Positions 1 to 32,128 of a stretch of 32,128 bases of DNA are shown piece after piece. The position numbers and the translations under genes are program-made. This DNA is from Magnetococcales bacterium (GTDB taxonomy: Bacteria > Pseudomonadota > Magnetococcia > Magnetococcales > UBA8363), in NCBI GenBank assembly GCA_002753515.1, contig PEAK01000022.1, positions 1-32,128 on the forward strand, read 5' to 3'. The notes beneath the pieces were generated by a model. It was not told where the DNA came from, searched no databases, and saw only the letters and a program-made list of their open reading frames with translations. The first letter of the stretch is position 1; each line of letters begins with the position of its first letter.

Positions 1-115
1 AATGCCATGTGGCCAGCAGTTCGCTTCCGTCATATTGACTTCCCATCCGTGTTCAATGAACAGGCAATTGTTGGTGCCTGAAATTAACGCAAATATGTCA
101 AGTTCTGTGGAGTAA
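1..115 (+). other. 3' end of an upstream gene (reading frame uncertain)
   Basis: Two plus-strand frames are open from the window edge. One ends at a TGA at 79-81 and the other at a TAA at 113-115. Either could be the tail of a gene that begins outside the window. The second ends inside the apparent ribosome-binding region of the helicase, as is common for overlapping phage genes. I recognise neither peptide. Confidence 0.3.
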
Positions 116-174
116 TAATACAAAACAGCCCGGCATTACGACCATATCAACGTGACCTTATCGCGCAAATTCAC

Positions 175-1530
175 TTGTCAATCCATCGACACGGCAGAGT
201 GTTGGCCGTGCTTCCCACTGGAGCGGGTAAAACCATTATTGCTTCCGAAATCGTCCGACGTGCGGTGGCCTTGGGCAGGCATGTTCTGTTTTTGGCTCAT
301 CGTCGGGAGTTGATCAACCAAACCTCCAAGAAACTTGATGATTTTGGCATTCAGCATGGAATTCTGATGGGCAATGATCCCCGGCATGATCCTGCCGCAC
401 TGGTCCAGGTTGCTTCGGTTCAAACGATGGTCAGGCGTGACAAGTCTAATAGTTTTCAATTGATTATCATCGATGAAGCCCATCATGCATCGGCAGCATC
501 TTATAAGAAAATTCTGGATTGGTTTCCGTCAGCAAATGTGATCGGTCTGACAGCAACGCCAGTCCGGGGTGATGGTGCTGGCCTTGGTGATTTGTTCGAC
601 GCCATAGTTGAGGGGCCATCTATCAGCATGCTCACTGATCAAGGTTTCTTGGTTCCATGCCGTGTTTTTGCCCCGACACAACCTGATCTTTCCAATGTGA
701 AAATTGTACGTGGTGACTACGATGAACGTCAGCTTTCACAAGCGATGGACCTGAAACCTCTTATCGGCGACATTGTCTCACATTGGCATAAGTTGGCATT
801 TGGACGGCAAAGCATTGTTTTTGCCAGTAGCGTCAAACATTCCGAACATATCCGTGATTGTTTCAACGTGGCAGGGATTCCCGCAAGCCATATCGATGCC
901 ACAACGCCCCTTGTTGAACGGGATGCAGCGTTGGCCGATCTAGCAGAGGGGCGCATTAAAGTTTTGTCGAATTGTGGCATTCTGCTCGAAGGTTGGGATT
1001 GTCCATCAGTTTCATGTTGCATTCTTGCCCGACCAACTGCCAGTCTTGGACTTTATTTACAAATGGCCGGCAGGGTATTACGACCATTCCATGGAAAAAC
1101 AGATGCCCGCGTCTTAGACCATTCTGGGGCAGCACTTCGGCATGGACTGCCCGGGGATCCGCGAGAATGGAAGTTACACGCCAAGAAGGCCAAGGTTTCC
1201 TCAACCTTTTCGCCACTTGCCACCATTTGCCCACATTGTCATGCGGCATTACGCCTACGCGACAAAGGGTGCCCGTGTGGCTGGGTGAAGCCTGTCCCCA
1301 AGGTAAAACCTGTGATTGAAGTCAAGCCCGGCAGACTCCAAGAAATCACTGGTACTGGTCCCAAGCACAGCAAATGGCCACCGGGGAAGTGGGATGAATA
1401 TTGCCGTTTAAAACGGGTTGCAGAACAAAAGGGGTACAAACCTGGGTGGGCATGGTTCAAGGTTCAGAACTGGATTGCCCCCGAAGACGCGTTTCCTGAT
1501 GATATCGATTTGTCGTGCATAACCAATTGA
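175..1530 (+). CDS. SF2 DEAD/DEAH-box helicase, RadD/phage type
   Basis: This is an ATP-dependent superfamily 2 helicase, probably acting on DNA or branched nucleic acid. Visible motifs, numbered from the TTG at 175, are Walker A LPTGAGKT at 13-20, the DEAH box at 100-103, LTATP at 125-129, and a motif VI region QMAGRVLRPF near 297. A C-terminal CPHC...CPCGW cluster resembles a zinc ribbon. The layout matches RadD (YejH) and phage helicases. The coordinates use the only canonical start codon, a TTG without a Shine-Dalgarno. The same frame is open further upstream and encodes ALRPYQRDLIAQI, the expected first helicase motif, so translation probably began near 115-118, where only ATA codons exist behind a GGAG (109-112). 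It is therefore either initiated unusually or damaged at its start. The neighbours suggest a prophage remnant. Confidence 0.85.
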   Translation: MSIHRHGRVLAVLPTGAGKTIIASEIVRRAVALGRHVLFLAHRRELINQTSKKLDDFGIQHGILMGNDPRHDPAALVQVASVQTMVRRDKSNSFQLIIIDEAHHASAASYKKILDWFPSANVIGLTATPVRGDGAGLGDLFDAIVEGPSISMLTDQGFLVPCRVFAPTQPDLSNVKIVRGDYDERQLSQAMDLKPLIGDIVSHWHKLAFGRQSIVFASSVKHSEHIRDCFNVAGIPASHIDATTPLVERDAALADLAEGRIKVLSNCGILLEGWDCPSVSCCILARPTASLGLYLQMAGRVLRPFHGKTDARVLDHSGAALRHGLPGDPREWKLHAKKAKVSSTFSPLATICPHCHAALRLRDKGCPCGWVKPVPKVKPVIEVKPGRLQEITGTGPKHSKWPPGKWDEYCRLKRVAEQKGYKPGWAWFKVQNWIAPEDAFPDDIDLSCITN

Positions 1531-1550
1531 CCGAGAAAGGAGATTTACCC

Positions 1551-1811
1551 GTGAAACAGTTTCACCCGAAATTTGCTGAGGCCATGGAAAGGCTTGATCA
1601 CGGGATTCAGTGTGACCCTGGTTTCAAGGCACACGATTGTTTGCTCAGGCCATGCAGTATTCCCCGCCAGAGCTTATGGAGCGAATGCGTGCAAAAATGG
1701 AAGAGTGTTTTGGACCAATGCCTGAACCACACGGTTATTCTGATGAGGGGGAACCTCTCTACACGACCGCTCAGGTTGCAGCGATTACAGATTCCTCGGT
1801 TGACGAGGTAA
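1551..1811 (+). CDS. small hypothetical protein, probably frameshifted
   Basis: A GTG start at 1551 sits 7 bases after a strong ribosome site, AAAGGAGA (1536-1543), and 20 bases after the helicase stop. The first 30 codons (VKQFHPKFAEAMERLDHGIQ...) look like a natural protein. The rest of this frame looks like out-of-frame translation, while the frame that opens at 1616 looks coding from about 1637 on. A -1 shift at the TTT around 1640-1642 would join the two into one protein of about 112 residues. I do not recognise the family. Its position suggests a phage accessory gene. Confidence 0.35.
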   Translation: MKQFHPKFAEAMERLDHGIQCDPGFKAHDCLLRPCSIPRQSLWSECVQKWKSVLDQCLNHTVILMRGNLSTRPLRLQRLQIPRLTR

Positions 1812-1888
1812 CAGAGCAAGCCGAGGAATTGCGTGAACTGTGCGGAGATACCTTCTTCCACAACGGCCCTGTTCATCGGTTGCAGTGA
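1637..1888 (+). CDS. small hypothetical protein, or C-terminal part of the frameshifted gene starting at 1551
   Basis: This acidic 83-residue product begins at a TTG with no Shine-Dalgarno of its own. It contains TTAQVAAITDSSVDEVTEQA, a helix-rich stretch reminiscent of a small winged-helix or excisionase fold, though that is only an impression. The absence of a ribosome site, together with the good site at 1536-1543 in the other frame, suggests that it is the continuation of the gene starting at 1551 after a one-base slip. Function unknown. Confidence 0.45.
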   Translation: MFAQAMQYSPPELMERMRAKMEECFGPMPEPHGYSDEGEPLYTTAQVAAITDSSVDEVTEQAEELRELCGDTFFHNGPVHRLQ

Positions 1889-1956
1889 AGATAAGCCTTT
1901 GTTAATGTTTGTTTGTCAATGCATGAAAAGGATATATGCCGTGCATACACCCTTGG

Positions 1957-2210
1957 CCAACTGAGTAACCGCTGGTTACTTTGTTTAAGAACACACCATC
2001 AGTTGGAGTGATCCGTCACGATAATCGTGACAGTTCTGGGCAGGATACCAGTCAGACTGGTATCCTTACCAACCGCCTGACGAAATGGCACTCGGTTCGG
2101 CTTGCGAGTAACCTAACGTTACCTGCAAAACTTGATAGGAGAAGAACTTAAAAACCTCAAGAATGACTCTTTAAGAAGCTCTGTTGCAAAGTGACAGATA
2201 GTCACGTTGC
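1957..2210. repeat. cluster of perfect short hairpins in non-coding DNA
   Basis: No convincing gene lies between 1889 and 2427. The stretch contains at least six inverted repeats: an outer 8-bp stem CCAACTGA/TCAGTTGG (1957-1964 with 1999-2006) around AGTAACC-GCT-GGTTACT (1964-1980); GTCACGAT-A-ATCGTGAC (2015-2031); GGATACCAGT-CAG-ACTGGTATCC (2043-2065); ACTCG/CGAGT (2090-2109); GTAAC-CTAAC-GTTAC (2108-2122); and GCAA-GTGAC/GTCAC-TTGC with one mismatch (2186-2210). It could be a structured RNA, a row of operators, or a phage control or packaging region. The sequence does not decide between these. Confidence 0.6.
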
Positions 2211-2427
2211 GCTTACCTGCTTCCCTGTGGCCGGGCTGTTTTATATTTCCTTGGCTTTAAAACGGCTTAGAATGCGTCTGGTGAGGCTTGGTGTTGGTTT
2301 GATCAAGGTTGGCTTGGCCGGAAGGGTCGCATTTGAAATGCTACCCTTGTTGTGCTTCAATGCATGAACAGCGTCTTCAATATTGGCAGTCCTTCTGCTT
2401 CCATGAGGCAGTGAAAATCTTTGGAAA

Positions 2428-2640
2428 TCAGAGTGGAAGTTCATCTTTAGGCATATACAACTTCCCCCAAAGATCAAGAAACCTCTTATCAACTAAATCA
2501 ATAAGCTCATCACTATTCATCTTTTCAAGATTTTCAGAGATTCTTTCATTTTCCGCATGATTATTCGGATTTCGGATTTCGGATTTCGGATTTTCCTCAT
2601 GTCGCAACATTACCCCCTCCACAGATTTTCCCTCTATCAA
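2428..2640 (-). CDS. possible small hypothetical protein
   Basis: A 70-codon minus-strand frame ends in MNSDELIDLVDKRFLDLWGK..., which looks protein-like. Its middle is made by the 7-bp tandem repeat at 2564-2594, a type of simple repeat that usually lies between genes, so the N-terminal half is doubtful. If real, translation may begin at the internal ATG that precedes NSDELIDL. No family recognised. Confidence 0.22.
   Translation of the reverse strand: MIEGKSVEGVMLRHEENPKSEIRNPNNHAENERISENLEKMNSDELIDLVDKRFLDLWGKLYMPKDELPL
2564..2594. repeat. 7-bp tandem repeat, about four units
   Basis: The unit TTCGGAT is repeated about four times without interruption. Read on the minus strand it gives the familiar SEIRNP-type peptide seen when this simple repeat is mistranslated as protein. 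It probably arose by slippage. Confidence 0.8.
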
Positions 2641-2683
2641 CCGAAAAGGTAGCGAATTTCTGAGAGCGTAGCAATGTAAAAAT

Positions 2684-2878
2684 TTGAAAAAAATATTTCA
2701 AAATATTGAATGTGGAACGGCAGCTACAAAGGTGTCGCTAAATCACTACAATACTGGCCAAATGGTGCTTTTAATTTTTGCTGTGAGGACCATGGGATTT
2801 TCCATTGATACCTTGGATCACGTGATTGCAGACCTTGAAAAGGATACCGAGGTAAGACAAGCAAAAAGCCCGGCATGA
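2684..2878 (+). CDS. doubtful small ORF
   Basis: This 64-codon frame starts at a TTG in an A-rich stretch with no clear ribosome site. The C-terminal third (FSIDTLDHVIADLEKDTEV) is protein-like, and an internal ATG lies at 2791. A 9-bp hairpin follows at 2891-2915. It is not recognised and may be a relic. I see no other gene candidate in the 2641-3186 gap. Confidence 0.18.
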   Translation: MKKIFQNIECGTAATKVSLNHYNTGQMVLLIFAVRTMGFSIDTLDHVIADLEKDTEVRQAKSPA

Positions 2879-2890
2879 CGAACTGATTAC

Positions 2891-2915
2891 AGGGGTCCAT
2901 TCCGAGTGGACCCCT
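2891..2915. repeat. 9-bp perfect hairpin
   Basis: AGGGGTCCA (2891-2899) and TGGACCCCT (2907-2915) pair perfectly around a 7-base loop. Neither side has a T-run, so it is not a standard intrinsic terminator. A second palindrome, GCTCAA-TT-TTGAGC, lies at 3023-3036. Nothing else is visible in the gap between 2879 and 3181. Confidence 0.5.
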
Positions 2916-3181
2916 TGAAAGTTTGCAACTCACCAAATCTAGGGAATTGTTGAAGATCAAGACTTTGTTGTAACGCTCGCCAAATTTAGCGACCAACCGG
3001 GGCTAAATCCATTCCAACGTCAGCTCAATTTTGAGCCGACACATGGAAGATGGTCAGAACGGATCCGACCAGCTTTACTCCTACACGTATTGCGTTTCCC
3101 GCTCGCAGAATCGCTTCAAAGCCCCTGGGGGATACTACTCTCCTTACCCTATGCCTTGGAGCAATTCTAGAGCGTTAAACC

Positions 3182-3200
3182 GGGTGTTACGGCAACACCC
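3182..3200. terminator. hairpin at the 3' end of the terminase-like gene
   Basis: GGGTGTT (3182-3188) and AACACCC (3194-3200) form a 7-bp stem overlapping the stop codon of the minus-strand gene that ends at 3187. No T-run follows, so terminator function is tentative. Confidence 0.3.
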
Positions 3201-3645
3201 CATCCCGTTTTGCAGCTTGATATGCCGATTGCACCATGGCAGTGAAATCAACGCTGCCAGAGTGTTGTATTTCAACCTTGGAACGTCCATAAACTTCTGG
3301 CCGGGCTGCCGCAAGAAGGAATTTCAGCATGTCATCGCTGTAAGCAACTCTCTGCCCAACAACCCGCCCCTGATGATATACGTCTTCAATGACCCCCTCA
3401 ACGGCCCTAGTGAAGGCCGCATCCTCCAATACATCTGCCCCTGCCTCAAGGGCTTCCTGGAACGCTTGTGCAAATGCTGGATCACTCTTGCGCCAATAGT
3501 TTATCTGTGGCCGGTGGCAGCCTGCAAATTCTGCTGCTTTGGTGTGTGTCCAGCCTTTTGATAGCGCCTCAAGAACCCGGGCTTTCTTGCCTTTCGTTGC
3601 CAGCCGGTTTTGCTTTGTGATTACAGCACTATTAACATTTATCAT
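3187..3645 (-). CDS. phage small-terminase-like HTH protein
   Basis: The 152-residue product has an N-terminal helix-turn-helix (about residues 25-55, LEALSKGWTHTKAAEFAGCH...). After it comes the typical alternation of acidic helices and RRAVEG/VYHQG/YSD..LKFLL-like segments seen in phBC6A51-type small terminases. These proteins bind the packaging site and hand phage DNA to the large subunit. The ATG at 3645 follows ACAGGACGC, a reasonable ribosome site. A small companion gene lies 41 bases upstream on the same strand. No large terminase follows downstream, so this appears to be a stranded remnant of a prophage packaging module. Family assignment is by motif pattern only. Confidence 0.65.
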   Translation of the reverse strand: MINVNSAVITKQNRLATKGKKARVLEALSKGWTHTKAAEFAGCHRPQINYWRKSDPAFAQAFQEALEAGADVLEDAAFTRAVEGVIEDVYHQGRVVGQRVAYSDDMLKFLLAAARPEVYGRSKVEIQHSGSVDFTAMVQSAYQAAKRDGVLP

Positions 3646-3686
3646 ATCAGCGTCCTGTTACAATATGCTACATATATAAAAATATT

Positions 3687-3926
3687 CTATGCTGCAATGA
3701 AGCATTTAATCACTGATCGTGCCCAACCGGGATCAATGCCCAGAACATCCATGACGAATCTGAAGGATCCAGCATATGTTCTGCGGTCATCGATCCACCT
3801 TCTTGCAGCATGTGCGTGTCTTGGGTCTTGCAAATCTTCAACGGCCAACTTCAACACTCCCAACCAAAGGCGGGCTTCAGGGCTTAAATTGTGTTCGTGT
3901 GGCAGGGTGGCGAGTAGCTCATCCAT
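3687..3926 (-). CDS. small prophage-associated hypothetical protein
   Basis: The 79-residue product is helical and protein-like throughout (SPEARLWLGVLKLAVEDLQD, ARRWIDDRR, GSFRFVMDVLGIDPGWAR). I recall this style of small protein, with a RRW...SF..VCE.LGLDP-type core, next to phage and mobile genes, but I cannot name a family. It is on the same strand as the small-terminase-like gene and 41 bases upstream of it, suggesting one transcript. The ATG at 3926 has no strong Shine-Dalgarno. Its function may relate to phage DNA handling by association only. Confidence 0.6.
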   Translation of the reverse strand: MDELLATLPHEHNLSPEARLWLGVLKLAVEDLQDPRHAHAARRWIDDRRTYAGSFRFVMDVLGIDPGWARSVIKCFIAA

Positions 3927-4002
3927 GTGTTGATATTACAACATTGATGATTTATTGCCAACATGCAGGTGTAGCGATTATCGATATACCTTGGTCGGAT
4001 CA

Positions 4003-4171
4003 ACGGAAGACAGGCACAGGTGTCATGGTTATCGTGACGACTGATGTATAAGACGGTCTGCTGGTAAACGGAAGGCAGGCACAGTTGTTGCGGTAATCGA
4101 AACGAATGATGCACAGCACGTCTTTAAGACGCTCTGCTGGTAAACGGAAGGCAGGGAAGCACGGGATCAAC
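4003..4171. repeat. degenerate direct repeats of about 65-76 bp
   Basis: Units beginning ACGGAAGrCAGGCACAG start at 4003 and 4068, and a partial copy starts at 4144. Each is preceded by CTGCTGGTAAACGG-like sequence, and two contain AAGACG(C/G)TCTGC. The copies differ in length and at many positions, so the array is old. No gene is visible between 3927 and 4292. Confidence 0.5.
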
Positions 4172-4292
4172 GGATTACCTGATGCCCTGTAGACCCGGTG
4201 ATGGTCTGGCGCAATGAAGATTTTGCCGGGCTGTTTTGCTTGAGAGAGAAGCCCGGAAAGTGAACCTGGAGGGGATGTGAAATTCTTCCTGA

Positions 4293-4347
4293 TGGGTACT
4301 ATGTGGGTACTGGAACAAAAACGGCCACCTTGAGAGTGGCCGTAAGT
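4293..4347 (-). terminator. tRNA-Val terminator within a 55-bp trailer shared with tRNA-Arg
   Basis: Read on the minus strand just after tRNA-Val, this contains CGGCCAC (from 4342-4336) and GTGGCCG (from 4328-4322) followed by five T, a standard intrinsic terminator. Beyond it lies AGTACCCACATAGTACCCA, two copies of AGTACCCA 11 bp apart. The whole 55 bp recurs with one mismatch, inverted, behind tRNA-Arg at 10283-10337. Confidence 0.75.
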
Positions 4348-4359
4348 CTTTGTTTTTGT

Positions 4360-4434
4360 TGGTGGGCGGCACAGGGATTGAACCTGTGACCCCTGCCGTG
4401 TGAAGGCAGTGCTCTCCCGCTGAGCTAGCCGCCC
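4360..4434 (-). tRNA. tRNA-Val (anticodon CAC)
   Basis: The minus-strand sequence folds as a full cloverleaf. It has a 7-bp acceptor GGGCGGC/GCCGCCC (wobble-free), a D-arm TAGCTCAGCGGGAGAGC, an anticodon stem CTGCC/GGCAG around TTCACAC, and a T-arm with GGTTCAATCC. The anticodon is CAC, reading the valine codon GUG. The CCA end is encoded (complement of 4360-4362). A near-consensus promoter lies upstream and an intrinsic terminator follows. The adjacent phage-like region suggests that this tRNA was used as an integration site. Confidence 0.95.
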
Positions 4435-4480
4435 GGGAGCGATGACGATCAGACTGACTTGCCCCTGGTGTCTCACTAGG

Positions 4481-4509
4481 CTTATACATTTGCGAGCGAA
4501 CCGTGTCAA
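4481..4509 (-). promoter_or_regulatory. sigma-70 promoter of tRNA-Val
   Basis: On the minus strand, TTGACA (complement of 4504-4509), a 17-base spacer and TATAAG (complement of 4481-4486) form a near-perfect housekeeping promoter about 45 bases upstream of the tRNA. Confidence 0.8.
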
Positions 4510-4574
4510 CGAACTACAAGGCCATTGATTGTTGTTTCCAACGCTTCTTCGCCGCCTAAGCTCAAGGGAACTAA

Positions 4575-5411
4575 GTGAACCTGATCGATGTAACCGCCAC
4601 CTTGGAATATTGGCAGGTTGCTGGCATTGATGTTCTGACCAGCGACCGCTTACGTTTTCCACCCCCACCCGGTACGTTGGCCGCCCTGACTGGAAAGGCC
4701 TTGTTCGTCACAACACCAGCGGATGCCGTTGCTCCACCGCCCCGTTCCGTATCCGCCACGGGGCGCACGGAGGGCGGTCACCCCGCAGGGTCCCCTCCCC
4801 CACTTGATGAAGTTGCGCCCCCCACCGCACTGACCACCCCTCCCCTGCCCACGGAATTACGCCGGGAAAAATTGCAGGCCATGGCGCACGCTTTGATGCC
4901 ATGCAGTCGGTGCCAGTTGTCACGCCTGCGCACCAACATGGTCTTTGGAGTCGGCCATGTGGAAGCCCCGGTGGTATTTGTCGGCGAGGGACCAGGGGCC
5001 GAAGAGGATAGCCGCGGTGAACCTTTTGTGGGCGATGCGGGCAAATTGCTCGATAAGATGCTCGCCGCAATCGCCTTGCAACGACAGGATGTCTATATCG
5101 CCAATGTGGTGAAATGCCGTCCCCCGGGGAACAGGAATCCCTTACCGGACGAAATCCATCACTGCTCACCCTTCCTGTTTGAACAATTGGAAATCATTCG
5201 ACCCCGTGTTATCTTCGCCCTGGGAAAGTTTGCCATTCAATGTTTGACGGGTCACACCGGTCCCATCGGGGCGATTCGTGGCAAAATGCCACGTTGGCGC
5301 GGGATTCCTGTCATACCCAGCTATCACCCGGCTTTTTACCTCCGAAGCCCTGCCAGAAAGAAAGAGGCTTGGGAAGATTTAATCCGACTCAAGAAGGTTT
5401 TGGCATCATGA
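4575..5411 (+). CDS. uracil-DNA glycosylase, family 4 (Fe-S, SPO1 polymerase-related)
   Basis: This base-excision repair enzyme removes uracil from DNA and carries a 4Fe-4S cluster. It shows GEGPGAEED at 137-145, GEPFVG at 148-153, [13 protein letters not shown] around 177-189 and SYHPAFYLR around 249-257. Four cysteines (C110, C113, C181, C197) are spaced as cluster ligands in the family. The N-terminal 95 residues are not conserved; they include a proline/alanine-rich linker (about 47-92), as in longer proteobacterial members in which this domain hangs on an N-terminal extension. The GTG start at 4575 follows AAGGGAA (4564-4570). It is the first plus-strand gene after tRNA-Val. Confidence 0.93.
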
Positions 5412-5448
5412 ATGACCTCCGAACACCTGGTTGCGCGTGACATCCCTG

Positions 5449-5510
5449 GATTTCAGACCGATTCACGGTCATGATGCGGGATTGTCGCAGGTCTGATTCC
5501 TGACTTTTTT
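5449..5510 (+). terminator. possible terminator after the uracil-DNA glycosylase
   Basis: TCAGACC (5453-5459) pairs with GGTCTGA (5490-5496), and an alternative inner stem GACCG/CGGTC spans 5456-5470. A run of six T follows at 5505-5510. The competing stems could also form an attenuator, but no leader peptide is evident. Confidence 0.45.
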
Positions 5511-5528
5511 CAAGCGTGGTCGCCCCTT

Positions 5529-6029
5529 ATGAGATACCGTTTATCCATCCTGACCCTTTTATTCCCAACCCTTTTCCTGTGGGCCTGTGGCTATCGTTTC
5601 GTCGGCGATGTCACGCAGCCAGGGCAGCAATGGGCCAATACGACGATCACCATGGAAGGGGCGGGAACCGATGCCAACCCGGTTCTGGCACAACAAATCA
5701 AAGATCGTCTGCGCACGCAGCTTTCTCCATCGGGTCAAAGCCCCGATGCCCCCAAAAGATCCCTGCGGATCCAACTGGATCCAACATACCGCGTCAGCAT
5801 CCTGGAAACCTCTTCGGGACGCTCCGACCAGTTTGAATTGACCATCAAGGTGCATCCCGTCCTCCTCGAAGGCGGAACCACCCGCCGTCTCCCGACACTG
5901 ACCGGCACGTCCCGATATTATGAGCCCAAGTCAGGTGCTTCCACCGATGCCGTTCGGATCAAGGCGGAAAAAGAGGCGCTGGACCAAGTCATTGATTCCT
6001 TGGCGACACTCCTGATAACCTACCCTTGA
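5529..6029 (+). CDS. lptE: LPS-assembly lipoprotein LptE
   Basis: LptE is an outer-membrane lipoprotein that plugs and assembles the LptD barrel for lipopolysaccharide export. The N-terminus is a lipoprotein signal peptide with lipobox LWAC, the modified cysteine being residue 20, followed by GYRF as in the family. The remaining 146 residues match LptE/RlpB in length and pattern (GYRF at the N-terminus; TYRVSI and EALDQVIDSLATLL near the end). In many proteobacteria lptE lies between leuS and holA; here it stands alone between the glycosylase gene and tRNA-Glu. The ATG at 5529 has no strong Shine-Dalgarno. A T-rich stretch (about 6057-6072) after the stop could mark the transcript end. Confidence 0.85.
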   Translation: MRYRLSILTLLFPTLFLWACGYRFVGDVTQPGQQWANTTITMEGAGTDANPVLAQQIKDRLRTQLSPSGQSPDAPKRSLRIQLDPTYRVSILETSSGRSDQFELTIKVHPVLLEGGTTRRLPTLTGTSRYYEPKSGASTDAVRIKAEKEALDQVIDSLATLLITYP

Positions 6030-6085
6030 AACAAGGCCGGTTGGGAATGGGGAGCGTTTTTTTTTCTTTTTTGTAAAAGATGGGG

Positions 6086-6114
6086 TTGCCAATCAGACAG
6101 AATCCTTTTACTGT
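6086..6114 (+). promoter_or_regulatory. candidate promoter of tRNA-Glu
   Basis: TTGCCA (6086-6091), a 17-base spacer and TACTGT (6109-6114) lie about 40 bases upstream of the tRNA. The -35 is good and the -10 weak. GGTTGCC/GGCAACC arms also flank the region. Confidence 0.4.
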
Positions 6115-6153
6115 AGGCAACCGAACGACGGCTTCGAACACGTTTGCGATCAC

Positions 6154-6229
6154 GTCCCGTTCGTCTAGTGGACTAGGACATCGGCCTTTCACGCCGGTAA
6201 CAGGGGTTCGATTCCCCTACGGGACGCCA
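6154..6229 (+). tRNA. tRNA-Glu (anticodon TTC)
   Basis: A complete cloverleaf is visible: acceptor GTCCCGT/ACGGGAC, a D-arm TCGTCTAGTGGACTAGGAC typical of tRNA-Glu, an anticodon loop CTTTCAC with TTC, and a T-arm AGGGGTTCGATTCCCCT. The CCA end is encoded. It reads GAA/GAG. Confidence 0.95.
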
Positions 6230-6283
6230 CTTCATCGCGTGCAGCCGTCATAACACTGTGACAAGAGTGAGCTTAAAGCCGCC

Positions 6284-6508
6284 ATGCACGAGCGCGTTAA
6301 AAAAGTTTTGGAGGAAGTCAGGCCCTACCTGCAACGGGATGGTGGCGATGTCGAGTTGGTCAACGTCACCCCAGGGAATGTGGTCCAGGTTCGTTTGCGT
6401 GGCGCTTGCGGTAGCTGTCCGGGTGCAACCATGACCCTCAAAGGGGGGATTGAGCGCGTCCTCAAAGAGAGGATTCCGGAAGTTGTTTCGGTGGAGAACG
6501 TCCCCTGA
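6284..6508 (+). CDS. NifU C-terminal-domain Fe-S scaffold/carrier
   Basis: The 74-residue protein is a stand-alone NifU-like domain with the cluster-binding CGSC at residues 42-45 in the motif [13 protein letters not shown]. Such proteins bind a 4Fe-4S cluster between subunits and deliver it to client proteins. It lacks the A-type domain of NfuA, so I do not use that symbol. It begins the run of plus-strand genes ampD-mpl-yqgE-rsgA. Its TGA overlaps a CTG that may start ampD. The ATG at 6284 has only a weak ribosome site. Confidence 0.88.
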
Positions 6509-6576
6509 CGGTTCCAGTATTCCGCTATCACCCCTCTCCCCACTGTAACGCCCGGCCCGTTGCGGTCACCATCGAT

Positions 6577-7074
6577 TTGGTGGTGGTGCATGCGATCAGC
6601 CTGCCACCCGGTGCGTTCGGCGGTCCCCATATTGATGCGTTGTTTTTGGGAGTGCTGGATATCCCAGAGCATCCTTTTTTCCAAGAAATTGCCTCTCTGA
6701 AAGTCTCAGCGCACTTTGTGATTGATCGATGTGGGACCGTGACACAATATGTCCCTGTCGCCCATCGGGCGTGGCATGCCGGCGTCAGTGTCTGGGAGGG
6801 ACGCGATAATGTGAACGATTTTTCCATTGGCATCGAACTGGAAGGGGATGATAAAACCCCCTTCACCCCAGTGCAATACACCAACCTGGCCTCTCTCGTT
6901 CAAACCCTGAGAATTCGATATCCCCTGCTCGGGGAACAGCGGATCGTCGGCCACGAACACGTCGCCCCGGGCCGTAAGTGGGATCCAGGCCCCTTTTTTG
7001 ATTGGTCCCTGTTGCGATCATTGCTCGGGCGTACCCAACCCGCTCCCCCCTGGCCCTTGAGATGGGAGAATTGA
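6577..7074 (+). CDS. ampD: 1,6-anhydro-N-acetylmuramyl-L-alanine amidase AmpD
   Basis: AmpD is a cytoplasmic zinc amidase that cuts the stem peptide from anhydro-muropeptides in peptidoglycan recycling. In this numbering the zinc ligands are H5 (VVVHAIS), H126 (GHEHVAPGRK) and D136 (KWDPGP), with E87 (GIELEG) and K134 as catalytic helpers. All match E. coli AmpD except that N in VVHN is A here. The coordinates use the only canonical start, a TTG. The open frame extends upstream and encodes RYHPSPHCNARP, equivalent to the conserved SPHYDCRP of AmpD. Translation therefore probably starts at the CTG at 6505, which overlaps the preceding TGA and lies 8 bases after GGAG (6493-6496). The next gene, mpl, works on the released peptide, so the two form a recycling unit. 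Confidence 0.93.
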   Translation: MVVVHAISLPPGAFGGPHIDALFLGVLDIPEHPFFQEIASLKVSAHFVIDRCGTVTQYVPVAHRAWHAGVSVWEGRDNVNDFSIGIELEGDDKTPFTPVQYTNLASLVQTLRIRYPLLGEQRIVGHEHVAPGRKWDPGPFFDWSLLRSLLGRTQPAPPWPLRWEN

Positions 7075-7080
7075 AGATCC

Positions 7081-8493
7081 ATGCCCCATTTGCATATCAT
7101 CGGAATTTGTGGAACAGCCATGGCGGGTCTTGCCGCCCTGGCCCTGGAAAAAGGGTGGCGGGTTACCGGATCGGATAGCGGCATCTATCCCCCCATGAGC
7201 CATTTCTTGCGCAGCCTGCCCGTCGATTTGAAGGAAACATTCAGCGCCGATAATCTTGATCCCAAACCCGACTTGGTCCTGGTGGGTAATGCCGTCTCCC
7301 GTGGCAATCCTGAATTGGAAGCCGCCCTCATCAAAGATATCCCCTACCGTTCCGGCGGGCAATGGTTGCATGAACATGTTCTGGAAGGTCGACATCCGGT
7401 AGTCGTCACCGGAACCCATGGCAAAACAACAACAACCAGTATGATCGCCCGCTTGATGCATGAGGCGGGTTGGAAACCGGGCTTCTTCATCGGCGGCATC
7501 CCCGGCGATTTCGGCGTGGGCGCACGCTTCCCCCAAAGTCCCTGGGTCGTGGTCGAAGGAGACGAGTACGATACCGCTTTTTTTGACAAGCGCCCCAAGT
7601 TTTTGCATTACCACCCCAAAACATTGATATTACACAATCTTGAATTTGACCATGGGGACATCTACCCCGATTTGGAAGCGATTCGCGTGCAGTTCCGCCT
7701 GTTGTTGCGGCTGGTTCCCGCCAACGGGCAAATCATGGCCAATTGGGACGATGCGGAAGTGCGTGACTTGACCCAAGGCTCCCGAACCCCGGTGGTGTCC
7801 TATGGCCTGGAACGGGATGATTGCCAATATACCGCGCGTTTGCACCGCCCCGATGGTCAACATTGGAGCCTGTGGCACAATCAGAAAGAGGTTTTGCAAA
7901 TCCACTGGCAACTGTTGGGACGGCACAACGTCCGCAATGGTTTGGCAGCTGCGGCAACCTGTTTGCACCATCAGATGGACCCACAATGGATCAAACAGGG
8001 ATTGGAACGTTTCCAGGGGGTGGCGAGACGTTTGCAGGAACGCTTCGTCGTCAACGATATCCACGTCTACGACGATTTCGCACACCACCCCACCGCCATG
8101 GCCACCACCATCGACGGCTTGAAGTGCAAAGTGGGATCCGCCACCCGGGTTTGGGTGGTGATTGAACCACGCTCCAATACCATGCGATCCCGGGCGCACC
8201 AGGATCGGTTGCCCGCCGCCCTGAGCCAGGCTGATCGGGTTGTGTTGACACGACCGGCAGCGCGAGGATTGAGTCCCAACCAACTTTTGGATGTTGATCG
8301 TGTTGTTGATCTTCTCAATGCCCATCAGACCGGATCGGAGCCCATAGCCAAAGTGGTTGCCAATGGCATCGAAGCACAGGAATATTTAACACACCATCTG
8401 AAAAAGGGTGACCATGTGATCATCATGAGCAATGGTGGTTTTGATGGTATTCACGAACGCTTGCATGCCAGCCTGAATCAAATTCACGCCTGA
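7081..8493 (+). CDS. mpl: UDP-MurNAc:tripeptide ligase Mpl
   Basis: Mpl joins recovered L-Ala-D-Glu-meso-DAP tripeptide to UDP-MurNAc, returning wall peptide to synthesis. The 470-residue length is typical. The Rossmann-like HIIGICGTAMAGLA opens the protein, the ATP loop TGTHGKTTTT lies at 110-119, EGDEYDTAFFDKRPKF follows as in the family, and YDDFAHHPTA marks the C-terminal ligase region. It starts 6 bases after ampD, with GGGAG-type sequence upstream. The substrate is made by the AmpD reaction, so the adjacency makes biochemical sense. MurC is the closest alternative, but the GDEYDTAFFDKR signature favours Mpl. Confidence 0.95.
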   Translation: MPHLHIIGICGTAMAGLAALALEKGWRVTGSDSGIYPPMSHFLRSLPVDLKETFSADNLDPKPDLVLVGNAVSRGNPELEAALIKDIPYRSGGQWLHEHVLEGRHPVVVTGTHGKTTTTSMIARLMHEAGWKPGFFIGGIPGDFGVGARFPQSPWVVVEGDEYDTAFFDKRPKFLHYHPKTLILHNLEFDHGDIYPDLEAIRVQFRLLLRLVPANGQIMANWDDAEVRDLTQGSRTPVVSYGLERDDCQYTARLHRPDGQHWSLWHNQKEVLQIHWQLLGRHNVRNGLAAAATCLHHQMDPQWIKQGLERFQGVARRLQERFVVNDIHVYDDFAHHPTAMATTIDGLKCKVGSATRVWVVIEPRSNTMRSRAHQDRLPAALSQADRVVLTRPAARGLSPNQLLDVDRVVDLLNAHQTGSEPIAKVVANGIEAQEYLTHHLKKGDHVIIMSNGGFDGIHERLHASLNQIHA

Positions 8494-8508
8494 CCCCGGG
8501 GGTAACGA

Positions 8509-9072
8509 ATGGATCGCAGCCAAAGCCTTGAGGGTAAGTTATTGATTGCCATGCCCAGCCTGGACGATCCCAACTTTGAGCGGTCGGTTTTGTTCATTTG
8601 CTCACACACTGAGGAAGGGGCGTTGGGATTGGTCATCAACCAAGCCCACCCGGCCAGTATGCAGGAAGTGTTGGATCAACTCGGACTGGATTGGGGCCAT
8701 CGCGAGCCCGCTGTCGTTTACCAGGGGGGACCCGTTGCTGTTGATCGGGGATTTGTGCTTTACGAAGGCCTGTTGGATGTCCCGGGCTATCTCAAGGTGG
8801 CTGAAAATTTATACCTGGGGACCAATCCCGATACCTTGCGACACTTGGTCGAGGGCAGTTCCACGGGGCGCTTCCTGTTCGCCCTGGGCTATTCGGGATG
8901 GGCCAGCGGACAGTTGGAAATGGAACTGAAAGAGAATGCTTGGCTGGTGTCCGGGCTGAACCGCCATATCTTGTTTGAAACCCCTATCAACACCCGTTGG
9001 GAATCGGCTTTGAAGGGCATTGGTGTCGATCCGGTCAAACTGGTGGATTGGGGTAGTCACATGACCAACTGA
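8509..9072 (+). CDS. YqgE/AlgH family protein (UPF0301)
   Basis: The 187-residue product matches UPF0301 throughout: LEGKLLIAMPSLDDPNFERSV at the N-terminus, GALGLVINQ around 43-51, VYQGGPV around 69-75, and FALGYSGWASGQLE around 123-136. The molecular role is not settled; AlgH was linked to alginate gene control in Pseudomonas. The ATG lies 15 bases after mpl behind a GGGGGTAA ribosome site, and rsgA follows 27 bases later, indicating co-transcription. Confidence 0.93.
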   Translation: MDRSQSLEGKLLIAMPSLDDPNFERSVLFICSHTEEGALGLVINQAHPASMQEVLDQLGLDWGHREPAVVYQGGPVAVDRGFVLYEGLLDVPGYLKVAENLYLGTNPDTLRHLVEGSSTGRFLFALGYSGWASGQLEMELKENAWLVSGLNRHILFETPINTRWESALKGIGVDPVKLVDWGSHMTN

Positions 9073-9099
9073 GCCATTGCCGCCTTCGTTGTTGCCACC

Positions 9100-10125
9100 A
9101 TGCCGCGAAAAAATCCCGCCAAACGATTAACCAACCGGCAGCAGGCCCGCATTGCGGAGATGCGTCAGGAACGACAACAGAAAAAGGCTGATAACAATCT
9201 GGTGGTTTTCGAACGTTTGGCGCAAACGGAACTTATGCCACCCGAAGTGGGACGGGTGGTCGCCCATTTCGGCTTCAATGTGGAAATTGAAGATGCCAAT
9301 GGCGTCCGATTTCGCTGTGCTGTCCGTGAAACAGCGGGAATGGAACCCGTGTGTGGCGATCTCGCCAGTTTGAGTCGCACCACCAAAACACCATTGCAAG
9401 GCGTTATCTGGTCAATCCTGGAACGAAAAAATGCTTTGCCTCGCCCACTCCTCGGGGGTGGCATACAGACAACTGCTGCCAATATCGATTATTTGTTGGT
9501 GACCCTGTCCGCCGACAAACCCAATCTGGGTTTGTTGGATCGTTATCTGGTTGCCGCAGAAGCCAACGCCCTGGAACCCGTCATCGTCCTCAATAAAATG
9601 GATCTGGTGGCACCGCAAGCGACTCCCCTGGAAAGCTTTCAACCCTATCTGACCATGGGGTATCGTCTCTATCCAATCTCTGCGGTCACCAGCGCGGGCA
9701 TGCCGGAATTGGAACAGCTCCTGCGCGGAAAAATCAGTGTTTTGGCCGGTCATTCGGGCGTCGGGAAATCATCGATTATCGCCCGCTGGGTGGACGATGG
9801 GGACAAACCCGTCATCGGGGAATCCCATGAACCAACGGGACAAGGACGTCATACGACCACAGTGGCCCGATTGCATCACCTGCCTGGAGGGGGAAGCCTC
9901 ATCGATTCCCCGGGCGTACGAGAGTTCGGCCTGGTCAATGTAACCAGGGGGTCGTTGGCCCACTATTTCCGTGATATGGCAACCCATGCCGGGCCATGCC
10001 GTTTCGCCGATTGCAGCCATCGTCATGAACCGGGTTGCGGCGTTAAAGCAGCCGTTTCCTCGGGAAACGTCACGCAAAGACGCTACGACAGCATGGTGCG
10101 TATTTTTGATTCCTTACCACCCTGA
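9100..10125 (+). CDS. rsgA: ribosome small-subunit GTPase RsgA
   Basis: RsgA is a circularly permuted GTPase that checks late maturation of the 30S subunit. The motif order G4-G1-G3 is visible: NKMD at 165-168, GHSGVGKS at 217-224 and DSPG at 269-272. The zinc-binding C300, C305, H307 and C313 follow in CRFADCSHRHEPGC. The basic N-terminus (PRKNPAKRLTNRQQARI) and OB-fold precede the GTPase core. The length of 341 is normal. It is last in the plus-strand gene run and is followed by tRNA-Arg. The ATG has no clear Shine-Dalgarno, suggesting coupling to the upstream gene. Confidence 0.95.
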   Translation: MPRKNPAKRLTNRQQARIAEMRQERQQKKADNNLVVFERLAQTELMPPEVGRVVAHFGFNVEIEDANGVRFRCAVRETAGMEPVCGDLASLSRTTKTPLQGVIWSILERKNALPRPLLGGGIQTTAANIDYLLVTLSADKPNLGLLDRYLVAAEANALEPVIVLNKMDLVAPQATPLESFQPYLTMGYRLYPISAVTSAGMPELEQLLRGKISVLAGHSGVGKSSIIARWVDDGDKPVIGESHEPTGQGRHTTTVARLHHLPGGGSLIDSPGVREFGLVNVTRGSLAHYFRDMATHAGPCRFADCSHRHEPGCGVKAAVSSGNVTQRRYDSMVRIFDSLPP

Positions 10126-10148
10126 TCGAAAGAATGTGTGATTCGCTA

Positions 10149-10177
10149 TTGACAACGTTTGGTAATTTTGTTAATCA
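10149..10177 (+). promoter_or_regulatory. candidate promoter of tRNA-Arg
   Basis: A consensus TTGACA lies at 10149-10154. The -10 falls in TTGTTAATCA (about 10168-10177), the exact hexamer being uncertain. The tRNA begins at 10193, a normal distance. Confidence 0.55.
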
Positions 10178-10192
10178 CTGAAGCCGAAGCAA

Positions 10193-10270
10193 GCGCCCGT
10201 AGCTCAGCCTGGATAGAGCAACTGGCTACGAACCAGTAGGCCGGAGGTTCGAATCCTTCCGGGCGCGCCA
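10193..10270 (+). tRNA. tRNA-Arg (anticodon ACG)
   Basis: Acceptor GCGCCCG/CGGGCGC, a D-arm TAGCTCAGCCTGGATAGAGC, an anticodon stem ACTGG/CCAGT around CTACGAA, and a T-arm GGAGGTTCGAATCCTTCC form a full cloverleaf with encoded CCA. The anticodon ACG would be edited to ICG by TadA and read CGU, CGC and CGA. Confidence 0.95.
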
Positions 10271-10282
10271 ATAGAATCAAAC

Positions 10283-10337
10283 ACTTACGGTCACTCTCAA
10301 GGTGGCCGTTTTTGTTCCAGTACCCACATAGTACCCA
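10283..10337 (+). terminator. tRNA-Arg terminator within the 55-bp trailer shared with tRNA-Val
   Basis: CGGTCAC (10288-10294) and GTGGCCG (10302-10308), one pair being G-U, are followed by five T. The motif AGTACCCACATAGTACCCA lies just beyond. The block is an inverted copy of 4347-4293 with a single base difference. Confidence 0.75.
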
Positions 10338-10355
10338 CTTGGAAAAAATCACCCG

Positions 10356-10982
10356 TCAGCCAAATCCCTGCCATACCCGCTTCCCGCTTTGGGTTCCAGC
10401 CAGGAGAAAATCTTCCCTGGCCGTGTGCGTGCCGTCGGTGTACCGAAAGATTTTGGTTCCGGTGGTGGAGTCAACCGCACCGGGTGGGATTGGTGGTGTC
10501 AACCAGGCAGGGTGGATTCGGTCGAAAGCCATGGACTGGATCGACGCCATCCCGATTCAACGGCACCAGGATTGATTCTGCCTTTGTTTCTGCTTGGTTG
10601 CTCCGGAGACCTACACACGGCCAGGGTGAATCCTGTGCGGGAGTATCGGCATTGTACCGCTTGGGGATTCCACCATTGTCCTGGTCGGACGCGAGTGATG
10701 GGGTGAACGTCCGTCAACTCGTTCCCTGGCAGGAAACCACCGTCCATAGCAGTCCCACCCATCCATTTCATTTTGACAGGGAAATGGCGTATCAACCGCG
10801 TTTTCCACGGATTGCAGCGTCTTAAAAAACCCCCAGCAAACCCTATCAGAGATACCAGTCACCCGTCCGCCACCCATTTCTCCCAAGGCGAAACGAACAC
10901 TCTCAACGGCGTCAACCACGTTCTCTAAAGTTCCCTCAACGGAACCTTGTTCGATGAGCGGATTGCCAGTTTCAAAGCCCAT
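10356..10982 (-). pseudogene. decayed minus-strand gene with intact 5' signals
   Basis: An ATG at 10982 sits 7 bases after a perfect AAGGAGA and behind a good promoter. The first 45-50 residues (MGFETGNPLIEQGSVEGTLE..., with RFALGEMGGGRVTG) look natural. Further on, protein-like segments appear in other frames: one ends in a frame covering 10499-10795, and another (DSTTGTKIFRYTDGTH, REDFLLAGTQSGKRVW) lies at 10356-10550. This pattern suggests one or two frameshifts in a once longer protein, or adjoining gene fragments. I do not recognise the family. It lies directly beyond the tRNA-Arg trailer, consistent with an inserted element. Confidence 0.45.
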
Positions 10983-11022
10983 CTTTCATTCTCCTTGCCG
11001 GATTGATAGATACTGTTAAATC

Positions 11023-11050
11023 ATCCTAACAATCCGACAAAGACTGTCAA
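11023..11050 (-). promoter_or_regulatory. promoter of the decayed gene
   Basis: On the minus strand, TTGACA (complement of 11045-11050), a 16-base spacer and TAGGAT (complement of 11023-11028) precede the ATG at 10982 by about 40 bases. Confidence 0.55.
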
Positions 11051-11258
11051 TAGATGCAGATCTTTCAAACAATAACGACATAATGATACAGTTTAATGTT
11101 CTGAGCGTGCTTTTACAATATTGAATGTAGAAAAGCTGTCACCTATTGATTCATGAATCCGTTGGATAAATTCGTGAACTTTCAATCCGATATTTTCAAA
11201 TTTCAAAATAAAGACAACAATTCAACCGCAACCAACACGGGAAACGTAGTTTTCCAGT

Positions 11259-11364
11259 GTCATTCCCGCGAAAGCGGGAATCCAGAAAGTCAGGGGAGGT
11301 AGGAAGGTCCTCTGGATCCCCGCTGAAGCCTGCCCTCGAATGCTTGAATCGGGGGCGAGGATGA
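11259..11364. repeat. GC-rich palindromic repeat pair
   Basis: At 11259-11285 there is a 27-bp element whose core ATTCCCGC-GAAA-GCGGGAAT is a perfect hairpin, beginning GTCATTCCC and ending AATCCAG. From 11312 an inverted, expanded relative begins CTGGATCCCCGC and ends GAGGATGAC at about 11364. The same family occurs at 22794-22878. The rest of 10983-11571 shows no gene, only an AT-rich stretch and the palindrome at 11402. Confidence 0.75.
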
Positions 11365-11401
11365 CAATAACTACACATCCCAAGATAGCTGCGGTTTCGT
11401 T

Positions 11402-11420
11402 GGGAAAAATATTTTTTCCC
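11402..11420. terminator. possible bidirectional terminator
   Basis: GGGAAAAA-TAT-TTTTTCCC is a perfect 8-bp palindrome with A and T runs in the stem. It lies between the minus-strand relic and the plus-strand gene at 11572. Confidence 0.3.
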
Positions 11421-11571
11421 CTTGGTTGGTCGAAACGTGGAACTTGTCTTGCTGTTTGCCTTTGGGTGGGGTGACACGTCAAAGTCGGTGGCGTAGGTTT
11501 TGACGGTTTACCCGTCGGTGGGATAGAATGCTTCCCAGAGTCGGTTGGATTCACCCTGGAAGGAAGCCAAC

Positions 11572-11823
11572 ATGAGTACAACCATACCGTTTGACACCCT
11601 GGCCTTTGCGAAAGAACAGGAAGGTGCTGGCGTGCCCCCTGCGCAGGCCGAAGCACAGGCAAAGGCACTCTCCGGGGTGTTTCAGAAGATTGAGGAAGCC
11701 AGGGCCAATGACTTGGCCACCAAACAGGATCTTGCAGAACTGGAGATTCGCCTGATCAAGTGGATGATTGGAACTTCGGGAGTTATCGTTGCCCTGGTCA
11801 AGTTTCTTCCCGGCGGACACTGA
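11572..11823 (+). CDS. small coiled-coil membrane protein (DUF1640/CCDC90-like)
   Basis: The 83-residue product has a helical region with LATKQDLAELEIRLIKW (about 49-65) running into a hydrophobic segment MIGTSGVIVALVKFL near the C-terminus. This coiled-coil then membrane-anchor design is that of small bacterial DUF1640-like proteins, whose function is unknown. The ATG at 11572 follows GGAAGGAAG (about 11558-11566), a strong ribosome site. The next gene begins 12 bases after the stop, so the pair is likely co-translated. Confidence 0.7.
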   Translation: MSTTIPFDTLAFAKEQEGAGVPPAQAEAQAKALSGVFQKIEEARANDLATKQDLAELEIRLIKWMIGTSGVIVALVKFLPGGH

Positions 11824-11835
11824 CAAGGGAACTCT

Positions 11836-12156
11836 ATGGACGGCAAGGGCTCTCAGTTTTGGAGGGGGTGGTTGTGGCCTCTGGTTTTTGGATCCGGGTT
11901 CGGCTGGATCGTCTTGCTTTTTTTTCGGGAGGAGGTTCGTGTCAACGCATCACGCTTCGCCCCCATCGTCGTCCTGGATCCGGGAACGGGGTGCCAGTAT
12001 CTTCGTCTCACTGGGGATGACGGGGGTTTGACTCCTCGATTGGGTACAAACGGGAAGCCCATCTGCACCCCCCCTGTTCCAGAGTCTCCCCAACCGCACA
12101 TCCCCGGCCAGGGGAGAAGTATCCCCGACACTGTCACCTCATCTTCTGGCCCGTAG
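11836..12156 (+). CDS. small single-pass membrane protein, unknown
   Basis: The 106-residue product has one membrane segment, LWPLVFGSGFGWIVLLFF (about 13-30). After it comes a polar, proline-rich tail (VVLDPGTGCQYLRLTGDDGG) that would be periplasmic if the N-terminus is inside. The ATG follows AAGGGAACTCT and is 12 bases from the previous stop. I do not recognise the family. The tail resembles small accessory proteins of conjugative elements only in general style. Confidence 0.55.
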   Translation: MDGKGSQFWRGWLWPLVFGSGFGWIVLLFFREEVRVNASRFAPIVVLDPGTGCQYLRLTGDDGGLTPRLGTNGKPICTPPVPESPQPHIPGQGRSIPDTVTSSSGP

Positions 12157-12379
12157 CCGGGTATGCCTGCCGATGATTCTTCGTGGGATTGGCCTGCTTT
12201 CAGACTCATGCGCGCATGACCTTTGCCTTGCGGTACGTCCCACCCACTGCCTTTCATCCGGCACCGCCAGCTTTGCCATTTGGAATGGCATGTCAAGGTA
12301 TGTAGAGCAGAGAACTCAATTGGGGGCAAAGTGTAGCTTAAATTTTCTGGAAAACTGTCCTTGCAATGGGGTCCACCTC

Positions 12380-12470
12380 AGCCAAGCTGACTTGTCATCC
12401 TTAGGAAGCGTGGAGCCTTCGCATCTTCGATGCTCAGTCACTGGATGAGGTTTTTTCGGACAAGGTGTGA
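12380..12470 (+). pseudogene. broken C-terminal tail of a DUF4351/Rpn-type nuclease gene
   Basis: Reading with frame changes gives ADLSSL then WSLRIFDAQSLDEVFSDKV and a TGA at 12468-12470. This is nearly identical to the end of the intact gene at 20891-21910 (ADLSSLEEWSLRIFDAQSL...). At least two small indels break the frame. The gap 12157-12616 otherwise shows no gene. Confidence 0.7.
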
Positions 12471-12616
12471 TATCCTTTTTTCGGGGAAAATGGGTGGGCG
12501 AGGAACCCATGCCGTGGTTTGCTCCCAGTCCCCCCCAGGTGGCATATTCCGAACAATTGACGCCCCGTGCCGTGGCATGATGGGATTGCCGTCCACACTT
12601 ATTTGAAAGTTTTCCA

Positions 12617-13132
12617 ATGGATACCATTTTGAGAACGATACAGAACTGGCATGACAAGGAACATCTGATCCAGCAGGTTGAGGATGTGGCGCAAACCGGG
12701 GATCTGACCCGCTCGGGGCGCAAGATTCGCAAGCTCAAGGAGTCCTTTCAGCAGATTGGTCCGGTGGATGCGGTCATGGACCCCATCCTGGAACGGCGTC
12801 TCCTCTGGGCACACCAACTTTTCCTGGATCGGCGCTCCCTCGACATGCTGCGGGGAAGTAAAAATTTGGATGCCATCAAGGATCATCAAATCAGTCAATT
12901 GCAAACAAACGCCAAACTGCTCGAACAATCCTTGGAGCAAGGCAGACTTTTGCTTGAAACGTTGCAACAAAAAGTGGCGGGTGGGGATGACAACGGCTGG
13001 TTGATCAAAATGCAGGGGCAATATCGCAATACCCGGGAGAGTCTGGAACGAATTCGCGCTGACATGGAACATATCAAGCTTTATGGAACCCATGTTGCGT
13101 GTTCTCTGCCTGCACCTATGGAAATCGGATAG
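12617..13132 (+). CDS. coiled-coil hypothetical protein
   Basis: The 171-residue product is soluble and almost wholly helical, with heptad-like stretches such as ISQLQTNAKLLEQSLEQGR and LLLETLQQKV (about 94-125) and NTRESLERIRADMEHI near the end. No catalytic motif or signal peptide is visible. It lies upstream of hrcA on the same strand, but a separate promoter stands between them, so a shared role in heat shock is not implied. The ATG at 12617 has only a weak ribosome site. Not recognised. Confidence 0.6.
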   Translation: MDTILRTIQNWHDKEHLIQQVEDVAQTGDLTRSGRKIRKLKESFQQIGPVDAVMDPILERRLLWAHQLFLDRRSLDMLRGSKNLDAIKDHQISQLQTNAKLLEQSLEQGRLLLETLQQKVAGGDDNGWLIKMQGQYRNTRESLERIRADMEHIKLYGTHVACSLPAPMEIG

Positions 13133-13214
13133 AGTCGTCCTTATATGTGGTTTCACCCGGCGTTCGGCACGTCCCATTGGCATCCGGTAGCGAGCTGACT
13201 CGACTTGGCCTGCG

Positions 13215-13243
13215 TTGACATGATTTCCCAGTGTTGTTATCCT
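13215..13243 (+). promoter_or_regulatory. sigma-70 promoter of hrcA
   Basis: TTGACA (13215-13220), a 17-base spacer and TATCCT (13238-13243) give a predicted 5' leader of about 87 bases before the hrcA ATG. Confidence 0.55.
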
Positions 13244-13336
13244 GCCGGGTCGGCGCGAAATGGCGTTAGCGGGCCGTTCGGAGCCGGGTGGCGGGGTGGT
13301 TCTCTCAAGGCGTATCCAGGGTGCAGACGGTCGGAC

Positions 13337-14401
13337 ATGCTGACACAAAGACATCGAAACATCTTGCAACGCATCGTAGATGCCTACATCCATCGTGGGG
13401 AGACCATCGGCTCGAAAACGTTGAGCCAGATGGATGGCTTGGATTTTTCACCTGCCACGATTCGCGCCGAAATGGCCGTACTGGAGAACATGGGCTATCT
13501 GGAACGGGATCACGTATCCTCGGGTCGGCGACCCACCCCGTTGGGCTTGCGGTTTTTCGTCGATGCGCTACTGGACCGGACACCATTGTCGGACCGGGAT
13601 AAAAAACAGATCATCGCGGCGTGTACCCACGGCGACAACATGGAGCAAACCTTGACGGAGGTCAGTCGGGTTCTGGCGGCCATGACCCCGAATGCCTGCA
13701 TCGTCCGTCTCCCGAGAATGCTCGATGTCGTGATTCACCGGGTGCAGTTGATCGAACTTTCCCGGGAGGGCGAGGCCGGGGTACGGATTCTGGCATTGGT
13801 GGTTTCCGAGTCGGGGCATCTCAAAAGTCGGGTCATTCACCTGCAAACGCAACTCAGGCAAAAAGATTTGGACGAATTTGCCGACTATCTCAGTCGGGAA
13901 ATGCGGGGCAAAACCTTGGCTGAGGTTAAAAAACGCTTGCAGCGAGAGTTGGAACAGGGTGAACACATGTTTCATGACCTGTGTCGCAACCTGCTGGAGA
14001 GTTCGGTATTGCAAGCCTCTCAGGATCCATTGATTGTCAACGGTCGCATGAATCTGTTCGGCTTTGCCGGGCAGGGCGGTGTTTCCCCCAAGGAGTTGGC
14101 CCGCCTGCGCGACTTGTTCTACGTATTGGAAGAAAATAGAAAATTGATCCATCTTCTGGAGGAGTGCGACAAACTGGATGGCGTCAGTTTGTTCATCGGA
14201 TCGGAAAACGGCATCGTACCGGATCATTCCTGTTCGGTGGTTGCGGCACCGTTTTTCGGCCCACGTGATCTCACGCCGGGGGCCGTAGGGGTGTTGGGTT
14301 CCGTCCGATTGGACTATGCGCACGTGATTCCCCTGGTGGATTTCACCGCACGGGTTTTGGGGGCTTTATTGACGGAACGTTCCCTGCCCGAGTACTCTTG
14401 A
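13337..14401 (+). CDS. hrcA: heat-inducible transcription repressor HrcA
   Basis: HrcA represses chaperone operons by binding CIRCE operators and is folded by GroEL. The 354-residue product starts MLTQRHRNILQRIVDAYIHRGETIGSKTL, the family winged-helix start. It continues with ATIRAEMAVLENMGYLE as recognition helix region, and ends with SVVAAPF and GAVGVLGSVRLDYAHVIPLVD, a C-terminal signature. I chose the ATG at 13337 because homology begins there, although the frame is open from 13205. It heads the order hrcA-grpE-dnaK-dnaJ. No CIRCE inverted repeat (TTAGCACTC/GAGTGCTAA) is seen near any of these genes, so its targets here may lie elsewhere, for example at groESL. Confidence 0.93.
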   Translation: MLTQRHRNILQRIVDAYIHRGETIGSKTLSQMDGLDFSPATIRAEMAVLENMGYLERDHVSSGRRPTPLGLRFFVDALLDRTPLSDRDKKQIIAACTHGDNMEQTLTEVSRVLAAMTPNACIVRLPRMLDVVIHRVQLIELSREGEAGVRILALVVSESGHLKSRVIHLQTQLRQKDLDEFADYLSREMRGKTLAEVKKRLQRELEQGEHMFHDLCRNLLESSVLQASQDPLIVNGRMNLFGFAGQGGVSPKELARLRDLFYVLEENRKLIHLLEECDKLDGVSLFIGSENGIVPDHSCSVVAAPFFGPRDLTPGAVGVLGSVRLDYAHVIPLVDFTARVLGALLTERSLPEYS

Positions 14402-14490
14402 CGAGGTTTTTACAGGTGCCCGGGCCTGTTACTCCGTGGCGGCGATTCATCACAATCATCAACTTAGTCTTGGAGAGATGTTCGAGAGCT

Positions 14491-15132
14491 ATGACTGAAC
14501 AGGATAATTCCAACGAACAGATGACCGGGCGGGGTGCCGATGCGCAACAGCCCGGGTCCACGGGTGCGGATGCTCACACTGTCGCTGATGAAGCCGATGG
14601 CGTGGTTTCGGCGGAAGGGAGTGGGGAGGAGGGTTCTGCTACGGCATCGGGGGACCAGGAATGGGCTGCGATGCGGCAAAAGCTTGAGGAAACCGAGGCG
14701 GCTTTGTCCAAAAGTCGGGATGAAACCTTGCGTGCCATGGCTGAGATGCAAAACATTCGCAAACGCGGTGCCCGTGAAATGCAACAGGCACGGGATTTCG
14801 CCGTGGAGGGGTTCGCACGCGATTTGTTGAGCGTGTCCGACAACATGGAACGGGCGCTTGGTGCCATGCCGCAATCCCAGGATACGGCGATCAAAGCTCT
14901 GGTGGACGGGGTGGGCATGGTGCAGGCGGAGTTGCGGCGTATCTTCGGTAACCATGGCATCAGCCGTATCGAGTGCGTGGGTCAGCCGTTTGATCCCAAT
15001 CTGCACCAGGCGGTGCAAGAGGTGGAGGCTCCAGAGGCGACGCCGGGGTCGGTGGTTGCCGAACTGCAACCCGGATATTTGTTGCGGGGTCGTTTGTTGC
15101 GCGCCGCCATGGTCACCGTTGCCAAGGCCTGA
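14491..15132 (+). CDS. grpE: nucleotide exchange factor GrpE
   Basis: GrpE releases ADP from DnaK. The 213-residue product has a disordered, Gly/Ala/Glu-rich N-terminus (about 1-55) and a long helix (LEETEAALSKSRDETLRAMAEMQNIRKR). The beta-domain follows with FDPNLHQAVQEVEAPEATPGSVVAELQPGYLLRGRLLR and the terminal AMVTVAK. I start at the ATG at 14491 because the preceding 31 codons of the open frame have no homology and GAGAG lies just upstream. It is 89 bases after hrcA and 204 before dnaK. Confidence 0.93.
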   Translation: MTEQDNSNEQMTGRGADAQQPGSTGADAHTVADEADGVVSAEGSGEEGSATASGDQEWAAMRQKLEETEAALSKSRDETLRAMAEMQNIRKRGAREMQQARDFAVEGFARDLLSVSDNMERALGAMPQSQDTAIKALVDGVGMVQAELRRIFGNHGISRIECVGQPFDPNLHQAVQEVEAPEATPGSVVAELQPGYLLRGRLLRAAMVTVAKA

Positions 15133-15219
15133 AGCCGAAACATACGTCATATGGATGAGTATTGAATAAAAACGGTAGCCTTGCCTTGGGAGGGGGGGTA
15201 TAAAAAGCGGGCGCATGGT

Positions 15220-15248
15220 CTTGACAATCGCACCCGGGATACCCATAT
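15220..15248 (+). promoter_or_regulatory. candidate sigma-32 (RpoH) promoter of dnaK
   Basis: CTTGACA (15220-15226) and ACCCATAT (15241-15248), 14 bases apart, resemble the heat-shock consensus CTTGAAA with CCCCATNT. The TTGACA could also serve sigma-70. The position, about 90 bases before the dnaK ATG, is suitable for either. Confidence 0.5.
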
Positions 15249-15336
15249 CAACGGCTGGGAAGAAGGATTTCACCTGCAACTATCACGGCGGACCGGTTAT
15301 TGGAATCTGGTTTGCCCAAGGGAAAGGAAGCTTACG

Positions 15337-17268
15337 ATGGGCAAGGTTATTGGCATCGATTTGGGTACGACGAATTCCTGCGTGGCCATCATGGAAGGTG
15401 GTGACCCGAAGGTTATCGAAAACAGCGAAGGTGTCAGAACGACACCCTCCATGGTAGCCCTTTCCTCTTCGGGTGAACGATTGGTGGGGCAGGCGGCCAA
15501 GCGTCAGGCGGTTACCAATCCAAAAAATACCTTGTTTGCCATCAAGCGTTTGATCGGTCGCCGCTTCGATGATCCGATGACGCAGAAGGACAAGGGGTTT
15601 GTCCCCTACGACATTGTCAAAGCGGACAACGGCGATGCCTGGGTGCAGTTTGGCGGCAAGAAAGTCAGCCCATCCGAAGTGTCGGCGATGATTTTGCAGA
15701 AAATGAAGCAGACGGCGGAAGATTATCTGGGGGAAACGGTTACCGAAGCGGTAATTACCGTCCCGGCCTATTTCAACGATGCGCAACGTCAGGCCACCAA
15801 GGATGCGGGACGTATTGCCGGCCTGGATGTTTTGCGGATCATCAACGAACCCACGGCAGCCGCCCTGGCTTATGGTCTGGATAAAAAGGGTGGGCAGACG
15901 ATTGTGGTGTACGACCTGGGTGGTGGTACGTTTGACGTCTCCATCCTGGAAATCGGCGATGGTGTGTTTGAGGTCAAGTCGACCAATGGCGACACCTTTT
16001 TGGGTGGTGAAGATTTTGACAAAACCATCATCGACTGGTTGGCCGACGAATTCAAACGCGAACACGGCATTGACCTGCGCAAGGATACCATGGCGCTGCA
16101 ACGCCTGAAGGAAGCGGCGGAAAAAGCCAAGATTGAGCTGTCCAACAGCACGCAGACCGATGTCAACCTGCCTTTTATCACCGCCGATGCCTCGGGACCG
16201 AAACATTTGAATATCACTTTGTCCCGGGCCAAGTTGGAATCGTTGGTAGATCATCTGATTCAAAGCACGCTGGAGCCGTGTCGTGTCGCTCTGAAGGATG
16301 CCAAGATCAGTGCCCGGGATATCCATGAGGTGATTCTGGTCGGTGGCATGACCCGCATGCCCAAGGTGCAACAAGTGGTTACCGAATTTTTCGGCAAGGA
16401 TCCGCATCGGGGGGTCAATCCCGATGAGGTGGTGGCTATTGGTGCCGGGATCCAGGGTGGTGTCCTGAAGGGTGATGTCAAAGACGTGTTGCTGTTGGAT
16501 GTCACGCCGCTTTCCCTGGGCATTGAAACCCTGGGTGGTGTGTTTACCAAGCTGATCGATAAAAATACCACGGTGCCGACCAAGAAATCGCAAGTGTTTT
16601 CAACGGCCCAGGATAACCAGCCGGCCGTGACGATTCGGGTTGCCCAGGGTGAACGGGAATTGTTCAACCATAACAAACTTCTGGGTCAGTTTGATCTGGA
16701 GGGTATCGCCCCGGCACCACGGGGCATGCCGCAGATTGAGGTCACGTTTGATATCGATGCCAATGGTTTGGTGCATGTGAGCGCCAAAGACAAGGGAACC
16801 GGCAAGGAACAATCGATCAAGATTCAGGCTTCCGGTGGTTTGACCGATGCGGAAATTGCCAAAATGGTCCATGATGCCGAGGCGCACGCCGAGGAAGATG
16901 CCAAGAAGCGTCGTTTGATCGATGTGAAGAACCAGGCCGATTCCATGCTGTACAGTACCGAGAAAAGTTTGAAGGAACATGGCGGCAAGGTTGATGCCAC
17001 GGTGAAGGGACAGATTGAAAAAGCCTTGGCCGATCTGAAAGGTGTTCTGGGCAGCGAGGATGCCGATGCCATCGAAGCCAAGACTCAGGCGCTCATGGAG
17101 GCTTCCATGAAACTGGGCGAAGCGGTATACAAGGATTCTCAAGCAGCGGGTGCCGGTGCTGCCGGTGCCGGTCCACAAGCGGGCGGCGCAGGGGCAGCGG
17201 CGGGTCATGGAGCCGATAACGTGGTCGATGCCGAGTATGAAGAAGTCAAAGACCCCAAGAAAGACTGA
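15337..17268 (+). CDS. dnaK: molecular chaperone DnaK (Hsp70)
   Basis: DnaK is the ATP-driven Hsp70 chaperone, working with DnaJ and GrpE. It is 643 residues, normal length. [12 protein letters not shown] at the N-terminus and [13 protein letters not shown] and [13 protein letters not shown] further on are the three Hsp70 signatures. [20 protein letters not shown] opens the substrate-binding domain, and the alanine/glycine-rich tail ends in EYEEVKD. The ATG at 15337 follows a strong GGAAAGGAAG (15321-15330); the open frame extends upstream to 15181 without homology. dnaJ follows after 7 bases. Confidence 0.97.
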
Positions 17269-17275
17269 TCGTTAG

Positions 17276-18421
17276 ATGCCGAAAGATTATTACGAAACCT
17301 TAGGGATCAATCGCAGTGCGGACGGCGATGAGATCAAAAAAGCTTATCGCAAGCTCGCCATGCAACTGCATCCGGATCGCAACCCTGGAAACAAGGATGC
17401 TGAGTCTCAGTTCAAGGAGGTCAACGCCGCCTACGAAGTCTTGAAGGATCAGAAAAAACGCTCCATCTACGACCAGTTCGGCCATGCCGGTTTGAACCAG
17501 AGCGGCGGTGGGGGCGGTTTTTCCGGGGATCCTTCGGGCTTTGGCGGTGGTTTTGGCGATATCTTCGAGGAATTCTTTGGCGATATCTTCGGAGGTGGTC
17601 GCGGTGGGCGTGGGGAACGGGCGGGCGGGCCGCAACGGGGTGAAGATTTCCGCTACGATATGACGGTGACCCTGGAAACCGTCATGAATGGCGTCGAGGA
17701 AAAAATTCGTATCCCCACGGTCCTGGAGTGCGAGGCCTGCAAAGGTTCCGGTTCCAAGCCGGGTTCCGGACCGGAAACCTGTCCCACCTGTCAGGGGATG
17801 GGTCAGGTCCGCACGCAACAGGGATTTTTCTCCATCGCCAGGACGTGCGCGGCGTGTGGTGGCCGGGGCAAAATCATCCGCAACCCCTGCGTTGTTTGCC
17901 GCGGTCAGGGTCGCAAGCGTGGCGAGAAAACCTTGACGGTCAAAATTCCCCCCGGCGTCGATACCGGAACGCGCATGCGTTTGTCGGGTGAAGGGGGGGC
18001 CGGTATGACAGGTGGCCCGGCTGGCGATTTGTACATCATGATCGATGTCGCCCGCCATAACATGTTTGAGCGTTTTGGTGCCGATTTGTTGTGTCATGTG
18101 CCCATCACCTTCACCCAGGCGGCCCTGGGTGGAAAATTGGAAATACCCAGTCTCAGTGGCAAGGCGCGTCTGACGGTCCCCCCCGGTACCCAGACCGGGA
18201 GTCGGCTGGCATTGCGTGGAAAAGGCTTGCCGCATCTCAATCGACCGGGGGTCTACGGTGATCTCGTCGTCGAGGTGCGTGTGGAAACACCTGTCAAACT
18301 GAACAAACGTCAACGCGAGCTTTTTGAAGAATTGGCCAGTTGCAGCGATGCGGAATCCCATCCGGAGTCCAAATCATTCTTCGACAAGGTCAAAGAATTT
18401 TTGGACAAAGTGGCCAGCTAA
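17276..18421 (+). CDS. dnaJ: co-chaperone DnaJ (Hsp40)
   Basis: DnaJ delivers clients to DnaK and stimulates its ATPase. The 381-residue product has a J-domain with HPD at 32-34, and a Gly/Phe-rich linker (about 75-120, [19 protein letters not shown]). Four CxxCxGxG zinc repeats follow ([32 protein letters not shown]), then the C-terminal beta domains ([28 protein letters not shown]). It is a complete type I DnaJ. It starts 7 bases after dnaK and is surely co-transcribed. Confidence 0.97.
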
Positions 18422-18546
18422 GGTTTATCGGCATCCACTGCTGATATTCCAAGGGCTGCTCGAATGGTGTTGATACGTGATACTTGGTGGATGTCGGGAG
18501 GTGTGGGCTTTCTCAACATAACATCAATAACAAAGAGGGTGATGGT

Positions 18547-18867
18547 ATGTCCGAACGCGTTAGTGTCAAGATTCCTGCCGAAGAGGCTCATTTCGCCAAG
18601 GTGGATGCAGAACGGATCAAGCGTCTTCGCGAAGACGAAAAACAAAGATCGGATGAAACCTATCGGGAGAAACACAGATATCATTGTTTCCGTTGCGGTA
18701 CGCAATCTTTGGTTGAAGTCACAAAAGGCCCTGTGGTTGTGGATATTTGCGTCAATGAAGGGTGTGGTGCCGTTCACCTTGATGGTGGGGAATTGGATCA
18801 AATAGCGGAGAATGGTGATTTTATCAAGTCAAGTTGCCGGAAACTCGCCGACATTTTTAAACGCTGA
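18547..18867 (+). CDS. zf-TFIIB-type zinc-binding protein
   Basis: The 106-residue product has a charged helical N-terminus (KRLREDEKQRSDETYREKHR). A zinc knuckle YHCFRCGTQSLVEV...VVVDICVNEGCGAVHLDGGEL (about 47-86) follows, matching the CxxC...C...CG.VWLDxGEL pattern of the zf-TFIIB family. The role is unknown; such proteins are found beside stress and protein-quality genes. The ATG at 18547 follows AAAGAGGGTG; the frame is open from 18484, but there is no homology before it. It lies between dnaJ and dapB on the same strand. Confidence 0.78.
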   Translation: MSERVSVKIPAEEAHFAKVDAERIKRLREDEKQRSDETYREKHRYHCFRCGTQSLVEVTKGPVVVDICVNEGCGAVHLDGGELDQIAENGDFIKSSCRKLADIFKR

Positions 18868-18910
18868 GCAATCGGTCATGTTGGGTTTTGTGTAGCTGGA
18901 AATTCTTTGT

Positions 18911-18938
18911 TTGCCAATATGCAAAACTCCCTTATTCT
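18911..18938 (+). promoter_or_regulatory. candidate promoter of dapB
   Basis: TTGCCA (18911-18916), a 16-base spacer and TATTCT (18933-18938) lie about 38 bases upstream of the dapB ATG. Confidence 0.45.
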
Positions 18939-18976
18939 AAAGTCCAGGTCTTACATCCGGACATCAGGATCAAACA

Positions 18977-19783
18977 ATGGCTCAAGTGGATATTGCCGTT
19001 CTGGGTGCTGCGGGTCGCATGGGCCGCATGTTGGTTACAGCGGTCAGCCAAGTGACGGGATTACGCCTGGTGGGGGCAACGGAACAGGATGGTTCGCCCT
19101 TTTTGGGTCGCGATGCCGGGGAGGTCGCAGGTATCGGACCCGTTGGTGTGGCCATTGGCTCGCAAATACACGATGGTTTCGCCGCCGGGCGAGTCGCTAT
19201 CGATTTCACCCTGCCACAGGCCACCCGGAATCACCTGCAACGGGCGGTTGAACATCATACCGGTCTCGTTGTCGGAACCACCGGCCTCACGGAAGGGGAT
19301 GTCCAACAACTGACCCGGGCGGCCCAAGACATTCCCATCGTCTTCGCCCCCAACTTCAGCATCGGTGTCAACTTGATGTTCAAGGTTGCGGCCCAGGTGG
19401 CCTCGACCTTGGGTGAAACCTATGACATTGAGATCATCGAGGCGCACCATCGGCACAAAGTGGATGCCCCATCCGGTACGGCGCTGGGCCTTGGGCGGGC
19501 TGTGGCCGGGGCCATGGGAAAGCCACTCCAGGACGTTGCCGTCTACGCCAGGGAAGGACATACCGGGGCGCGGGTTCCCGGAAGCATCGGCTTTGCCACT
19601 GTTCGCGGAGGTGACATCGTCGGCGATCATACGGTGTTGTTCGCCGGTGAAGGGGAACGCTTTGAGGTCACTCACAAGGCATCCTCCCGCATGACTTTCG
19701 CCCGGGGCGCGGTTCAGGCCGCCTTGTGGCTCAACGGCAAACCCCCGGGCTTGTATACCATGAGGGATGTGCTGGGTTTTTAA
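18977..19783 (+). CDS. dapB: 4-hydroxy-tetrahydrodipicolinate reductase
   Basis: DapB uses NAD(P)H to make tetrahydrodipicolinate in the diaminopimelate/lysine pathway, which also feeds cell-wall synthesis. The 268-residue product has the nucleotide-binding GAAGRMGR at 10-17, VGTTGL, APNFSIGVN, and the catalytic EAHHRHKVDAPSGTA (about 155-169). VYAREGHTG and GDIVGDHTV follow as in the family. The ATG follows CAGGATCAAACA. Its product is the source of the meso-DAP handled by Mpl earlier in the window, though the genes are not linked by transcription. Confidence 0.96.
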   Translation: MAQVDIAVLGAAGRMGRMLVTAVSQVTGLRLVGATEQDGSPFLGRDAGEVAGIGPVGVAIGSQIHDGFAAGRVAIDFTLPQATRNHLQRAVEHHTGLVVGTTGLTEGDVQQLTRAAQDIPIVFAPNFSIGVNLMFKVAAQVASTLGETYDIEIIEAHHRHKVDAPSGTALGLGRAVAGAMGKPLQDVAVYAREGHTGARVPGSIGFATVRGGDIVGDHTVLFAGEGERFEVTHKASSRMTFARGAVQAALWLNGKPPGLYTMRDVLGF

Positions 19784-19854
19784 TGTTTGTTGGAATGGGT
19801 GCGTTGTTGTTTCCCCCTGCTCGTATCAGCGCTAGAGCGTAAAGGATCTTATTC

Positions 19855-20196
19855 ATGGAATCTGTCGAAATTGCCAAGTTGCGCCCCGATCAGACCGTTA
19901 CTTTGGAATTCGGTAACAAAGAGGTGATTCTGACCAAATTGGAGGAACCGCGAAAATTCAAGATGGAAGATTGGTTTGAGGATGAAACGGAAATCTACAT
20001 CCTTGAGGATGTCATCGAAGAAGACGAACCGTTGCATTACAGCCTGGAACCTTGCGACGATCCTGTTAAACTTCTAAATAAAAACAAGGATTTGTTCGGA
20101 GTCAAGAGCGGTGTGCGTGACTTTTTGGGCCGGGTGGTCGGCGGCATAGAAATGGAGGAAGAAGAGGAAGAGGGGGAAGGGGAAAAGGAGGAATAG
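19855..20196 (+). CDS. small acidic protein, unknown
   Basis: The 113-residue product is strongly acidic and ends in a glutamate-rich tail (EMEEEEEEGEGEKEE). The N-terminal half (AKLRPDQTVTLEFGNKEVILTKLEEP) looks like a small beta-domain. No membrane segment or signal is visible. The ATG follows AAAGGATC at a good distance, supporting translation. Not recognised; possibly lineage-specific. Confidence 0.6.
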   Translation: MESVEIAKLRPDQTVTLEFGNKEVILTKLEEPRKFKMEDWFEDETEIYILEDVIEEDEPLHYSLEPCDDPVKLLNKNKDLFGVKSGVRDFLGRVVGGIEMEEEEEEGEGEKEE

Positions 20197-20368
20197 CGCT
20201 GTAGCTTTTGTTTAAGGATCGTCTTGGGAACAAAGCCAGGGGTTCCGGGACATTGGTAGGCTCTGCTCCTGGACTTATTTCTGGGTTGAAGGGGGATAAT
20301 TGTTCATTTGACTTTGTCCCATGCATGCTTGTTGGTCGATTGAAAAAATATTGAAAGAAAAAAGGGGG

Positions 20369-20391
20369 CTGGGGGATTGCCCCCAGGGTTT
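20369..20391 (+). terminator. intrinsic-terminator-like hairpin
   Basis: CTGGGGG (20369-20375) and CCCCCAG (20380-20386) around ATTG form a very stable stem. The following GGGTTTTG gives only a short T-tract. It would end transcripts of the acidic-protein gene. The stretch from 20197 to 20520 holds no gene. Confidence 0.5.
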
Positions 20392-20422
20392 TGATTTTCC
20401 CGTCCCCCTTCACAAGAAGCAA

Positions 20423-20500
20423 TTTCGCGTTTTTTGCGAAAATGCGCTCAGAGGTGCGCCTTAACGGGGTCGCCTTCGCGTTTTTTGCGAAAGCGACCCC
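20423..20500. repeat. twin hairpins sharing the core TTCGCGTTTTTTGCGAA
   Basis: TTTCGC/GCGAAA (20423-20441) and a longer stem GGGGTCGC-C-TTCGC / GCGAA-A-GCGACCCC (20466-20500) share the same 17-bp centre. They directly precede the break point of the duplicated nuclease 5' fragment at 20521. Confidence 0.65.
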
Positions 20501-20520
20501 ACCTTATGCCGGGTTGAGGG

Positions 20521-20640
20521 ACAACAGGGACTTCTGATCGTACTTCGATGCCAACGGGCTCCAGCAACACTTTCAGCATTTCGCCGACAAGGAGGTGCCA
20601 ACAGGTTTTTTCGTTTTTTTCTTCCAAATGAATCGTTCCC
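20521..20640 (-). pseudogene. truncated 5' copy of the DUF4351/Rpn-type nuclease gene
   Basis: On the minus strand this encodes FRLGKGTIHLEEKNEK..., then GEMLKVLLEPVGIEVRSEVP, as in the intact gene. It is then cut at 20521 and runs into unrelated hairpin DNA. The first codon is CTG where the intact copy has TTG. It lies within a 231-bp near-identical duplication (20521-20751 and 21774-22004). Confidence 0.8.
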
Positions 20641-20751
20641 TTCCCAAGTCGGAACAGAGCTGCCGACTCTTGGATTGTCCAGGATTTCAGTCTTGCAGTC
20701 TACTGGAATTTGTCAAGTTTGGCTCCAGTTGCGTCCAAAGTCAGGCAGGAT
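20521..20751. repeat. 231-bp direct repeat, copy 1
   Basis: It aligns without gaps to 21774-22004, with about a dozen mismatches. It covers the nuclease gene 5' end plus roughly 110 bp of upstream DNA. Confidence 0.9.
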
Positions 20752-20821
20752 GGAGCAATCGGAAGGGACAGGCTCCCATTATGTCCAAAATCAGGCAGGA
20801 TGGAGCAATCAGAAGGGACAG
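20733..20821. repeat. 39-bp tandem repeat with 50-bp period, two units
   Basis: Units at 20733-20771 and 20783-20821 differ at two positions and contain CAGGCAGGATGGAGCAATC. Weaker relatives occur near 21990 and 22155. They lie upstream of the nuclease gene or its fragments. Two units with no cas genes is not a CRISPR. Confidence 0.75.
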
Positions 20822-20890
20822 CCAAAACGGTGTTCGCTTTCGGTATCGATTGGTTACAAAAAGAATTTGCGGAAAAGTCTTCTCGGTCCG

Positions 20891-21910
20891 TCATTGCTTG
20901 TCCGAGAAAACGTCGTCCAGGGACTGGGCATCGAAGATGCGAAGGCTCCACTCTTCCAAGGATGACAGATCTGCTTTGATTATTTTTTCGTTGGCCCAGT
21001 CGGGTACGTTGCCGAAACGGCGTTGCAATAGGCCTGTCAGCATTTTTGCCTCGCCTTTTTTTTCACCATCTCTTTCGCCTTTTTGCTTGCTATCCTGCCG
21101 CTCCCGAATCAAACGATGTTCCAATTTCGGCAAGGAAAAGAGTTCCTCCTCCGGTGTTGCATCCATCATGGACTGGAACCATTCTTTCCCAAGTTGCTTG
21201 ACATACTCCGGTGTGATTTCTTCCATCTCAGGACTGTTCAAGGCACTTTTCATCTGCAACCTCCATAAACCGGCAATCATTTGGCCAAACGCCACGGAAA
21301 ACTTGAATAACCTGGCATGACTTATTGTCTCGAAAGCTTTCTTTTGTTCATTATGGCGACTGGCGAAGCATTTTAAGGGAGCATTTTGTGGTTCGTCTGC
21401 CAATTCGTTCAGAAAAATCAACCGAACGGCACCACTACAAGAAGGAATGTACTCATAGACGCCAACTGGCCCAACAGGTTTGCAAGAATGTCTTGCCAAA
21501 AATTCTTTCCGGGGTGTTATGGAGCTGATGATAACACTTCGTAATTGATGTCGCTCCAATTGTGCAGCTTTCAAATAGAGATGGTCGTATATTAAAATCT
21601 GCATGAGGGCATCGTCGTTCAGACTCTCGGTCATTTTAAGCTCGACCAGGGCCTGGTCCGCTTCAAGATCTTGCAGCCCGTCTGCCAATCGCAAACGTTG
21701 CTCTTCTGTCCAGCCCTTCTTTCCAACGTTCCTGCGCTGAATCAAAATGAGATCCGCTACGGGTGGGGCAGGAACAACAGGGACTTCTGATCGTACTTCG
21801 ATGCCAACGGGCTCCAGTAACACTTTCAGCATTTCGCCGACGAGGCGGTGCCAATAGGTTTTTTCGTTTTTTTCTTCCAAATGAATCGTTCCCTTCCCAA
21901 GTCGGAACAA
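20891..21910 (-). CDS. PD-(D/E)XK nuclease-family protein with DUF4351 tail (Rpn/transposase-like)
   Basis: The 339-residue product has an N-terminal region with conserved acidic/lysine residues in the order D53 (VADLILI), E90-L-K92 (LVELKMTES), then QILIYDHLY. This fits the PD-(D/E)XK fold of the Rpn-like group, whose members nick DNA and promote recombination. The C-terminus, after a charged KQKGERDGEKKGE hinge (about 273-286), is a DUF4351 domain: MLTGLLQRRFGNVPDWANEKI...SLEEWSLRIFDAQSLDDVF. The start is a TTG at 21910; a stop lies 19 codons upstream with no ATG between, so TTG is the best choice. Debris of related genes lies on both sides and at 12380. It is a likely selfish or defence-associated gene. 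Confidence 0.75.
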   Translation of the reverse strand: MFRLGKGTIHLEEKNEKTYWHRLVGEMLKVLLEPVGIEVRSEVPVVPAPPVADLILIQRRNVGKKGWTEEQRLRLADGLQDLEADQALVELKMTESLNDDALMQILIYDHLYLKAAQLERHQLRSVIISSITPRKEFLARHSCKPVGPVGVYEYIPSCSGAVRLIFLNELADEPQNAPLKCFASRHNEQKKAFETISHARLFKFSVAFGQMIAGLWRLQMKSALNSPEMEEITPEYVKQLGKEWFQSMMDATPEEELFSLPKLEHRLIRERQDSKQKGERDGEKKGEAKMLTGLLQRRFGNVPDWANEKIIKADLSSLEEWSLRIFDAQSLDDVFSDKQ

Positions 21911-22004
21911 ATCTGTCGACTCTTGGATTTTCCAGGATTTCAGTCTTGCAGTCTACTGGAATTTGTCAAGTTTGGCTCCAGTTGCAACCAAAATCAGGCA
22001 GGAT
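21774..22004. repeat. 231-bp direct repeat, copy 2
   Basis: The copy belonging to the intact nuclease gene and its upstream DNA; see copy 1 at 20521-20751. The interval between matching points is 1253 bp. Confidence 0.9.
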
Positions 22005-22446
22005 AGAACAAGGAGAGTAGACCGGGTCCTCTCTTTGCTTCAGGCCAAAGTTTGTGTTCTCGGTTACCTGGGTGGGATTCGCACCCACTGAACTATGCGA
22101 TCTTGCCAAGCCGCAACTCGGAAGGGACACCAATGGAAATTGACACCCTTCTAGAATCTGGCCGGATGGACTAATCGGAAAGAACAGGATTTTTTTCTAA
22201 TCAAGTGCCTTGAATTCACTCGGCTTCCATGATGAATACCTGGATCCGTGATTTCTCGCCAACTCCTGTTTGAATCCTGGGACAGCATATACATCTCCCT
22301 TTTTTGTAAAATTCCAAGCACCACAGAGCAATCCGAACCCAGGTTACACTTGTCCATGGTTCGCTCCGCTTCTTTATCTGGATGGTTGTCAGAACCTCCA
22401 TCCTGGCGCATTTGATGCTGTTTCTGGAGCGGGGCGGACCATTCCA

Positions 22447-22584
22447 TTACACCTTGTCCGAGAAAACGTCGTCCAGAGACTGGGCGTCTACAAACCGAAG
22501 ACTCCACTCCTCCAGGGAAAGGGACTCAGCTTTGGCAATCTTTTCACTGGCCCAATCGGGTATCTTTGGCATCCTCGCTGCCGA
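22447..22584 (-). pseudogene. C-terminal DUF4351 fragment of a second nuclease gene
   Basis: An in-frame minus-strand stretch encodes PKIPDWASEKIAKAESLSLE then EWSLRFVDAQSLDDVFSDKV and a TAA at 22447-22449. It matches the tail of the intact gene with several changes, so it comes from a diverged paralogue. The 5' part is missing. Nearby, a minus-strand frame around 22207-22345 also ends in protein-like sequence (VPGFKQELARNHGSRY...), perhaps another relic. No intact gene was found between 22005 and 22962. Confidence 0.75.
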
Positions 22585-22764
22585 AGATTTTTTTGAAAAC
22601 AAAATCAATGCGTGGATCAATGAATTTCACTTGAAGGGCCTTGAGCTGGATTTACGATCTCAAGGCTGATTCTCGCTGAAATTGGCGTTTCGTCTATAAA
22701 AATTTGCCACTAACACCTCCAACGATCATCACACCAGAAGAGTTACCGGGGGGGGATTGATTAT

Positions 22765-22917
22765 TTCTACTTTGTCACATTAGAATATACGCCCTGGATC
22801 CCCGCTTTCGCGGGGATGACAGAGCAGAAAATCCGTTGAAAAAGGGCAACCGTCATCCCCGCGAAAGCGGGGATCCAGAAGCTACAAACGCCGAACTGGA
22901 AATGTGACAAAGTAGAA
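22765..22917. mobile_element. MITE-like element with 17-bp terminal inverted repeats
   Basis: TTCTACTTTGTCACATT (22765-22781) is exactly inverted at 22901-22917. Inside, 27-bp arms at 22794-22820 and 22852-22878 are also perfectly inverted, and each carries a hairpin ATCCCCGC-GAAA-GCGGGGAT. The bases TTAT flank the element on both sides (22761-22764 and 22918-22921), a possible 4-bp target duplication. No transposase is encoded, so movement would need one from elsewhere. Confidence 0.6.
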
Positions 22918-22962
22918 TTATGTGGACCGACCCGATTGTTGAAGAAAAAAGAGGAAGGTTTC

Positions 22963-23865
22963 CTAAAAGGGAAAGCCGGTCGTGGGGGAGCGTTTGATTT
23001 CCGGGGCACCTCCGGCAACCGCCGCCAGGCGAAATCCCAGATCCGATTGTTTTGCATTCGTGCGCGCAAAAGAACGGCTGGTACAGCGTAGTCTGGTGGC
23101 ACCATCTTTCCAACTGCCACCGCGAACGGTTTTAAAGGCGTCGTCTTCGATAACTTTTGGATTTTCTTCCTTATGCTTGTGATAGCCGCCGGGGTGATAG
23201 GTATCCAGGGTCCATTCCCTGACGTTGCCACTCATGTCGTAAAGACCCAGTCGATTGGGTTGACGGGTGGCTGCGGGTTGTGTTGCCTGTTTGCTGTTGT
23301 CGGCAAACCAGGCCAGTTGCGTCACATCGGAGCGTCCCGCATAGTCGATGCTGTCGCCCCCCTCCCGGCAACTGTATTCCCATTCCGCTTCGGTGGGCAG
23401 GCGGAAGTGCGCCCTGCCCTGGAAGCGTTCATTCAGATTGGCGCTGATGACCTCGGCATCAATCCATGAAACATGCTCCAGAGGGAAGGTTTCCCCCTTC
23501 TGAAAATGGGAGGGGTTGATCCGCATGATGGATTGCCATTGCCCCTGGGTGGTTTCCCGATCCGCCAACCAAAAATCGCTGACACACACCTGATGCACAG
23601 GTCCTTCATCGTTTTCGCGATGCTCCTTCCACGGTGGCGATCCCATGGTGTAACAGCCCCCGGTGATCCAGACAAAGCGTATTCCGGTCAAGGAATCGGT
23701 CCAATGTTTGCCCGGAACCGGTTCTTCATCAGCCCGTTTGTCGTGGCTGGCGGTATCGAATCGTTCCCATTCATCGATCATGTTGCCGGTGACCAGCAGG
23801 GGATGTCCCACGATCCAGGCACCCAGCAATCCCCCCATCATCCACAATCGCGAAACACCATTCAT
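22963..23865 (-). CDS. exported SUMF1/FGE-sulfatase-domain protein
   Basis: The 300-residue product starts with a hydrophobic segment (about 7-26), suggesting export. The SUMF1 fold follows: FVWITGGCYTMGS (64-76), RETTQGQW (103-110), HFRLPTEAEWEYSCR (153-167), GLYDMSGNVREW (207-218), VRGGSW (247-252) and LGFRLA (276-281). True formylglycine-generating enzymes have a cysteine pair in the segment after RGGSW; here only C261 (LRCTSRSFAR) is visible, so sulfatase activation is unlikely. It may be a binding or modifying protein of the C-type-lectin-like fold. Its ATG overlaps the stop of the caspase-like gene by four bases (ATGA), implying coupled translation and a joint role. Confidence 0.88.
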   Translation of the reverse strand: MNGVSRLWMMGGLLGAWIVGHPLLVTGNMIDEWERFDTASHDKRADEEPVPGKHWTDSLTGIRFVWITGGCYTMGSPPWKEHRENDEGPVHQVCVSDFWLADRETTQGQWQSIMRINPSHFQKGETFPLEHVSWIDAEVISANLNERFQGRAHFRLPTEAEWEYSCREGGDSIDYAGRSDVTQLAWFADNSKQATQPAATRQPNRLGLYDMSGNVREWTLDTYHPGGYHKHKEENPKVIEDDAFKTVRGGSWKDGATRLRCTSRSFARTNAKQSDLGFRLAAVAGGAPEIKRSPTTGFPF

Positions 23866-25577
23866 GAATGTTCTCCATGCGTGCGGGTCAATCGAATGGA
23901 GCCTGGACCTGTCAAAAAGCCATCGAAGGAAGATTTGTGTCCCTTGAGTTTGGATTGGGCGTAGCCAAAAGCTTCCCGCAGGGTGATCCAGCCGACATGC
24001 TCGCCTTGGTTTTCCCCATGGTCAGGCTTTGGTTTGGCTCCGAGCAAACCTTGTATCAGTTCGTAGGTAAAGGCCCCCTGGCGGGCGGGATCGTTGAGGC
24101 CGGAGTCGGTGCGCAACGAGGCCACGGCCCACCCCTGGGTATCGGCAAATCCCTCTTTGGTTGGCATGGCGGCCAGTTTCTTCAATCGGGTGCCACACAT
24201 CCCCTGGCCGTGGAAGCAGGTATCCAGTACGACGACGATCTCACGATCAGGCAGGTTGGCGAGCATGTTTTTTAATTTGTACAGAGGAATGGTGGTATGC
24301 GGGTTGATCTGACGGCCATCGACCTGGAAGGGCAGGAGCAAACCATCGATGAACACGGGGGACTTTTCGCTGCCCCAGGGTGATCCCAGACCGGAGAAAT
24401 AAAACAACAACAGGGCATTGGGATTGGTTTTCCCCTTGTTTGCCAGCCATTCCAATCCTTGGTCGATGGCTTCCAGGGTGGCCTGTTCATCGGTGAGCAA
24501 TCGGGTGTGTTCGCTATCGGGCAGGAAGACTCCGCGCCGGGTCAGGAGCGTACTCATGTTGACGGCATCGCGGTCAGCATAATGACGCGCCTCGACATTT
24601 TGATAGCGGGCAATGCCCACGAACAGGGCATAGGCATCCTGGCGTTTTTTCCAAGGGTCCAGAACGGGTTGGGCTTGAATCTGGGCGTCGAGTTCCGCCG
24701 TGCGTTCGCCGATATTACCGCTTTTCGGCCACGCGGAATCGGGTAGTTCGAGTACCGGGGGTACTTCACCCTTGGGATCGATTTCGGCGATGAGCAATTG
24801 TTCCTTGGCTTTGACAAAGGTGCGTTCGTCGGGATATTCCTTGATCAAAAAATCGATGGTATTTTTAAGCGATACCAGATGTTTGCCGCTGCGAAAGTCC
24901 CGCCATAAATTTTCTACCAGGTAATTGGCGGCATCCTTCATCCACTCTTTGGGAAGGCTGCCCGGCAGGTGTTCCCGGCTCAACCAATCGTAGGCTTCCA
25001 GGTAGCGGGCCATACGTGCCAGGGACATGTATTTGGTATGGGCCAGGGCCATGTTGCCCGGATATTTTTTGAGCCCTTCAAACGCCAACAGATGGGACTC
25101 CTCGTCATCACCCATTTCAAAGCGCAGCCAAGCAAGATTGGCCTGGATCTTCATGCCCAGGCGATCATGGGGGGGGAAATCCTTGGTGGTTTTGTACAAG
25201 GTTTCCCAGGTGCTGCGGGCCTTGGGCAATTGTTTGTCCAGGTAGTAGGCCAACCCGAGGTTGTAGGCGATCGCGGGGTCGGAGTTACAAATATCGTAGG
25301 CGCGGCGCAGGGCGGCCAACGCCAGGGGGCGTTGTTTATCAAAGCGTTCCATCCCTTTGACGGCCATTTCCCGAGCCACGTTGCACAAGCCCGATTTTTC
25401 ATTCCCCCAGGCGCTGCTCCAGGCGGCCAGCGTCAGGATAAAGACGATTACCAGAAAATTGGCGCGGTATGTCGGGCAACCAAGGGGGTGGAAATGGGTC
25501 ATGGTTTCAGGAGTGATCGCCATTGTGGGTTGGAACGATGTCAATGTGTGGTCACCAGCATGCAAAAATTCAGCCAA
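23862..25577 (-). CDS. exported caspase-like (C14) protein with TPR-like region, catalytic His replaced
   Basis: The product, up to 571 residues, has a signal-like segment at about 39-57 (NFLVIVFILTLAAWSSAWG). The start may really be the ATG at 25523 or 25502, because the TTG at 25577 has no ribosome site. Residues about 60-250 are helical, with TPR-like features (SDPAIAYNLGLAYYLDKQLPKA). The caspase domain begins at YALFVGIARYQ (316-326). The histidine motif normally reads YFSGHG but here is YFSGLG, with Leu at 397. The cysteine motif LDTCFHGQG keeps C454. The dyad is therefore broken unless another histidine substitutes. It is likely a pseudo-protease or scaffold. The SUMF1 gene overlaps its stop, and dnaE ends 10 bases upstream. 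Confidence 0.87.
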   Translation of the reverse strand: MAEFLHAGDHTLTSFQPTMAITPETMTHFHPLGCPTYRANFLVIVFILTLAAWSSAWGNEKSGLCNVAREMAVKGMERFDKQRPLALAALRRAYDICNSDPAIAYNLGLAYYLDKQLPKARSTWETLYKTTKDFPPHDRLGMKIQANLAWLRFEMGDDEESHLLAFEGLKKYPGNMALAHTKYMSLARMARYLEAYDWLSREHLPGSLPKEWMKDAANYLVENLWRDFRSGKHLVSLKNTIDFLIKEYPDERTFVKAKEQLLIAEIDPKGEVPPVLELPDSAWPKSGNIGERTAELDAQIQAQPVLDPWKKRQDAYALFVGIARYQNVEARHYADRDAVNMSTLLTRRGVFLPDSEHTRLLTDEQATLEAIDQGLEWLANKGKTNPNALLLFYFSGLGSPWGSEKSPVFIDGLLLPFQVDGRQINPHTTIPLYKLKNMLANLPDREIVVVLDTCFHGQGMCGTRLKKLAAMPTKEGFADTQGWAVASLRTDSGLNDPARQGAFTYELIQGLLGAKPKPDHGENQGEHVGWITLREAFGYAQSKLKGHKSSFDGFLTGPGSIRLTRTHGEHS

Positions 25578-25586
25578 TCGTTATTA

Positions 25587-28500
25587 TTAACGTAGGTGCT
25601 GACTCAGTGCGGCTGAAAAACCGGCCTGACTCCGGGGCCAATTGTGTACAATGTCGGTTAACAGTTCTTCTTTCGGGATAATGTTGAATTCCTGGCCAAA
25701 GCGTGTGGTAACCACGGCGTCGGGCAATTCGATGGCGGTTACAATGCGACAATGGCCCCCGAAATGGTTTTTGAGCAGGCTGCCCAGCCGTTCCATGTTG
25801 GCATCGTTGACCCAGGAGAGGGGGAAACGCAGGCGCAATTCCCGGCAATGGCGTTGGCGATAGGCGTCCAGTGTGGCCACCTCTTCGGCGATGAGCTTGG
25901 GTTCCTCCTCTTCGGCGCTGATGCTCCCCGAAATGATCAGAATGGCATCGCTTTCCAGGGCATCGCGGCTGTTGGCATAGATATCGGCAAACACTACCAC
26001 TTCCAAATGTCCCTCGGGATCCTCCAGGGTGATGAACGCCATGCGATCCCCTTTGCGGGTCCGATGCAGCTTGCGTTCACTGATCACCCCGGCTACCCGG
26101 ACACTTCCTTGAATTTCCCGCTGTGTTTCCAGGCGTTCGCGCAGCTGGCCGCTTCCTTGGATGCCATATCCTTGTAATTCGTCATGATATTTATCCATGG
26201 GGTGCCCGGTCATGTAAAACCCCAAAGATTCTTTTTCGTACTGCAAGGCCAAGGCTTGGTCCAGGGGAACGACATCGGGGAGGGGCAGGGATTCGTCCTC
26301 CGTGTCAAACAAGCTTCTGAAACCCAAATCGCGATCATCGCGTTTTTTGCTGCCCCGGGTCAGAGCATCGGGAAGGGCGGCGAGCAGGGCGGCGCGATGG
26401 GGGGAAATGGCATCCAGGGCCCCTGATTTGATCAGACTTTCCATCATGCGCCGGTTGATGCCGGCATCTGCGGCGCGGTCACACAGTTGCAACAGGTCGC
26501 TGTAGGCCCCATGTTGTTCGCGATGACTCACAATCCTTTCAATGGCCGCCGCCCCGACGTTCTTGATCGCCAAAAGACCGTAGCGAATGCCATTGTTTTC
26601 GACGGTGAAGGTGGTGCTGGATTGATTGATATCCGGGGGATGCACAGCAATCTTCATCGCTTGGCATTCCCGGACGAACTGGGTCACCTTGTCGGTATTG
26701 AGAATATCGCAGGTCAAGGTTGCGGCCAAAAACTCCCTGGGATGATGAGCTTTGAGCCAGGCGGTTTGATAGGAAACCAGGGCGTAGGCGGCCGAGTGGG
26801 ACTTGTTGAAACCGTATCCGGCGAATTTTTCCATGAGATCAAAAATATGTTCCGCTTTTTTCGGATCGATCCTGTTGGCTTCGGCCCCTTTGAGAAAGAT
26901 ATCCTTTTGTGAGCGCATCTCCTCTTTCTTTTTTTTGCCCATGGCACGCCGCAACAGGTCGGCGGTTCCAAGGGAATAGCCGGCCAATACCTGGGAAATT
27001 TTCATCACCTGTTCCTGGTAGAGGATGACGCCGTAGGTTTCCTTGAGAATGGGTTCCAATTCCGGCAGGGGGTAGATGACGGGAATGCGCCCATGTTTGC
27101 GCTGGATGAAATCGTCCACCATGCCCGAACCCAACGGCCCGGGTCGGTAGAGAGCCACCAGGGCGACAATATCCTCGAAGGTGTCCGGGCTCAATTTTTT
27201 CAATATTTCCCGCATGCCCGACGATTCCAGCTGGAAAACGCCACGGGTATGCCCCTCCTGCAACAAGCGGAAGGTTAGTTTATCCTCCATGGTGATGTGG
27301 CGTATATCGATGGGGGGGAGTTGTTCTTTGGCGCGGGTGGCATTGACCATTTTCAACGCCGTATCGATGACCGTCAGGGTTTTCAGTCCGAGGAAGTCAA
27401 ATTTGACCAATCCCGCCTTTTCCACATCGGACATGTTGAACTGGGTGACCGGAATGTTGGAACGGGGATCGCGGTACAGGGGGACCATGTCGGTCAAGGG
27501 ACCGTTGGCCAGGACGACCCCGGCGGCGTGGGTACCGGCGGAACGGGGCAATCCTTCAAGTTCCAGGGCCAGTTCCAGGAGATCCTTGACCGTGGCATCC
27601 TCGCGCATCATGGTGGCGAGGCGTTCTTCCTGGGCGATGGCATCTTTGAGGGTGATACCCAGGGCGAACGGGATCAGCTTGGCGATCCTGTCGACCTGAT
27701 TGTAGGGGATTTCCAGGACGCGACCCACGTCGCGAATGACCGCCCGTGCCTGCAACGTACCAAAGGTGATGATCTGCGCCATGCGATCCCGTCCATAGCG
27801 CTGCTGTACGTAACCGATGACCTTCTCCCGTTTGTCCATGCAAAAATCGACGTCGAAGTCGGGCATGGAGACCCGCTCGGGATTGAGAAAGCGTTCAAAC
27901 AACAGGTGGTAACGGATGGGATCGAGGTCGGTGATGTCGAGGGCCCAGGCGACCAGGGAACCCGCACCGGAACCACGTCCGGGTCCCACGGGTATGTCGT
28001 TGTTTTTCGCCCAGCGGATGAAATCGGAAACGATCAAGAAATAACCCGGGAACCCCATTTGCAGGATGACATCGAGTTCGAATTCCAGGCGTTGTTGGTA
28101 GTGTGCCGTGGTTGCCCCGTGTTCTTCCGGGGGGATCCTGGGCCATACTTCCTCTTTCAGGCGTTTTTCCAGGCCTTGGGCCGCCAGGTGTCTGAGCCAG
28201 GAGGAGAGGTCTTCCCCTTCGGGGGGGTGGAAATCGGGTAGTACGGTGTGGCCCAACTCCAGTTGCACGCTGCAACGCTTGGCGATGTGCAGGGTATTGG
28301 CCAATGCTTCGGGAAGGTCGGCAAAGGTGGTGTTCATTTCCGCCGGGCTGGCAAAGTGATACCGCTCATTCAAACGGGGGCGGTTTTCCTGATATAGCGT
28401 CATGCCCAAGCCGACACAACACAGGGCATCGTGGGCCCGTTGTCCCGAGGGGTCGAGAAAATGACAATCGTTGGTTGCGACGATGGGCAGGTTCAGCGTC

Positions 28501-29111
28501 ATGGCCAGGGACAGGGTATCCTGTACTAGTGTTTCTTCATTTTCCAAGCCATGGCGTTGCAATTCCAGATAAAATCCAGGAGCTTCATCGGCGGCGCCGG
28601 CAAACATTTTTTGATAGCGCAGGGCGGCTTCCCGGGCTTCCCCGTAAAGCCCCGCAGTCAGCAAACGACCGACCTCACCCTGCGATCCAGCGGAGAGACC
28701 GATCAAACCGGCACTGTAGCGTTGCAATAATTCCAGATCGATGCGTGGCTTGTCATGGCTCCCCTCCAGGTGGCCAATAGAGATCAGGGCGAGTAAATTT
28801 TTCCAACCTTGCTTGTTCTTACATAATAAAATCAACTGATTGCGAATTTCCAGGTCGGGGCGTACCGATGTATCCCTGTGGTTGGCCACCAGATAGACCT
28901 GGGCTCCCAGGATGGGTTTGATCCCCGCTTTGAGGCAGGCTGAATAGAACTGGATGGCAGCAAACAGGTTGCCCTGGTCGGTGAGGGCGAGTGCCGGCAT
29001 GTCGAATTCGATGGCGCGTTGGATCAATGCGTCGATGCGCAGGGTGGCGGCAAGCAACGAATAACCGGAATGGACGTGCAGATGGACAAAGGGGCTGGGT
29101 GGGGGCGACAT
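25587..29111 (-). CDS. dnaE: DNA polymerase III alpha subunit
   Basis: DnaE is the replicative polymerase. The 1174-residue length is normal for DnaE1. It begins with the PHP domain (FVHLHVHSGYSLL, residues 8-20). The palm shows GPGRGSGAGSLVAW (377-390) and the catalytic PDFDVDF (417-423). KFDFLGLKTL carries the next conserved acid, and FNKSHSAAYALVSYQTAW and the helix-hairpin-helix region follow. An OB-fold (SVRVAGVISERKLHRTRKGDRMAFITLED) lies near the C-terminus. The first residues are MSPPPSPFVHLHVHS, so the start at 29111 fits homology. The caspase-like gene begins shortly after its stop and might share its transcript. Confidence 0.97.
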   Translation of the reverse strand: MSPPPSPFVHLHVHSGYSLLAATLRIDALIQRAIEFDMPALALTDQGNLFAAIQFYSACLKAGIKPILGAQVYLVANHRDTSVRPDLEIRNQLILLCKNKQGWKNLLALISIGHLEGSHDKPRIDLELLQRYSAGLIGLSAGSQGEVGRLLTAGLYGEAREAALRYQKMFAGAADEAPGFYLELQRHGLENEETLVQDTLSLAMTLNLPIVATNDCHFLDPSGQRAHDALCCVGLGMTLYQENRPRLNERYHFASPAEMNTTFADLPEALANTLHIAKRCSVQLELGHTVLPDFHPPEGEDLSSWLRHLAAQGLEKRLKEEVWPRIPPEEHGATTAHYQQRLEFELDVILQMGFPGYFLIVSDFIRWAKNNDIPVGPGRGSGAGSLVAWALDITDLDPIRYHLLFERFLNPERVSMPDFDVDFCMDKREKVIGYVQQRYGRDRMAQIITFGTLQARAVIRDVGRVLEIPYNQVDRIAKLIPFALGITLKDAIAQEERLATMMREDATVKDLLELALELEGLPRSAGTHAAGVVLANGPLTDMVPLYRDPRSNIPVTQFNMSDVEKAGLVKFDFLGLKTLTVIDTALKMVNATRAKEQLPPIDIRHITMEDKLTFRLLQEGHTRGVFQLESSGMREILKKLSPDTFEDIVALVALYRPGPLGSGMVDDFIQRKHGRIPVIYPLPELEPILKETYGVILYQEQVMKISQVLAGYSLGTADLLRRAMGKKKKEEMRSQKDIFLKGAEANRIDPKKAEHIFDLMEKFAGYGFNKSHSAAYALVSYQTAWLKAHHPREFLAATLTCDILNTDKVTQFVRECQAMKIAVHPPDINQSSTTFTVENNGIRYGLLAIKNVGAAAIERIVSHREQHGAYSDLLQLCDRAADAGINRRMMESLIKSGALDAISPHRAALLAALPDALTRGSKKRDDRDLGFRSLFDTEDESLPLPDVVPLDQALALQYEKESLGFYMTGHPMDKYHDELQGYGIQGSGQLRERLETQREIQGSVRVAGVISERKLHRTRKGDRMAFITLEDPEGHLEVVVFADIYANSRDALESDAILIISGSISAEEEEPKLIAEEVATLDAYRQRHCRELRLRFPLSWVNDANMERLGSLLKNHFGGHCRIVTAIELPDAVVTTRFGQEFNIIPKEELLTDIVHNWPRSQAGFSAALSQHLR

Positions 29112-29120
29112 CGGCGATAG

Positions 29121-29351
29121 CTAAACGTGAGTTTTCCTAGTCATAGGGTTAAGATTTCCCGTAACTTCAGGCAACTCCAGTTTAATGGCTGTGCCGGGAT
29201 TAAGCAATACCCGGTGAATCAGCACTCCTGCCGTAGCCGTGATGGCTCGCGATGATGAGATCCTGCCCTTGAACCTGAATCCGGCAGTTGGCCGTTCCAG
29301 GAAGGGCGAAAGCTGGCATTTGAAGAGTTCAACCACCGAGAAATTTCTCAA
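29121..29351 (-). CDS. doubtful small ORF upstream of dnaE
   Basis: A 76-codon minus-strand frame starts at a TTG with no visible ribosome site and ends 10 bases before dnaE. Its second half (AGVLIHRVLLNPGTAIKLELPEV) is protein-like and has a PilZ-like flavour, but key PilZ residues cannot be confirmed. It might be a relic. The remaining 29352-29525 has no gene that I can support. Confidence 0.2.
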   Translation of the reverse strand: MRNFSVVELFKCQLSPFLERPTAGFRFKGRISSSRAITATAGVLIHRVLLNPGTAIKLELPEVTGNLNPMTRKTHV

Positions 29352-29525
29352 AAACCTTACTCAAAATCATTGGCCAACGAGTTCCCTGATCCAACTACTC
29401 CGCAGACTCTTTGATTTGCCGGAAGTACACGACCAAACCGGATAAAACCTATTGTACTTGAAATCTTTTTGCATGAGAGCTTGTGATGGTAAAAAGTTAT
29501 TTCTACACAATCAATTACAGATAGA

Positions 29526-32128
29526 CTAAAACACATGCGGTTGATGGAGGCCATCTTGGAAATTCGCGACCATGGTAACCTCCCCCCCCCAATCGTCAGC
29601 CTGTTCCGCTGCTGGGGTTCCCTCCACGCCATCATCGTTGCGTCGAAATGCCATAAGCTTGGTTTGCGAATCGACCGGGCCAAGGAAATCCCAGGGCTCC
29701 GCATCAAGATTCACCGCATGAAAAGAATCACTTCCGGTTGGAAAGTACGAGGCAGGCAAACCAAGATTCGTCTCCAATGGAAGGAAATCTTGTAAAACCT
29801 CGGCCATGGTAATCCCACCACCGGTATGGAAGGAAATATTCTCCCGGGCTTCCCTATCGGGATGGAAACCGTCAAACAGGCCCCCCGAGGACAATGTCGA
29901 GGCCTCATCCACGGGATCCCCTTCATCCCTCCCCAATAGGGATGTAGCTCGCGCCCCTTCCCCGGGTCGATAGAGGAGGGCCACTTCCGCCAAATGCCCT
30001 GAGGTTTCGTCCCCCAGGGCGTAATAACCATCGGAGAGGACTTGATTGTCGCCATGCCAGGATCCGTTGGGAGTGGTATCGAGAGATAAGGAAACAATCC
30101 CCTTCTGCGCCAGGGTGGACAGTTCGTCGGGGTTGGAAAAACCATCCTGGTTACGATCCAGCCAAATCATGAGCTCTTTGTAGATCGCATCATGGGAATT
30201 GATGAGGTGATCCCTGTTGCTGTCGAATCGGGCCAAAGCCTCCATTCCGGAATGAAGTCCATCGAACATGCGCTCCGAAAATAATTCTGTGGCATCATCG
30301 ATTTTTCCATTGTGATTGCGGTCCAGAGCCAGCAGAGCATCTTCCGCTCCCACCCAACCCGTGGGTTGAGGTGTTCCGCTAAGTCCCATGTCGAAGGTGG
30401 CCCCTTTGGCAGCATCCACCAGTTCGATACCATCCCCCTTCAAGTCCAACACCACCGGATCCAGGGAGGTGGCAATTCGCGCATCGACCAACAGGGAGAC
30501 ATCGCCCTGAACATAGTGGTTATAGACTTGGCCATCGATCGTGGTGGCATTGGCAGTATAGCTCCAGCCGGTACCGATATGAACCGTATCGCTGGCATCA
30601 CCCATGATGCGCAGAGCGCCACCACCATTGATGATCTCACTGATGTAAGGCTGCGAAAGTCTTAGAACATTAGCGCCAGTGCCTGCTTGCAAATCGATAA
30701 TTTCCAGATTTGTCAGGTGATAAGGGGCTATGGTGGTCAAGTCGATGCTGGCGGTGTTGACCCGAAGGGTATCGATGCCCACCCCACCATCAATCATGTT
30801 AAAGTTCGTGTTGTTGACGACAAAAACATCATCCCCTGTTTCCCCGAAAAGAAGATCGGTGCCTTCTGCCGTCAAGGAGTCGTTGCCATCGCCACCCAGC
30901 ATGACATCCTGTCCGGTTGTCCCTGTGAGGTTGTCATCCGTTGTATTTCCCTGATGGGTTACCGACCGAGCCGTCAGTGTCATCCCAGTGGAAGAAAAGG
31001 TGGGATCCAAAACCACGCCATTTCCCACATTCAAACCCAGGATATGATCAATAGCACCTGTGGCAACCGTGTAACTCATTACCACAAAACTGGTCCCAGC
31101 CGTTGGGATAAAGCTATTGATCACGTTGATCTGGATTGTTCCATCCAATGCGATGTTTCCGGAAATGGCAAGCTTGTCATATCCGCTGCCCACGGTCGTT
31201 CCACCTAAATCCAGGTTTATTGTGGAAGTAGATCCGAAACTCAACGTTGATCCGGTATGGTTGATGGTCAATATACCCGCTTGACTTGCAGTTCCCGGTT
31301 GGATGACACCATTTTGCTCGGAACCTCCCGTGTTGGAAATGGTCAGGGTACCCGAACCTTGGAGAATATTTGCAGCCTGCAAGGTCAGATCATTACCCCC
31401 CCCCGGGATGGACAAGGTATAGCCATTGGATAGGGTTATGGTACCGCTACTGGTGATCGTACCATTAATAGCCAAATCGTCCAGGTTCACGTTGATGACA
31501 CCGGAGTTTATGACACTGCCGTTGATGGTGTCGCTGCCGCTGGCATTCCCTCCCACAGTGATGGTCCCCGTATTGGTCAAGGTCTTACCGGTTCCCATGG
31601 TCAGGGTGGCATTGTAGGAAATACTGTCAGAGGATAATGTCAACGTACCGGCGTTGTTCAGACCGGCGGTAAACGTTTGCGTGGAATGGCCGTAAGAAGA
31701 GGTGCCGTCAATGAACAGGTTGGACCCGGTTGCATTATCGAAGGCAACATTGAATACATCGTCAGCACTTCGCAAATACAAGGTTCCCTGATTGATGAAA
31801 GAACCCGTCCCATTCACCGTTACCGCGCCACCAAATTTAAGGGTCGCCGTATTGGTTGCCAGATGGGTGTAACCACTGCCAATGTCCAAAATTTGCGTCC
31901 CGGTGAGATCGACCACACCTGCACCGATCAAAGCCGTCCCGGTGCCGAAGCGGCTGGTTCCACCAGAAATGGTCACGGTTCGGCCCGTGCTGACGTTGAG
32001 GGTACCACCAACCGTGTTGAACAAAGTGCCGTTGTTGATGGCCAGATCATCCAATGCAACGCTGATGGTTCCGGTATTGGTGACATTACCGTTAATCGTA
32101 TTCAAACCACTGGTGTTGCCACCCAGGG
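29526..32128 (-). CDS. large RTX-type adhesin, C-terminal part (runs off the window)
   Basis: The frame is open to the right edge, so the N-terminus is missing; residue numbers count from the codon at 32105. Residues 1-300 are threonine/asparagine/glycine-rich beta-helix repeats, with a unit recurring at about 6-27 and 196-217 (TGTISVALDDLAINNGTL versus SGVINVNLDDLAINGTI). RTX calcium motifs follow (GGDGNDSLT at 404-412, GETGDDVF at 421-428). Then comes a FrpA/C-like domain (DPVVLDLKGDGIEL, TGWVGAEDALLALDRNHNG, 549-600). Three EF-hand-like loops, DRNHNGKIDD (595), DSNRDHLIN (628) and DRNQDGFSN (650), imply calcium-dependent folding. Such proteins leave by type I secretion. No transporter genes are in view. 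The last 150 residues are not recognised. Confidence 0.85.
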   Translation of the reverse strand, partial: LGGNTSGLNTINGNVTNTGTISVALDDLAINNGTLFNTVGGTLNVSTGRTVTISGGTSRFGTGTALIGAGVVDLTGTQILDIGSGYTHLATNTATLKFGGAVTVNGTGSFINQGTLYLRSADDVFNVAFDNATGSNLFIDGTSSYGHSTQTFTAGLNNAGTLTLSSDSISYNATLTMGTGKTLTNTGTITVGGNASGSDTINGSVINSGVINVNLDDLAINGTITSSGTITLSNGYTLSIPGGGNDLTLQAANILQGSGTLTISNTGGSEQNGVIQPGTASQAGILTINHTGSTLSFGSTSTINLDLGGTTVGSGYDKLAISGNIALDGTIQINVINSFIPTAGTSFVVMSYTVATGAIDHILGLNVGNGVVLDPTFSSTGMTLTARSVTHQGNTTDDNLTGTTGQDVMLGGDGNDSLTAEGTDLLFGETGDDVFVVNNTNFNMIDGGVGIDTLRVNTASIDLTTIAPYHLTNLEIIDLQAGTGANVLRLSQPYISEIINGGGALRIMGDASDTVHIGTGWSYTANATTIDGQVYNHYVQGDVSLLVDARIATSLDPVVLDLKGDGIELVDAAKGATFDMGLSGTPQPTGWVGAEDALLALDRNHNGKIDDATELFSERMFDGLHSGMEALARFDSNRDHLINSHDAIYKELMIWLDRNQDGFSNPDELSTLAQKGIVSLSLDTTPNGSWHGDNQVLSDGYYALGDETSGHLAEVALLYRPGEGARATSLLGRDEGDPVDEASTLSSGGLFDGFHPDREARENISFHTGGGITMAEVLQDFLPLETNLGLPASYFPTGSDSFHAVNLDAEPWDFLGPVDSQTKLMAFRRNDDGVEGTPAAEQADDWGGEVTMVANFQDGLHQPHVF

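Follow-up and report, generated by a model that had tools for sequence, protein, structure and literature searches.

Why should a protein that is predicted to be exported and is built on a caspase fold lose its catalytic histidine while keeping its nucleophilic cysteine, and why should its gene be tightly coupled to that of a protein of the SUMF1 fold? These questions are raised by a gene pair in a 32,128-nucleotide stretch of DNA (the window) from a Magnetococcales bacterium, a member of the non-phototrophic class Magnetococcia. The original prediction, made from the letters of the window, had described two open reading frames overlapping by 4 bp and, in the larger product, the motifs YFSGLG and LDTCFHGQG. 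Both reading frames were recovered at their coordinates on the minus strand with the overlap ATGA at 23862-23865, and both motifs read as claimed, with Leu397 in the one and Cys454 in the other. The features of the locus are as follows.

23862..25502, minus strand: gene for a predicted exported TPR plus p20 pseudo-caspase, with the ATG at 25502 as preferred start (42 orthologues)
25404..25502, minus strand: hydrophobic, signal-peptide-like N-terminal segment of the caspase-like protein, residues 26-58, ...NFLVIVFILTLAAWSSAWG
24780..25388, minus strand: domain of TPR helices, 11 of them in the AlphaFold2 model (residues about 64-266)
23880..24653, minus strand: caspase p20 domain, residues about 309-566 (PF00656 and fold matches)
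24387..24389, minus strand: Leu397 at the position of the catalytic His (YFSGLG; orthologue column)
24216..24218, minus strand: Cys454 at the nucleophile position (LDTCFHGQG; 42/42)
24195..24197, minus strand: Cys461, second invariant Cys and proposed disulfide partner of Cys454 (42/42)
23862..23865, minus strand: ATGA overlap of the stop codon of the caspase-like gene and the start codon of the SUMF1 gene
22963..23865, minus strand: gene for the predicted exported SUMF1-fold partner of 300 aa (PF03781, E = 1.4e-42)

The longest caspase-like reading frame spans 23862..25577 on the minus strand and codes for 571 aa when read from a TTG codon, the ATG at 25502, which corresponds to residue 26, being the likelier start of the two. 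The end of a dnaE-like reading frame, at 25587, is ten bases away from the TTG and about 85 from the preferred ATG. In each of the 41 caspase-like orthologues whose 5' end is intact, the conserved core is preceded by a hydrophobic segment, the Kyte-Doolittle mean of which over 12 residues is above 1.8 in 38 of the 41 and 1.5-1.6 in the remainder. From these signal-like N-termini the caspase-like protein is predicted to be exported, and the SUMF1-fold partner has a signal-like N-terminus of its own. The caspase-like protein matches PF00656 with E = 1.7e-12, above the Pfam cut-off, and its AlphaFold2 model has a mean pLDDT of 86.6 and a pTM of 0.62. The modelled p20 domain aligns to metacaspase 4 with a VIA-align Z of 21.2 and to MALT1 with about 19-21, and the structure of the zymogen caspase-8:c-FLIP-L complex is also among its fold matches.

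In the alignment of 42 caspase-like orthologues the column of the catalytic His holds Leu in 26, His in ten, Trp in three and Phe, Arg and Asn in one each, and the tree of the orthologues requires five changes of state in this column. The Phe-bearing sequence lies in a fully supported group in which its sister carries His, and the Asn-bearing one lies within a starred group otherwise made up of His and Phe. Since both thus nest in His-bearing groups, their losses are independent of the large clade with Leu or Trp. By this comparison of sequences, the catalytic His was lost at least three independent times, and the change to Arg may be a fourth. It had originally been held that orthologues with an intact His would point to a one-off mutation in the window. 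Such orthologues do exist (10/42); however, with 32 of 42 sequences lacking the His through three or more events, a one-off mutation at Leu397 is ruled out. The ten orthologues with a complete His-Cys dyad might be active.

With its p20 fold and catalytic Cys, the protein of the window has two of the marks of a C14 peptidase or orthocaspase and, having Leu397, lacks the third, the catalytic His. Pseudo-orthocaspases combine a p20 fold with disruption of the His-Cys dyad and would lack proteolytic activity; a Tyr-Ser pair is common among them and not required, and here the pair is Leu-Cys. By fold and broken dyad the protein is therefore a pseudo-orthocaspase, and one of a distinct subtype, in that it is predicted to be exported, is linked to TPRs, carries a partner for its Cys and has a split SUMF1 partner. 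Accordingly, the expectation that this member of the pair is unable to use the standard Cys-His dyad is borne out.

The nucleophile position holds Cys in 42/42 orthologues, and a second Cys follows at +7 (at +8 in the orthologue L058), again in 42/42. Among 40 C14 domains in which the motif could be recognised, taken as background, His was present in 40/40 and a Cys at +5 to +9 in 0/40, in a sample which, because the motif required the Cys and best-scoring hits were taken, is uninformative on the loss of Cys and under-samples pseudo-variants. Besides these two, Cys65 and Cys97 of the TPR domain are near-invariant and present in all 41 full-length sequences. The mature caspase-like proteins contain four cysteines in 33 cases, six in seven, five in L032 and two in one truncated reading frame. 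The seven with six (L035, L036, L038, L039, L040, L061 and L067) form one clade, with two extra TPR cysteines, nine residues apart, that were gained together, and such a joint gain is expected of a new disulfide. Likewise, 40 of 41 SUMF1 partners contain four cysteines, and the one that differs is truncated where its contig ends. Even cysteine numbers and a paired gain are as predicted for disulfides in an oxidising compartment, whereas the odd count of L032 speaks against this reading; genes of the DsbA family are present in the genome. Judging by the AlphaFold2 secondary structure, one end of the first antiparallel helix hairpin carries both Cys65 and Cys97, and since the model places these two together, Cys454 and Cys461 remain as the other pair. 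On this pattern of conservation, Cys454 and Cys461 probably form a structural disulfide that locks the nucleophile. The second invariant Cys, which the original prediction had missed, gives a reason for the retention of the Cys while the His drifts.

The SUMF1-fold partner has four invariant cysteines (71, 94, 166 and 261), none of them at the position of the FGE catalytic pair. As HMMER aligned its RGGSWKDGATRLRC to the active-site segment of the solved FGE, the claim that the partner lacks the FGE cysteine pair is confirmed, and in 40 SUMF1 orthologues no Cys was found in the segment of this pair, before the conserved YRC. The partner thus belongs to PF03781 by its match and lacks the catalytic Cys pair of an FGE. 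In profile searches its nearest solved relatives, ahead of FGE, are TvpA (2y3c), PorK and PvdO, which, like GldK, share the SUMF1 fold with it by sequence and are non-FGE proteins; all of these are exported or located in the envelope. It scores 109.6 bits against the 350-bit cut-off of the GldK/PorK NCBIfam equivalog and is also far below the cut-off of the PvdO equivalog, nor did the sequences analysed give any hint of a link to T9SS or DGRs. Of the two marks of a DGR-diversified SUMF1 target, a hypervariable C-terminal region and a reverse transcriptase close by, the first was looked for, and no hypervariable stretch was seen across 40 orthologues. The statement that both proteins have lost their active-site residues is correct for the His of the caspase-like protein and may not hold for the SUMF1 partner, its closest solved relatives likewise being non-FGE.

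Of 48 Magnetococcia genomes covered by the class-level profile search, 43 carry the caspase-like gene, including 27/27 of those of high quality (at least 90% complete and at most 5% contaminated); it was not detected in G010 (96% complete, 6% contamination). There is one full-length copy per genome, with hits being split in two fragmentary MAGs, and the weaker profile hits in some Magnetococcia genomes are to other proteins and are limited to their caspase domain. Among 397 Pseudomonadota searched, about 350 of them from outside the class, no full-length homologue was found beyond Magnetococcia, the matches there being confined to the caspase domain. At all 41 loci at which the contig runs on, the SUMF1 partner lies directly downstream; 40 of these have a junction of -4, -1 or 0 nt and one has +9. 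The predicted exported pair therefore recurs class-wide and far beyond chance, as had been anticipated, and the persistence of tight coupling through varied junction types fits selection for co-translation. At many loci the upstream neighbour is a fructose-bisphosphate aldolase gene (fba), in some cases with accA and dnaE before it, and in the window as well as in several relatives dnaE itself adjoins the pair on the upstream side, these names having been read from the neighbour sequences rather than from database matches. This context is a housekeeping one and unlike that of defence islands, and with such neighbours a mobile or defence island is not supported. Nor is a function in the magnetosome, as the caspase-like gene occurs without a strong MamA hit in G022 (99% complete), whereas in G010 MamA is present and the caspase-like gene undetected, although MAGs can miss islands.

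The ratio dN/dS in the TPR and p20 domains of eight close pairs is 0.05-0.20 (0.08-0.19 for p20). The p20 domain is under purifying selection, and these ratios rule out a decaying pseudogene. The identity of p20 relative to that of TPR and of SUMF1 is 0.91 and 0.95, respectively, in His-less lineages and 0.76 and 0.83 in His-bearing ones; being no lower in the former, it indicates that the fold was maintained after loss of the dyad. Over 31 genomes the distances of the caspase-like and SUMF1 proteins correlate with r = 0.90 (partial r = 0.85), and with the neighbouring aldolase the values are 0.64 and 0.59, but the distance pairs are not independent, and co-inheritance, which contributes, would by itself also lead one to expect both the correlation and the synteny.

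With respect to known systems, bacterial pseudo-orthocaspases likewise have a p20 fold whose His-Cys dyad is disrupted, are fixed in their lineages and are presumed to be non-proteolytic (PMC6426788). In the published cases from phototrophic Alphaproteobacteria and Cyanobacteria, e.g., SyOC of Synechocystis, mostly both residues are changed, Tyr-Ser being the commonest combination (PMC6426788), whereas the Magnetococcia protein loses only the His, in several ways, keeps its Cys together with a second one, is predicted to be exported and is TPR-linked. Caspase-FGE fusions, which among the caspase homologues of prokaryotes make up about 5% (PMC3501461), combine p20 and SUMF1 as does the present pair, but do so in a single chain, as in the caspase-FGE_sulfatase proteins (PMC3501461), MaOC4 and L170, while the Magnetococcia pair consists of two coupled genes whose products each have a signal-like N-terminus. 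L170 itself (L170:1315-3450, genome G037, Magnetococcales) is an exported caspase in which dyad and SUMF1 domain stand on one chain, the dyad being intact and the second Cys absent, and may be a catalytic relative of the split pair. In a diverged second pair of caspase and SUMF1 genes from the same class (L141:1899-4459, genome G008) the His-Cys dyad is intact, position +7 carries no Cys, and the N-terminus is lipobox-like.

The simplest reading of the pair is the binding or scaffold role that had been proposed for it. The two exported and probably periplasmic proteins would form a joint non-catalytic module with a core role in the envelope of Magnetococcia, an explanation that we regard, with some reserve, as the probable one. 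The larger protein would present a TPR domain followed by a catalytically dead p20 fold. A disulfide between Cys454 and Cys461, formed in the oxidising periplasm, would tie up the nucleophile and staple the active-site loop. If this lock was fixed first, the His would have been free to drift, with the Cys being kept for structure and not for chemistry, and the His-bearing members may then be inactive, too. The old substrate cleft, the TPRs and the lectin-like SUMF1 fold might bind a shared envelope ligand, either protein or glycan, the SUMF1 partner being made in step through the tight translational coupling. An AlphaFold2 model of a stop-readthrough fusion of the pair, taken from an in-frame relative, reached a mean pLDDT of 76 and a pTM of 0.51, with much of the SUMF1 part below 50, a confidence at which no interface can be read from it. 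As a more general proposal, made tentatively and possible rather than probable, a caspase fold would here have become a permanent extracytoplasmic scaffold by evolving a disulfide on its own nucleophile, the lock coming first, the base being lost repeatedly, and the result becoming a SUMF1-partnered envelope component fixed throughout the class.

The conservation of Cys454 in 42/42 orthologues and the purifying selection on p20 could, however, also be those of a cysteine enzyme that is still catalytic, which is the chief alternative, using Cys454 with another base or for another chemistry such as acyl transfer or ligation, in which case the His-bearing orthologues would be ordinary periplasmic orthocaspases. 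The intact dyad in ten orthologues and in L170, with its SUMF1 fusion, and L141, which adjoins a SUMF1 gene, is in line with this, but the replacements Leu, Trp, Phe, Asn and Arg have no base chemistry in common, no other residue was identified that could serve as the base, and the second invariant Cys would be left unexplained, which makes continued catalysis unlikely. If the disulfide were instead switchable and sensed or transferred oxidising equivalents in the periplasm, an invariant CX6C pair in a predicted exported protein would suit such a redox or thiol-exchange device, as would the habitat of the Magnetococci at oxic-anoxic interfaces. However, CX6C differs from the CXXC of thiol-redox proteins, a thioredoxin fold is absent, and the loss of the His would find no explanation, so that this possibility appears improbable.

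The two remaining alternatives we regard as quite improbable. The protein might be a regulatory pseudo-caspase that pairs with and controls an active caspase encoded elsewhere, as does c-FLIP, which carries a His-to-Arg change. One orthologue (L052) has the same change, other C14 proteins occur in many Magnetococcia genomes, and the caspase-8:c-FLIP-L zymogen is among the fold matches; against this stand G044, a 96% complete genome without any other C14 hit by either profile, and the irregular number of paralogues beside a fixed pair. A role of the pair in conflict or defence, as a module of the caspase plus SUMF1 type with the inactive caspase as a decoy, would accord with the description of inactive caspase effectors and FGS domains in conflict systems (PMC7159879) and with a match to the generic caspase model of PADLOC (E = 4e-12). 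However, the pair is fixed class-wide as a single full-length copy beside dnaE, accA and fba, its proteins are predicted to be exported, and the partner is well conserved (57% mean column identity), with no hypervariable stretch across 40 SUMF1 orthologues; the conflict-system framing of the original prediction therefore finds no support.

Pseudo-orthocaspases and caspase-SUMF1 fusions were already known, and no description was found of a split, Cys-paired and class-wide version. The literature search returned no paper on pseudo-orthocaspases with a disulfide, and the only relevant item naming both caspase and Magnetococcus was a 2012 survey listing strain MC-1 among its genomes. Under the scaffold reading, the natural series of His, Leu, Trp, Phe, Arg and Asn over an invariant Cys pair would illustrate the steps by which a caspase turns into a pseudo-enzyme, and it suggests an order that can be tested, in which the nucleophile is locked and the base then lost. 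Pseudo-orthocaspases are also no longer confined to the phototrophs with which they had been associated (PMC6426788). The predicted exported pair is almost universal in Magnetococcia and apparently unstudied, prokaryotic caspases usually being discussed only as cell-death or conflict proteins.

As to the surroundings of the SUMF1 gene, its own genome (G000) contains 18 PF03781 matches, which we read as a large set for 4.3 Mb. Just 3' of the gene lies an inverted pair of the palindromic repeat CCCCGCGAAAGCGGGGATCCAG, at 22794-22815 on the minus strand and 22857-22878 on the plus strand. Exact matches to the repeat number 168 genome-wide (89 forward and 79 reverse), as compared to none for the reversed control, and these repeats constitute a REP-like family.
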